Part shown: positions 1 to 53,903 of the stretch, in pieces | Layout: every line of letters begins with the position of its first letter | How positions within the stretch are numbered: the first letter of the stretch is position 1 | Origin: a bacterium | Lineage (GTDB): Bacteria > Deinococcota > Deinococci > Deinococcales > Deinococcaceae | Assembly (NCBI GenBank): GCA_021810505.1 | Contig: JAJZIR010000016.1 | Span: 1-53,903, forward strand | Direction: 5' to 3' | DNA length: 53,903 nucleotides | The notes under the pieces: model-generated | What the model saw: the letters and a program-made list of their open reading frames with translations, nothing else | The model's database searches: none | What the model was told of the DNA's origin: nothing | Made by a program: the position numbers and the translations under genes

Positions 1-224
1 CCGCCCAAGCTGCGGTGGCGGGCCAACAGCAAGACGCTGGCTCCCCCCTGGGCGGCGGCCACCGCGGCGGTCACTCCCTGGGGGGTGGCGCCGTAGACCA
101 GGACCTGGGGGGAGGTGGCCTGAGCGGGAGAGACGGCCAGGGGCAGGGGGTTTTCGGGGGTAGCCAGCGTCAACCCCAGCAAGGTCACCAGCATCATGAG
201 GGGGGTTCTCAGCAGCGTCCACAT
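1..224 (-). CDS. FAD-dependent oxidoreductase, N-terminal part (partial)
   Basis: Read on the minus strand from ATG at 224, 74 codons stay open to the window edge. The protein starts with a hydrophobic signal-like segment (WTLLRTPLMMLVTLLGLTLA), then from about residue 41 a dinucleotide-binding beta-alpha-beta element: VLVYGATPQGVTAAVAAAQG followed by ASVLLLARH. That pattern is typical of secreted FAD-dependent oxidoreductases of the PF12831 type. The rest of the gene lies outside the window, so substrate and length are unknown. A TAGAGT box 9 nt upstream of the ATG would give a very short leader. Confidence 0.7.
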   Translation of the reverse strand, partial: MWTLLRTPLMMLVTLLGLTLATPENPLPLAVSPAQATSPQVLVYGATPQGVTAAVAAAQGGASVLLLARHRSLG

Positions 225-233
225 CGCCCCTGC

Positions 234-239
234 ACTCTA
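234..239 (-). promoter_or_regulatory. -10 box (TAGAGT) for the FAD oxidoreductase gene
   Basis: TAGAGT on the minus strand ends 9 nt before the ATG at 224. It resembles the short-leader promoters of other genes in this window. No good -35 was seen. Confidence 0.35.
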
Positions 240-305
240 AGCGAGCGCCCGGGTCTCTGCAAGGTAGTTGGATGAGGGAGCTGCGCGCAGGGCGGTGGGC
301 CATGC

Positions 306-311
306 TAACAT
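306..311 (+). promoter_or_regulatory. -10 box (TAACAT) for tRNA-Ala
   Basis: TAACAT lies 14 nt upstream of the first base of the mature tRNA, a suitable distance for a short 5' leader. No convincing -35 hexamer was found. Confidence 0.35.
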
Positions 312-325
312 CGGGGAGCTGAGCC

Positions 326-400
326 GGGGGCATAGCTCAGTGGGAGAGCATCTGCTTTGCAAGCAGAGGGTCAAGGGTTCGAATCCCTTTGTCTCCACCA
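326..400 (+). tRNA. tRNA-Ala (anticodon TGC)
   Basis: A full cloverleaf can be drawn. The acceptor stem is GGGGGCA (326-332) with TGTCTCC (390-396), including one G-T pair. The anticodon stem is TCTGC (351-355) with GCAGA (363-367), and the 7-nt loop TTTGCAA has anticodon TGC at 358-360. The T arm contains GGTTCGAATCC. The discriminator A397 is followed by an encoded CCA (398-400). It is a lone tRNA, not in an rRNA operon here. Confidence 0.97.
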
Positions 401-401
401 A

Positions 402-433
402 AGAGGGCGGCGCGGGGTCCCGCGCCGCCCTCT
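402..433. terminator. Strong GC hairpin between tRNA-Ala and ybjN, probably bidirectional
   Basis: AGAGGGCGGCGCGGG (402-416) and CCCGCGCCGCCCTCT (419-433) form a perfect 15-bp inverted repeat, with the inner pairs probably opening to give a loop. It starts 2 nt after the tRNA CCA and lies 9 nt beyond the ybjN stop, so it suits termination from both sides. T runs are poor (TTT on the minus side only), so efficiency is uncertain. Confidence 0.6.
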
Positions 434-442
434 CGCACCGCC

Positions 443-955
443 TCAGGCCTGGGGTGGCCGGATCTGCAGGTTGCCGGATCCGTCCCCGTTCTCCCCCTGG
501 GCATTCTGTTGGGGAGTGTAGCCTTCCAGGGCGGCGTAGTCGTCCTGGAAATGGACCAGGACGCCGCCGAATAGGGTGTCGAAAGTGGCCTGGGGGAGCT
601 CCATCAGCGTGGGGTAAAAGCCGACGTACTCCAACCAGAAGTTGCCATCGGGGTCCAGAGAGCGGCTGAAGGCGCGCTCGCGGTTGCGCATGTTCAGCAG
701 CCCGATCACCATCTCGCGGCGGGACTGGTAGCTCTTCTGGGTCACGCAGGTGATCTCCATCCGGGTGGTCTCGTTGCCGCCGTCGTTCACGCTGATCAGA
801 ACCGTCGCGTCGCCCATGTCGAAGTGCCAACCCATCCGGATCAGCCGGACCGTGGTGCCGTTGGCGGCATCCTGGTCTACCACTTCGAGCTTGACTTCCT
901 TCTCGCGCAGGTACTTGGCGATGGTATCCAGAGTCAAGAGTGATGTCTCTTCCAT
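443..955 (-). CDS. YbjN domain-containing protein
   Basis: A 170-residue soluble protein with no signal or membrane segment. It matches the YbjN family, which adopts a type III secretion chaperone-like fold. Typical features are an N-terminal helix ([20 protein letters not shown]), a central mixed beta region, a motif around [20 protein letters not shown], and a beta strand with [10 protein letters not shown]. The C-terminal 20 residues are polar and low complexity. YbjN proteins are linked to stress and motility phenotypes in enterobacteria, but a biochemical role is not established. AGAGGAGAC upstream supports the ATG at 955. A likely -10 box sits about 100 nt upstream at 1052-1057. Confidence 0.8.
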
Positions 956-1051
956 AGTCGGTCTCCTCTTCTGTGCACTGCGCCCTACAAAGTGCGCCCA
1001 GGTTCCCGGCGAAAACCCAAGGGCAGAGGCCCAGGCGGTCCACGGAGCGCC

Positions 1052-1057
1052 AGTCTA
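1052..1057 (-). promoter_or_regulatory. -10 box (TAGACT) upstream of ybjN
   Basis: TAGACT on the minus strand, preceded by TGC, would start a transcript with a leader of about 90 nt before the ybjN ATG. It is the same hexamer used at several other genes here. The interval 956-1103 holds nothing else I can recognise. Confidence 0.4.
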
Positions 1058-1103
1058 GCACCCGCTGAGCCGCCGGGTCCGGAGCCTATCGTCCAGGGCC
1101 GTG

Positions 1104-1256
1104 TCAGTGGCCGTGCTGCAATGGATGCTCGGAGTCCTGCTCGGCGCCCTCGCGGTTGCCATCTCCGTTGGTGAGCAGGGTGATCGAGACGTAAGTGGTC
1201 ACTGCCCCGTAGATCACGATCACCAAGAACACTCCCAGCACTCCCCACCAGCTCAT
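1104..1256 (-). CDS. Small single-pass membrane protein (50 aa)
   Basis: A 50-codon ORF with ATG at 1256 and TGA at 1104-1106. Residues 2-24 (SWWGVLGVFLVIVIYGAVTT) form one clear transmembrane helix. The tail is acidic and polar and ends in HPLQHGH. GGGAGG lies 12 nt upstream as a ribosome site. It follows the Xaa-Pro peptidase gene on the same strand by 65 nt, so the two may be cotranscribed. I do not recognise the family and assign no function. Confidence 0.6.
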   Translation of the reverse strand: MSWWGVLGVFLVIVIYGAVTTYVSITLLTNGDGNREGAEQDSEHPLQHGH

Positions 1257-1321
1257 CACGTCGCTCGACCTCCCGGGCGCTCAGCGCCACCCCCAGCATA
1301 GCGCAGCCGGGGGAGGGCTGC

Positions 1322-2365
1322 TCAGAGTTCGGCCTTGGCCGCGTGCGAGAGGACCGAGTGACCGCTCTCGGTCACCAGCAAGAGATCCTCGATGCGCACG
1401 CCGCCGAAACCCGGAAAATAGACCCCTGGCTCGATGGTCACCACCATACCCGGCTCCAACCGGTCCTGGCTGCCCTTGGCCAGCCGGGGTCCCTCGTGGA
1501 TGGCCAGGCCGACCCCGTGGCCCAACGAGTGGGCGAAGGCCTCAGCCAGCCCGGCTCGGCCCAGAGCCTCCCTCGCCAACTGGTCCAGCTCCCCCCCAGT
1601 CACCCCCGGGCGCACCGCCTCCACGGCCAGCTGCTCCACCCGGAGTACCTCCTGGTAGAGGCTGCGCAACCGGCTACCCAACTGGCCCAGGGGGTAGGCC
1701 CTGGTCATGTCGCTGTGGTAACCCTGGTAGAGCGCGCCCATGTCGACGGTGACCAGGTCGCCCTCCTCGACCTGGCGCTCGCTGGCCCGACCGTGGGGCA
1801 TAGCCGAGCGCGGGCCGCTGGCCACGATGAAGTCGAAGGCGACCCCGTTAGCTCCCAGGCGGCGCAGGGCGGCCTCCACGGCGAAGGCGAAGTCCAGCTC
1901 GCGGGTACCCACCTGCAAGGTAGGTAGGGCAGATTCGAGCGCCCGATCGGCCAGCTCGGCAGCCTTACGGATCCGCTCCACTTCGGCGGGGGTCTTGACC
2001 CGCCGCCGCTCCTCGATCAGGCCGCTGACCTCCTTAAGCTGCAGGCTCAGGCCCTCTAAGCGGCGGGCCGCCTGGAGGGTCAGGTGGTCAGCCTCCACGC
2101 CGAGGCGCTTACCGCTCAGGCGGCGGCTCAGCTGCTGGTCCAAGTCGGCCTGGCTGCTGAAGATCACCACCTCCAAGGAGGATTCTTCCGCGGCCTGGAC
2201 GGTGTAGCGGCCATCGGTGAACAGCAAGCCGGACCCATCCGGCCACAGCAGCACCCTACCGTCTTCAGGGCTGCTGAAGCCGCTCAGGTAGCGCACGTTC
2301 TCGGGAGTCGAGACCCACAGGGCGTCGATGGATACAGCCTCGAACTGCTCAGGAAATTCCTTCAC
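1322..2365 (-). CDS. pepQ: Xaa-Pro dipeptidase / M24 aminopeptidase family
   Basis: An M24 metallopeptidase that releases residues from Xaa-Pro peptides in the cytosol. The N-terminal creatinase-like domain has VSTPENVRYLSGF. The C-terminal pita-bread domain carries the metal ligands: VTVDMGALYQGYHSDMTR (two Asp), HSLGHGVGLAIHEGP (His), MVVTIEPGVY (Glu) and GGVRIEDLLLV (Glu). The length of about 347 residues is normal. I take GTG at 2365, placed 2 nt after the tsaD stop, because the product then begins like other family members. An upstream in-frame GTG at 2392 would overlap tsaD by 25 nt and adds no conserved sequence. Probably cotranscribed with tsaD. Confidence 0.92.
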   Translation of the reverse strand: MKEFPEQFEAVSIDALWVSTPENVRYLSGFSSPEDGRVLLWPDGSGLLFTDGRYTVQAAEESSLEVVIFSSQADLDQQLSRRLSGKRLGVEADHLTLQAARRLEGLSLQLKEVSGLIEERRRVKTPAEVERIRKAAELADRALESALPTLQVGTRELDFAFAVEAALRRLGANGVAFDFIVASGPRSAMPHGRASERQVEEGDLVTVDMGALYQGYHSDMTRAYPLGQLGSRLRSLYQEVLRVEQLAVEAVRPGVTGGELDQLAREALGRAGLAEAFAHSLGHGVGLAIHEGPRLAKGSQDRLEPGMVVTIEPGVYFPGFGGVRIEDLLLVTESGHSVLSHAAKAEL

Positions 2366-2367
2366 CC

Positions 2368-3363
2368 CTAGAGCATATCCCCCAAACCCCACTCAGCCCG
2401 CGCCTCACAGCCGAGAGTGGGATCGGGGGCCGGGGCGTCCCGCCCAGCGGCGGCCAGAGCGATCATCGCGCCGTTGTCGGTGTTGAGCCCGGGCGGCGGC
2501 AGGCTGACCTCTAGACCGGGAAGCTCGGCTAGGGCAGCGCGCAGCGCGGCGCTGGCGGCGACGCCGCCAGCCACCACCACCCGGGAGCGGCCAGTCTGGT
2601 GGGCAGCGCGGCGCAGGGTCTTGATCAGCGCCTCCACCACCCTGGCCTGCAGGGCAGCGGCTAAGTCCTCTGGGCGGCAGCCAGCTCGGTAGGCCAGCAA
2701 CGCCGCGGTCTTCAGGCCGCTGAAAGAGAAGTCCAAGCCACCGCGGTAGGGCCTGGGCAGGGGAACCGCCCGGGGATCTCCGGCCTCGGCCAGGCGGGCC
2801 AGCGCCGCCCCACCTGGGAAACCCAGGCCCAAAAGCCTGGCTATTTTATCCAGCACCTCGCCGGCGGCGTCGTCCAGCGTGGCCCCCAGCAGCTGATAGT
2901 GCCAACCGGAGGCCCCTTCGGCGACGTCGAAGAGGTGGGTGTGGCCGCCCGAGACGATCAGGGCCAAGAAGGGCGGTGCCCAGTGGGGCACCTCCAGCAG
3001 GCCGGCAGCTAGGTGCCCCTGCAGGTGATGGACCGGCAGCAGCGGGAGGCCTAGGCCCTGGGCCAGCCCTTTGGCGAAGTTGAGCCCGACCAGCAGAGCG
3101 CCCAGCAGGCCCGGCCCGGCGGTCACCGCCACCGCCGAGAACTGGTCGAATCGGCAACCCGCCTGATCCAGGGCCCGCTGCGCCACCGCTGCGATGTGGT
3201 CCAGGTGGCTGCGGCTAGCCAGCTCGGGGACCACCCCGCCGTAACCCTGGTGGATCAGCTGGCTGCGCACCGCATTGGCGCGCACCCGTAAAGGGGCGTC
3301 CTCGACCACCCCCACACCGGTGTCGTCGCAGGAGGTGTCGATGCCCAGGATCAGCCGGCCCAT
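2368..3363 (-). CDS. tsaD: tRNA N6-adenosine threonylcarbamoyltransferase TsaD
   Basis: TsaD transfers the threonylcarbamoyl group to A37 of ANN-decoding tRNAs, acting with TsaB and TsaE, which are not in this window. The 331-residue protein has the ASKHA-fold start LILGIDTSCDDTGVGVVED. The metal-binding pair lies in HHLQGH (His113 and His117), with VSGGHTHL near residue 140 and VVAGGVAASAALR in the C-terminal lobe. The length is typical. It is followed at once by the Xaa-Pro peptidase gene and preceded on the same strand by pcrA, 134 nt away. No leaderless -10 is evident, so expression from upstream is likely. Confidence 0.96.
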   Translation of the reverse strand: MGRLILGIDTSCDDTGVGVVEDAPLRVRANAVRSQLIHQGYGGVVPELASRSHLDHIAAVAQRALDQAGCRFDQFSAVAVTAGPGLLGALLVGLNFAKGLAQGLGLPLLPVHHLQGHLAAGLLEVPHWAPPFLALIVSGGHTHLFDVAEGASGWHYQLLGATLDDAAGEVLDKIARLLGLGFPGGAALARLAEAGDPRAVPLPRPYRGGLDFSFSGLKTAALLAYRAGCRPEDLAAALQARVVEALIKTLRRAAHQTGRSRVVVAGGVAASAALRAALAELPGLEVSLPPPGLNTDNGAMIALAAAGRDAPAPDPTLGCEARAEWGLGDML

Positions 3364-3497
3364 CAGCTAAACCCCTGAACCGGCTAGCCGGGGCGGGATG
3401 AGGGCGGGCGGCTCCCCGGCCGGACGCCTGCATCCGCTCCTCAGGAGCGGTGGGTTGGCCCCGGGCTGGGCTGGCTGCGCGCTGCGGGAGGGGCGCA

Positions 3498-5654
3498 TCA
3501 GCCGAGCCGGACCAGGTTGGCGTATCGGGCCAGCAAGCTCTTGTTACCGACCTCGGGGAAGCTCACCACCACCTCCTGCCGGTCGCCTAGGCCCTTGACT
3601 GCCAAGACGGTGCCCTCGCCGAAACGGGGGTGGCGCACCCGCTCGCCGCCGTGAAAGCCGCCCGAGAGGGCCTCGGCTGCCCTGGCCTGGGGCCTAGGGG
3701 CGGAAGCCGCCGGAGCCGGCCCAGCTTTCTCGTAAGGCCGCAGCTCGATCAGATCGCCTCCCAACTCATCCAAGAAGCGGGAGCGCTCGCTGGGCTGGGT
3801 GTGGCCGTACAGCATGCGGCTCTCCGCCCCGGCGAGCAGCAGCCGCTCCATGGCCCGGGTGATCCCGACGTAGAACAGCCGGCGCTCCTCCTCCAGGCCA
3901 CCCGGCTCCATCAGGCTGTTGCGGCTGGGCAGCAGGCCTTCCTCCAAGCCGACGATGGCCACCACCTTGAACTCCAGCCCCTTGGCGTTGTGCAGGGTCA
4001 TCAGGGTGACCGCCGGCTCGCTGGGGACGTCACGGCGGTGGCCGCCATCGACCTGGGCCAGCAGGGCGGTCTGATCCAGGAAGTCAAAGACGCCCCCCTC
4101 ATGGGCCGCCGACCACTCCTCGGCGGCGCGGATCAGCTCCTCCAAGTTCTCCAGCCGGTCCTGGCCCTCCTGACCTTCGGTGAGCAGCATCTGCCGGTAG
4201 CCGCTGGCGTCCAGGATCAGGCTGAGCAAGCCAGCCGGCTCGTAGAGCGAGGCGGCCTCGGAAAAGGTGTCCATCAGCTCGCAGAAAGCGCTGAGCTTCT
4301 CGGCGCCCCTGGGCAGCCAGCCGGCGGCGCTGCGGGCGGCAGCCAGCAGGCTGATACGCTCGCGGGCGGCCCGCTCGGCCAAGCGGGAGGTGGCCTGGTC
4401 CCCGATCCCCCGCCTGGGCCGGCCGATGATTCGGCGGAAGGCCACGTCGTCGTCAGGGTTTACCGCCAGCCTGGCGTAGGCCAACAGGTCCTTCACTTCC
4501 CTGCGCTCGTAGAAGCCCACACCGCCCACCACCCTGGCCGGCATCCCGCCGCGCAGGAAGGCCTCCTCTAGGACGCGTGACTGGGCGTTGGTCCGGTAGA
4601 GCACCGCCATGTCGCTGAGGGCGAACCCCAGCGCGTGGCAGAGAGTGAACTGCGAGAGGACGAACTCGGCCTCCTCCTGGTGGTCCCTGGCCAGGTAATA
4701 CTGGACCGGCTCGCCGGCCGGCTTGACCGGCCGGAGGGTCTTCTCCAAACGGTCCTGGTTGTGGACGATCAGCCGGTTAGCCAGCTGGAGCACCTGCGCC
4801 GAAGAGCGGTAGTTGTCCTCCAGGCGGTAGGTGACGGCGCCGGGATAGTCGGCCTCAAAGTCGAGGATGTTGCGCAAGTCGGCTCCGCGGAAACGGTAGA
4901 TGGACTGGTCTGGGTCTCCCACCACCATCAGGTTGCCGCTGGCGGCCAGCAGGCGGATCAGCTCGTACTGGACCCTATTGGTGTCCTGATACTCGTCGAC
5001 ATGGACGAACTGGGTGCGGGCGCAGACCAATTCGCGCACCCGCGGGTCCTCCTTGAGCAAGCGCACCGTCTCGGTGAGCAGGTCCCCGAAGTCGAGTGCC
5101 CCGGCGCGGGCCAGGCGCTGCTGGTAGATCCTGTACACCTCGGCGACCTTCTCCTTGGGCTGACCCACGATCCAGGCCTCGCCTTGGGCTAGCAGCTGGC
5201 TAGGTCCCTGACCCAGGCATTTAGCCCGGTCAAACACCGCGCGCAGGTATCTGGGGTTCACGTCGGCCATCCCGGAGAGGTCCCCCAAGACGTCCTTGAT
5301 CACGTCGAGCTGGTCGTCATCGTCGTAGATCACGAAGTCTCGCTTGAGGCCGATCGCCTCGCCGTAGCGGCGCAGGATCCGCACACCGGCGGTGTGGAAG
5401 GTGCTGACCCAGAGGTCTTGGGAGTTGGAGACCGCCGCCCTGACCCGGCCCTTGAGCTCATCGGCAGCCTTGTTGGTGAAGGTGACCGCCAAGATCTGAT
5501 CGGCTGGAACACCCTGCTCGGAGATCAGATAGGCGATCCGAGCGACCACGGTCTTGGTCTTACCGCTGCCGGCGCCGGCTACCACCAGGGCTGGACCGGT
5601 CAGGTGGGTGGCGGCCCGCAGCTGAGCCGGATTGAGGCCTTCCAGGGCACGCAT
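3498..5654 (-). CDS. pcrA: ATP-dependent DNA helicase, UvrD/PcrA type
   Basis: A superfamily 1A 3'-5' helicase acting in excision repair, replication restart and removal of RecA filaments. The Walker A is AGAGSGKT at about residues 26-33. Further motifs are VDEYQDTN (DExx box), VVGDPDQSIYRFRGAD (motif III), VMTLHNAKGLEFKVV-type motif V and ERRLFYVGITRA (motif VI). The C-terminus has a Tudor-like PcrA tail (HPRFGEGTVLAVKG) that binds RNA polymerase in relatives. I choose ATG 5654 (MRALEGLNPAQ) because a TATCAT box sits 7 nt upstream. ATG 5663 is the alternative, and the longer frame to 5750 is low-complexity and unlikely. Confidence 0.95.
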   Translation of the reverse strand: MRALEGLNPAQLRAATHLTGPALVVAGAGSGKTKTVVARIAYLISEQGVPADQILAVTFTNKAADELKGRVRAAVSNSQDLWVSTFHTAGVRILRRYGEAIGLKRDFVIYDDDDQLDVIKDVLGDLSGMADVNPRYLRAVFDRAKCLGQGPSQLLAQGEAWIVGQPKEKVAEVYRIYQQRLARAGALDFGDLLTETVRLLKEDPRVRELVCARTQFVHVDEYQDTNRVQYELIRLLAASGNLMVVGDPDQSIYRFRGADLRNILDFEADYPGAVTYRLEDNYRSSAQVLQLANRLIVHNQDRLEKTLRPVKPAGEPVQYYLARDHQEEAEFVLSQFTLCHALGFALSDMAVLYRTNAQSRVLEEAFLRGGMPARVVGGVGFYERREVKDLLAYARLAVNPDDDVAFRRIIGRPRRGIGDQATSRLAERAARERISLLAAARSAAGWLPRGAEKLSAFCELMDTFSEAASLYEPAGLLSLILDASGYRQMLLTEGQEGQDRLENLEELIRAAEEWSAAHEGGVFDFLDQTALLAQVDGGHRRDVPSEPAVTLMTLHNAKGLEFKVVAIVGLEEGLLPSRNSLMEPGGLEEERRLFYVGITRAMERLLLAGAESRMLYGHTQPSERSRFLDELGGDLIELRPYEKAGPAPAASAPRPQARAAEALSGGFHGGERVRHPRFGEGTVLAVKGLGDRQEVVVSFPEVGNKSLLARYANLVRLG

Positions 5655-5661
5655 GGAGATC

Positions 5662-5667
5662 ATGATA
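5662..5667 (-). promoter_or_regulatory. -10 box (TATCAT) giving a leaderless pcrA mRNA
   Basis: TATCAT on the minus strand is followed by 7 nt and the ATG at 5654, the spacing seen at many other genes in this window. It argues for MRALEG as the true N-terminus. Confidence 0.5.
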
Positions 5668-6130
5668 GCCCGGCCGGATCGGAGCGAGGGTGCAGCGGGC
5701 CCGGGAGCTTGGCTAGCCGAGGGAGGTTCAGCCTCACCGCCCCAGCCCAAGGGAGCCTCCGGCGCAGGCTTCCCCGCCCCCGGCGAGGCGCTAGCGCACC
5801 GGCCCCGAGGCGGCCAGTGGCCAGGGCGCTTCTAGGGTCGCACTAGGGAGAGGTGGGGCGGAGGGCAGGTCAAACCACCCTCTGCGCCCACTTGCTGCTG
5901 CCAGCGTGGGCCCAGCGGCGCAGCACCTGCGCCACCTGAGCTCGCGTGGGCCCACACTGGGTATTTGATCCGGCCAACCCCTTTCTGGGAGAGCGCGAGT
6001 CCGGGGCCCCGGATTCGCCCAGCAAGCAGCGCAAAACCTTCCGCCTTGACTTAGGGAGGTATGGTCTAGGTTATCCGGAACAGTCCCAAACAGTTTTTTA
6101 GTGGCAGAGGCAGAGTTTTATACAATTTTA
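5668..6130. other. Non-coding interval between pcrA and the ATPase pseudogene
   Basis: No coding frame here is convincing. The first 360 bases are GC-rich. After about 6045 the sequence turns AT-rich, which matches the pseudogene that follows. An 11-bp repeat GCGTGGGCCCA occurs at 5904-5914 and 5944-5954. A weak promoter-like TTGACT (about 6046) precedes TAGGTT. I see no tRNA, terminator or attachment site. Confidence 0.5.
5904..5954 (+). repeat. Two 11-bp direct repeats 40 bp apart
   Basis: GCGTGGGCCCA is present at 5904-5914 and 5944-5954. The core TGGGCCCA is itself palindromic, so each copy could bind a dimeric protein, but nothing else supports an operator. Confidence 0.35.
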
Positions 6131-6158
6131 TTGGCTTTTAGCTCAATCAGTGTATAAT
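6131..6158 (+). promoter_or_regulatory. Near-consensus sigma70-type promoter of the ATPase pseudogene
   Basis: TTGGCT (6131-6136), a 16-bp spacer and a perfect TATAAT (6153-6158) lie in an AT-rich stretch. The GTG of the pseudogene is 21 nt after the -10. It is the closest match to the E. coli consensus in the window and differs from the TAGACT-like boxes of the resident genes. Confidence 0.7.
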
Positions 6159-6178
6159 TCCATATAAAAGAGGGCGCA

Positions 6179-7275
6179 GTGGATCCGATGTGCAACTCAT
6201 TTGCCCCTGGGGCGGGCACACCGCCGCCCGAGCTGACCGGTCGGGATAGCACCTTAGAGCAGATTCGAGTGCTCTTAGGCCGGGTAAAGAACAAAAAGGC
6301 TGAAAAAAGCCTGGTGCTGGTAGGACTTCGCGGAGTCGGCAAAACAGTTCTACTCAACTCAGCTAGATCGACTAAATGGTACGAAGAGCACAGTTCGCCG
6401 CGCATTGGCGGTACTCAGGAGCTTCGGGATACATGTCAGCTCGAGCGGGCTAGGAGTCGGCGTGAGCCTGGATCTAGACCCAGAAACAGGGGGCGCGGAC
6501 AGCGGGGATCTCGAGAAGGACTTAACCGACCTTTTCATTGCAGTAGCAGAAGCGGCTGAAGACCACCACCGGTCAGTCGCCATCCTGATCGACGAGATCC
6601 AATACTTCGGCTCCAAGGAGCTCAGTGCTCTGATCGCGGCTATGCACCGGATGCAGCACGCCAACTACCTTTGGTACTCATCGGCGCGGGTTTACCGTCC
6701 TTTCTAGGGCAGGCGGGAAAATCCAAGTCATATGCGGAGCGGTTGTTCAGTTACCCCGAGATCGGGCCGCTCTCGGAGGAAGACATTTCCGGGCACTGCA
6801 AGATCCGGTCGAGAAGCTCGGAGCATCCTTCACGCCAGAAGCGCTACAGGAGGTCTACCGGCAGACCCAGGGCTACCCCTATTTCTTGCAAGAATGGGGC
6901 TACCAAGCTTGGAATCATGCCACAGCGTCACCTATACACCTGGATGTGACCCGGGCGGCTTCTGCTTCCGTCGTCGAGAGGCTAGACAAAAACTTTTTCC
7001 GAGTGCGTTTTGATCGCCTCACGCCCAGTGAAAAAGAATACCTGCGGGCGATGGTCCGGCTGGGCACCGGGCCTTGTCGCGTTGCCGATATCGCGAACTG
7101 CCTGGGCAAAAAAATCACCTCGCTTGCGCCCACACGCGCCCAACTTATAAAAAAGGCATGGTCTACAGCCCATCCCATGGCGACTTAGCTTTCACCGTAC
7201 CGCTCTTCGGTACCTTATATGCGCCGCGCCCTCCCCGATGGGCCCACTGGCAGCCGAGGTGAGAGTATTTTTTGA
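6179..7275 (+). pseudogene. Decayed AAA/P-loop ATPase (multiple frameshifts, internal deletion)
   Basis: Fragments in three frames reassemble into one protein of the AAA_16-like ATP-binding family, normally about 400 aa. From GTG 6179: DPMCNSFAPGAGTPPPELTG and the Walker A VGLRGVGKTVLLN. About 55-60 codons are then missing near 6355-6366. The next frame reads VRRALAVLRSFGIHVSS to ILIDEIQYFG (Walker B-like). A shift near 6690 gives LVLIGAGLPSFLGQ. Another near 6790 gives RALQDPVEKLGASFTPEAL and GYPYFLQEWGYQAWNHA. One in the A run near 7150 gives GMVYSPSHGDLAFTVPLFG. A last shift near 7215 restores YMRRALP and a TGA at 7273-7275. Base composition is AT-richer than the neighbours. The gene is dead as it stands and may have been acquired horizontally. 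Confidence 0.88.
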
Positions 7276-7512
7276 GCGGCGCCGCTGCATCCGAACTCGC
7301 CTAAAGGTAGGTCCTGGAGCTATCGGAATCCGCTGTGGGCAATCCGACCTTTCGGAATCCTTGACCCGCAGAAAAAGACCGCGGGACTATCCCCATATCC
7401 CGATATCCCGCCGGACCATGGGGCCATGGACCACCACCTTGCGCCCAGGGCCGCAGTCGGGTCACCAGGAACCTACCCGATCAGGGCCAGTAGGAGGAGG
7501 TGGGCAACCCGT
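7276..7512. other. Intergenic stretch before the sugar kinase, no gene seen
   Basis: It holds a tandem 8-bp repeat ATATCCCG at 7395-7402 and 7403-7410 and two CCATGG sites near 7418-7432. There is no recognisable coding or RNA gene. A purine-rich AGGAGGAGG (7492-7500) lies 12 nt before the kinase ATG. Confidence 0.4.
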
Positions 7513-8436
7513 ATGCTGAGCAGCGTGACCGATTCGGGAACGCCGGCATTGGTGGTCAGCGCCGGGGAAGCGCTGATCGATTTCCTGGAGCAGCAGGACG
7601 GATCTTGGCTGGCCAGACCTGGGGGTGCGGGGTGGAATGTAGCCAGGGCGCTGGCCAAAATAGGCCTCCCCGCGGCCTTCGCTGGGGGGATCAGCGACGG
7701 GCCTCTGGGCGAGCCGACCCTGGCAGCCAGCCGCGAGGCCGGCCTGGAGCTGCGCTACCTGCGGCGCTACAGCGCGCCGCCCCTGTTGGCCTTCGTGCCC
7801 TTCGGGCCTAACCCGGACTACTTCTTCGTCGGGAACGGGAGCGCCGACTTGCTCTATCAGACCGAAGAGCTGCAGGCGGACCTGAAGAATGTGGCCCTGA
7901 TCCATTTCGGAGGCATCTCCCTGGCCCGCCCTCCCCTGACCCAACGCCTGACCGAGCTGGCGCAGCGGGCTCGGGCCAGCGGGGTGAGGATCAGCTTCGA
8001 TCCCAACTACCGCAAGCTGATGGACCCCAGCTACCGCCCCACCCTGGAGCGCTTCTGCCGGCTCGCCGACCTGCTCAAAGTTTCCGATGAGGACTTGGCC
8101 GGCCTCTTCCCCGAGCTCTCCCCGCAACAGGCTCTGCAGCGACTGAGCGAGTGGATGGAGGGACGGCCGCTGGTGCTCACCAAAGGGGCAGAAGGCGCGG
8201 AGCTGCACCTCGGCGGCAGCGTCTGGACTCTACCCGCCTTCAAGGTCGCGGTCAGGGACACGGTGGGGGCTGGAGACGCCCTGGCGGCAGGTCTGATCGC
8301 CAGCTGGCTGTCTGAAAGCGAAGCCGGGTGGGAAGCCCACCTGCGCTTCGGCCTAGCCGCGGCCGCAGCGGCCTGCCAGCACGCCGGCGCCTACGCCCCC
8401 ACGCTCGACGACGTCGCGCAGCTGCTCAGGGGCTGA
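7513..8436 (+). CDS. PfkB-family carbohydrate kinase (fructokinase-like)
   Basis: A ribokinase/PfkB-fold sugar kinase using ATP. The N-terminal signature is VSAGEALIDFLEQ and the first glycine motif is RPGGAGWNVARALAKIG. The C-terminal signature DTVGAGDALAAGLIASWL holds the catalytic Asp and anion hole. The length of 307 residues is normal. Substrate is probably fructose or a related sugar, since motif spacing resembles fructokinases, but 2-keto-3-deoxygluconate is possible. Start ATG 7513 is assumed. An in-frame GTG at 7525 is equally plausible because a TATGCT box (7512-7517) lies 7 nt before it. The 3' end overlaps the convergent aspS by 11 bp. Confidence 0.9.
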   Translation: MLSSVTDSGTPALVVSAGEALIDFLEQQDGSWLARPGGAGWNVARALAKIGLPAAFAGGISDGPLGEPTLAASREAGLELRYLRRYSAPPLLAFVPFGPNPDYFFVGNGSADLLYQTEELQADLKNVALIHFGGISLARPPLTQRLTELAQRARASGVRISFDPNYRKLMDPSYRPTLERFCRLADLLKVSDEDLAGLFPELSPQQALQRLSEWMEGRPLVLTKGAEGAELHLGGSVWTLPAFKVAVRDTVGAGDALAAGLIASWLSESEAGWEAHLRFGLAAAAAACQHAGAYAPTLDDVAQLLRG

Positions 8437-9697
8437 GCCGGTGGCGGTCCCGGGGGAAAGCGCGGGCCTGCCGGACGTTGGCGATCCCCAAGACCTTGGC
8501 CGTCAGCCGCTCCGCGCCGATCGCCAGGCCGCCGTGGGGCGGCATGCCGTGCCGGAAGACCTCCAGGTAGCCGGCAAAAGCGCCCTCATCCAACCCGCGG
8601 TCGCGCAGGGACTGCAGGAGCTGCTCGTAGCGGTGGATACGCTGCCCGCCGGTGGTGACTTCCAAACCCCTAAAGAGCAGGTCGAAGCTGCGGGTGCTAC
8701 CGTCCTCGTCGGCGTAGACGTAGAAGGGCCTGGCGGCCTTGGGGTAGCGGGTCACGAACACCCAATCCGATCCGGTCGTCTCCAGAACGTGCTGGGACAA
8801 GACCCGCTCCCCCTCTGGATCGAGGTCCTTGCCGCCCGGCAGGTGGCCGGTCAGCTCGGCCACCTGCTCGCGGGCTTGAGCCAGCTGGATCCGGGGGACC
8901 GATACCGGGAAACTGGGCGGCTCGGCGTCCCATAGGGCGAACTCCTCTGGGAAATCCGCCAGCTTGCGGCAGATCTGCCGGAGGACCCGCTCCTCCTGGG
9001 CCATCACCTCTTCCTCAGAGGTGACCGGTCCCATCTCCAGGTCGAGGGAAAGGTACTCATTGAGGTGGCGCGAGGTGGCATGCTCCTCGGCTCGGAAGAC
9101 CGGCGCGGTCTCGAATACCCGCTCGAAGACCCCCACCATGATCTGCTTGTAGAGCTGGGGGCTCTGGGCCAGGTAGGCCGGCCGGCCGAAATAGTCCACC
9201 TCGAACAGGGCCGCCCCCCCCTCGGCACCGGCGGCGACCAGTTTAGGGGTAAAGATCTCAGTGAAACCGTCCTGGATCAGCGCCTCCCGAAAGGCCTGGA
9301 CCAGCGCGGCTTGGACCCGCAGCGCCGCGCGCTCCCGCAGGCCGCGCAGCGACACGTAGCGGTAGTCCAGCAGGGACTCCGGGCTTCCTAGCCAGTCCAT
9401 CTTCTGCAGCTCGATCGGTGGCGGCGCGCTGGCCGCAGACAGCACCGAGAATTCCTCGATTGCCACCTCGATGCCGCCGGGGGCCTTGGCCTGCTCCACC
9501 ACCCGGCCGACCACCTCCAGGAAGCTCTCGGGCAGGGGCAAGCTCAAGCCGCTCCCGACCACCTGGACCCGGCCGCTGCGGTCCCGCAGCAAGACAAACT
9601 GGATCCCACCCAGGTCGCGGCGGGCCAGCAGCCAGCCCTGCAGCCGCACCCGAGATCCGATCTGGCCGGAAAGCTCGGCGACGAGGCTGCGCTTCAT
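8426..9697 (-). CDS. aspS: Aspartyl-tRNA synthetase, archaeal-type (AspRS2)
   Basis: A class IIb synthetase that charges tRNA with aspartate. At 423 residues it is the short archaeal/eukaryal-like form, lacking the bacterial GAD insertion of the roughly 590-residue bacterial AspRS. The order is an N-terminal anticodon OB fold ([20 protein letters not shown]), motif 2 ([20 protein letters not shown]) and motif 3 ([16 protein letters not shown]). In bacteria this form occurs in Deinococcus and Thermus, where it is non-discriminating and feeds the GatCAB route to Asn-tRNA. Specificity here is not provable from sequence. Its ATG overlaps the stop of the upstream M20 gene by 4 nt (ATGA), so the two are translationally coupled. 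Confidence 0.93.
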
Positions 9698-11049
9698 CGC
9701 TGCTCAGCGATGGCGCGCAGGAATTCGGCCGCGCAGAGGATACCGCGTTGGAAATCGGCCACCGCGAAGGACTCGTCCGGAGAGTGCGGCGCGTCGATGT
9801 CCAATCCGAAATCGAGCAGGATGACCGGCGCGCCGAGCAGGCGCTGGAAATCGGCCACCACCGGGATGCTGCCGCCCGTGCGCACGGTCTGGGCCGGGCG
9901 GCCGAAAACCCGGGCCAGGGCCGAACGGGCCGCCTGCACCGCGGGCGAGTCGACCGGCAGCACCACCGGCTCTGCGCCGTGCAGCACTTCGACCTCCAGC
10001 TGGACCCCAGCTGGGCAGTGGGCCCGCAGGTAGTCACTGGCCAGCCGGGCGATACGCTGCCAGTCCTGTCCGGGGACCAGGCGCATGCTCACCTTGGCGC
10101 CGGCAGAGGCCGGAATCACCGTCTTGGAGCCCGGCCCCTGGAACCCTCCCCAGATCCCGTTGGCGTCCAGGGTCGGCCTAGACCACAGCCGCTCGAGCAG
10201 GCTGTAGCCAGCCTCGCCGACCGGTTCTTGGATACCGATCGACGCGCACCAGCTGGCCGGGTCGATCGGGAGCTGGCTCCAGCTCTGCAGCTCGCTTTCG
10301 GGGGGATCCAACACCCCGTCGTAGAAGCCGGGAATCAGGATCCGCCCGGAGGCGTCCTTCAGTGAGGCCAGCAGCGCGCACAGAGCGGCGATGGGGTTGG
10401 GGGCAGCTCCGCCGTAAGCGCCGGAGTGCAGGTCCCTCCGAGCGCCCCGCACCCGCACTTCCAGGTAGCACAGCCCCCGCACACCGCTGGTGATGGTGGG
10501 CACGTCCTCGGCAAAGCGGGAGCCGTCCGATATCACGATCAGGTCCGAGCTCAGGGCCTCTCGGTGCTCGGCGATGTAGTCCCCCAAGCTGGGACTGCCG
10601 ACCTCCTCCTCGCCCTCCAGCAGGAACTTCAAGTTGACCGGCAAGTCGCCCACGGCCAGCAGGGCCTGCGCAGCCATCAGGTGGGCGTAGAGCTGGCCCT
10701 TATCGTCCGTCGCCCCGCGCGCGTAGATCCGCCCGTTCCGGACGGTGGGCTCGAAGGGGGGAGTGGACCACCCCCCCAGGGGCTCCTCGGGCTGCACATC
10801 GTAGTGGCCGTAGATCAAGGCGGTGGGGAGGCTTGAACTGACGGAGCGCTCGGCGAAGATCACTGGGTGGCCGGCGGTGGCGTCCACCCGCGCCGCGAAA
10901 CCCAGGCTGGAAAGCTTGGCGGCCAGGAACTCGGCTGCGCGCAGCACTTCCCCCCGGCGGCCCGGGTCGCTGGAGACGCTGGGAATCCTGAGCAGGTCGA
11001 AGAGCTCCTCTAAGGCCTTGACCGGAATCTGCACGGGAGGCAAGTTCAT
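9694..11049 (-). CDS. M20 family dipeptidase / metallohydrolase
   Basis: A cytosolic zinc peptidase of the M20 CNDP/PepV-like group, cutting dipeptides or N-acyl amino acids. Ligand motifs are in order: [10 protein letters not shown] (His, Asp), [15 protein letters not shown] (bridging Asp), [14 protein letters not shown] (catalytic and ligand Glu), VISDGSRF (Asp), and a C-terminal His in [15 protein letters not shown] dimerisation lid domain lies between about residues 190 and 320. I choose ATG 11049 rather than ATG 11058 because a TAGAAT box ends 7 nt upstream of 11049 and overlaps the other start. The length is then 451 residues. Followed by aspS in a 4-nt overlap. Confidence 0.9.
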
Positions 11050-11056
11050 GCCGGGC

Positions 11057-11062
11057 ATTCTA
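11057..11062 (-). promoter_or_regulatory. -10 box (TAGAAT) for the M20 peptidase-aspS operon
   Basis: TAGAAT on the minus strand, then 7 nt, then ATG 11049. It would make a leaderless mRNA and rules against the upstream ATG at 11058, whose first bases fall inside the box. Confidence 0.55.
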
Positions 11063-11090
11063 GCTTGCCGGGATGCACCCGCGCAGCCGG

Positions 11091-12092
11091 TCAGGCCAGC
11101 TGCACCTGGTCCCGGCCCAGCCGTTTGGCCCGGTAGAGCGCGCCGTCGGCCGACCGGATCAGATCCTTGGGGCTAAACCCGGGCTGCCACTGGGCCACGC
11201 CGATGCTGACGGTCACCGGGTGGGCTAGGGGCCAGTCCAACACCTGGCGGCGCAGGCGCTCGGCGAAGTGCGCCGCCCCGTCGCGGTCGGTGTTGGGCAA
11301 GATGGCCAGCAACTCCTCGCCGCCGTAACGGCCCACCAGATCCCCGACGCGGCAGGCCTCCCGCAGGCAGGAAGCCACCCCGGCCAAGACCTGATCCCCG
11401 GCCAGGTGGCCAAAGCGATCGTTCAGCACCTTGAAATGGTCCAAGTCGATCATCAGCAAGCTCAGGGGCCGCCCGGAGCGGCTGGACTTGGCGATCTCCT
11501 GATTGAGCTGCTCCCCCAGAGCGTAGCGATTCGCCAGACTGGTCAGCGGGTCGGTCCGCGCCTGGTCGGCCAGCTCGGCGTTGGCCCGCGCCGCCTCCCC
11601 GAGCAGCCTCCGCAACTCCATCTCGGCCACCACCCGCCGGGAGAGGACCCCTAGGGCCCAGACCTGTTTCTCGGAGAGCGAGCGCGGCGTGGTGTCGATC
11701 ACGCACAGGGTGCCCAGCGCCTGGCCGTCCGGATCGAGCAGGGGGGTTCCAGCGTAGTAGCGGATGCCCGTCTCTCCGCTGACCAGCGGGTTGTCTCGGT
11801 AGGCCGGATCCGCTAGGGCGTCGGAGATGATCATCGGCCGGTCCGGGTTGGCGATGGCCCGGGCGCAGAAGGACCAAGCCCGGGGGGTTTCCGGCAAGTC
11901 CAAGCCGACTCGGGCCTTGAACCACTGGCGGTCTTCGTCGACCAGCGAGATCAGGGCGATCGGGGTGGCGGCGACCCAGGAAGCCAGCTCGGCGATCTCC
12001 TGGAAAGCCTCCTCCGGGGGGGTGTCGAGGATCTGGTAGGCGTGCAGCGCTGCCAGCCGGCGCTGTTCCAGAGAGTCGGCGTCTCCAGCCAT
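11091..12092 (-). CDS. GAF-GGDEF diguanylate cyclase
   Basis: A soluble sensor enzyme that makes cyclic di-GMP from two GTP. Residues about 12-160 form a GAF domain: [44 protein letters not shown] and [20 protein letters not shown]. This type is common ahead of GGDEF. The GGDEF domain spans about 178-330. Its active-site loop is GGEEL (257-261), a functional variant, with [14 protein letters not shown] upstream. A product-inhibition I-site RVGD (248-251) precedes it by the canonical five residues, so feedback control is likely. No membrane segment. The gene has its own leaderless-type promoter. The ligand sensed by GAF cannot be told. Confidence 0.93.
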
Positions 12093-12098
12093 CCCCCC

Positions 12099-12104
12099 AT
12101 CCTA
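12099..12104 (-). promoter_or_regulatory. -10 box (TAGGAT) for the diguanylate cyclase
   Basis: TAGGAT on the minus strand, six G residues, then the ATG at 12092. The spacing matches leaderless initiation. The G tract alone could also act as a crude ribosome site. Confidence 0.5.
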
Positions 12105-12128
12105 CACGCAGCCCCACCGCGCGGCGCA

Positions 12129-12157
12129 TTGACGCTGCGGCCGCCTAGAGCTAGACT
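12129..12157 (+). promoter_or_regulatory. leuS promoter (TTGACG-17-TAGACT)
   Basis: TTGACG (12129-12134), a 17-bp spacer and TAGACT (12152-12157). It is one of the best two-box promoters in the window. Transcription should begin near 12163-12165, giving a leader of about 100 nt before leuS. Confidence 0.7.
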
Positions 12158-12163
12158 TCCAGG

Positions 12164-12199
12164 GTGTACCTACGAGCCCAAGTCAGCAGCGTTCGCTGA
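12164..12199 (+). CDS. Putative 11-codon leader peptide of leuS
   Basis: A GTG at 12164 lies exactly 6 nt after the TAGACT -10 box, the leaderless spacing used elsewhere here. It opens the short frame MYLRAQVSSVR ending at TGA 12197-12199. Codon 3 is leucine (CTA). The coding region runs through the 5' arm and loop of the hairpin at 12174-12205. It is interpreted as a regulatory leader ORF. Translation has not been shown, and a single Leu codon is fewer than in classical leucine attenuators. Confidence 0.4.
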   Translation: MYLRAQVSSVR

Positions 12200-12205
12200 G
12201 GGCTC
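12174..12205 (+). promoter_or_regulatory. leuS leader hairpin 1
   Basis: GAGCCC (12174-12179) pairs with GGGCTC (12200-12205), and TCAGC (12183-12187) pairs with GCTGA (12195-12199). A 3-nt bulge AAG lies between the helices. A ribosome paused on the CTA codon at 12170-12172 would cover the 5' arm and prevent this fold. Confidence 0.5.
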
Positions 12206-12212
12206 CCCTGCA

Positions 12213-12249
12213 GGCGTCCCCGGCAGCCGCTGGGGACGCCTCTTCTCTC
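12213..12249 (+). terminator. leuS leader hairpin 2, attenuator-like terminator
   Basis: GGCGTCCCC (12213-12221) and GGGGACGCC (12232-12240) form a 9-bp GC-rich stem with a 10-nt loop. The pyrimidine tract TCTTCTCTC follows. Its 5' arm and loop can alternatively pair with GCTG and GGG of hairpin 1's 3' arm (12195-12202), so the two folds compete. The tract is interrupted by C, so termination may be partial. Confidence 0.5.
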
Positions 12250-12262
12250 GATCAGGAGCTGC

Positions 12263-14709
<2,447 letters not shown>

Positions 14710-14725
<16 letters not shown>

Positions 14726-14844
14726 TGGCGGATGGCCACGATTCCCAGGACCAAGATCACCGCGGCGATAATCCAGTCGTGCCAGTTGAACCCCATGAAC
14801 AGGCCGGCCAGAGCGAAGAGCATGCCGTACAGCTTCTTGCGCAC
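14710..14844 (-). CDS. Tiny membrane protein (44 aa), convergent with leuS
   Basis: GTG at 14844 opens a 44-residue protein: a basic start (MRKKLYGM), one or two hydrophobic segments ([11 protein letters not shown] and [15 protein letters not shown]) and a charged end RHYIDD. A TAGACT box 7 nt upstream matches the leaderless promoters of this genome, which argues that it is a real gene even though its last 16 bp overlap leuS. I know no family for it. A helical hairpin or single-pass inner-membrane protein is the best structural guess. Confidence 0.6.
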
Positions 14845-14851
14845 CGGCTAG

Positions 14852-14857
14852 AGTCTA
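14852..14857 (-). promoter_or_regulatory. -10 box (TAGACT) for the 44-aa membrane protein
   Basis: TAGACT on the minus strand, then 7 nt, then GTG 14844. Same hexamer and spacing as other leaderless starts here. Confidence 0.5.
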
Positions 14858-14885
14858 CCGCTGCCGGGGTCCCGGGTTGCTGGCG

Positions 14886-14891
14886 TACACT
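14886..14891 (+). promoter_or_regulatory. -10 box (TACACT) for the 48-aa protein and glpK
   Basis: TACACT, then 5 nt, then ATG 14897. It would start a leaderless transcript that continues through glpK and possibly glpD. Confidence 0.5.
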
Positions 14892-14896
14892 GAATC

Positions 14897-15043
14897 ATGC
14901 CCGCGATCCTGATCACCCTGGCGGCGTTAGCGGCGGCTGGCCTGCTGGGAGCCCTGGGTCTGGCCAGCGGCCTGCTGAAGGCCCTGCTCCTGTTCCTAGG
15001 GATCGGAATCGCCTGGAACGTCCTTAGGAGGTACCGCCGTTGA
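14897..15043 (+). CDS. Tiny membrane protein (48 aa) upstream of glpK
   Basis: A 48-residue, almost wholly hydrophobic protein rich in Leu, Ala and Gly. Two short helices are separated by ASG, and the tail is strongly basic (NVLRRYRR). Its stop TGA overlaps the TTG start of glpK (TTGA), and the glpK ribosome site AGGAGG lies inside its last codons, so translation of the two is coupled. By position it belongs to the glycerol operon. It might be a small regulator or a partner of an unseen glycerol facilitator, but it has no recognised family. Confidence 0.6.
15026..15031 (+). promoter_or_regulatory. glpK ribosome-binding site
   Basis: A perfect AGGAGG, 8 nt before TTG 15040, lies inside the coding region of the 48-aa ORF. 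It fixes the unusual TTG as the glpK start and gives the expected N-terminus [15 protein letters not shown]. Confidence 0.8.
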
Positions 15044-16524
15044 GCTATGTCCTGGCCCTCGATCAGGGAACCACCAGCTCCAGAGCCCTGCTGTTCGATT
15101 CATCCGGTCGCCGCGTCGCCCTGGCCCAGCGCCAGATCCAGGCCTCCTACCCCAGACCCGGGTGGGTAGAGCAAGACCCCTTAGAGCTGTGGTCCAGCCA
15201 GCTGGCCACCGCCAGGGAGGTGCTGGAACAAGCCGGCCTGCGCGCAGGGGACGTCGCCGCGATCGGTATCACCAATCAGCGGGAGACCGCCGTCCTCTGG
15301 GAACGCAGCAGCGGGCGCCCGGTCGGGCCGGCGATCGTCTGGCAGGACCGACGGACTGCCGAGCGCTGCTCGGAGCTGCAGCGCCGCGGGCTGGAGCCGG
15401 CGATCAGCCTGGCTACCGGCCTGGTGCTGGACCCCTACTTCTCAGCCACCAAGCTGCAGTGGATACTGGACCAACAGCCGCAGCTGCGGTCCAGAGCCGA
15501 GCGGGGTGAGCTGGCCTTCGGGACAGTGGACAGCTGGCTGATCTACCAGCTCTGCGGCGAGCACGTCACCGACCCCAGCAACGCCTGCAGGACGCTGCTC
15601 TACAGCCTGGAGCAGGGGGAATGGGACGGCGACTTGCTGGAACTGTTCGGGATACCCAGGGCGTTGCTGCCGAGATTGGTGGCGTCCAGCGGGCTGATCG
15701 GCCAAACCCGGCCGGAGTGGTTCGGGCGGCCCATCGCGGTGACCGGCGTCGCCGGCGACCAGCAGGCCGCCACCTTCGGGCAGCTCTGCCTGAAAGCCGG
15801 CATGGCCAAGGCCACCTACGGCACCGGCTGCTTCGTACTGCTCCACACCGGACAGCGCCCGCTCCGCTCTCAGCACCGGTTGCTGTCCACCACCGCCTGG
15901 GTCCTGGGAGACCAGCCCGCCGAGTTCGCCCTAGAGGGCAGCGTCTTCGCCGCCGGGGCGCTGATCGACTGGCTGCGCGACGGTCTGGGGATGATCGCCC
16001 AGGCCGAGCAGGTAGAGAAACTGGCTGCCGGCTGCGCGGACAGCGGCGGGGTATACCTAGTCCCAGCCCTGAACGGCCTGGGTGCGCCGCACTGGGATCC
16101 ACGGGCACGGGGTCTGCTGATCGGCCTGACCAGGGGCAGCGGCAAAGCTGAGATCGCCCGAGCTGCCCTGGAAGGGATCGCTTTCCAGGTCGCCGACGTC
16201 CTGACAGCCATGGAGGCGGACGGCGGCCAGCTGGCCGAACTGCGCGTCGACGGCGGAGCCTCGAAGAACGACTTGCTGATGCAGCTGCAGGCCGATATCG
16301 CCGGGATCCCGGTGCTGCGCCCCAAGGAGACTGAGACCACCGCGCTGGGGGCGGCCCTGCTAGCTGGTCTGGCCACCGGTATCTGGAAAGGCTCGGAGCT
16401 CAGCGGCATCTGGAGCGAGGAGCGGGCCTTCCTGCCCAGCTGGAGCGAGGACGAGCGCCAGCACCGCCGGACCCAGTGGAGGCGCGCTCTGGAGCGCTCC
16501 AGGGAATGGGCCGAGCGGGAGTAG
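15040..16524 (+). CDS. glpK: Glycerol kinase
   Basis: A FGGY-family kinase that phosphorylates glycerol to sn-glycerol 3-phosphate with ATP. 494 residues, normal length. Landmarks are [15 protein letters not shown] (phosphate-1 loop), [23 protein letters not shown], the [12 protein letters not shown] segment, the signature [12 protein letters not shown] and [20 protein letters not shown] near the adenosine site. The TTG start is supported by AGGAGG 8 nt upstream. glpD follows 9 nt downstream. Together they convert glycerol to dihydroxyacetone phosphate. No glycerol facilitator gene is in the window. Confidence 0.98.
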
Positions 16525-16527
16525 ACT
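16522..16527 (+). promoter_or_regulatory. -10 box (TAGACT) for glpD, made from the glpK stop codon
   Basis: The TAG stop of glpK forms the first half of TAGACT. Six nt later comes glpD ATG 16534. This gives glpD a possible internal leaderless promoter besides readthrough from glpK. Confidence 0.45.
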
Positions 16528-16533
16528 GAGGGC

Positions 16534-18072
16534 ATGGCCGATCCGCGCCCCCAGCTGCTGCGCCGCCTGCAAGAGCAGGAAGTTTGGGACCTCCTGGTGA
16601 TCGGCGGCGGGGCCACCGGCCTCGGCACCGCCTTCGACGCTGCCTGCCGGGGCCTGCGCGTCCTGCTGCTCGAGGGCAAGGACTTCGCCAAGGGCACCTC
16701 CTCTAGGGCCACCAAGCTGGTACACGGAGGGGTACGCTACTTGGCCCAGGGCAACGTCCACCTGGTCCGCGAAGCGCTCAGGGAGCGCGGCAGGTTGGAG
16801 CACAACGCGCCACACCTAGTCAACCGCCTAGGCTTTCTGCTCCCGCTCTACCAGATCTGGTCCGGTCCGTTCTACGGCAGCGGGCTGCGGCTCTACGACC
16901 TGCTGGCCGGATCGCTCAGCCTGGGCCGGACCGAGCGGATCGGCCCAGGCCGGGCGCTGGAGCTGGCTCCCACCCTGCGCCGGCAAGGTCTGCGCGGGGC
17001 AGTGCGCTACTTCGACGGGCGCTTCGACGACGCCAGGTTGGCGGTGACGCTGCTGCGCAGCCTCTTCGACGAGGGCGGATTGGCCCTCAACTACTTCCCC
17101 GTCCGCGAGCTGGTCAAGCTCGGAGGACGGGTATCTGGGGTCGTCGCCCAGGACAGCGAGACGGGGCAGCGCCACGAGATCCGGGCGCGGGTGGTGGTGA
17201 ACGCCACCGGGGTCTTCGCGGATGCGGTGCGCCAGCTGGACCGACCCGACGTGAGCCCCCTGCTCTCCCCCAGCCAGGGAATCCACCTGGTGGTGGACAA
17301 GGAGTTTTGGCCCAGCGAAGACGCCCTGATGATCCCGCGTACCGACGACGGCCGGGTGATGTTTGCCGTCCCCTGGCACGGGAGGGTGCTCCTGGGAACC
17401 ACCGACACCCCGGTGCAGCAGCTATCCGAAGAGCCGGCAGCCCTCCCAGAGGAGGTCGAGTTGATCCTCAAGACCGCTTCCGGTTATCTGGAGGCTGCTC
17501 CGCAGCGCCGAGACGTCCGCAGCGTGTTCGCTGGGTTGCGGCCGCTGGTCAAGCGGGGCGGCGAGCAGTCCAGCGGCCGCATCTCCCGCGACCATCTGCT
17601 GTTCAGCTCAGAGAGCGGGCTGATCACCATCACCGGGGGCAAGTGGACGACCTACCGCCACATGGCCGAGCAGACCGTCGACCTCGCGCTCAAAGTAGGC
17701 GGCCTCCGCTACCGGACCTCACCGACGGCGGACCTCCGGCTGCACGGGGCGGAATCCAGCCCAGGGGCCTCGGTCTACGGCAGTGACCAAGCCGAGGTGG
17801 ACCAGCTGGGCGAAAGCCCCCTGTTGCCCGGTCAGCCGCTCCGCGAGGGACAGGTGCGCTACGCCGCGCGCCAGGAGCTGGCCCGCACCGTCGAGGACGT
17901 GCTGGCCAGGCGGAGCCGGCTGCTGCTGCTCGACGCCCAGGCCAGCGTCGCGGCCGCCCCGCAGGTGGCCAGGCTCTTGGCTGAGGAGCTCGGCCGAGAC
18001 GCCCTGTGGGAAGAGGAGCAGGTGTCCAGCTTCACGGCCCTGGCCCAGAATTACCTGATCGACCCGAGCTGA
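16534..18072 (+). CDS. glpD: Glycerol-3-phosphate dehydrogenase (FAD, aerobic type)
   Basis: A membrane-associated flavoenzyme that oxidises glycerol 3-phosphate to dihydroxyacetone phosphate and reduces quinone. 512 residues. The N-terminal Rossmann motif is LLVIGGGATGLGTAFDAACR, followed by the family signature GTSSRATKLVHGGVRYLAQG. Further landmarks are FDGRFDDARL, VVNATGVFAD and ITGGKWTTYRHMAE. The C-terminal helical domain is present (YAARQELARTVEDVLARRSR). It follows glpK directly. No separate subunits (glpBC) are present, which fits the homodimeric GlpD type. Confidence 0.96.
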   Translation: MADPRPQLLRRLQEQEVWDLLVIGGGATGLGTAFDAACRGLRVLLLEGKDFAKGTSSRATKLVHGGVRYLAQGNVHLVREALRERGRLEHNAPHLVNRLGFLLPLYQIWSGPFYGSGLRLYDLLAGSLSLGRTERIGPGRALELAPTLRRQGLRGAVRYFDGRFDDARLAVTLLRSLFDEGGLALNYFPVRELVKLGGRVSGVVAQDSETGQRHEIRARVVVNATGVFADAVRQLDRPDVSPLLSPSQGIHLVVDKEFWPSEDALMIPRTDDGRVMFAVPWHGRVLLGTTDTPVQQLSEEPAALPEEVELILKTASGYLEAAPQRRDVRSVFAGLRPLVKRGGEQSSGRISRDHLLFSSESGLITITGGKWTTYRHMAEQTVDLALKVGGLRYRTSPTADLRLHGAESSPGASVYGSDQAEVDQLGESPLLPGQPLREGQVRYAARQELARTVEDVLARRSRLLLLDAQASVAAAPQVARLLAEELGRDALWEEEQVSSFTALAQNYLIDPS

Positions 18073-18087
18073 CCGACCGAGCAGACC

Positions 18088-18837
18088 TCAGAGCAGCAGG
18101 CGAGTGACTACCAGAACGACGATGAGCAGGTAGGCGGAGCGCACCAAGGCGTTGCCCCGGCGCAGAGCTACCCGGGCGCCCAGAGCGGCCCCGACGGCGT
18201 TGAGGAGGCCCATGGGCAGACCGATCAGGTAGATCAGGTGGCCTCCCAGCAGGAAAGTCAGCAGGGCTCCGGCGTTGCTGGCCAGGTTGAGGCTCCTGGC
18301 TTGGGCGCTCCCCTCGACGAAGTCGTAGCCCAAGGCCGCCACCCATAGGAACATCAGGAAAGTCCCGGTACCCGGTCCGAAAAAGCCGTCATAGAAAGCG
18401 ATCAGTGGGATCAGAGGCGCTGCTTGGGCCAGGGTCAGCCTGGGCCGGGAAGGTTCCCGGCCCAGGCTGCGGTGGAAGAGAACGATCAGGCCCACAGCCA
18501 AGACCAAGAAAGCGACCAGGTGGCGGAACAGGGCAGGGCTATGCAGGAAAAGGATCGCCCTAGCCCCCAGCGCACCTCCGGCCAGCGCCAGCGGGAGCAG
18601 CCAACGCACCGCCGGCCAGCGCACCTTGCCCTTTCTGGCATACTGCCAAGTCGCGCTGGCCGCCCCGAACACCCCCACCAGCTTGTTGGTCCCCACCGCC
18701 GTGGCCGGCGTCAGGTCCATCAGCACCAGGGCAGGAAGCGTCAGGATACCCCCTCCGCCGGCCATGGAGTCGATGAAGCCAGCTAGAAAGGCCGCCGGCA
18801 GACCCAACTCTAAGTCGGCGAGCAGGTGAAGCCCCAC
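18088..18837 (-). CDS. TauE/SafE family sulfite/organosulfonate exporter-like permease
   Basis: A polytopic inner-membrane protein of 249 residues with about eight hydrophobic segments in two halves. The N-terminus has the family signature AFLAGFIDSMAGGGGILTLP followed by ATAVGTNKLVG. The second half has FYDGFFGPGTGTFLMF and LNLASNAGALLTFLLGG. Members export sulfite, sulfoacetate or similar anions, or take up taurine products. The substrate here is unknown. GTG 18837 is preceded 6 nt upstream by TAGGCT. It converges with glpD, 15 nt away. Confidence 0.92.
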   Translation of the reverse strand: MGLHLLADLELGLPAAFLAGFIDSMAGGGGILTLPALVLMDLTPATAVGTNKLVGVFGAASATWQYARKGKVRWPAVRWLLPLALAGGALGARAILFLHSPALFRHLVAFLVLAVGLIVLFHRSLGREPSRPRLTLAQAAPLIPLIAFYDGFFGPGTGTFLMFLWVAALGYDFVEGSAQARSLNLASNAGALLTFLLGGHLIYLIGLPMGLLNAVGAALGARVALRRGNALVRSAYLLIVVLVVTRLLL

Positions 18838-18843
18838 CGACTG

Positions 18844-18849
18844 AGCCTA
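18844..18849 (-). promoter_or_regulatory. -10 box (TAGGCT) for the TauE/SafE permease
   Basis: TAGGCT on the minus strand, 6 nt, then GTG 18837. Leaderless spacing. Confidence 0.5.
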
Positions 18850-19212
18850 TCAGAAGAATTCCAGGTTAGCGTTCCCGTTGTAATGCAGCATGGATACTCT
18901 GAGCTCGTAGGTACCGGGGGCCGGGTTGGGCGCGCGCATACTCACGTTGGCGTTGCCTAAGCCGCAGCGCTGGGAGGACACCAGGTGGTGCGCTGGATCG
19001 AAGAGCTGTAAGCGCATCAGGCCAGCCTGGCCGCTGCACTCTCCGAACACCACCACGGCCGGATTGGAGGGTTCCGAGTTGACGTAGTAGTGGTTCACCC
19101 CTTCGGCGTTGATCAGGTACACCGGCGTGGTGAAGAGGAACCCGATCCGGATCCCGATAGTGAAATAGAGAGCCACCACAAGCAGGATAATGAGCACGAT
19201 CACAACGCGCAC
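18850..19212 (-). CDS. Hypothetical membrane-anchored protein (120 aa)
   Basis: GTG 19212 with GGAGG about 5 nt upstream is chosen. The longer frame to 19323 starts with unlikely sequence. The protein has one N-terminal transmembrane helix (VVIVLIILLVVALYFTIGI), then an extracytoplasmic domain of about 90 residues. This has a predicted beta-sandwich pattern, two cysteines (GECSGQAGL, QRCGLGN) and the end PAPGTYELRVSMLHYNGNANLEFF. That end resembles pre-peptidase C-like or carbohydrate-binding beta domains, but I cannot name the family. The stop abuts the TauE promoter. Confidence 0.75.
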   Translation of the reverse strand: MRVVIVLIILLVVALYFTIGIRIGFLFTTPVYLINAEGVNHYYVNSEPSNPAVVVFGECSGQAGLMRLQLFDPAHHLVSSQRCGLGNANVSMRAPNPAPGTYELRVSMLHYNGNANLEFF

Positions 19213-19360
19213 CTTGTCCTCCGGGTAAGTTGAGAGCGTCTGGCTCGCATCCAGACGGGACCGACAACCCAGTGTACTGCCCGCTGTGGCCCTAGGGGCG
19301 GATACCAGCCAGCGGCGTTTCAATTTAGGGGCCGGGGCGGCAAGGGTGGGACGTTGCCCC

Positions 19361-19366
19361 AGGAGG
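19361..19366 (+). promoter_or_regulatory. bshA ribosome-binding site
   Basis: AGGAGG, 7 nt before GTG 19374. It decides the start [15 protein letters not shown]. Confidence 0.7.
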
Positions 19367-19373
19367 AAATCCT

Positions 19374-20504
19374 GTGGAGATCGCTATCCTGTGCCACGTC
19401 AGCGCCGGTGGGTCCGGCGTGGTGGCGACCGAATTAGGCGTAGCTCTGGCGGCTCTGGGCCATCAGGTCCACTTCATCGCCCAGCAGCAACCCTTCCGGC
19501 TCCCCTCGCTGAGGGGGCAGGGCCAGGGAATCTACTTCCACCAGGTGGGCTCCTACGCCTATCCGCTGTTCGAGACCCCCCTGACCGTTCTGAACGAGGC
19601 CAACGCCCTGGCCAGCGTCATCCTGGAGCACGGCATCGAGCTGAGCCACGCCCACTACGCTATCCCGCACGCTTCCAGCGCCCTGATGGCCAAGGACATC
19701 ACCCGGCGGAGCAAAGTGTTGACCACCCTGCATGGGACCGACGTGACCTTGGTCGGCCTGGATCCGGCCTTTCGGCACTCCACCCGCTACGCCATCGAGC
19801 ACAGCGACGCCGTGACCGCCGTCTCCCACTTCCTGGCCAGGCAGACCTTGGAGATGTTCCATCTGGACCTGCCCATCTCGGTCATCCCCAACATGGTTGA
19901 TACCAAGCGCTTTCGCCCCAACCGCTCCGCCAACCTGCGGCAGCGCTTTGCCGACCCCGAGCAAGCACTCCTAGTCCACATCAGCAACTTCCGAGCGGTC
20001 AAGCGTACCGAAGATGTGGTGCAGGTCTTCGCCAGGGTCGCCAGCCAACAGCCCGCTCGGCTGCTCATGATCGGAGACGGGCCGGAGCACGACCCGACCA
20101 TGGAGCTGGCGGAGCGGCTGGGCGTCTCCGGGCAGATACAGTTCCTGGGCAGCTTTCCGAGCGTCGAGGAGGTCCTGGGGATCGCCGACCTGTTCCTGCT
20201 GCCCAGCTCCCAGGAGAGCTTCGGCCTGGTCGCTTTGGAGGCGATGAGCTGCGAGGTCCCGGTGATCGCCAGCCGGGTGGGCGGCCTCCCGGAAGTGGTC
20301 GGAGAGGGCCGGGAAGCCGGGGGGATACTTTGCCCGGTGCGGGACGTAGACACCATGGCCGACCGGGCGATCACCCTGCTGGCGGATAGGGAGCGGCGCC
20401 AGGCGATGGGCCGTGCAGGTAGGCAGCGGGCCAGGAAGCTGTTCCGCCCGGATCGGGTGGTCTCCGGTTACCTACAGGTCTATTCTTCCCTGACCTCCGG
20501 CTGA
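19374..20504 (+). CDS. bshA: N-acetyl-alpha-D-glucosaminyl L-malate synthase BshA
   Basis: A GT4 retaining glycosyltransferase that joins UDP-GlcNAc to L-malate, the first step of bacillithiol synthesis. 376 residues, normal size. The BshA N-terminus is recognisable: [20 protein letters not shown], then [11 protein letters not shown] and [11 protein letters not shown]. The middle has [12 protein letters not shown] and [10 protein letters not shown]. The donor-site EX7E motif is [20 protein letters not shown], with [10 protein letters not shown] after it. BshB and BshC are not in the window, so the pathway is inferred from this one enzyme. Its 3' end overlaps the convergent AAC(3)-type gene by 25 bp. 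Confidence 0.93.
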
Positions 20505-21325
20505 GGTGCCGGCAACCTGGGGCGCAGTCCGAACCGGCGGACCAGGGTTCGGACCTGTTGACAGCGGCAGCCCAGGTAGTTGCAGAGCAAGGCCTCCGGG
20601 TCGCGCAGGATCACTTCGGTGGTGGTATCGACCACTTCCCGGACCCGAAATACGGCGATCCGGCCCTGCTCCAGCCGCAAGCTGCGGCCAGAGAGCAGCG
20701 GCGCGATGCGGTCGAAGGCCGCCGAGCAGTTGGGGAAGTAGGTCTCCCTCACCTCCTCGCCGACCATCACGTAGCGGGGGAGCAGCGCTTGGCCGGCCAG
20801 GTACTCGCCGTAGTGCATGGAGGTGTTGGAGCGGTGATCCACGCCGAGCAAGATGACCAGGCCGTCAAGGCGGTACAGCTCGCCGATGGGGCCGTACGGG
20901 TTCTCCAGGGTCTGGCCCCGCAGCAGATTCTCCGCGTCCGGCCCGATCGCCGCGAAGCTGAGCGCGGGGTGCGCGGAGCGCAGGCGGCCGGGCTGATCGG
21001 CCAGCCACTGGGCCACCCGGCCGATATCCGGGGATATCCGGCTATCTTGGCAGAAAGCCACGCGCGACCGGGGAGGGGGCTGAGGCCAGTCCGGCTGCGC
21101 CCGCTCGGGAGGCCACACCAGGGTGTAGTAGGTGAAGGCCGGCATCAGCAAGGTGCGCAGCGAGCTGACCAAAGCCTCCCCCATCCCCTGAGCCCCGCCC
21201 TCCACATACCCGAAAGCGCTCAGGGAAGTATGGGCGATGGCGACCTGACCACCCACACCCAGGTCCTCCAGAGCCGAGCGCAGCTGCGCTGGCTTGACTG
21301 CTGAGCGGCGGAACAGGTTGAGCAC
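20480..21325 (-). CDS. AAC(3) family N-acetyltransferase
   Basis: An acetyl-CoA-dependent acetyltransferase of the Antibiotic_NAT fold (PF02522, as in YokD). Motifs are [13 protein letters not shown] near the N-terminus, [14 protein letters not shown], and [17 protein letters not shown], which carries the conserved His and CoA-site residues. About 281 residues from GTG 21325, 5 nt after the upstream stop. A longer frame to 21511 would cover the previous gene. Many chromosomal members do not confer aminoglycoside resistance and have unknown acceptors. The C-terminal tail contains three nearby cysteines ([10 protein letters not shown]), which is unusual and may bind metal. It is cotranscribed with the repeat protein upstream. 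Confidence 0.85.
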
Positions 21326-21330
21326 CTGGC

Positions 21331-21795
21331 TCAGGCGGGCCGCTTGAGCGGGAGCAGGCTCTGACCCGCCACCCGGAAGGCCATGGCCAAGACCACCACC
21401 GCGATCCAGATCGGGATCTCTCCCACCGTCCCGGAGAAACTCCGGATAGCCTGGCCCGAGCGGAACGCACCGCTCAGCGAAGATCCTTCCGGTTGGGCAG
21501 CCACTGCCCAACCGTGCAGGGCGTCGCCGCCGTACAGCCCCGACACCGAGGTGACGCCGCGGAGCTGGAGCGGAACGCCGCCGACCTCACCGACCAGCTG
21601 GCCGTCGCTCAGAGATAGCCGGACCGGGTAGGCACCCACCGATCCGACCAGTCCGTCATCCAAGACGTCCAAGTGGATTTCGGCACCGAACAAGCGGCCA
21701 CCGACTTGCCCACTCAGGTGCTCCTCGCGCATCACGGCGCGGATGGGCAGTCCACCCGGGGCCTCTCCTAGGCGCAGGTTCAAAGCGTCGCTCAT
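21331..21795 (-). CDS. Hypothetical repeat protein with C-terminal membrane segment (154 aa)
   Basis: ATG 21795 is set by TATACT 6 nt upstream. The larger open frame (to 22290) is the shadow of sucD. The protein is built from short degenerate beta repeats around G-x-[50 protein letters not shown] and [14 protein letters not shown]. The last copy runs into a single hydrophobic segment ([17 protein letters not shown]) and a basic tail. That suggests a small beta-solenoid-like domain anchored at the membrane. I recognise no family. The AAC(3)-type gene starts 5 nt after its stop. Confidence 0.75.
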
Positions 21796-21801
21796 AGGTC
21801 C

Positions 21802-21807
21802 AGTATA
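21802..21807 (-). promoter_or_regulatory. -10 box (TATACT) for the 154-aa repeat protein
   Basis: TATACT on the minus strand, 6 nt, then ATG 21795. The sequence GGCTATACTGG lies between this gene and the end of sucD (stop at 21813). Confidence 0.55.
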
Positions 21808-21812
21808 GCCGC

Positions 21813-22715
21813 TCAGGGAAGCGCCTTGGAGAGCAGGGCGGCGATCTCCGGCATGGTATCCGCCACCGGAACACCCGCCCGCGCCATGGCTGCCAGCTTC
21901 GATTCCGGCGTGCCGACGTTGCCCATGATGATCGCCCCAGCGTGCCCCATCCGCTTGCCCTCGGGGGCGGTGCGGCCGGAGATAAAGGCGACCACCGGCT
22001 TGCGCATGTGACCGGCGATGTAGGCAGCGGCGGCCTCCTCGTCGGCACCGCCGATCTCCCCGATCAACACTACCGCCTCGGTCGCCGGATCGGCCTCGAA
22101 CAGCGGGAGGACGTCCGCGAAGGTGGTCCCGATGACCGGGTCGCCCCCAATCCCCACCGTGGTGCTGGTCCCCAGGCCGGCCTCCGAGAGCAGGGCAGCC
22201 GCCTCGTAGGTCAGCGTCCCCGAACGGCTGATCAGGCCGACTCGGCCCGGGGAGGCGAAGAAGCGGTTGGGCATGATCCCCACCTTGCACTTCCCCGAGG
22301 AGACCAGGCCAGGGCAGTTCCCGCCGATCAGGCGGATCGGCGGTTGACCATCCAGGCGGCGGCGGAGGTTCAAGTCCTTGAGTTCCCGCACCACCCGCAT
22401 CATGTCTACAGTCGGCATGCCCTCGGCGATGTTCACGATCAGGGGAACCCCGGCATGGGCCGCCTCCAAGGTGGCGTCGGCCGCACCCGCGGGCGGGACG
22501 AAGATGATGCTGGCGTCGATGCGGTGATGGCGGACCGCTTCCTGCACGCTGTCATAGACTGGCCAGCCGTCCAGGCTGGCACCGCCCTTACCTGGGGTCA
22601 CACCGCCCACGATCTTGGTGCCGTACTCGCGCATAGCCCGGGCGTGGTAGGTCCCTTCCCTGCCGGTAATGCCCTGGACCAGAACCTGGGTCTCCGAACC
22701 GATCAGGATGCTCAC
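21813..22715 (-). CDS. sucD: Succinyl-CoA synthetase alpha subunit (ADP/GDP-forming)
   Basis: The catalytic subunit that carries the phosphohistidine and the CoA-binding Rossmann domain. 300 residues. The N-terminal CoA domain has [20 protein letters not shown] and GGVTPGKGG. The mid-region is [20 protein letters not shown], then [17 protein letters not shown]. The active histidine is in [13 protein letters not shown] near residue 246. GTG 22715 overlaps the sucC stop by 4 nt (GTGA). With SucC it makes ATP or GTP from succinyl-CoA in the TCA cycle. Confidence 0.97.
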
Positions 22716-23851
22716 GCGGACACCTCTCTTGCCAGGGCTTCGGCGGCTGCGAACATGTCCGGATACATCCGGATCAAGGGCGTCTTGAGGTCGGCCAGCA
22801 GCGCCTTGGCTTCCTCCTCCGCGGTCCCCGCGACCCGCATCGCCACCGGCTTGTTCAGCAGCCCTTCCTCCAGGGCGCGGATCACCCCCTTGGCGACCTC
22901 GTCGGCGCGGGTGATCCCGCCGAAGATGTTGATCAGGATCCCGCGGACATCTGGGTCGCGCAAGACCAAGCGGACAGCGTTATAGACCACCTCGGCCTTG
23001 GCTCCGCCGCCGATATCCAGGAAGTTGGCTGGCTTCCCTCCGACCCGGTTGACGACGTCCAGGCTGGTCATGACCAGGCCGGCGCCGTTCCCGATGATGC
23101 CGACGTGGCCGTCCAGCTTGACGTAGGCGAAGCCGAAGTTGCTGGCCTCGACTTCCAGGGGGTGCTCCGCCTCGGTCTCCCGATAGTGCATCAGGTCGGC
23201 GTGGCGGAACAGGGCGTTGTCGTCCAGATCGACTTTGGCATCGGCAGCCACCACCTCGCCTTGGGCGGTCACGACCAGGGGGTTGATCTCGGCCAGGGTC
23301 GCGTCGGCAGCGAAACAGGCCCTGGAGAGTGCCACCATCATCTGCGCGATCTTGGACAGGCTGCCCTCCAGGCCCGCCTCCAGGGCGACCCGACGCGCCT
23401 CGAAGGGCCGCAGCCCAGCTACCGGATCGACCGGGAGGCGAAAGATCGCCTCGGGCCGGGTGGCAGCCACTTCCTCGATCTCGATTCCGCCCTCCTTGGA
23501 CACCATCAGGGTGTAGGTCTGTACATTCCGGTCGACGATCATGCCGGCGTAGTACTCCTTGGCGATATCGACCGCGGCGGTCACCAGGACCTTTTTGACC
23601 GTAAAGCCCTTGATGTCCATGCCCAGGATGGCCTCGGCCGCCGCAGTGGCCGCGTCGGGGTCCTTGCAGTACTTGACGCCCCCCGCCTTGCCCCGCCCGC
23701 CCACATGCACCTGGGCCTTGACCATCACCGGCACGCCCAACTCCTGGGCGATGGCCCGCACCTGATCGGGGCTGTACGCGACCTTGCCCATGGGAACTGC
23801 CACTCCGTAGCGGGAGAGCAGCTCTTTTCCCTGGTATTCGTGAAGCTTCAC
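22712..23851 (-). CDS. sucC: Succinyl-CoA synthetase beta subunit
   Basis: The nucleotide-binding ATP-grasp subunit, 379 residues. Landmarks are the start [34 protein letters not shown] (nucleotide loop), [22 protein letters not shown] (succinate/phosphate site), [12 protein letters not shown] and [19 protein letters not shown] 23851 has AGGAGG 6 nt upstream. It follows fdhD with an 11-nt gap, so it sits at the end of a formate dehydrogenase run, an unusual place for a TCA-cycle gene. Confidence 0.97.
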
Positions 23852-23862
23852 ACTTAGCCTCC

Positions 23863-24741
23863 TCAGCTGCCCGGCGGCAGTCCGCCGGCCAGTATAACGC
23901 CTGCATCTGGCTTCCGGAGGCGCTCCGGTCCGCTATAGACATTGAACCCTTCCCCCCTCAGGAAGCCGCAGACGGTCAGGCCAAAGGCCTGGGCCATAGA
24001 GATGGCTAGGCTGCTGGGGGCCGAGATGGAAGCCAGGCAGGGGATACCGGCCACCACCGCCTTCTGGGCTATCTCCATACCGATGCGGCCGCTGACCAGC
24101 AGGACCGCCGCCCGGTCTAGGCAGTCTTGGAGCAGCGCCCAGCCGATGGCCTGATCGACAGCGTTGTGGCGGCCGATATCCTCGCGGACCACCAGGCACT
24201 CTCCCGCCTCGGTGAAGAGGGCAGCGGCGTGCAGGCCACCGGTGCGCGCGAAGAGAGGCTGGGCCTGGCGCAGGCGGTGGGGTAGGCCCACCAACACGGC
24301 TGGATCGATGGTGGTAGTGGTATGGGCGAGAGCTGCGGTGGGGCGGGAGACGAGGCGGGAAGCCAGCTCAGAGATGGTCTGCACGCCGCATACGCCGCAG
24401 GCGCTGCCAGCCAGCGGTGAGCGGGCGGTGCGAGCGGGCGGTCCCCAGCGCAGGCGGGCGGTAACCACGTTGTAACGCTGCTCCCCTCGGCCGCAGTAGC
24501 GCAGGCCCAGCAGATCGTCGGCGCAGCGGATCAAGCCCTCGGCCAGCAGCAGGCCGGCGCAGAGCTCGAAGTCGTGGCTAGGCGTCCGGAGGGTCACTCC
24601 CAGGACGCTCTGGCCTTGCGGACCCTCCAGGCGAATCTCCAGGGGCTCCTCCCCCACCACCCGGTCGCTGACCAAGCGGTCCTCGCCTCCGCGCACCCGG
24701 CGCACGGTCACGCGGACCAGGGCGCCGGCCCGGGCGGTCAT
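23863..24741 (-). CDS. fdhD: Formate dehydrogenase accessory sulfurtransferase FdhD
   Basis: FdhD passes sulfur from a cysteine desulfurase to the molybdenum cofactor, which is needed for formate dehydrogenase activity. 292 residues. The family core [20 protein letters not shown] is present and the catalytic CxxC is CGVC (Cys115 and Cys118) in [11 protein letters not shown]. Later landmarks are [25 protein letters not shown] and [23 protein letters not shown] 24741 overlaps the DUF1641 stop by 4 nt, and fdhA lies one gene further up, a functional cluster. Confidence 0.96.
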
Positions 24742-25199
24742 GGGCGCTGCCAGCGCCGACCCACCTCCTCCAGCGTGTCGGCGAGCACCCAGAGCACCCG
24801 CCGGCTGGCTGGCCGGGCGATCCGGCGGGCCAAGGCCCAGAGGCTGGCCCGGCTGGGAGCCGAGAACAATCCCTCCTGCAGCCCAGTGCGGACAGCGGTA
24901 GCTGTCACCCGCAACAGATCGGGATCCATCTGGGTCAAACTCTGGGCCAGCACCACCAGGTTGCGCAGCGCCCGCAGGTTGGGGGCCTGGGTCAATTGCT
25001 CCAGAAGCTTGGCCGAGAGGTCGTCCCCCGCCCGCAGCAGGGCAGCCAGGAGGTCCAAGATCCCCCGCTGGTGCAGCAGCTGCAGGAGGTCGTAGGCGGC
25101 CAGGAGCGCCTCGGCGTGCTCGGCCGGGGCCGCCTCCAGGCGGGCCAACAACCGCTGCTTGGGGTCTTGATCGGGCTGATAGGAGACTGGCTCAGCCAT
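24738..25199 (-). CDS. DUF1641 protein (formate dehydrogenase partner)
   Basis: A 153-residue helical protein of the DUF1641 family, found beside YjgC-type formate dehydrogenases (YjgD in Bacillus). The core QLLHQRGILDLLAALLRAGD and QAPNLRALRNLVVLAQSLTQ is typical. Function is not established; it is thought to be an accessory or small subunit of the dehydrogenase. It lacks cysteine clusters and membrane segments. It overlaps fdhA by 8 nt at its start and fdhD by 4 nt at its end, so all three are translated from one message. Confidence 0.9.
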   Translation of the reverse strand: MAEPVSYQPDQDPKQRLLARLEAAPAEHAEALLAAYDLLQLLHQRGILDLLAALLRAGDDLSAKLLEQLTQAPNLRALRNLVVLAQSLTQMDPDLLRVTATAVRTGLQEGLFSAPSRASLWALARRIARPASRRVLWVLADTLEEVGRRWQRP

Positions 25200-28125
25200 C
25201 GTGGTTCCTCCTGCGGGCAGCGGCCTGCCATTTGCGCTCGACCTCCACGCCGCGCTGCGGGGTAGGCCGGCCGTGCCTGGGGTTGCTCTTGGGCAACGGG
25301 GCGAGACCCCGTTCGGGCAGGACCTCCATGCGCACGGCGACTTCCTTGTAGGCAGGGGTATGGGTGACCGCGTCGGTGTGAGAGCCGGTCAAGAGGTTGA
25401 CCGGGGCGTCGGTCGAATTCATCGGCAAGTAGAGCTGGCGGCCGAAGACCCGGGCGGTCACCTCGGCCTGGATGCGCAGCGAGCCGTGGCGGGAGGTCAA
25501 CCGCACCCACTGCCCGCTGGCGATCCCGCGCTCGGCGGCCAGCTCCGGCGAGACCTCCAGGAAGGCCGAGGGGGTGATCGCGGCGATCCCGGGGACGCGG
25601 TAAGTCATGTTGCCCTCGTGAAAGTGCTCGAGCAACCTGCCGTTGTTCAGGTGCAGATCGTACTCGGCGTCGGTTTGCTCCAGAGGCGGGCGGTACTCGG
25701 TGGGGTAGAGCTTGGCCCGGCCACCCGGAAAGGCGAAGGACTCGGTATAGAGCAGCGGCGCGTCCACACCGTCCGGCGCAACCGGCCACTGCAGCGAGCG
25801 GTAGCCAGCCAAGCGGTCGTAGCTGACCCCGGCGTAGAGCGGAGTCAGGGCGGCGATCTCCTGCATCACCTGGGCAGGCCCCGCATACTCCCACTTCGCC
25901 CCCAGGGCCCCAGCCAACTGGCAGAGGATCTGCCAGTCAGGGCGGCTCTCTCCCAGCGGCTCCAGCGCCGGGGAGAAGTGCTGGATGCGGCGCTCGGTCG
26001 AGGTGAAGGTCCCCTCCTTCTCCAGGCTCGGGCAAGCCGGCAAAACCACATCGGCGAAGCGGCAGGTCTCGCTGAAGAAGATGTCCTGCACGACCAGCAG
26101 TTCCAGGGAACGAAAGGCTTGATGGACCTTATTGAGGTTGGAGTCCACCAGGCCCATCTCCTCGCCGATCAGGTAGAGGCCGCGCAGGCGGCCTTCCAGG
26201 GCAGCGTCGACCATCTCGTGGTTATCCAGGCCAGGTTGGGCGGGGAGCTTGACCCCCCAGGCCGCCTCGAAGCGGGAGGTGACCTCGGGCTCCAAAGGCT
26301 GGTAGCCGGGGAGCAGGTTGGGCATCGCGCCCATGTCGCTAGCCCCTTGGACGTTATTGTGGCCGCGCAGGGGATACGCCCCGGTGCCGGGGCGCCCGTA
26401 GTTCCCGCTGAGCAAGAGCAGGTTGGAGATGGCGGTCGAGGTGTCGGAACCGCCGCCGTGCTGGGTGACCCCCATGGCCCAGAGGACGCAGACCCCCTTG
26501 GCCGAGGCGATCCGCTCGGCCAGGTCGGCCAGGGTCGCCGCTGGGACGCCGCAGGCGCGCTCGGCGTACTCCAGGGTGTAAGGCTCCAAGCTGGCTCGGA
26601 AGGCCTCTAGGCCGTCCACTCGCCGGTCCAGGAAGTCCCTGTCCTCCAAGCCGTGATCCAGCAGGTAGCGGCTCAGCGCGTGGATCCAGATCTGGTCGGT
26701 ACCGGGCTGCGGCCGCAAAAACAGATCGGCGCGCCTGGCCATCTCGTGCTCCCTGAGGTCAGCCACCACCAGGGTCTGCCCGTAGAGCTTGTGCGCGCGC
26801 TTCACCCGGGTCGCCAATACCGGGTGGGATTCAGCGGTGTTGCTGCCGATGATCAGGACCAGGCCAGCCCGCTCGATGTCCCGGATAGATCCGGAATCGC
26901 CGCCGTAGCCGACGGTCCGGAACAAGCCGGTGGTGGCCGGCGCCTGGCAGTAGCGCGAGCAGTTATCGACGTTATGGGTACCGACCACCTGCCTGGCCAG
27001 TTTCTGGGTCAGGTAAGCTTCCTCGTTGCTGCACTTCGAGGAGGCGATAAAGCCCAGGGCGTCCGGGCCGTACTCCGAAGCGATGGCCCGGATGCGTCCG
27101 GCCACGAAGGCCAGGGCCTCCTGCCACTCCACCTCCCGGAAACCCGCTCCATCGCGCAGCAGCGGCTTGGTGAGCCGTTTGGGGTCGTTGACGAAAGACC
27201 AGCCGAACTTCCCCTTGACGCAGGTCGAGATCCCGTTGGCCGGACCTCGGCCCGGCTCGACCCGCAGCAGCTCGCGGCCCTTGGTGAGCACGTCGAAGCT
27301 GCAGCCCACCCCGCAGTAGGTGCAGACGGTCTTGGTCCGCTTGAGCCTACCCCCCGCCGCCCTAGCTGTCGCCTCCAGGTCCGAGACGGCCTGGATGGCT
27401 TGGAAACCGAGCTCAGGCTCTAGCCCCTTGACCAAGGTGACCATCGGATCGGCCACCTTGGAGGGCAGAGCGCTCAGGAGCCCGGCCCGGCCGAGCATGG
27501 CCGTTTCCATCAGGGCGTTGCAGGGGCAGACCGTGACGCAGTGGCCGCAGGAGACGCAGCTGGACTCCCCGATCGGGCTACCGCCGTCCCAGAGTACCCT
27601 GGGCTGCTCGTCCTCCCAGCGGATGCTCAGGGTTTCATTGACCTGCACGTTCTGACAAGCCTCCACGCAGCGGCCGCAGAGGATGCACTGGCTGGGATCG
27701 TAGCGGTAAAAGGGGTTGCTGAAGTCAGGGGGGTCCTGGGCCGGCCGGTAGGGCAGAGACTGGTGCTCGACGCCCAACAGCGCGGTGGTCTGGTGTACCT
27801 GGCAGTCGCCGTTGTTGTTGTCGCAGATGGTGCAGTAGAGCAGGTGCCTGGAGAGCAGCTGGTCGAAGGCGGCGTTCTGGGCCGCCTTGGCCACAGCAGA
27901 ACGGGTCTCCACCACCAACCCCGGGGTCACCCGGGTCGCGCAGGCGCGCTGCAGCTGCCCACCCACTTCGACCATGCAACTGTCACAGGTCTGCAGCGGC
28001 CCCAGAGCTGGGTGGTAACAGACCTTGGGAAGGACGATTCCGCTACGGTCCAGCGCTTCGATCAACAGCTCCCCGGTCTCGGCTGAAAGCGTCCGACCAT
28101 CGACGACGATCTGGGTCTGCTCCAC
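25192..28125 (-). CDS. fdhA: Formate dehydrogenase alpha subunit, molybdopterin and Fe-S (YjgC/FdhA type)
   Basis: A cytosolic molybdo/tungsto-bis-MGD enzyme oxidising formate to CO2. The 977 residues are ordered as follows. A 2Fe-2S ferredoxin domain has Cys36, 47, 50 and 62. A His-Cys 4Fe-4S segment follows (LLYCTICDNNNGDCQVHQ). Two 4Fe-4S clusters come next (CILCGRCVEACQNVQ and CVSCGHCVTVCPCNALME). The catalytic domain starts with TVCTYCGVGCSFDV. The Mo ligand region is NVDNCSRYCQAPATTGLFRT, a cysteine form with Gln after Cys. A C-terminal MGD-binding domain ends the protein. GTG 28125 has GGAGGGGGAAAG before it. It heads the fdhA-DUF1641-fdhD-sucC-sucD run. The electron acceptor is not evident; no NuoEF-like subunit is adjacent. 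Confidence 0.94.
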   Translation of the reverse strand: MEQTQIVVDGRTLSAETGELLIEALDRSGIVLPKVCYHPALGPLQTCDSCMVEVGGQLQRACATRVTPGLVVETRSAVAKAAQNAAFDQLLSRHLLYCTICDNNNGDCQVHQTTALLGVEHQSLPYRPAQDPPDFSNPFYRYDPSQCILCGRCVEACQNVQVNETLSIRWEDEQPRVLWDGGSPIGESSCVSCGHCVTVCPCNALMETAMLGRAGLLSALPSKVADPMVTLVKGLEPELGFQAIQAVSDLEATARAAGGRLKRTKTVCTYCGVGCSFDVLTKGRELLRVEPGRGPANGISTCVKGKFGWSFVNDPKRLTKPLLRDGAGFREVEWQEALAFVAGRIRAIASEYGPDALGFIASSKCSNEEAYLTQKLARQVVGTHNVDNCSRYCQAPATTGLFRTVGYGGDSGSIRDIERAGLVLIIGSNTAESHPVLATRVKRAHKLYGQTLVVADLREHEMARRADLFLRPQPGTDQIWIHALSRYLLDHGLEDRDFLDRRVDGLEAFRASLEPYTLEYAERACGVPAATLADLAERIASAKGVCVLWAMGVTQHGGGSDTSTAISNLLLLSGNYGRPGTGAYPLRGHNNVQGASDMGAMPNLLPGYQPLEPEVTSRFEAAWGVKLPAQPGLDNHEMVDAALEGRLRGLYLIGEEMGLVDSNLNKVHQAFRSLELLVVQDIFFSETCRFADVVLPACPSLEKEGTFTSTERRIQHFSPALEPLGESRPDWQILCQLAGALGAKWEYAGPAQVMQEIAALTPLYAGVSYDRLAGYRSLQWPVAPDGVDAPLLYTESFAFPGGRAKLYPTEYRPPLEQTDAEYDLHLNNGRLLEHFHEGNMTYRVPGIAAITPSAFLEVSPELAAERGIASGQWVRLTSRHGSLRIQAEVTARVFGRQLYLPMNSTDAPVNLLTGSHTDAVTHTPAYKEVAVRMEVLPERGLAPLPKSNPRHGRPTPQRGVEVERKWQAAARRRNHDG

Positions 28126-28178
28126 CTTTCCCCCTCCGGCCGGGACCGCACCCCGACCTGGCTCTGAACTTTGGGTGC

Positions 28179-28184
28179 AGTCTA
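28179..28184 (-). promoter_or_regulatory. -10 box (TAGACT) for the fdh operon, overlapping the M32 stop codon
   Basis: The TAG stop of the M32 carboxypeptidase gene is the first half of TAGACT. Transcription from it would give a leader of about 45 nt carrying the fdhA ribosome site. Confidence 0.45.
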
Positions 28185-29699
28185 CATCCGCATCCTGTCA
28201 CCGGGGGAAGCTCCGAACTTAGCGCCCAGATAGTCCAGATAAGGTCCGACCGAGAGCGGGGCTCCGGTCGCCCGCAGGAGCAGCTCGTCGGCGGTGTACC
28301 GGCCACCATGCTGGTAGACCTGTTCCCTGAGCCAGCCGTGCAGCGCAGCGCAGCGACCCTCGGCCAACTCGGCCGGGATCTCCGGGTGGGCAGCGAGCGC
28401 AGCGCGATAGAAGGCCACGCTCATCAGATTGCCCAGGGTGTAACCCTGGAAAGCTCCTCCGATCAGGCCGGAGAACCAGTGCACATCCTGCAATACGCCA
28501 TCGCGGTCAGTCTGGGGGCAGAGGCCCAAGTCGCTCTGGTAGCGGGCTCGCCAAGCTTCGGGAAGGTCGCGCACAGCCAACCGCCCCTCCAACATCTCGA
28601 CCTCTAGGTCGAAGCGGAGGATCACGTGCAGGTTGTAAGTGAGCTCATCGGCCTCGGTCCGGATCAAGGAGGGGTGGGCCCAATTGACCGCGCGGTAGAA
28701 GCGCTCCAGGTCTACGTCCTCCAACTGGCGGGGGAAAGCCTGGCGCAACCGGCGATGAAGATAGCTCGAAAAGGCCCGGCCCCGCCCGACCAAATTCTCC
28801 CAGAGCCGCGACTGGCTCTCGTGGACCCCCGCGGACACGCCGCCGCCTAGCGGTGTCCCCTCGTAGGCAGGACCGACGCCCAGCTCGTACAGGGCGTGTC
28901 CGGTCTCGTGCAGGGTGCTGTAGAGCGCGTCGCTGAAGTCGGTGGGGTTGACCCGGGTGGTGATGCGGACGTCCCCGGAAGAGAAGCGGATCATGAAGGG
29001 GTGGGGGGCCAGGTCCTGCCGCCCCCTCTTGAAATCGAAGCCGAAGCAGGCGCTGATCTCCTGGCCGAAGCTCAGCTGTTCGGCGATCGGGAAGGCGCGC
29101 GCGAGCAGCGGGTCGGGCTGGCCCGGGTCCAGCGCAGCGATCAGGGGGAGCAGGCCGGCGCGAAGCTCGGCGAACAGCGGCCGGAGGCGGCCCACGGTCA
29201 TCCCCTCGTCGGCTTCATCGATGAGCGGATCGGCCGGGTGGGCCGCCTCCGGGAAGTAACTGGCGTAGCGGCGGCTGTACTCCAGGGTGCGCTCCAGCAG
29301 GCCGGCCACCCGGGAGAAGTCGTCGGCTGGCCGGGCCGCAGCCCAGGCTGAGAAGATAGCGCTGAGGTGCGCCGAGAGCTCGGCGACGAAAGGAGCCGGT
29401 AAGCGCAGGGCCCGATCGACCCGCCGCCGGGTCAGCCGCAGCAGGGCCCGCTCGGGACTGCCCGGCAAGAAGTCTTCCACCTGGCGCTCCAAGCGCTCGA
29501 GCTCGCCGACGAGTTCCGGGGAAACCATCTGCTGGTGAGACAGGGCAGCCAAGGTAGCCTGCTGGCGGCCGCGGGCCGGCGCCCCCGCTTCAGGCATGTA
29601 GGTGTTTTGGTCCCAGAAGGACAGGGCCTGCGCCATCTCCAGATCGTGTACGGCCGCCAGCCGGGTCAGGAGAGCCTTGCAGCGGGGGTCAAAGGTCAT
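28182..29699 (-). CDS. Carboxypeptidase M32 (Taq type)
   Basis: A zinc metallocarboxypeptidase of family M32 (thermostable carboxypeptidase 1), cytosolic and mostly alpha-helical, removing C-terminal residues other than proline. 505 residues, normal. The zinc motif is HETGH in LYSTLHETGHALYELG, with the third ligand Glu downstream in AGVHESQSRLWENLVGRG. Other family blocks are FMIRFSSGDVRITTRVNP and RTEADELTYNLHVILRFDLE. TACAGT 6 nt before ATG 29699 gives a leaderless start. The DUF512 gene lies just upstream and ends within a few bases of this start. Confidence 0.95.
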   Translation of the reverse strand: MTFDPRCKALLTRLAAVHDLEMAQALSFWDQNTYMPEAGAPARGRQQATLAALSHQQMVSPELVGELERLERQVEDFLPGSPERALLRLTRRRVDRALRLPAPFVAELSAHLSAIFSAWAAARPADDFSRVAGLLERTLEYSRRYASYFPEAAHPADPLIDEADEGMTVGRLRPLFAELRAGLLPLIAALDPGQPDPLLARAFPIAEQLSFGQEISACFGFDFKRGRQDLAPHPFMIRFSSGDVRITTRVNPTDFSDALYSTLHETGHALYELGVGPAYEGTPLGGGVSAGVHESQSRLWENLVGRGRAFSSYLHRRLRQAFPRQLEDVDLERFYRAVNWAHPSLIRTEADELTYNLHVILRFDLEVEMLEGRLAVRDLPEAWRARYQSDLGLCPQTDRDGVLQDVHWFSGLIGGAFQGYTLGNLMSVAFYRAALAAHPEIPAELAEGRCAALHGWLREQVYQHGGRYTADELLLRATGAPLSVGPYLDYLGAKFGASPGDRMRM

Positions 29700-31072
29700 A
29701 GGCGCACTGTACCACCGGCCTCTTTGCGGGCATGGGCGCTGAAGCCGAACTGGGGAGTCCCGGCCGCCCGGCCGCCCAAGATGGCGGCGGCCAGCTCAGC
29801 CAGGCTGCGTCCACCCGGCCGGACCTCCATGGCCAGCTGGGTGGAGAGGTCGTCCAGGCTGAGGCCGTCCAGAAACAGCTCGGTCCCGTAGCGGAGCGTG
29901 CTGGGAGGGATCAGGAGCAGGTCCGCCTCACCCGGCTCCACGGCCGCCAACAGGCAGCGGCCAGTCAGCAACCCAGCGACGGTGGTGCTGGATCCGAAGG
30001 CTCTATTCACCGCTGGGCGCAGCTCCAGTTCCAAACCTCTTATCGCCCGCAACGGCTTCAAGGCCTCCTCGAGCAGCGGCGCGAAGAGGGTTCCGGTCGC
30101 CACCAGCACTCGGCGAGGGCTAACCCGCTCGGGCAGCCGCGGCAAGGGGCAGAGGAAGTCGCGGACCATCCCCACCCCGTTCTCGAGCATGGCGAAGTCC
30201 TCGTAATCCTCTGCCGGGGGTAAGGGCTGGCCAGCGAGCAGGTAGAGCTCGTCCGAGGGGAAGACGAAGTGGGTCCCGCGCTCCCTGAGCATCCTCTGGC
30301 GGTAGGGCTCCACCCTGCGCAGCACGTCGGCGGCGGCGGCCCGGTCAAAGGGGCGTACCTGAGGTAGGTTGCGCCGGTGGTCGGTCAGGCCGACCGGGAC
30401 ACAGGCCACGGCCAAAACGTTGGGGCGGGCGGCGAGCTGATCCAGGGTAGCCTCCAGCACCTCCCCGTCGTTGCGGCCGGGGACTAGGACGATCTGGGTG
30501 TAGAGGTCGATGCTGGCCAGGCGGTCGAGCATCTGCAGAATATCGGTGGCCGCCGGATCTTTCACCTTGAGCCGCCAGTACTTCATCAGGTCCCTGCGGC
30601 TCTCCGCGTCGGCAGCGTGCACCGAGACGTAGAGCGGGGACAGGCGCTCCCTGAGGATGCGCTGGATATCCTCCTCGGCCAGGTTGGTGAGGGTCACGAA
30701 GGAGCCGTAGAGGAAGGACAGCCGGTAGTCGTCATCCATGAGGTAGAGGCTCTTGCGGAAGCCCCTAGGCATCTGGTGCACGTAGCAGAAATCGCACTTG
30801 TTGGCGCACTTGTGGATGCCGTCGAACAGGACGTCCCCGAACTCTAGGCCGGGATCCTCCCAACCCACCGCGAAGCGGAGCGGGGGGCCGCCGCCCTGGG
30901 GCTCCACCACCAGCTCGGTCGGCCCCCCGCTCAGCAGATACCGGTAAGCCAAGATGTCCGGGACCGGCCGCCCGGCCACGGACAGCAAGGAGTCGCCGGC
31001 GCGCACCCCGGCCCGCTCGGCCGGGCTGCCCGGGCTGACTTCCTGGATGCGAGCTGGAAACAAGTCGTCCAC
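29696..31072 (-). CDS. DUF512 radical-SAM Fe-S protein with PDZ-like N-terminus
   Basis: 458 residues. The N-terminal 70 form a PDZ-like domain (PGSPAERAGVRAGDSLLSVA). A radical-SAM cluster CANKCDFCYV follows, a CxxxCxxC at Cys89, 93 and 96. The C-terminal DUF512 domain has VPVGLTDHRRNLPQVRPF, FVFPSDELYLLAG and DYEDFAMLENGVGMVRDF. The family is widespread in Cyanobacteria, Firmicutes and allied phyla and has no settled function; links to cofactor or ribosome-associated chemistry have been proposed. GTG 31072 is the assumed start, 9 nt after TAGACT. It overlaps the M32 start by 4 nt. Confidence 0.92.
   Translation of the reverse strand: MDDLFPARIQEVSPGSPAERAGVRAGDSLLSVAGRPVPDILAYRYLLSGGPTELVVEPQGGGPPLRFAVGWEDPGLEFGDVLFDGIHKCANKCDFCYVHQMPRGFRKSLYLMDDDYRLSFLYGSFVTLTNLAEEDIQRILRERLSPLYVSVHAADAESRRDLMKYWRLKVKDPAATDILQMLDRLASIDLYTQIVLVPGRNDGEVLEATLDQLAARPNVLAVACVPVGLTDHRRNLPQVRPFDRAAAADVLRRVEPYRQRMLRERGTHFVFPSDELYLLAGQPLPPAEDYEDFAMLENGVGMVRDFLCPLPRLPERVSPRRVLVATGTLFAPLLEEALKPLRAIRGLELELRPAVNRAFGSSTTVAGLLTGRCLLAAVEPGEADLLLIPPSTLRYGTELFLDGLSLDDLSTQLAMEVRPGGRSLAELAAAILGGRAAGTPQFGFSAHARKEAGGTVRL
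29706..29711 (-). promoter_or_regulatory. -10 box (TACAGT) for the M32 carboxypeptidase
   Basis: TACAGT on the minus strand, 6 nt, then ATG 29699. It lies inside the last codons of the upstream DUF512 gene, so the peptidase can be expressed alone. Confidence 0.5.
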
Positions 31073-31081
31073 AGACTTGGC

Positions 31082-31087
31082 AGTCTA
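31082..31087 (-). promoter_or_regulatory. -10 box (TAGACT) for the DUF512 gene
   Basis: TAGACT on the minus strand, 9 nt before GTG 31072. It forms a divergent promoter pair with the NUDIX gene, whose own TAGACT starts 28 nt away. Confidence 0.45.
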
Positions 31088-31115
31088 GCACGCGGAGAGG
31101 TCTCCTGACCGCCGT

Positions 31116-31121
31116 TAGACT
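31116..31121 (+). promoter_or_regulatory. -10 box (TAGACT) for the NUDIX gene
   Basis: TAGACT, 6 nt, then ATG 31128. A clear leaderless arrangement, with no ribosome site present. Confidence 0.6.
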
Positions 31122-31127
31122 AAGAGA

Positions 31128-31532
31128 ATGGCCTGGCCCAAAGTGACCGTGGGAGCTCTGTTGCGCTCCCCAGAGCGAAGAGTCCTGTTGGTCAAGACCA
31201 CCAAGTGGCGGGGCAAGTGGGGAGTCCCAGGGGGCAAGGTGGAGTACGGCGAGAGCCTAGAAGCTGCGCTCAAGAGGGAGTTCCTGGAAGAGACCGGGCT
31301 GGAGATCGAGCGCCCCCGGCTGGTCTTGGTCCAGGAGGCGGTACTGAGCGGAGAGTTCTACCGAGAAGACCACTTCGTGATGCTCAATTACCTGGCTGAG
31401 GCGGGCAGCGAGGCGGTCTCACCCAACCAGGAGATCACCGAATACGCCTGGCTTGACCCAGCGCGCGCGGCCAGGCTGGACCTCAACTCCTACACCAGAA
31501 AGCTGCTCAAGGCAGCGGCGGACCACTGGTGA
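31128..31532 (+). CDS. NUDIX hydrolase
   Basis: A 134-residue pyrophosphohydrolase with an intact Nudix box, G-x5-E-x7-REUxEE, seen as [20 protein letters not shown] followed by ETGL at about residues 38-61. Substrates of such short members include oxidised or non-canonical nucleotides and nucleotide sugars; nothing here decides between them. Its stop overlaps the GTG of the following SDR gene by 4 nt (GTGA), so the pair is cotranslated. Confidence 0.93.
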
Positions 31533-32245
31533 GCCGAGTCGCCCTGGTCACGGGGGCAGGTCGGGGGATCGGCCGGGCGATCGCTCTCGAGCTGGGCCGG
31601 CTGGGGTACCGGGTCGCCGTCCACTACCGCAAGAGCAGAGGGGCCGCCGAGGAGACCGCGCAGGCGATCCGGAGCGCGGGCGGGGAGGCCTGGACCCTAT
31701 CCGCCGACCTCACCGACCCCGCCGGTGCCGATGCGCTGCTGGGCGAATGCATCGAGCGCGCCGGGCCAGAGGGGATCGGTGTCCTGGTCAACAACGTCGG
31801 GAACTACGTCAATCGCCCGGTCCTCGAGACCAGCTTGGAAGAGTGGCGGGATATGCTGGACAGCAACCTCAGCGCCTGCTTCTACACCTGCCGCAGGGCG
31901 GTACCGGAGATGCGGAGGGCTGGCTTCGGCCGCATCGTCAACCTCGGATACGCCGGGGCCCAGCACCTCATCGCCAGGCCGGCCATCGCGCCGTACACCA
32001 TCGCCAAGACTGGGGTGATCCTGCTGACCAAGGCCATCGCCCGATCGGAAGCGGGCCGGGGCATCACCGCCAACGTCGTCGCGCCGGGGGTGATCGAGAC
32101 CAGCTTGTCCCGGCCGGTAGGGGACATCCCAGCTGGTCGGTTGGGCACCGTCGGCGAGGTGGCCGCTGGCGTCTCCTATTTCGTACAGGCCAGCGACTAC
32201 GTGACCGGCCAGGTCCTGGAGGTCGCCGGGGGGTGGAACCTCTAA
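31529..32245 (+). CDS. SDR oxidoreductase, FabG-like / possible YmfI (EF-P 5-aminopentanone reductase)
   Basis: A short-chain dehydrogenase of 238 residues. The NADP Rossmann motif is [18 protein letters not shown], with HYRKS as the 2'-phosphate region and VLVNNVGNY. The catalytic Tyr-Lys is in PYTIAKTG. The usual active-site Ser is not found: the strand reads [11 protein letters not shown] where FabG has a Ser. In YmfI, which reduces the 5-aminopentanonyl group on EF-P, the corresponding sequence as I recall it is NIGFAGA followed by AAKTGLVSLTK, so that is my preferred specific guess. A fatty-acid FabG role is less likely. GTG 31529 overlaps the NUDIX stop. Confidence 0.85.
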
Positions 32246-33012
32246 GTTCGGCGCCTCTTAGCTGGCCGGGCTTTCGGGACGGGGAAGCCCCACTCGGCCA
32301 ACTGCCCGGGGCTCACCCCCAAGGCCAGGAGGTCCTCTAGGTCTTCCCCCGTGAGGTCGGCGGCGGGCAGCAAGTCCGGCCGGATCAGCCAGGTGCGCCG
32401 CAGCGACTGCCGCCTCCTCCACCTGGCGACCAGCTGGTGATTACCCCCGCGCAGCACCTCCGGGACCACCTGCCCGTCCACAGAGGGCGGCAGGGTGTAC
32501 TCGGGGTAGTCGAGCAGGCCCGCGTAGAAAGAGTCCTGACGGAAAGAAACGTCCGACCCGAGCACGCCGGGCCGCAGCCGCACCACCGCCTCGATCAGGC
32601 ACAGCGCCGCCGCCTCGCCGCCCATCAGGACGAAGTCGCCGATGCTGACCTGCAAGTCCATCTTCGACTCCACCCGAGCGTCGAAGCCCTCGTAGCGCCC
32701 GGCCAACAGGATCAGGTGTTCGCTCTGCGCCAGCTGCTCGACCAGGGGGTGCCGGAGCGGCCGGCCGGCCGGGGACAGGCCGATCCTCAGCCCAGGAGCC
32801 GCGACGCTGCCTAGCGCGGCCAGGACTACGTCGGCCCGAATCACCATCCCGGCTCCCCCGCCGTAGGGAGGAGCGTCCACCTTATGGTGGCGGCCGGCTG
32901 CGAAGTCCCGCAGGTCGACCAGCTGCACGGTCAGGTGCCCGGCGGCGATGGCCTTGGCCAGCAGGGTCTCCTCCAGCCAAGGGGCCAGCAGCTTCGGGAA
33001 GAGGCTCAACAC
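32242..33012 (-). CDS. trmD: tRNA (guanine-N1)-methyltransferase TrmD
   Basis: A SPOUT trefoil-knot enzyme that methylates G37 of tRNA to prevent frameshifting. Knot and AdoMet motifs are present: [14 protein letters not shown] and [20 protein letters not shown]. The region [18 protein letters not shown] and the C-terminal [17 protein letters not shown] complete the domain. About 256 residues. Placing the start at GTG 33012 trims the first beta strand: in-frame upstream codons encode LQIT, giving [10 protein letters not shown] as in homologues. Initiation may therefore be at CTG 33036, which overlaps the rimM stop. Last gene of the rpsP-khpA-rimM-trmD run. Confidence 0.95.
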
Positions 33013-33032
33013 CGTGATCTGGAGGGGAGCGC

Positions 33033-33566
33033 TCAGGTCTCCCCTCCTCCTTCCGCGGTGTTCGGGATCAGGCCCGCAGGGGGATCGAGCTCGACGCAGC
33101 TTCCTGCCCGCACCCTGAGGTAGCTGGCCTGCAGCGGCACCAGGAAGGAAACCGGGCCCTGGACCTGCAACAGGTCCTGGCCGCTCAGGTCCAAGACGGC
33201 AGAGACGGCGCCCAGGGAAACCCCCTGAGGGGTGAAGACCGGTAGACCGAGCAGCTGGTGGTGATAATACTGCCCCTCCAAGAGCTCAGGCAGCGCCGCC
33301 TCCTCCACGTACAGCGCTAGGCCCTTCAGCGCGCGGGCTGCTTCTGGGGTGCCAACCTCGGCAAACTTGATCCGCCAACCGCGACCCTGCTTGCAGAAAC
33401 CGCTGACAGTGAGCTCCAGGGCGCGCCCGTCTCCGGTGGCCCATAGGCGCGCCCCTAGCCCCAGAGAGCGCAAGACCTCGGCCGAGGAGAGCTCGGAGAG
33501 GTGCAACCAGCCCAGTAAACCGAAAGGGCCGCCCAGACGGCCCAACCAGCAGCGGCCGTCCTCCAA
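33033..33566 (-). CDS. rimM: Ribosome maturation factor RimM
   Basis: A 30S assembly factor that binds ribosomal protein S19. 177 residues with the N-terminal RimM beta-barrel (LGRLGGPFGLLGWLHLSELS) and a C-terminal PRC-barrel (LLEGQYYHHQLLGLPVFTPQ, LGAVSAVLDL, SFLVPLQASYLRV). The start is a TTG at 33566, 6 nt beyond the khpA stop, and no better in-frame start exists. The end carries GGAGGAGGGG, which can act as ribosome site for trmD. Confidence 0.93.
   Translation of the reverse strand: MEDGRCWLGRLGGPFGLLGWLHLSELSSAEVLRSLGLGARLWATGDGRALELTVSGFCKQGRGWRIKFAEVGTPEAARALKGLALYVEEAALPELLEGQYYHHQLLGLPVFTPQGVSLGAVSAVLDLSGQDLLQVQGPVSFLVPLQASYLRVRAGSCVELDPPAGLIPNTAEGGGET
33036..33048 (-). promoter_or_regulatory. 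Ribosome site pointing to a CTG start for trmD
   Basis: GGAGGAGGGG in the last rimM codons is followed by a CTG at 33036-33034 that overlaps the rimM TGA (CTGA). The GTG at 33012 lacks any ribosome site. Initiation at CTG would restore the first TrmD beta strand. Confidence 0.4.
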
Positions 33567-33572
33567 AGGAGT

Positions 33573-33815
33573 TCAGCGCTCCGGCGTGACCAGGTCGATC
33601 CGCAAGCGCCGGTGGTTAGGGTCCGCGACCCGCACGACCGTCCGGATGGCCTGGATGACCCGACCGGAGCGGCCGATCACCCGGCCCTCCTCGCCTGGAG
33701 CTACTTGGACCTTGAAGTGCAGCTCCGGGTCCCGCCGGACCGACACCCGAACTTGGGACGGATCGTCCACCACCGAGGCCACCAGGTACTCCACCAGGTC
33801 GGCCAGTTCGGCCAT
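33573..33815 (-). CDS. khpA: KH domain RNA-binding protein KhpA
   Basis: An 80-residue single KH domain with the GxxG loop in VIGRSGRVIQAIRTVVR. KhpA pairs with KhpB in Firmicutes and controls division and RNA stability. Its location between rpsP and rimM is the conserved one. ATG 33815 shares one base with the rpsP stop (TGATG), so translation is coupled. Confidence 0.95.
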   Translation of the reverse strand: MAELADLVEYLVASVVDDPSQVRVSVRRDPELHFKVQVAPGEEGRVIGRSGRVIQAIRTVVRVADPNHRRLRIDLVTPER

Positions 33816-34081
33816 CAGGCGGCGGGGGCCTCGTCCCTGCGGAAGACGCCGGATTCCCTGAGCAACCTCCGGGCAGTCTGGGTCGGCTGAGCCCCCTGGC
33901 TGAGCCAGTAACGCGCCCGCTCGACGTCGATAGCCAGGGGCGGTTGAGCGGTCTTCCTCGGGTCATAGTGGCCCAGACTCTCGATATAGCCGCCGTCTCT
34001 AGGGCGGCGGACATCCGCCACCACCACGCGGTAGTGGGGATTCTTGCGCGAACCGAACCTCGATAACCTGATCTTTACCAT
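33815..34081 (-). CDS. rpsP: 30S ribosomal protein S16
   Basis: 88 residues with the S16 signature [20 protein letters not shown], then [14 protein letters not shown] and [14 protein letters not shown] 34081 has AAGAGGT about 8 nt upstream. The longer open frame to 34468 is not S16. It heads the rpsP-khpA-rimM-trmD operon from the promoter at 34152-34180, with a leader of about 65 nt. Confidence 0.97.
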
Positions 34082-34151
34082 GGGACCGACCTCTTGGGTT
34101 TGTCGAATTTCAGTGTGAGCCGCGGCGCCGTAGCGCTGCGCTGCAAAGATC

Positions 34152-34180
34152 AGCCTAGCAGAAAGGAGGGGATAGAACAA
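34152..34180 (-). promoter_or_regulatory. rpsP operon promoter (TTGTTC-17-TAGGCT)
   Basis: On the minus strand TTGTTC (34180-34175), a 17-bp spacer and TAGGCT (34157-34152). It is divergent from pstB. Transcription should start near 34145. Confidence 0.6.
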
Positions 34181-34246
34181 GCGCAGCGCCGGAGACTCGG
34201 TCATGGCCTTGTCAGCTAGAACCTCGCAACTCCTCCAGAAAGGCGC

Positions 34247-34252
34247 TAGAAT
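34247..34252 (+). promoter_or_regulatory. -10 box (TAGAAT) for pstB
   Basis: TAGAAT, 6 nt, then ATG 34259. Leaderless spacing. No Pho-box-like direct repeats were noticed upstream. Confidence 0.55.
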
Positions 34253-34258
34253 CGGCCG

Positions 34259-35065
34259 ATGCTCGCTCCCAGCGCCCCCGCCATCCCGGCCGACGGGATC
34301 CAGCTGGACCGCGGAGCCCTGAGCGCCCAACACCTTCAGGTCTTCTACGGCCGCAAACAGGCCTTGTTCGACGTCGATATCGATCTGACACCGCACACCG
34401 TCAACGCCCTGATCGGTCCGAGCGGCTGCGGGAAGACCACTTTCCTGCGAGCTATCAACCGGTTGCACGACCTTACTCCCGAGGCTCGGGTAGAAGGAAA
34501 AATCCTACTCGACGGGATAGACATCTACGACCGGAGCATCGACCCGGTGGACCTGCGCCGCCGGGTGGGGATGGTCTTCCAGAAGCCCAACCCATTCCCG
34601 ACCATGAGCGTTGTAGACAACGTGACCGCCGGGCTTCGCCTGACCGGGGTACGGCACCGCGGCAAGCTGCAGGAAGCAGCCGAGCGGGCTCTGGTGCAAG
34701 CTGCTCTCTGGGACGAGGTGAAAGACCGGCTGCGCCAGCCGGCCCTGCGGCTGTCTGGGGGACAGCAGCAGCGGCTCTGCATCGCCAGGGCCCTGGCAGT
34801 CGAGCCCGAGGTGCTCTTGATGGACGAGCCGACCAGCGCCCTAGACCCCCAGTCGACCGCTCGGATCGAGGACTTGCTGGGTAGCCTCAAGCAGCAAGTC
34901 ACCGTGATCATCGTCACCCACAACATGCAGCAGGCCGCGCGCATCAGCGACACGACCGCTTTCTTCCTAGCCGGCAGCCTGGTCGAGCTGGGGCCGACCG
35001 ACGCGATCTTCACCAACCCCAGCGATCCCCGCACCGAGGCCTACGTGACTGGGAGGTTCGGTTGA
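34259..35065 (+). CDS. pstB: Phosphate ABC transporter ATP-binding protein PstB
   Basis: The ATPase of the high-affinity phosphate importer. 268 residues. Walker A GPSGCGKT (53-60), Q-loop [15 protein letters not shown], signature [16 protein letters not shown], Walker [13 protein letters not shown] and H-loop [11 protein letters not shown] are all intact. An N-terminal extension of about 20 residues precedes the domain. The pstS, pstC and pstA genes are not adjacent, since this transcript begins at pstB. Its stop overlaps the phoU start by 4 nt. Confidence 0.97.
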
Positions 35066-35715
35066 TGACGGCGCGGGCAGGGCTGGACACTGTCCTACAG
35101 GAAATCGGCGCAAACTTCCTGAGGATGCACAGCCTGGTGTTGGAGCAGCTGACCGCCATCAGCAAGGCTGGCCGGGACCAGCGGGTCGGGGATCTGTCGG
35201 CGTCGGTGCGCAGGACCGACGATCAGATCGACAAGCTGGAGCTGACCTTGGAGGACCAGTGCCTGCACTCCATCGCCAGGCACCAACCGGTCGCCTCCGA
35301 CCTGCGTTTCCTGATGCTGGTGTTCAAGAGCCTCACCGACCTAGAGCGAGCCGGCGACTACGCCGTCCACGTAGCCGACGACCTGGTCGCGCTGCTCAGC
35401 GGATCCCTGGAGGCCAGGCCCAATGACCTGCTGCCGCTGCTGGCCCAGCTGGTGACCATGCTGGAACGGCTCTCCTACGCCTTCGCCGAGCGAGACCGGG
35501 AAGCCGCGGCCAGCCTGGTAATTCTGGACGATGAGGTGGACGCCCTCTACGAGCAGCTCCAGAGGAGCAATCTGACCCGAATCCTGGAAAACCCTAGGTC
35601 GCTGCCCGGGGCCCTGCAGATCGCCCGCATCAGCAGGAGCCTGGAGCGGCTCGGGGATCACCTGACCAACATCGCCGAGCGCCTACAGCCCTGGCTCGCC
35701 CACGCCCCCCGCTGA
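35062..35715 (+). CDS. phoU: Phosphate transport regulator PhoU
   Basis: A 217-residue helical-bundle protein with two PhoU repeats, which links PstB to the PhoR/PhoB system and represses the Pho regulon. Family blocks are [20 protein letters not shown] with [20 protein letters not shown] in repeat one. Repeat two has [17 protein letters not shown] and [19 protein letters not shown]. Metal-binding E/D-rich helices are kept. Translationally coupled to pstB. Confidence 0.96.
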
Positions 35716-35735
35716 GCGCGCCCTAAGCACCGTGC

Positions 35736-35741
35736 TAGAGT
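35736..35741 (+). promoter_or_regulatory. -10 box (TAGAGT) for hisB-hisH
   Basis: TAGAGT, 5 nt, then GTG 35747, 31 nt after phoU ends. It separates the histidine genes from the phosphate pair. Confidence 0.5.
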
Positions 35742-35746
35742 GACCT

Positions 35747-36340
35747 GTGCCTAGGGCGTCCCATGTGGAGCGGATCACCTCCGAGACCCAGATTGCCCTC
35801 GACCTCGAGCTAGACCCGCCTGGAACACCTGCCTGCACGCTGCAGGTCGACCACCCCTTCTTAGGCCACCTGCTGGCCCAGCTGCAGCGCCACGGTCGGC
35901 TGGGCCTGCGCGCCGAGGCTAAGGGCGACGTCCAGGTCGATGTCCATCACCTGGCCGAGGACCTGGGCATCGCCCTCGGCCAGGCTCTGGACCGGGCCCT
36001 GGGGGATAGGACCGGGGTGGCCCGCTACGGCCACGGGATCGTCCCGATGGACGAGACGCTGGCCGAAGTGGTCCTCGACCTGTCGGGCCGCCCGCACCTA
36101 GCCTTCTCCCCCGAGCAGCTGGGAATCCAGGGGGAGGTGCACGGCTTCACCGCTTACCATCTCCGGGAGTTTCTCCGGGGTCTGTGCAACCACGGCCGGC
36201 TGACCCTGCACGTCCGCTTGCTGGCTGGCTCGGAGATCCATCACGTCTGCGAGGCGATCAGCAAGGCCCTGGCCTTGGCCCTGCGCCAAGCTGTCGCGGT
36301 CACCTCGGAAGAGCTGCCCTCCACCAAGGGGCGGCTGTGA
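35747..36340 (+). CDS. hisB: Imidazoleglycerol-phosphate dehydratase
   Basis: Step six of histidine synthesis, a Mn-dependent dehydratase. 197 residues, the stand-alone form without the HisB phosphatase. Metal-ligand motifs are DHPFLGHLLAQLQRHG, VHHLAEDLGIALGQAL (HHxxED), VPMDETLAEVVLDLSGRP and HHVCEAISKALALALRQAV. GTG 35747 is set by the -10 box 5 nt upstream. Its TGA overlaps the hisH GTG by 4 nt. No other his genes are in the window. Confidence 0.95.
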   Translation: MPRASHVERITSETQIALDLELDPPGTPACTLQVDHPFLGHLLAQLQRHGRLGLRAEAKGDVQVDVHHLAEDLGIALGQALDRALGDRTGVARYGHGIVPMDETLAEVVLDLSGRPHLAFSPEQLGIQGEVHGFTAYHLREFLRGLCNHGRLTLHVRLLAGSEIHHVCEAISKALALALRQAVAVTSEELPSTKGRL

Positions 36341-36963
36341 AGGCGCTGCTGCTCGACTACGGGAGCGGCAACCTGCGCAGCGCGCAGCACGCCCTGGAGC
36401 TGGCCGGTTTCGAGGTGGAGCGCAGCGGCGACCCGGGGGCGCTCCGGCGGGCCCGGGCCATCGTGGTGCCGGGCCAGGGCCACTTCCGCCAGGTCATGAG
36501 GCAGTTCCTGGACGCCGGCCTAGGTGAGCCACTGCTCGCGGCCATCTCCGCCCAGGTCCCGGTCTTGGGAATCTGCGTGGGCTTGCAGCTGCTGCTGGAG
36601 GGGTCCGAGGAGGCCGAAGGGGTCAGCGGCCTAGGCGTCCTGCCCGGCCGCTGCCGGCGCTTCCAGGGTCCTAGGGTGCCGCAGATGCAGTGGAATACCT
36701 TAGAGCCGGTAGGGAACAGCTCCCTGCTGGAGGGAGTCCCCTGCGCGGCCTATGCCTACTTCGTTCACAGCTATTACGTCCCGATCGAGACACCCATCGA
36801 CGACGGGGCGATCAGCGATTACGGCGAGCCCTACTGGAGCCTGGTATCGGCAGGAGCGCTGCACGCCACGCAGTTCCATCCGGAGAAAAGCCAGGCCGTG
36901 GGGCTGCAGATCCTGCGCAACTTCAAGAAATTTGCCGCATCGGCCCAAGTTGGACTACACTAA
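36337..36963 (+). CDS. hisH: Imidazole glycerol phosphate synthase subunit HisH
   Basis: The glutaminase subunit that supplies ammonia to HisF. 208 residues. The class I amidotransferase triad is present: nucleophile Cys in GICVGLQLL and His-Glu in ATQFHPEKSQ. The oxyanion region is VVPGQGHFRQ, and the HisF-contact loop PQMQWNTLE is kept. The GTG start overlaps the hisB stop. HisF and HisA must be encoded elsewhere. glgB begins 21 nt downstream. Confidence 0.95.
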   Translation: MKALLLDYGSGNLRSAQHALELAGFEVERSGDPGALRRARAIVVPGQGHFRQVMRQFLDAGLGEPLLAAISAQVPVLGICVGLQLLLEGSEEAEGVSGLGVLPGRCRRFQGPRVPQMQWNTLEPVGNSSLLEGVPCAAYAYFVHSYYVPIETPIDDGAISDYGEPYWSLVSAGALHATQFHPEKSQAVGLQILRNFKKFAASAQVGLH

Positions 36964-36984
36964 GAGGGTCAGTCAGGGGGCGAG

Positions 36985-39168
36985 ATGGACGAACTAGAAT
37001 CTGAACTGAGCCTGATCGCTCAGGGCCGCCATTACGACCCCTTCCGGGTCCTCGGGTTGCACCCCGAGGAGGATCCACCGGTAATTCGGGTCTGGGCGCC
37101 CGATGCCCGACAGGTTTCCGTGCACCCGGCGTCTGGGCGCACCATCAAGTTGAAGCCCAGGGTGGGGGGACCAGCGGGTTTTTTCGAGGCCCGGGTGCCA
37201 GCGAAGACCACGGCGGATTACCAGCTGGAGACCGAGTTTCAGGACGGGAACCGGTTGCTCCGCCACGACCCTTACAGCTTCCTACCGGTCCTGGGGGACG
37301 TCGATCTCCACCTCTTCGCCCAAGGCGATCATCACCAGATCTACCGCAAGCTGGGCGCTCACCTGCTGACCCATGGTGGGGTGGCCGGGGTGCACTTTGC
37401 GGTCTGGGCTCCTAACGCCGAGCGGGTCAGCGTGGTCGGCAATTTTAACGGCTGGAACGGCCTCCGCCACCCACTGCGCTCGCTGGGATCCTCGGGGATC
37501 TGGGAGCTATTCCTACCGGACCTGGGAGCCGGCGAGTACTACAAGTTCGAGCTGCGCGACCGCTCCGGCAGCGTCCACCTCAAGTCAGATCCCTACGGCT
37601 TCCAGATGCAGCTGCGGCCCGACACCGCGTCGGTGGTCTGTGCGCTCGAGGGGTTCGCGTGGACCGACCAAGACTGGTGTTCCCAGCGAGAGAGCGATCA
37701 GCGCAAACAACCGATCAGCATCTACGAGCTGCATCTGGGCTCCTGGCGGCACCGCGACGGCCGGCCGATGGGGTACCGCGACCTGGCCGAGCCGTTGGTG
37801 GAGTATGTCCGAGAGCTCGGCTTCAGCCACGTCGAGTTCATGCCCCTACTCGAACATCCCCTGGACGATTCCTGGGGCTACCAGGTCAGCGGCTACTTCG
37901 CGGCCACCGCCCGCTACGGCACGCCGCAGGATCTGATGCAGCTGATCGATCGCCTTCACGCCGCGGACATCGGCGTGCTGATGGACTGGGTACCCGGTCA
38001 CTTCCCCACCGATCCCAGCGGGCTGGGACGTTTCGATGGAACTCCGCTCTACGAGTACGCCGACCCTCGCAAGGGATTCCACCAAGACTGGAATACCTGG
38101 ATCTTCGACTACGGCCGCCGGGAAGTGGTCAATTTTCTCCTGGCTAGCGCGCTCTTCTGGTTGGAGGTCTACCACCTGGATGGCCTACGGGTCGATGCGG
38201 TAGCTTCCATGCTCTACCTGGATTTCTCGCGCAAGGCTGGAGAGTGGATCCCCAACCAGTACGGCGGTAACGAAAACCTGGAGGCCATCGAGTTCCTGAG
38301 GCGCCTGAATTCCCTGACCCACCGCTACCACCCCGGCGTGCTGATCATGGCTGAAGAGTCGAGCTCCTTCTCGGGAGTCACCAGGCCGGTCTACGCCGGC
38401 GGTCTCGGCTTCGACTTCAAGTGGGGGATGGGCTGGATGAATGACTCCCTGGCCTACTTTGCCAAGGAGCCGGTCTATCGCAAGTACGAGCACCACAAGA
38501 TCAGCTTCTTCATGGTCTACGCGTACAGCGAGAACTATGTTCTGCCGATCTCTCACGACGAGGTAGTTCACCTCAAGGGCTCTCTGCTCGACAAGATGCC
38601 GGGGGACGTCTGGCAGAAGTTCGCCAACCTGCGAGCCTTCCTGGGTTACATGTGGACCATGCCGGGTAAAAAGTTGCTGTTCATGGGCAGCGAATTCGGC
38701 CAGTGGCAGGAGTGGAACTTCGCCCAGAGTCTGGACTGGCACCTACTCGAATTCCCTTCCCACCGGGGGATCTCCTACCTAGTCGCAGATCTCAACCGGC
38801 TCTACCGCCAAGAGCCGGCGTTGCACCGAGGAGATTGCCTAGCCGGCGGCTTCGACTGGTTGGTGGTAGACGATTCGGACAACAGCATCTTCGCCTATCT
38901 GCGCAGGGATCCCCTGGAGGGGAGCGAAGCGGTGGTCATCTGCAATTTCACTCCGGTGCAGCGGAACGACTACCGGATCGGGATCCCCAGGGCAGGGCGC
39001 TACCGCGAGATCTTCAACAGCGACGCTGAGCGTTACTGGGGCGGCAACCAGGGCAACCTCGGTGAGGTCCTGAGCGAACCGCTACCTTGGGGAGCTCACC
39101 CGCACAGCTTACGCCTGCTGCTCCCGGCGCTGTCAATCCTGATCCTGAAGCCGGAGCCAGCCGGTTAG
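36985..39168 (+). CDS. glgB: 1,4-alpha-glucan branching enzyme
   Basis: A GH13 enzyme that makes alpha-1,6 branches in glycogen. 727 residues with two N-terminal beta domains (N1, then CBM48 with AVWAPNAERVSVVGNFNGW) and a catalytic barrel. Catalytic motifs are VDWVPGHFPTD, DGLRVDAVASMLYLD (nucleophile Asp near residue 404), MAEESSSF (acid/base Glu) and LPISHDEVVHLKGSL. The C-terminal beta domain is complete. CAGGGGGCGAG before ATG 36985 is the ribosome site. It follows hisH in the same direction and may be cotranscribed. No other glycogen genes are near. Confidence 0.97.
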   Translation: MDELESELSLIAQGRHYDPFRVLGLHPEEDPPVIRVWAPDARQVSVHPASGRTIKLKPRVGGPAGFFEARVPAKTTADYQLETEFQDGNRLLRHDPYSFLPVLGDVDLHLFAQGDHHQIYRKLGAHLLTHGGVAGVHFAVWAPNAERVSVVGNFNGWNGLRHPLRSLGSSGIWELFLPDLGAGEYYKFELRDRSGSVHLKSDPYGFQMQLRPDTASVVCALEGFAWTDQDWCSQRESDQRKQPISIYELHLGSWRHRDGRPMGYRDLAEPLVEYVRELGFSHVEFMPLLEHPLDDSWGYQVSGYFAATARYGTPQDLMQLIDRLHAADIGVLMDWVPGHFPTDPSGLGRFDGTPLYEYADPRKGFHQDWNTWIFDYGRREVVNFLLASALFWLEVYHLDGLRVDAVASMLYLDFSRKAGEWIPNQYGGNENLEAIEFLRRLNSLTHRYHPGVLIMAEESSSFSGVTRPVYAGGLGFDFKWGMGWMNDSLAYFAKEPVYRKYEHHKISFFMVYAYSENYVLPISHDEVVHLKGSLLDKMPGDVWQKFANLRAFLGYMWTMPGKKLLFMGSEFGQWQEWNFAQSLDWHLLEFPSHRGISYLVADLNRLYRQEPALHRGDCLAGGFDWLVVDDSDNSIFAYLRRDPLEGSEAVVICNFTPVQRNDYRIGIPRAGRYREIFNSDAERYWGGNQGNLGEVLSEPLPWGAHPHSLRLLLPALSILILKPEPAG

Positions 39169-39170
39169 CG

Positions 39171-39410
39171 GTGCAGCCGCACCAGATCGACAAGTGGCAG
39201 TGGGCCAACTTGGCAGTGCTGGCTCTGCTGGCTGGGGTGTTGGTCTGGAGCTTGCTGCATCCCACTCCCGCTCTGCGCGACCTTTTTTTGGCCCTGTTGG
39301 GGCTGCGGCTGGCCCTGCGGGCCTGGCGGGCCAAAGAGACCGGCCGCTACCAGGGCTTAGCCAGCGAGGCGCTGATCCTGGCAGCAGTCGCCGCCCTGCT
39401 GCTGTCCTGA
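39171..39410 (+). CDS. Small membrane protein downstream of glgB (79 aa)
   Basis: GTG 39171 lies 2 nt after the glgB stop. The longer frame from 39087 overlaps glgB. The protein has a hydrophilic start (QPHQIDKWQWAN), a transmembrane helix (LAVLALLAGVLVWSLL), an amphipathic segment with LLGLRLALRAWRAKE, and a C-terminal helix (ALILAAVAALLL). Two membrane passes are likely. No family is recognised. Coupled to glgB by position only. Confidence 0.65.
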   Translation: MQPHQIDKWQWANLAVLALLAGVLVWSLLHPTPALRDLFLALLGLRLALRAWRAKETGRYQGLASEALILAAVAALLLS

Positions 39411-39428
39411 AGAGCTCGGGCGGCGTGT

Positions 39429-39434
39429 TAGTGT
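39429..39434 (+). promoter_or_regulatory. -10 box (TAGTGT) for the M42 peptidase
   Basis: TAGTGT, 5 nt, then ATG 39440. Leaderless spacing. Confidence 0.5.
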
Positions 39435-39439
39435 GAATC

Positions 39440-40468
39440 ATGCCTGTGCACCCGATGGCCGCCGAGCTCCTGGAGCTGCTCCAGATTCCCTCACCGACCG
39501 GCCTGACCGAGGCGGCCCTGGACTGGACGGAGCGCAAATTGGGCGCCTTGGGCGTCCCCTACCGCCGCACCCGCAAGGGGGCGCTGCTCTGGAGCCTGGC
39601 CGGGGACCGGCCCGCCCTCACCTTCTCGGCGCACGTGGATACCCTGGGGGCGATGGTCAAAGAGATCTTGCCCAGCGGCCGGCTGCGGCTCTCGCCGATC
39701 GGCGGTTACGACTGGGCCAGCATCGAGGGGGAGTACGCCACCGTCCACCTGCAGGATGGCGGCAGGGTCAGCGCCACCGTGCTCAACCAGAAGCAGAGCA
39801 CCCACATCTTCGGTCCGGAGCTCCGGGAGCTCCGGCGCAGCGCCGACACCATGGAGCTGCGTCTGGATGCCGATACCCGCAGCGCCGAGCAGACCAGGGA
39901 GCTAGGGATAGGGGTGGGCGACTTCGTCAGCTGGGACAGCCGCGCCACACTGGCAGGTGAAGGCTACATCAAAGGGCGGCACCTAGATGACAAGGCTGGG
40001 GTGATCGCCCTGCTGGCCGCCACCGCAGCGCTGAAGGACCGCCCAGCCCCAGGGAGGCACGCAGCGCATTTCTTTCTCAGCAACTACGAAGAGGTTGGAC
40101 ACGGCGCCGCCCGGGGAATCCCCGAAGATACCGACACCTTGATCGCGGTGGACATGGCGGCCGTCGGCCCCGGGCAGACCAGCGATGAGCACTGCGTAAG
40201 CATCTGCCTAAAAGATGCCGGAGGACCCTACGACCACGCCGCCAGCCAGCGGATCCGGGCTGTCGCCGCCGAGGAGGCGATCGACCTGCGCTGCGACCTC
40301 TACACTTACTACAGCTCAGATGCCACCGCCGCCTGGCGGTCCGGCGGAGATTTTGCCGCCGCCCTGATCGGTCCGGGGGTCGACGCGAGCCACAGTTACG
40401 AGCGAACCCACCAAGACGCCCTCATCGCCACCGCGCGCCTCATCGGGGCGATCATCGAGCGCTTCTAG
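39440..40468 (+). CDS. M42 family aminopeptidase / endoglucanase-like
   Basis: A dinuclear-metal aminopeptidase of the M42 family that forms tetrahedral shells in relatives. 342 residues. Metal and catalytic motifs are FSAHVDTLGAMVKEI (His, Asp), GRHLDDKAGVIALL (bridging Asp), SNYEEVGHGAARGIP (catalytic Glu-Glu), AVDMAAVGPG (Asp) and a C-terminal His in DASHSYERTHQDA. The PDZ-like insertion at about residues 70-170 is present. It degrades peptides after the proteasome or other proteases in the cytosol. Some members were misnamed cellulases. The end overlaps a minus-strand gene by 17 bp. Confidence 0.94.
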   Translation: MPVHPMAAELLELLQIPSPTGLTEAALDWTERKLGALGVPYRRTRKGALLWSLAGDRPALTFSAHVDTLGAMVKEILPSGRLRLSPIGGYDWASIEGEYATVHLQDGGRVSATVLNQKQSTHIFGPELRELRRSADTMELRLDADTRSAEQTRELGIGVGDFVSWDSRATLAGEGYIKGRHLDDKAGVIALLAATAALKDRPAPGRHAAHFFLSNYEEVGHGAARGIPEDTDTLIAVDMAAVGPGQTSDEHCVSICLKDAGGPYDHAASQRIRAVAAEEAIDLRCDLYTYYSSDATAAWRSGGDFAAALIGPGVDASHSYERTHQDALIATARLIGAIIERF

Positions 40469-40772
40469 CCGCTTCCCCGCCACCGATGTCGGCTAGGCGC
40501 TCGGTCCGCTCGGCGGCGGCAGGCAGGCCCAGGCTGCGCAGGGAGCCGGCCAGCTGGACCAACCGCTCCGGATCGACCCATGCAGCGTTCCAGTCAGCAG
40601 CTACCTCCGAGAAGCCTTGGAGAACGGCCTTGATCTGCTCGGTGAAGAAGCTGCGCTCCAGGGTGGCCGCAGGCAGCGGGAGCGCCTTGACCTCCTGCTG
40701 GCAGAGCCGCAACACCGACCAGAAAGCCTGATCCAGGCGCTCCCGCTCGGCCGGCGGTAGCTGTCTCCTCAC
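40452..40772 (-). CDS. Hypothetical protein, 106 aa
   Basis: GTG 40772 opens a helical, charged protein (RRQLPPAERERLDQAFWSVL; LERSFFTEQIKAVLQGFSEV; LVQLAGSLRSLGLPAAAERT) with no signal, membrane segment or known motif. It is divergent from uvrB and overlaps the M42 gene by 17 bp at its 3' end. The larger open frame to 41315 is a uvrB shadow. Amino-acid composition and codon third positions look like real coding sequence, but I cannot assign a family. Confidence 0.6.
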   Translation of the reverse strand: MRRQLPPAERERLDQAFWSVLRLCQQEVKALPLPAATLERSFFTEQIKAVLQGFSEVAADWNAAWVDPERLVQLAGSLRSLGLPAAAERTERLADIGGGEAARSAR

Positions 40773-40820
40773 CGCTCCGGTCCCGGCGCAGGGGGGGTTC
40801 GCCCTCCAGGCAAGGTCGAG

Positions 40821-40826
40821 TAAGCT
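40821..40826 (+). promoter_or_regulatory. -10 box (TAAGCT) for uvrB
   Basis: TAAGCT, 6 nt (AGGAAG), then ATG 40833. The AGGAAG could double as a ribosome site. No LexA-type operator was noticed. Confidence 0.5.
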
Positions 40827-40832
40827 AGGAAG

Positions 40833-42851
40833 ATGCTCACGGTCAAGAGCGAGTTTAGTCCCAGCGGGGACCAGCCGCAAGCGATCGCCGCCTTGATACA
40901 GGGCCTGCGCGACGGGTTGCGCTTTCAGACCCTGCTGGGAGCGACCGGAACCGGGAAGACCTACACCATGGCCAAGGTCATCGAGGCGGTCGGTCGGCCG
41001 GCTCTGATCTTGGCGCCCAACAAGATCCTGACCGCCCAACTCGCCGCAGAATTCCGGGAGTTCTTTCCCAGCGCTGCCGTGGAGTTCTTCGTCAGTTATT
41101 ACGACTATTACCAGCCCGAGGCCTACGTCCCAGGGCGCGACCTGTTCATCGAGAAGGACGCTTCGGTCAATCAGGAGCTCGAACGGCTGCGGCACTCTAC
41201 CACCCGCTCGCTGCTGACCCGCTCCGACGTCATTGTGGTGGCCTCGGTCTCGGCGATCTACGGCTTGGGCGATCCAGCCGAGTACCGCGCGCTCAACCTC
41301 TGGCTGCAGGTGCACAGCCAGGTCCCCAGGGAGGAGATCCTAGGGCGACTGGTCGCCCTGCAATACGAGCGCAACGACATCGACTTGGCTCCAGGCCGCT
41401 TCCGGGCCCGGGGCGATAGCCTGGAAATCTGGCCCGCCTACGATCCACAGCCCATCCGGGTGGAGCTGTTCGGAGACGAGGTGGAACGCATCGCCACCTT
41501 AGACCCGGTGACCGGTTCCGCCACGTCCAGCCAGGACAGCGTATTGATCTATCCGGCGAAGCACTATATCTCCGGTACCGAGACGGTTCAGAGAGCCATC
41601 CCGCAGATTGAGCACGAGCTGCAGGAGCGCTTGGCCGAATTCCGAGCCGCCGGCAAGCTGCTAGAAGCCCAGAGGCTCGAAGAGCGGACCGGCTATGACT
41701 TGGAGATGCTCAGAGCCTTCGGGCACTGCGCTGGAGTTGAAAACTATTCCCGATTCATGGACGGCCGGGAGCGGGGAGATACCCCTTACACCATGCTGGA
41801 TTACTTTCCGCCGGATTTCGTGACCTTCATCGACGAGTCCCACGTGACCGTCTCCCAGATCGGAGGGATGTCCAATGGGGACCGGTCGCGCAAGCAGACT
41901 CTGGTCGACTACGGCTTCCGGCTGCCCAGCGCTCTGGACAACCGGCCGCTCAGCTGGCAGGAATTCCTCCAAAAGGCTGGACAGATCGTGATGGTATCGG
42001 CCACCCCAGGCAGCTACGAGCGCGAGGTGAGCGGGGCGATCGTCGAGCAGATCATCCGCCCCACCGGCTTGGTGGACCCCCAGGTCACCGTCCGGCCGAT
42101 ACAGGGCCAAGTCGAGGATCTGTTGGGGCGGGTCCGGGAGCGCACCGCCCGGGGGGAGCGGGCTCTGGTGACCACCTTGACCAAGCGCATGGCCGAGGAC
42201 CTGACCGATTACCTGCTCGGCTTCGGCATTCAGGCGGCCTACCTCCACTCGGACATCGACGCAGTCGAGCGCCAAGTCATCCTGCGCGACCTGCGGCTCG
42301 GCCACCACGACGTCCTGGTCGGAATCAACCTGCTCAGGGAGGGTCTGGATCTGCCTGAGGTCTCGCTGGTGGCCATCTTGGACGCGGACAAGCCCGGCTT
42401 CCTGCGCAGCGAGCGCAGCCTGATCCAGACCATCGGCCGCGCCGCCCGGAACGTGAATGGGGAGGTGGTCCTCTATGCCGACAGCCTGACGCCGGCGATG
42501 GAGAGCGCCCTGTCCGAGACCAGCCGGAGGCGCAACCTGCAGCTGGCCTACAACGCCGCCCACCACATCACCCCGACGACCATCCAGAAAACCGTACGGG
42601 AGGTCATCCGCAGCGCGGATGATCAGAAGGCGGCTGAGCCAGCGCTGGCCACGTTCGACCGAGACAGCTTGCTGGCCCAACTCACCGACCTCGAGCTGGA
42701 TATGTGGCAAGCTTCCGAGGCGCTCGACTTTGAGCGGGCTGCTGCCCTGCGCGACCAGATGCGCGGCATCGAAGCCAAACTGGCCGGCAAGGAGTTCAAG
42801 GCTCCGACGCTTCCAGGGGCCCAGGCACGCCGCCGGCCGGGGAGGCGCTGA
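40833..42851 (+). CDS. uvrB: Excinuclease ABC subunit B
   Basis: The damage-verifying helicase-like subunit of nucleotide excision repair. 672 residues. Walker A GATGTGKT (37-44), the beta-hairpin region [20 protein letters not shown], motif II (FIDESHVT), motif V/VI region ([27 protein letters not shown]), and a C-terminal UVR domain ([15 protein letters not shown]) that contacts UvrC. All landmarks are intact and the length is normal. A DEDDh exonuclease follows without a gap. Confidence 0.98.
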
Positions 42852-43382
42852 GTGCAGCCATCCCCCTACTGGCGCGCGCAGGAATACGTGGTCTTGGACC
42901 TGGAGACGACCGGGCTCTCGGCCAACTGGGATGCCATCGTCGAGATCGCTGCGCGCCACATCGTCGGCGGTCAGCTGGCCGGCCCGAGCTTCCACCGCCT
43001 GGTCAATCCCGGGCGCCCCATCCCCTACCTGGCCAGCCGGGTCCACGGTATCCGAGACCAAGACGTCCGCACCGCGCCCAGCTTGGAGGAAGTCCTGCCC
43101 GAACTGCTGGCCTTCATCGGGAGTCGGATCGTAGTCGGCCACAACATCGCTTTCGACTTAGCCTTCCTGCGCCGGGCCGTCCGCCGACTCGGCCTACCTT
43201 GGGAGCCCGCCGGCAGCATCTGCACAGTCGAGCTGTCCAGGAAAGCTTGTCCAGGCGGCAATCACCGGCTTCAGGAGGTAGCTCGCCGCCTGAATCTACC
43301 CCCACCGACCCACCGGAGTCTGGATGACGTGGAGACCACCGCGCGGGCCTTCCTGAACTTAGCTGGCCAGCTCTGGGGCTGA
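42852..43382 (+). CDS. DEDDh 3'-5' exonuclease (DnaQ/epsilon family)
   Basis: A 176-residue single-domain exonuclease. Exo I is VVLDLETTGLS (DxE), Exo II is VGHNIAFDLAFL (Asp) and Exo III is HRSLDDVETTARAF (His, Asp), so the active site is complete. It resembles the proofreading epsilon domain and short RNase T/oligoribonuclease-like proteins. GTG 42852 follows the uvrB TGA directly, suggesting coupled translation and a repair role, though a proofreading subunit is also possible. Confidence 0.92.
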   Translation: MQPSPYWRAQEYVVLDLETTGLSANWDAIVEIAARHIVGGQLAGPSFHRLVNPGRPIPYLASRVHGIRDQDVRTAPSLEEVLPELLAFIGSRIVVGHNIAFDLAFLRRAVRRLGLPWEPAGSICTVELSRKACPGGNHRLQEVARRLNLPPPTHRSLDDVETTARAFLNLAGQLWG

Positions 43383-43398
43383 ACAGCCCGCGGGGGGC

Positions 43399-43426
43399 TT
43401 GTCCAGCTGGGAAAATGTGCTATCTT
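43399..43426 (+). promoter_or_regulatory. HU gene promoter (TTGTCC-16-TATCTT)
   Basis: TTGTCC (43399-43404), a 16-bp spacer and TATCTT (43421-43426) lie 63 nt before the HU GTG. This gene has a leader with a ribosome site, unlike most neighbours. Confidence 0.55.
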
Positions 43427-43489
43427 GAGCTCACGGCGCCGTTGCGCTAAGCCACTTCGGGCCAGGTTGGTGCCGAAAAGGAGAGAAGC

Positions 43490-43771
43490 GTGTCGAACAA
43501 GATCGCCAAAACCCAGCTGATCGATCTGGTCTCCGAACATACCAAGGTGAGCAAGGCCGAGGTCGCCAAGACCATCACGGCCGCCCTGGACACCATCGTC
43601 GGAGCGCTCAAGGAGGGCAAGAGCGTCGGCCTTCCCGGCCTCGGGACGTTCAGCGTGACCGAGACCAAGGAGCGGCAGGGCGTCCGCCCCGGGACCAAGG
43701 ATCCCATCACTATCCCGGCTGGCAAGAAGGTGCGCTTCAAGGTGGCGACCACGCTGCGGGATCAGATCTGA
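43490..43771 (+). CDS. hup: DNA-binding protein HU
   Basis: A nucleoid protein that bends DNA as a dimer. 93 residues. The HU signature is GKSVGLPGLGTFSVTETKER (loop strand GxGxF), with arm residues RPGTKDPITIPAGKKVRFKV and the dimer helices KTQLIDLVSEHTKVSKAEV. GTG 43490 has AAAGGAG upstream. Likely an abundant protein, which fits its two-box promoter and leader. Confidence 0.97.
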   Translation: MSNKIAKTQLIDLVSEHTKVSKAEVAKTITAALDTIVGALKEGKSVGLPGLGTFSVTETKERQGVRPGTKDPITIPAGKKVRFKVATTLRDQI

Positions 43772-43808
43772 CCACAGCGGCTACGGATCTGGATCGGAGG
43801 GCCTGGCC

Positions 43809-44297
43809 ATGTGCCTGAGGCCCTCTTCCATTCAACCGAAGATCCAGCCTGTCGAAAAAGCCGACCTCTACCCGGACGGATCCTGCGATGTCCAGAGCGG
43901 CCTGGGGGGTTGGGCCTGCCTAGTCAAGACCGAGGGTGGGGAGCGCTGGATGAGCGGGCAGGCTTACCACACCACCAACAATCGCATGGAGTTGACTGCC
44001 CTGCTGGAAGGCCTCTTGGCGCTCCCCTCGCCCGCCCGAGTCCAGGTGCACGGGGATAGCCAGTACCTGGTCCGCGCCTTCACCGAGAATTGGCTATCCA
44101 ACTGGGCCCACAGCGGCTGGGTCACTTCTGGCCGAACACCGGTCAAGAACCGCGACCTCTGGGAAGCGCTGCTGGCACAATGCCAGCGCCATGCGCTCTG
44201 GTTGGAGTGGGTCAGGGGGCACGCTGGGCACCGCGAAAACGAGCAGGCCGACCAGCTCGCCTTGCAGAGAAGGCGGGAATTGGAGCGCAACAGCTGA
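43809..44297 (+). CDS. rnhA: Ribonuclease HI
   Basis: It cleaves RNA in RNA-DNA hybrids. 162 residues. The catalytic carboxylates are kept: Asp in LYPDGSCDVQSGLGGWACL, Glu in NNRMELTALLEGLLAL, Asp in VHGDSQYLVRAF, Asp in ENEQADQLA, and the flexible His in RGHAGHREN. A short N-terminal extension of about 20 residues precedes the domain. GGAGGGCCTGGCC before ATG 43809 is the ribosome site. It lies between HU and a psd-like gene. Confidence 0.94.
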   Translation: MCLRPSSIQPKIQPVEKADLYPDGSCDVQSGLGGWACLVKTEGGERWMSGQAYHTTNNRMELTALLEGLLALPSPARVQVHGDSQYLVRAFTENWLSNWAHSGWVTSGRTPVKNRDLWEALLAQCQRHALWLEWVRGHAGHRENEQADQLALQRRRELERNS

Positions 44298-44311
44298 CCT
44301 CCAGAAGCCGG

Positions 44312-44317
44312 TATACT
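44312..44317 (+). promoter_or_regulatory. -10 box (TATACT) for the psd-like gene
   Basis: TATACT, 7 nt, then ATG 44325. Leaderless spacing. Confidence 0.55.
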
Positions 44318-44324
44318 GCGAGCT

Positions 44325-44978
44325 ATGCGCCGGATCATGCGATTGGCAGCCTTGCTCGCCCTCGGCGGGCTGGTAGGGAGTTGGTTTCTCCGGCAAGTCT
44401 GGTGGTTCCGGGACCCGCTCCGCACCGCACCGCGCGGCCGGGGCTACCTTAGCCCTCTGGATGGCCGAGTGATCGCCATCGAGCGCATCGAGGGGGGGAT
44501 GGTGCGCTCTGGGCCCTACGCCGAGCTGATCGGCGCTTCTCCGCAAACCGGTCTTCCTGCCCCCAGCGAGGGGTGGCGGGTGGTGGTCAGCCAGAGCCCA
44601 TTAGACGTGCACTACCTCTACGCCCCCTCGGCCGGGACGGTCGAGCTCGCCGAGCAAGAGCCTCCCCGGCAGCGATCGCTGCGGCTGAATTTCTGGCCAG
44701 GCCGACACCGTCCAGGCCCAGGGGATCACCGCTGGGGGATCCGCTTCGCCGGCGCTTCCCTGGGAAGCACGGTGGTCACCGTGTCCTCAGCGGACCACCG
44801 TGCCATGGACTGGCGAGTCGTCAGCGGCGAGACCGTCCGGATTGGCCAGAAAGTGGCTGTGGCCATGTCCCCCATCTCCGCCGAGCTCTACCTGCCCGCG
44901 GCAGCCTCGGTCCTCGTCGCGGTAGGCGACCGGCTGCTGGGAGGGCAGACGCTGTTGGCCGAGACCGCAACCAGCTGA
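44325..44978 (+). CDS. psd: Phosphatidylserine decarboxylase-like protein
   Basis: 217 residues, similar to the short pyruvoyl-dependent PS decarboxylases that make phosphatidylethanolamine. A basic hydrophobic N-terminus (MRRIMRLAALLALGGLVGSW) anchors it. The family blocks FRDPLRTAPRGRGYLSPLDG, VVVSQSPLDVHYLYAP and VRIGQKVAVAMSP then YLPAAASVLVAVGDRLLGGQ are present. The self-cleavage site is odd: where homologues have Gly-Ser before the V-x-V-Y-L-P strand, this one has Ile-Ser (SPISAELYLP). The protein may therefore fail to form pyruvoyl or may use a variant site. No pssA gene is adjacent. Confidence 0.8.
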   Translation: MRRIMRLAALLALGGLVGSWFLRQVWWFRDPLRTAPRGRGYLSPLDGRVIAIERIEGGMVRSGPYAELIGASPQTGLPAPSEGWRVVVSQSPLDVHYLYAPSAGTVELAEQEPPRQRSLRLNFWPGRHRPGPGDHRWGIRFAGASLGSTVVTVSSADHRAMDWRVVSGETVRIGQKVAVAMSPISAELYLPAAASVLVAVGDRLLGGQTLLAETATS

Positions 44979-44985
44979 TCCAGCC

Positions 44986-46044
44986 TCAGGGTCCAGCCGC
45001 CAACTCCACCGGGCGGACCACCGAGGCGCCCGAGATGCTCTGGGCGATCTGGCGGTAGGGCGGAGGGAGCTCCACCACGCTGCCAAACCTAGAGGGGGAA
45101 TGGCTGAAGTAGTTGCTGACCCAGAGGTTACCGGAAGCATCGAAGGCCAGACCCGTGGGGTAGTCAAAGATCCCCTGGATGGTCCTAGAGGGCTTGGCCG
45201 CAACCCGACCCGCTACCGAGGGGTATTCGACCAGGTCCCCGGTATTTCCAGGGGTCTCCAAGTAAAAATTGCTGATCCAGAGGTTGCCGGAGGGGTCGAA
45301 GGCCAGGTCCGTGGGATTGCTGACGCCCTGGGTGATCTGGCGGGCCGGGTCAGAGCGGATATGCCCGGAGTGGTCCAAGAACTCGGTGGCACCTCCTAGA
45401 TCGCTCTGACCGGCTACAGCGTAGAAGTCGAGCACCCAGAGGTTGCCGGAGGGGTCGAAGGCCAGAGCACCCGGGTCGGAGACGCCGCGGGTAAGGTTAC
45501 GCCGCCAGCGCCAACGGCCTCGCCGCTTGACGAATTCGGCCACATCGCCCAGTCCGTCATTGATGGCGGCCGGGCTATTGAAATTAGCCACCCAGAGGTG
45601 GCCCGAGGGAGAGAGCGCGGCGGCGTAAGGGTGGTCGATATGGCGGGTGAGGTGCAGGGCAGCTCCTGGCTTCCCAGGCAGCGGGAGACCTAAGACACTA
45701 CCCAAACCGCCGTTGACCGAGGCAGGGCTGCTGAGATTGACGATCCAGGCTCGGCTGGATGAGAAGGTGACCTGCCTGGGGCTATCGATCCCGACCGGCG
45801 CCGCCAGCCGCTCGCGTAGGGAGGGGGAGCCGCCGCGGATCCGGTAGATATCGATCCAGCCCGGACTGGAGCCCAGACCGGCGTTGGGTACCCACAGCGC
45901 CGACCCAGGTGCGCTCGGCCCCACGCCAGCCGGCGGCTGCCGCCGGCTGGCGTGGGGCGAGTGGCGGCAAGCTACCAGACCTAGGGCTAGCAATGAGACC
46001 AGAAGGGGTCTCGCGCAGAAGTCCCCAAAGGAAAACCGCCTCAC
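44986..46044 (-). CDS. Lipoprotein with NHL-like beta-propeller repeats
   Basis: 352 residues from GTG 46044, which overlaps the GT2 stop by 4 nt (GTGA). The N-terminus is a lipoprotein signal (LLVSLLALGLVAC, lipid on Cys26). The body has at least four propeller blades built on DPSGNLWxSNF: SPSGHLWVANF, DPSGNLWVLDF, DPSGNLWISNF and DASGNLWVSNYF, each preceded by a P-x-x-L/A-A-F strand. Such proteins often bind ligands or act as lactonase-like scaffolds outside the membrane, but no catalytic residues can be named. A perfect 20-bp palindrome lies in the codons just after the lipobox. Confidence 0.85.
   Translation of the reverse strand: MRRFSFGDFCARPLLVSLLALGLVACRHSPHASRRQPPAGVGPSAPGSALWVPNAGLGSSPGWIDIYRIRGGSPSLRERLAAPVGIDSPRQVTFSSSRAWIVNLSSPASVNGGLGSVLGLPLPGKPGAALHLTRHIDHPYAAALSPSGHLWVANFNSPAAINDGLGDVAEFVKRRGRWRWRRNLTRGVSDPGALAFDPSGNLWVLDFYAVAGQSDLGGATEFLDHSGHIRSDPARQITQGVSNPTDLAFDPSGNLWISNFYLETPGNTGDLVEYPSVAGRVAAKPSRTIQGIFDYPTGLAFDASGNLWVSNYFSHSPSRFGSVVELPPPYRQIAQSISGASVVRPVELAAGP
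45918..45958. repeat. Perfect 20-bp inverted repeat inside the lipoprotein gene
   Basis: GCCCCACGCCAGCCGGCGGC (45918-45937) and its exact reverse complement (45939-45958) are separated by one base. It lies in the codons for residues 29-42 of the lipoprotein, just past the lipid-attachment Cys. It would form a very stable mRNA hairpin or DNA cruciform. Confidence 0.85.
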
Positions 46045-46799
46045 GGCTCGCCGCCGGCCGACCAGAGCGACCCCTGGTCCAGCGCAGACAAGAAATTGTG
46101 CACCGGCAAAGTCCCCAGATCGTGTTTCCTGCAAAGCAACGCTAGATTAGCCGCGATGGCCGGATTCCCGGGATCGCTGGTATTGCCCCCGTCCAGGTTC
46201 ACCCGCACCCGAACAGTCTGCCTGGGCAACATGGTGATCCGCGCGCAGGATTGTACCCGGAGATACCAGTCCCAGTCCCAGTAGTAGGGCAGCGCTGGGT
46301 CGAAACCACCCAGCTGGTCGTGGAGGCTGCGGCGATAGACTACCGAGGAAGCCAAGATCGGATTGGTCCTGCGCAGCAGTCCTGGGTGGAATTCCGGGTG
46401 AAAGGAGCGCCTCTCCACCAGATCGCCGCTCCGGTAGAGGTCCAGCGAACCCCAGGAGCAGACGAGTCCGCGGCCATCTCCCAGAGCAGCCAGCAGCCGC
46501 TCCAGATGATCTGGTTCCCAAGTATCGTCGTCGTCCAGGAGAGCGATCCGTTCCGCGCGGGCAGCTTGTAGGGCCAGTGCCCTGGCTGGTACCTGGCCGG
46601 TACCTGGCGTCTCGATCAGCGCAGCGCGCAGCTCCTGCCCGCGCAGGAGCTGCGCGGGGCTCTCCCCGCCGTCGTTCACGACCACGACCTCGATCTCGCT
46701 GGCACCGATGGTCTGCCCTACCACGCTGCGGAGAGTCCGCTCCAGCAGGGGGAGACGGTTGCGAGTCGGGATCAAAACGCTGACAGCCGGCGAGGTCAC
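46041..46799 (-). CDS. Family 2 glycosyltransferase
   Basis: A GT-A fold inverting glycosyltransferase of 252 residues. Landmarks are [20 protein letters not shown] at the start, EVVVVNDGG, and the metal-binding DxD region [17 protein letters not shown] near residues 91-107. The acceptor part contains [13 protein letters not shown], the W-D/E-D-like motif. No membrane segment, so it works at the cytosolic face. The donor and acceptor are unknown. GTG 46799 has TATACT 7 nt upstream. It is divergent from uppP and coupled to the lipoprotein gene downstream. Confidence 0.9.
46625..46656. repeat. Perfect 14-bp inverted repeat inside the glycosyltransferase gene
   Basis: Arms 46625-46638 and 46643-46656 (CGCGCAGCTCCTGC and its complement) surround a 4-nt loop. 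It falls within the coding sequence at about residues 48-58. No T tract follows on either strand. Confidence 0.8.
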
Positions 46800-46806
46800 C
46801 GGCCGG

Positions 46807-46812
46807 AGTATA
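46807..46812 (-). promoter_or_regulatory. -10 box (TATACT) for the glycosyltransferase-lipoprotein pair
   Basis: TATACT on the minus strand, 7 nt, then GTG 46799. The 16 bases GCTATACTCCGGCCGG around it recur at the cytochrome operon promoter (47788-47803). Confidence 0.55.
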
Positions 46813-46854
46813 GCGCGGTCCGCCCCTCTCCCGGTGTAGGGACAGGCAATCGGC

Positions 46855-46860
46855 TACTGT
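46855..46860 (+). promoter_or_regulatory. -10 box (TACTGT) for uppP
   Basis: TACTGT, 8 nt (GGAGGTCG), then ATG 46869. The GGAGG so close to the 5' end could serve as a minimal ribosome site. Confidence 0.4.
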
Positions 46861-46868
46861 GGAGGTCG

Positions 46869-47678
46869 ATGAGCCTTCTACAAGTCATTTTCATCAGCTT
46901 GGTCCAAGGTGTTACCGAGCTCTTCCCGGTCAGCAGTCTGGGGCATACCCTGCTGCTCCCCAGCGTGGTGGGGTTCTCGCTGACTACCAATACGCCCAGG
47001 CTGCTGCCTTTCTTGGTCATGCTGCACCTGGGAACCGCCCTGGCCTTACTTTGGTATTTCCGTGGACGCTGGCTGGCGCTGTGGTTTGGCTTCTGGAGGG
47101 CGGTCTCCGGCCAGCGAAATCCGGATGGGCTGCTGGCCTACCGCGTCATCCTGGGAACCGTACCGGCTGGTCTGGTCGGCCTGATCTTCCAAAAGCGGAT
47201 CGCCAAAATCTTCCATAACCTGACCGTGGTAGCCATCGCCCTGGCCGTCAACGGGCTGGTCCTACTGCTTGGGGAGGCTTACCGGCGCCGAGTGCGGAGG
47301 CAAGACCTCGACCGGCTGAGCGCCAGGCAGGCCTTCTGGATCGGGATCGCCCAGGTGGGGGCGCTGATCCCTGGCCTGTCACGCAGCGGGCTGACCATGG
47401 TGATGGGCCTGGGGGTGGGGCTCAGCCACGAAGCGGCGGCCGAATTCGCCTTTCTCCTAGGGACCCCGATCATCCTGGCCGCAGGGCTATTGGAGGTTCC
47501 GCGGCTGTTCCACAACCACACCCAACTGCTCACCGCCCTGCTGGGAGGGGTGCTCACCGCCATCATCGCCTACCTGAGCGTCCGCTTCCTGATGCGGTAC
47601 TTCCAGCATGGACGGCTCAACGGTTTCGCCTACTACTGTATCGCTGCGGGCCTGATCGGGCTGGTGCTGGTGCGCTGA
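46869..47678 (+). CDS. uppP: Undecaprenyl-diphosphatase UppP (BacA)
   Basis: A polytopic membrane phosphatase that recycles undecaprenyl diphosphate for cell-wall synthesis. 269 residues with about eight membrane segments. The two active-site repeats are [20 protein letters not shown] (Glu and the Ser cluster) and [20 protein letters not shown] (PGxSRSxxT with the key Arg), followed by [19 protein letters not shown]. The first repeat has SSLGH where many homologues have SSSGH. It is divergent from a glycosyltransferase gene. Confidence 0.95.
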
Positions 47679-47697
47679 TAGCCGGCCAAGGCGCGAC

Positions 47698-47725
47698 CTT
47701 AGGACAGAAGTCCTGAGCAGATTTT
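47698..47725 (+). terminator. Possible terminator after uppP
   Basis: CTTAGGAC (47698-47705) pairs with GTCCTGAG (47710-47717), an 8-bp stem with one wobble pair and loop AGAA. CAGATTTT follows. The T run is short. It lies 20 nt after the uppP stop and before the cytochrome operon. Confidence 0.4.
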
Positions 47726-47789
47726 GCGCAGGCTTGCTAATTTGAGAGAGCTGTGGATGAGGTCTCTCCGCCGCAGATAAGGACCGTGC

Positions 47790-47795
47790 TATACT
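47790..47795 (+). promoter_or_regulatory. -10 box (TATACT) for the cytochrome bc operon
   Basis: TATACT in GCTATACTCCGGCCGG, about 47 nt before ATG 47843. This transcript has a leader and a ribosome site (AGAGGTGG). Confidence 0.5.
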
Positions 47796-47842
47796 CCGGC
47801 CGGACGCCAACCGGTCTTCCGCAGGCGCGAAGAGGTGGATTT

Positions 47843-48385
47843 ATGGAACGCAACGACGCAACCATCCCCACGGTCGCCATCGTCGTGGCCGCCTTCTTCT
47901 GGATCGTGTTGCTCTTCGCTTACTCGCAGCAGCAGGTTCCAGGCGCCGCCATCACCGCCAAAGTGCTGATGGAGCGTTCTCCGATCGTTCCCGGCCACAC
48001 AGGCGCCGCAGCGGAGCTGGTCGATCTGTTCCTGGCCACCTTCACGATGGTGCTCACCATCTACGGCGTCATGGGCCTCTACTCGGTCTGGGCAGAAGGC
48101 CGCGAGCTGGTTCCAGGAGTGCATCGGGTGCACAGCGGCAACCTTCCCTTGGTGGCGATCCTCTCGGCGATGGCCATGACCATCTTCTGTGCGGTCATGT
48201 TCGTCCGGCAGATCGCGATCGGCCTGGCCGGTATGAACACCCAGAAGCCTATCGACGTGACCGGGGAGGGGATCTTCGCCGCCGGAATTCTGCTCTTTCT
48301 GACTGTGGTCTTAGGGCTCTACAAGAAGTATTTCATGGATAGCGAAGTGACGGTCGAAGACGCCAGCGGCGAGTTCCCTTGGTGA
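47843..48385 (+). CDS. Unknown three-TM protein of the cytochrome bc cassette (FbcX-like position)
   Basis: 180 residues from ATG 47843 with AGAGGTGG upstream. Three clear membrane helices: IPTVAIVVAAFFWIVLLFAY, LVDLFLATFTMVLTIYGVMG and AILSAMAMTIFCAVMFV, plus a fourth near FAAGILLFLTVVLGLYKKY. There is no CxxCH haem motif, no copper site and no Fe-S motif. It comes first in a run with Rieske and cytochrome b, the place held by the unknown FbcX protein in the Thermus fbcCXFB operon. I infer an accessory or structural subunit of the quinol oxidase complex, but sequence kinship with FbcX was not tested. Confidence 0.75.
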   Translation: MERNDATIPTVAIVVAAFFWIVLLFAYSQQQVPGAAITAKVLMERSPIVPGHTGAAAELVDLFLATFTMVLTIYGVMGLYSVWAEGRELVPGVHRVHSGNLPLVAILSAMAMTIFCAVMFVRQIAIGLAGMNTQKPIDVTGEGIFAAGILLFLTVVLGLYKKYFMDSEVTVEDASGEFPW

Positions 48386-48406
48386 TTTGCGGAGAAACGA
48401 GGAAGC

Positions 48407-49000
48407 ATGACCAAGACCAAGCGAGAAGACCCCGAGCTGTCCAGGAGGCGTTTCATCCAGGGCGCTCTCGGCGCGACAGCCGGAATCGGCGCGCTCAGCT
48501 TCGTGTCGGTATTGGGCGGAGTCAAGCCCGCCAATGTGATCACCCCCAATAAAGAACCGCCTGCGAAAGGAGATCTCTTCGTCTACGCAGCAGGTAACAA
48601 GGCCGGCCAGCCGGTACCGCTCTCCGACGTCAACGATAAGGGCATCATCCAGGCCTGGCCCAAAGGCAAGGTGGTCAAGGACGGCCTCAACCTGAACATG
48701 GTCATCCTGGCCCGCTTCAAGCACTACGGCCCCCCCACGGTCATGGCCGATCTGTCTCAGGAGGTGGTCTGCTACAGCGCGGTGTGCACCCACCTCTGCT
48801 GCCTGCCCAGCTGGAATGCCAGCGACCCGGGTACGCTGCTCTGCCCCTGCCACGGCAGCCGCTACAACTTGCGGGACGGTGCCAAGGTGTTCGCCGGACC
48901 AGCTCCGCGCCCGCTCCCGCAGATGCCCATTAAAGTCAAAAATGGCCAGATCTACTGCGACGGCCCGTTCAATGCTCCTCCAGGGTGCTCTATCACATGA
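48407..49000 (+). CDS. Rieske 2Fe-2S protein of the cytochrome bc complex
   Basis: 197 residues with a twin-arginine signal (SRRRFIQG at 12-19, then a hydrophobic stretch to about residue 40) that stays as a membrane anchor. The cluster-binding boxes are CTHLCC and CPCHGS near residues 127-148, with the usual His and Cys ligands and disulfide cysteines. Box I has Cys in place of the usual Gly (CTHLGC). The tail GPAPRPLPQMPIKVKNGQIY is typical of the cluster lid region. GAGGAAGC is the ribosome site. Electrons pass from quinol to this protein and on to a c-type carrier. Confidence 0.95.
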   Translation: MTKTKREDPELSRRRFIQGALGATAGIGALSFVSVLGGVKPANVITPNKEPPAKGDLFVYAAGNKAGQPVPLSDVNDKGIIQAWPKGKVVKDGLNLNMVILARFKHYGPPTVMADLSQEVVCYSAVCTHLCCLPSWNASDPGTLLCPCHGSRYNLRDGAKVFAGPAPRPLPQMPIKVKNGQIYCDGPFNAPPGCSIT

Positions 49001-49043
49001 GCCATGAGCTGCGCTTACCCAACCGATCCACAGGGAGGAAGCC

Positions 49044-50321
49044 ATGAATGAGTGGCTGGATGAACGCTTAGACATCAAACGCCTCAACGACAAGTTCCTG
49101 CGCAAAGCCTTCCCAGTCCACCACTCCTACTTCCTGGGCGAGATTACCATGTTCTCGCTGATCATCCTGATCCTGACCGGAATCCTGCTGATGTTCAGCT
49201 ACGAGCCCAGCTCCAGGCTGGTCCACGGAGTCCCCGCGGCCTACGCCTCGATCCTGACCATCGATGCCCTCCCCTTCGGCTCCATGCTCAGGAGGATCCA
49301 TCACTGGACCGCTTACGTGATGATCGCGGCCGCGATCCTGCACATGATGCGGATCTATTTCACCGGTTCCTACAAGAAGCCCCGGGAGATCAACTGGTGG
49401 ATCGGCCTAGGTCTGCTGATCTTCAGCGCCCTGGCTGCCCTGACCGGCTACAGCCTGCCGGACGACAACTTCGCGGTCACCACCCTCAACGTGATCTCAG
49501 GGATCCTCAACAGCATCCCCTGGATCGGCCCTTGGCTAGCCAAGGCCGCTTTCGCGATCGGCAGCAGCTCACCGTCGGTCGGGACCATCCCTAGGATGTA
49601 CGGCTACCACATCATGTTGATCCCAGCGGTGCTGATCGCCCTGACCGCAGCCCACATGACCATCATGATCAAGCAGAAGCATACCCAGCCGGGCTACGCC
49701 AAGAAAATCGCCTACAAGAAGATCGTGGGGGTGCCGCTGCTCTCCCAGCAGAGCATCCTGATGATCATGCTGTTCACGCTGACCTTCGGCATCATCACCC
49801 TGTTCAGCACCTATATCCCGGTTCATCACGTGCAGAACTACGGGCCCCCCAGCACGGTCACTCCCAGCATCAAGCCGGACTGGTTCTTCCTTTGGATCTT
49901 CGGCCTGCTGCAGATGATCCCCAGCAGCTGGCACTTCACCTTCCTGGGCGGTTCGTTCGGCCCCGAGTTTTGGGGCGGCATCCTGGTACCCACCCTGGTG
50001 ATCCTGCTGTGGCTAGCGGTACCTCTGCTGGACCGCTCTCCCGAGAAGCTGTACTACGCCGAGAACCCGACCGACCATCCTTACCGCCTAGCCGGCGGAG
50101 TGGCCATGATCTCCCTGCTGTTGGTCTGGTTCGTAGCTGGTTTTCGGGTCAACTTCAACTTCGCCCTGGCGCCGCTGTGGATCGCCACTTTCGTCGTGCC
50201 CATCTTCAGCTACTTTCTGACCTTACTGATCGTGCGGGGCATCCGCCGTTTCCGAGAGCAGGATGAGGCCGAAGCGCAGGCCGAGCAAGAGCGCCTCTCC
50301 AAGATCTCCGCGGATGACTGA
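49044..50321 (+). CDS. Cytochrome b subunit of the quinol:cytochrome c oxidoreductase
   Basis: 425 residues with eight or so membrane helices, combining the b6-like N-half and subunit-IV-like C-half in one chain. Haem ligands are in [20 protein letters not shown] and [19 protein letters not shown] (two His pairs). The Qo-site PEWY motif is PDWF in [11 protein letters not shown], a form seen in low-potential, menaquinone-type complexes. The C-terminal tail is acidic and soluble. AGGGAGGAAGCC lies before ATG 49044. No cytochrome c1 or diheme gene is next to it in the window. Confidence 0.95.
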
Positions 50322-50327
50322 AGGCCA

Positions 50328-51368
50328 GTGCGCAGCCTAGGCTGCGCTGCAGCCTGGTTGCTGAGCTGCTTCTTCGCCTTGGCTCAGGCGCATTCGTCCC
50401 TGTTCGCACGCTACGTGGCCTTAGGGGATTCCTTGACCGCCGGATACCGGTCCGGCGGCCTTTTCGCTGCTGGGCAGCAGGCAGCCTATCCCCTGCTCAT
50501 CGCCCGCTGGGCCGGGCATCCCATCGCCGCCCCCTTGGTAGCTGGGGCTGGGTGCCCACCGCCCATAGGGGCGACCGGGGTCAAGGACTGTCACCGGCTG
50601 GACCCAACGGCCCGCGTCTCCGACTTCGCAGTTCCTGGCGCAGCGGTCGGTAGCCTGTACCAGAGCTCGGTAGAGACGGTACCGGCAGACCGGCGAGCGC
50701 TCTACCACCTGATCCTCAGGGGGCGCACCCAGGTCCAGGCCGCGATCCGACGCAACCCCACCCTGATTACGCTGTGGATCGGAGCCAACAACATTCTGGA
50801 GGCGGCCTTCCAGGCCAAGCTTCGCCTGGCGACCTCTGTCCAGAACTTTTACAACGAGTATCAGGAATTGCTGAACCTATTGGTCGGGCAGACCCAGGCG
50901 CAGATCGTCCTCTTCACCATCCCCGAAGTCACAGCCGTCCCCGGCCTAATCCCCGGCAACGACCTATTCTGGATCGGAATCGGAGGGCTGGACTGCCTGG
51001 ATAACCCCCACCGGATTTCCATCGTGACCGCCTTCGGCAAGGGGGCCCCGCGGCCGGTCGACTGCAACGCAAGCTACGCCCTTACCCGACGACTGACAAG
51101 CCAGATCGACCAGCGTGTCCGGGCGTACAACCGGATCATCGAGCAGCTCGCCCCCCTATACGGAGCCCTGGTCTTCCACGTCGGGGCCTTGCTGCCGGAA
51201 TTGCAGGGCGGTTTCTATCCGTTCAGCGGCCGAGCGCCTTTCGGGCCAGGCTTCTCCCGCGACGGAATTCACCCGAGTGCCCTGGGGCAGTACCTGCTAG
51301 CCCGCCGCCTCGCCCACTTTCTGAGCAAACACCTGGGCCAGCACTTCAAGATCCCAGCCGCGCCCTGA
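50328..51368 (+). CDS. Secreted SGNH/GDSL hydrolase
   Basis: 346 residues with an N-terminal signal peptide (LGCAAAWLLSCFFALAQAHS). Block I holds the nucleophile Ser35 in YVALGDSLTAGY. Block III is LWIGANNIL (GxND-like) and block V is DGIHPSALGQY with catalytic Asp and His. It is a lipase/esterase-like enzyme acting outside the membrane; substrate unknown. GTG 50328 is 6 nt after the cytochrome b stop, so it may be carried on the same transcript, although the functions are not obviously linked. Ends 6 nt from the convergent osmC gene. Confidence 0.9.
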   Translation: MRSLGCAAAWLLSCFFALAQAHSSLFARYVALGDSLTAGYRSGGLFAAGQQAAYPLLIARWAGHPIAAPLVAGAGCPPPIGATGVKDCHRLDPTARVSDFAVPGAAVGSLYQSSVETVPADRRALYHLILRGRTQVQAAIRRNPTLITLWIGANNILEAAFQAKLRLATSVQNFYNEYQELLNLLVGQTQAQIVLFTIPEVTAVPGLIPGNDLFWIGIGGLDCLDNPHRISIVTAFGKGAPRPVDCNASYALTRRLTSQIDQRVRAYNRIIEQLAPLYGALVFHVGALLPELQGGFYPFSGRAPFGPGFSRDGIHPSALGQYLLARRLAHFLSKHLGQHFKIPAAP

Positions 51369-51374
51369 GGGAAG

Positions 51375-51803
51375 TCAGCGATCCACCGTCACCTGGATGA
51401 TCAGGCGGGCATTCAAGCTGGCAGCCACTGAGCAGTACTTCTCTCCCGAGAGCTGCGCGGCTCGCTCCAGCTGGTCTTCGGTCACGCCCTCTCCAGAAGC
51501 GATGTGGTGAACGACAATCTCCTCGAATCTCTTGGGATGCTCGCTGGCCCGCCGACCGGACAGCTCGATACGGTAAGCCCGCAGGGGAGTCTTGCGCTTC
51601 TCCATGATCGACACCACGTCGATAGCGCTGCAGGCGGCCAAGGAGGCCAACAGGGTCTCCATGGGTTTCATACCCAGGGCCAAATCCGGGCTGGCGTCGA
51701 TCACAGTCCGGTCACCTCGCGCGTTCTCGCCTAAATACCTCGCCCCACCCAAGTGATGGACCACCACCTGGGTTTCAGCTCGCTCCGCCTCCAGCTCTGC
51801 CAT
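51375..51803 (-). CDS. OsmC/Ohr family peroxiredoxin-like protein
   Basis: 142 residues of the OsmC fold, which reduces organic peroxides through two cysteines. Cys58 is in LLASLAACSAIDVVSIMEKR and Cys124 in SGEKYCSVAASL, the expected pair. The N-terminal strand has VVVHHLGGARYLGE. The general OsmC subgroup (YhfA-like) fits better than Ohr. TAGGCT 7 nt before ATG 51803 gives a leaderless start. In a bacillithiol-making cell it would add to thiol-based peroxide defence. Confidence 0.93.
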   Translation of the reverse strand: MAELEAERAETQVVVHHLGGARYLGENARGDRTVIDASPDLALGMKPMETLLASLAACSAIDVVSIMEKRKTPLRAYRIELSGRRASEHPKRFEEIVVHHIASGEGVTEDQLERAAQLSGEKYCSVAASLNARLIIQVTVDR

Positions 51804-51810
51804 AAGGCAG

Positions 51811-51816
51811 AGCCTA
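51811..51816 (-). promoter_or_regulatory. -10 box (TAGGCT) for osmC
   Basis: TAGGCT on the minus strand, 7 nt, then ATG 51803. Confidence 0.5.
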
Positions 51817-51840
51817 TCACGGCGGCGGGCTCCCGCTCCG

Positions 51841-52719
51841 CTACGCCTTGACCCCCCCCATGGCCATCCCCTGGAGCAGTTGCTTCTGCAAGGCCAAGTA
51901 GATGATCAGCAAGGGAATACTCGCCAAGGTAGCGCCGGCCGCGAACAGACCCCAATCGGTATAGCCCCCGCCCTGGCCATTCGACAGGACGTGCAGACCC
52001 ACCGCCAAGGTGTACGTGCTCGGCTTCTGCAAGACGATGCTGGCCAACATGAATTCGTTCCAGGAGCCCATCAGCGACCAGATGAAGAGCACAGCCAGCA
52101 TCGGGGTGGACAGCGGCAAGATGATGCGCCAGAAGATGACCCAGTTGTTGGCGCCATCCACCTTGGCTGCCTCATCGATCTCCTTGGGGATACCGTCGAT
52201 AAACGCCTTGAGCATCCAGATGGTGAAGGCCGAGGTCCCGGAATAGACCAGGATCAGCCCGATCAGCGTCCCTTCCAAGTTGGTCTTGATCAGCAGGTAG
52301 TAGATGGCCACGATCGACATCCCCGCCGGAAACAGCTGGGCGATGAAGACCGCCTGCAGCCCCCAAGCGCTCCCCCAAAACTTGAGCCTAGAGAAGGCGT
52401 AGGCCGAAGACGCCGTCACCAGCAGGTTGATCACGCCGACCGAGATGCCCACGATGATGGTATTGAGCATCCACCTCGGGAACTCGGAGTGGTAGAGCAG
52501 GCGGTCGTAGTGGCTGAAGGAGAGGCTGCTGGGGATGAGCTGCCCCAAGAAGATGGAACCGCCCGGCTGTAGGGAAGCCAAGACCATATAGATGACCGGG
52601 GCGATCGTCAGCAAGCTAGCCAGGATCAGGAAGAGGTGAACCCAACCGAAGCCTCCCGAACGCTTGCGCACTGGGCGAGCGGTTTGGGCGATCGGTGAAG
52701 TCTGCGCGCGCGTGACCAT
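51841..52719 (-). CDS. malG: Sugar ABC transporter permease, MalG type
   Basis: 292 residues with six membrane helices. The EAA loop, which contacts the ATPase, is DEAAKVDGANNWVIFWRIIL with LPLSTPMLAVLF after it. The C-terminal end LLQGMAMGGVKA is typical of MalG. The ATG shares one base with the malF stop (TGATG). Probably imports maltose, maltodextrin or trehalose-like sugars; substrate is not certain. The MsmX/MalK-type ATPase is not in the window. Confidence 0.93.
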   Translation of the reverse strand: MVTRAQTSPIAQTARPVRKRSGGFGWVHLFLILASLLTIAPVIYMVLASLQPGGSIFLGQLIPSSLSFSHYDRLLYHSEFPRWMLNTIIVGISVGVINLLVTASSAYAFSRLKFWGSAWGLQAVFIAQLFPAGMSIVAIYYLLIKTNLEGTLIGLILVYSGTSAFTIWMLKAFIDGIPKEIDEAAKVDGANNWVIFWRIILPLSTPMLAVLFIWSLMGSWNEFMLASIVLQKPSTYTLAVGLHVLSNGQGGGYTDWGLFAAGATLASIPLLIIYLALQKQLLQGMAMGGVKA

Positions 52720-53675
52720 CAGTTGCCCCCTCGCCGGGGCTTGCTCCCGAAGACGCCAAAGGCCCGCATCTGAATCAGGCTGAAGGCCCCGACGATGATG
52801 AACAAGACCACGCCGGCCGCGGAGGCCAACCCGTAGCGCTGGTAGGTGAGCGTCATCGAGTAGATAAAGCTGGAGATGACATCGGTGTGCCCAGCGAACT
52901 GCGTGCTGACCCGGGAAGGACCGCCGCCGGTCAGCAGGTAGATCACGCCGAAGTTATTGAGGTTGTAGGCGAAGGTACCTAGGAGCAAGGGAGCGGAGAA
53001 TTGCAGCAGCAGGGGCGCAGTGATGTAGCGGTGCTGCTCCAAGACCGTCGCCCCATCGAGTTGGGCAGCCTCATAGAGGTCGGTCGAGATCGACTGAAGA
53101 GCGCCCAGCAGAGACACCATGAAAAAAGGAAAACCGAGCCAGAAATTGACCAGGAGGATAGCCAGGTAAGCTTGTGGGATCGAAGTCAGCCAAGGGATTG
53201 AAGGCAAGCCTATCCCCTTGAGGATGACATCCAGGGCTCCGAAGCTGCGGTTGAGAATCCCGCTCCAGACCAAGATGGTGATGGTCGAGGGCAGCGCCCA
53301 AGGGACGATCAGCAAGCTGCGGTAAAGCGACCCGCTCCAGCCGAGTTTGCGGTTATTGAGCAAGATGGCCAGAATCAGGCCGCCCAGAAAGTTGACCACC
53401 GAGGTCACGATGGCGAAGACGAAAGTCCAGATCATGACCGGCAGGAAGCTGGTCGCCCAAGGCCCGGCAAAGAGCGCGAAGAAGTTGGCCAAGCCGACGA
53501 AGTGGTAGTCAAAAAAATGGTAGAGGTCGAAGTTAGTGAAAGCGATCCACAGGGTGTAACCGATCGGAATGAAGCTCAGAACGATCAGGGTGATGAGCGC
53601 GGGGAGGACGTAGAAAAAGGCGCTGCGGCCCTCCCTCCGCACCGCTCTAGGCCCAGCCTTCCCGAGGACAGTCAC
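52719..53675 (-). CDS. malF: Sugar ABC transporter permease, MalF type
   Basis: 318 residues with six membrane helices and no large periplasmic P2 insertion as in the E. coli protein, the form usual in Gram-positive-like lineages. The EAA loop is YEAAQLDGATVLEQHRYITA. PLLLQFSAPLLLGTFAYNLN and FGVIYLLTGGGPS follow. It is coupled to malG. The gene follows the binding-protein gene by 103 nt, with a hairpin in the gap. Confidence 0.94.
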   Translation of the reverse strand: MTVLGKAGPRAVRREGRSAFFYVLPALITLIVLSFIPIGYTLWIAFTNFDLYHFFDYHFVGLANFFALFAGPWATSFLPVMIWTFVFAIVTSVVNFLGGLILAILLNNRKLGWSGSLYRSLLIVPWALPSTITILVWSGILNRSFGALDVILKGIGLPSIPWLTSIPQAYLAILLVNFWLGFPFFMVSLLGALQSISTDLYEAAQLDGATVLEQHRYITAPLLLQFSAPLLLGTFAYNLNNFGVIYLLTGGGPSRVSTQFAGHTDVISSFIYSMTLTYQRYGLASAAGVVLFIIVGAFSLIQMRAFGVFGSKPRRGGN

Positions 53676-53739
53676 TGCCAGACCTCCTTGTTCTGCCAGC
53701 TACCCATCATGCGCCACCTCGCTCTACCTCTGCGCAGGG

Positions 53740-53772
53740 GGGTCGCCCTTCAGGAAGTTCCCAGGGCGACCC
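53740..53772 (-). promoter_or_regulatory. Intercistronic stem-loop between the binding-protein gene and malF
   Basis: GGGTCGCCCT (53740-53749) and AGGGCGACCC (53763-53772) form a perfect 10-bp stem with a 13-nt loop. There is no T tract, so it is more likely an mRNA-stabilising or partial-termination element setting the ratio of binding protein to permease than a full terminator. Confidence 0.6.
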
Positions 53773-53778
53773 AGGGGC

Positions 53779-53903
53779 TTACCGCTGCGTCGCGATGCCG
53801 GTCTTGATCTGCTGGACCACCACCTTGGCCGCCTGTTGGGGAGTGATCTTGTTCTGGATCAGCTCAGAGACGATGTTGAGAGCCGGTGTCCAGACCGCGT
53901 TCA
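53779..53903 (-). CDS. Extracellular sugar-binding protein, C-terminal end (partial)
   Basis: The last 40 codons before TAA (53779-53781) on the minus strand, open to the window edge. The sequence NAVWTPALNIVSELIQNKIT then PQQAAKVVVQQIKTGIATQR is the usual C-terminal helix pair of MalE-like solute-binding proteins. It is the first gene of the malE-malF-malG order. Confidence 0.8.
   Translation of the reverse strand, partial: NAVWTPALNIVSELIQNKITPQQAAKVVVQQIKTGIATQR

Follow-up and report, generated by a model that had tools for sequence, protein, structure and literature searches.

Leader peptides encoded by leaderless ORFs have been reported for attenuators of leuS (leuL2/leuS) and other genes in Streptomyces lividans (PMC8079986), and leuS attenuators in Streptomyces spp. 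were predicted by Seliverstov et al. 2005 (PMC1262725). The leader studied here resembles leuL2/leuS in layout: leuS is directly preceded by a small, in the present case putatively leaderless, ORF that contains Leu (MRAVRLLLSEPR in S. lividans), by a hairpin and by a U stretch, which is imperfect here. However, it belongs to another phylum and carries one CTA codon in place of three adjacent Leu codons. In Corynebacterium glutamicum, the ilvL leader peptide starts one nucleotide from the transcription start, and translation-dependent attenuation was shown by mutation, according to PMC11857589, which cites Morbach et al. 2000. As far as that account goes, three competing hairpins and a leader peptide starting close to the RNA 5' end, a position that is predicted in the present case, are common to both (PMC11857589), whereas ilvL controls biosynthesis through ilvBNC via Val/Ile/Leu codons and is experimentally tested, the present case being read from sequence only. 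The leaderless Cys-rich upstream ORFs of mycobacteria (PMC4633059, PMC9031893), for which no conserved intrinsic terminator is reported (PMC1262725), likewise combine a leaderless small ORF with codons that sense an amino acid on behalf of downstream genes, the amino acid there being cysteine.

Rare CUA codons serve as control codons in the leu leader of Salmonella, and their replacement by CUG lowered sensitivity, as PMC1183508 relates of Carter et al. 1986; selective charging explains the choice of CUA as control codon (PMC1183508). The control codon is the same as the one proposed here, but the Salmonella leu operon is biosynthetic. The Salmonella leader also differs in having a 5' UTR and a ribosome-binding site. 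The actinobacterial LEU element, a conserved pseudoknot in which Leu codons are paired with the Shine-Dalgarno sequence, precedes leuA, a different gene from leuS here. Leaderless mRNAs were reportedly described in Deinococcus deserti, in work of 2014 ascribed to de Groot and co-workers.

The design is not unprecedented, given that leaderless leaders occur both at leuL2/leuS of S. lividans and at ilvL of Corynebacterium. A sequence-only reading of this DNA that had called it unusual overstated the point: attenuators with leaderless leader peptides are on record for leuS in S. lividans and for ilvB in Corynebacterium. The mechanism is ordinary and known. Its distribution is broad and apparently unreported in Deinococcota, where a search with partial coverage of the literature retrieved no report of leuS attenuation.

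Architecture of the leuS leader

The window, that is the whole 53,903-nt stretch of Deinococcaceae DNA analysed here, carries leuS on its plus strand (12263..14725; leucyl-tRNA synthetase, 820 aa), recognized from the ORF, its relatives and a tRNA-synt_1 family match. A promoter scan placed a sigma-70-type promoter, TTGACG-17-TAGACT (12129-12134 / 12152-12157, plus strand), upstream of it, in the same arrangement as before leuS in relatives. This is the sole sigma-70-like site in 11900-12500 (shuffles 0.0 +/- 0.2) and the one promoter-like site between leuS and the divergent neighbour gene (11091-12092, minus strand), whose product we take from its motif to be GGDEF-type. Because the neighbour is divergent, a plus-strand terminator at this place could act only on transcripts entering leuS.

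A GTG at 12164, 6 nt past the -10 box, opens an 11-codon, predicted leaderless ORF, (M)YLRAQVSSVR-stop (12164..12199, plus strand), with its TGA stop at 12197-12199. The 6-nt distance, which positions the start codon relative to the predicted RNA 5' end, is conserved among relatives. The only Leu codon of the ORF is CTA (12170..12172, plus strand), unusually early at codon 3 and 9 codons before the stop, a spacing also found among relatives.

Folding resolves the remainder of the leader into two plus-strand hairpins. Hairpin 1 (segments 1:2; 12174..12205; -16.3 kcal/mol) has its 5' arm within the leader ORF, and segment 2 (GCTGAGGGCTCC; 12195..12206), also evident by direct reading, overlaps the leader stop codon. 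Hairpin 2 (segments 3:4; 12213-12240) is terminator-like, with 12 bp and -26.4 kcal/mol; none of 300 shuffles gave a 28-nt hairpin as stable. Its 5' arm, segment 3 (12213..12224), can pair with segment 2 as an antiterminator or with segment 4 (GCTGGGGACGCC; 12229..12240), the 3' arm, as a terminator. Segment 2 repeats segment 4 imperfectly (9/12 bases alike), as one would expect were segment 3 the partner of both. The best 2:3 register joins 12195-12206 to 12213-12224 (10 bp, -12.8 kcal/mol). Directly downstream lies an imperfect U tract, TCTTCTCTC (12241..12249, plus strand), identified by direct reading; a simple terminator scan of the window leader did not accept hairpin 2 with so poor a U tract. 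The 99-nt leader as a whole folds more stably than 200/200 shuffles (z -2.8).

Much of this had been anticipated by the sequence-only reading, whose promoter, GTG-initiated MYLRAQVSSVR ORF with Leu at codon 3 and hairpin 1 were all recovered at the positions given above, and the folding that it called for bore out a structured leader. Other points needed revision: hairpin 2 is present at its proposed site, with 12 bp instead of 9; the pyrimidine tract before leuS exists, as the poor U tract just described; and the proposed pairing of 12195-12202 with 12219-12227 is possible, the register given above being the better one.

We consider it very probable that this leader is a classical, leucine-sensing, ribosome-mediated transcription attenuator of leuS. 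What the sequences show directly are the elements of the leader, how far these are conserved and how the alternative pairings compare in energy; where transcription starts, that the ORF is translated, that hairpin 2 terminates transcription and that leucine evokes a response are inferred. Transcription would begin at or beside GTG 12164, so that a ribosome could load on the leaderless 11-codon ORF. With ample charged Leu-tRNA, this ribosome would reach the stop codon and cover segments 1 and 2, whereupon the 3:4 terminator hairpin would form and RNA polymerase would halt before leuS. When charged Leu-tRNA is scarce, the ribosome would stall at the rare CTA and keep hairpin 1 open; segment 2 would then pair with segment 3, the terminator would be delayed or prevented, and leuS would be transcribed.

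Conservation of the leader and of its CTA codon

leuS was detected in 100 of the 111 genomes of the class, a phylum-wide search returning the identical 111 genomes, and upstream regions were gathered for 97 leuS loci from five families of the Deinococcota-type lineage. When a CTA was required in the ORF, a short, apparently leaderless ORF with in-frame CTA directly followed the -10 box in 77/97 loci, spread over all five families; at 59 of these 77 loci the -10 box and the ORF start were exactly 6 nt apart. The terminator hairpin was present in 51 of 52 leaders checked and is followed by T runs of 5-8 (T5-T8) in most relatives. The encoded peptides include MIASALENRGDRD, MIRSGLLSLGALLG, MFIKELLLGENRE and MSPARLIP. 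Five families thus keep before leuS what the sequence-only reading led one to look for, namely a short ORF at the predicted RNA 5' end, a Leu codon within it and a terminator hairpin, and most relatives possess both the ORF and the stems. Among the named records searched for relatives, one Truepera-group record was close, the other matches coming from other phyla; this closest record is an uncultured Truepera, and its leader is identical to that of genome G110. On this ground we would place the window in Deinococcota, with a bacterium of the Truepera/Thermus group as its source.

The preference for CTA was assessed in an unfiltered test, in which ORFs were chosen by TTGAC promoter, spacing and ORF length alone and CTA was not required. 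An in-frame CTA occurred in 22 of 24 distinct ORFs. CTA accounted for 37/61 leader Leu codons (61%; binomial p 6e-35 vs 4.3% in window genes), and its share of Leu codons in the relatives' leuS genes is 2.1%. The CTA triplets of the leaders fall into frames 0/1/2 as 37/2/3, that is, 37/42 are in frame 0. The same search matched one of 1940 shuffled regions and none of 97 reversed regions. One rare Leu codon is thus strongly selected, in agreement with the theory of selective tRNA charging.

These counts bear on the reading that a random ORF happens to lie beside a promoter and G+C-rich hairpins. Hairpins are common in high G+C DNA, and the window antiterminator alone is non-significant in most tests; however, conservation over five families with controls near zero makes chance a very improbable source of the arrangement.

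Among the 97 loci, the leader was absent before leuS in genera g10, g15, g27 and most of g16. In g10 (L017, L018), a TTGACA promoter is followed by a leaderless ORF of 40 codons that contains no CTA; its stop codon and the start codon of leuS apparently overlap (ATGA), and translational coupling in place of attenuation is possible there. In g15 and g27 (L005, L006, L111-L117), the attenuator is missing and a -10-like box lies directly 5' of the apparent leuS start, so positioned that leuS itself looks leaderless. In two genomes, G047 (L009/L128) and G110 (L119/L120), there are two leuS-like genes, and every one of these has a separate CTA leader; G047 has the same leader sequence twice, and one of its leuS-like copies matches only residues 8-500. 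Covariation in the Thermus-like genus was uninformative: the aligned leaders were too alike, so no pair counts were made.

Predicted competition between antiterminator and terminator

When 2:3 pairing in the window leader was modelled during transcription of the terminator, its mean was 0.63-0.78 with a ribosome stalled at CTA, 0.10 without a ribosome and 0.09 with a ribosome at the stop codon. Against shuffles, this pairing reached p 0.16, 0.066 or 0.017, depending on which of three ribosome footprints was tried, and when judged by arm-sequestration energy the window antiterminator was no better than shuffles (p 0.70). In equilibrium folding of the full-length window leader, the 3:4 hairpin wins in every ribosome state, and the window switch must therefore be kinetic. 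Equilibrium folding of full-length leaders was consequently set aside as a test, being non-discriminating for the window with the terminator always winning. Scoring segment 2 against the terminator arm alone, as a duplex, also made a weak test (10/46 leaders at p 0.05; window p 0.10).

Placing the ribosomal A site on CTA, instead of the ribosome at the stop codon, raised the predicted upstream pairing of the terminator 5' arm in 34/50 leaders; the opposite preference, by the same margin, was seen in 0/50. This asymmetry is partly trivial, because more RNA is hidden under a ribosome that has reached the stop, a point to which the shuffle control is directed. In that control, with one leader per genus and with genera that are related, so that genomes of the lineage are non-independent samples, antiterminator pairing beat shuffles (p 0.05 or better) in 12/23 genera (Fisher p 7e-11). 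The switch between CTA stall and stop codon is thus predicted by the model to hold in most genera. The window's own switch is weaker, its antiterminator being only sometimes better than shuffles. Of the leucine-sensing attenuation by a leaderless ORF first proposed for this DNA, the ORF, Leu codon, hairpin and predicted switch proved conserved, and the weak part is the window antiterminator. Taken together, the lineage gives good support to the mechanism, which in the window species is plausible, short of demonstrated.

Several observations count against an attenuator in the window: the weak antiterminator, the 3:4 hairpin winning at full length in every state, the poor U tract, the single early Leu codon and the loss of the leader in whole genera. 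Some of them could be signs of decay, the antiterminator and U tract having weakened in the window species so that leuS would be nearly constitutive, and the p value of 0.70, the poor U tract, the lone CTA at codon 3 and the losses elsewhere fit this. However, the strong promoter and its exact 6-nt spacing are intact, as are the 9-codon CTA-to-stop distance and the very stable terminator hairpin, and segment 2 still resembles segment 4, which leaves decay unlikely. The poor U tract would also suit a leader in which the position of the ribosome governs how accessible the leuS start is, or whether Rho can reach the RNA, and the mycobacterial leaderless Cys leader ORFs are described as attenuating translation of downstream genes. 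Yet the leuS Shine-Dalgarno sequence, AGGAG (12254..12258, plus strand; direct reading), lies outside hairpins 1 and 2, and T5-T8 follows the same hairpin in most relatives, so that we regard control of translation or by Rho as distinctly improbable.

Related leaders and predicted branched-chain control

Genome-wide, the strict pattern TTGAC-17..19-TANNNT-5..7-RTG has 15 sites, vs 0 for the reversed pattern. One of them heads the leaderless ORF MWWTVGLLGSLRGIRR (L182; G000:C8:80354-80392, minus strand), which is followed by a terminator hairpin and then by ilvB; ilvB of this genome is, by its sequence, apparently preceded by the same design as leuS. Similar leaders precede ilvB in other genera: in G001, G002, G016, G038 and G020, TTGACA promoters head leader peptides with many branched-chain residues. 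Elsewhere in the window's own genome, a leaderless mini-ORF, VMAIAMWLTPRASR (L186; G000:C12:53033-53072, minus strand), has a TGA overlapping a GTG that may be the start of a homocitrate-synthase-like gene.

Two further synthetase genes of the genome have T-box-like leaders, both scoring below the Rfam gathering score of 93: valS (L194 3267-3479, minus strand; 75.7 bits, E 2e-15) and, as a weak match, ileS (L195 3417-3555, minus strand; 31.4 bits). Their presence would favour a leader of T-box type, or one that senses tRNA or a ligand in some other way, before leuS as well. However, an Rfam scan of the window matched one tRNA and nothing else, and direct reading of 12158-12262 found no TGGNACC, the UGGNACC antiterminator motif of T-boxes, making such a leader exceedingly improbable here. 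With a probable attenuator before leuS and T-box-like leaders before valS and ileS, the branched-chain synthetases of one genome would come under two types of control.

It is quite possible, though we propose it tentatively, that the phylum has from its ancestor an undescribed layer of control, in which leuS is attenuated through leaderless leaders that read CUA. This layer would be shared with ilvB and operate beside the T-boxes of valS and ileS, and the window species would have a minimal form of it with its stall at the third codon. In the leaders of the Thermus/Truepera lineage, amino-acid-sensing attenuation on leaderless mRNAs is met in a conserved and testable form. As leaderless initiation dispenses with a Shine-Dalgarno step, one may ask directly how ribosomes load in time not to fall behind RNA polymerase, and leaders as short as these could act as simple sensors of charged Leu-tRNA.
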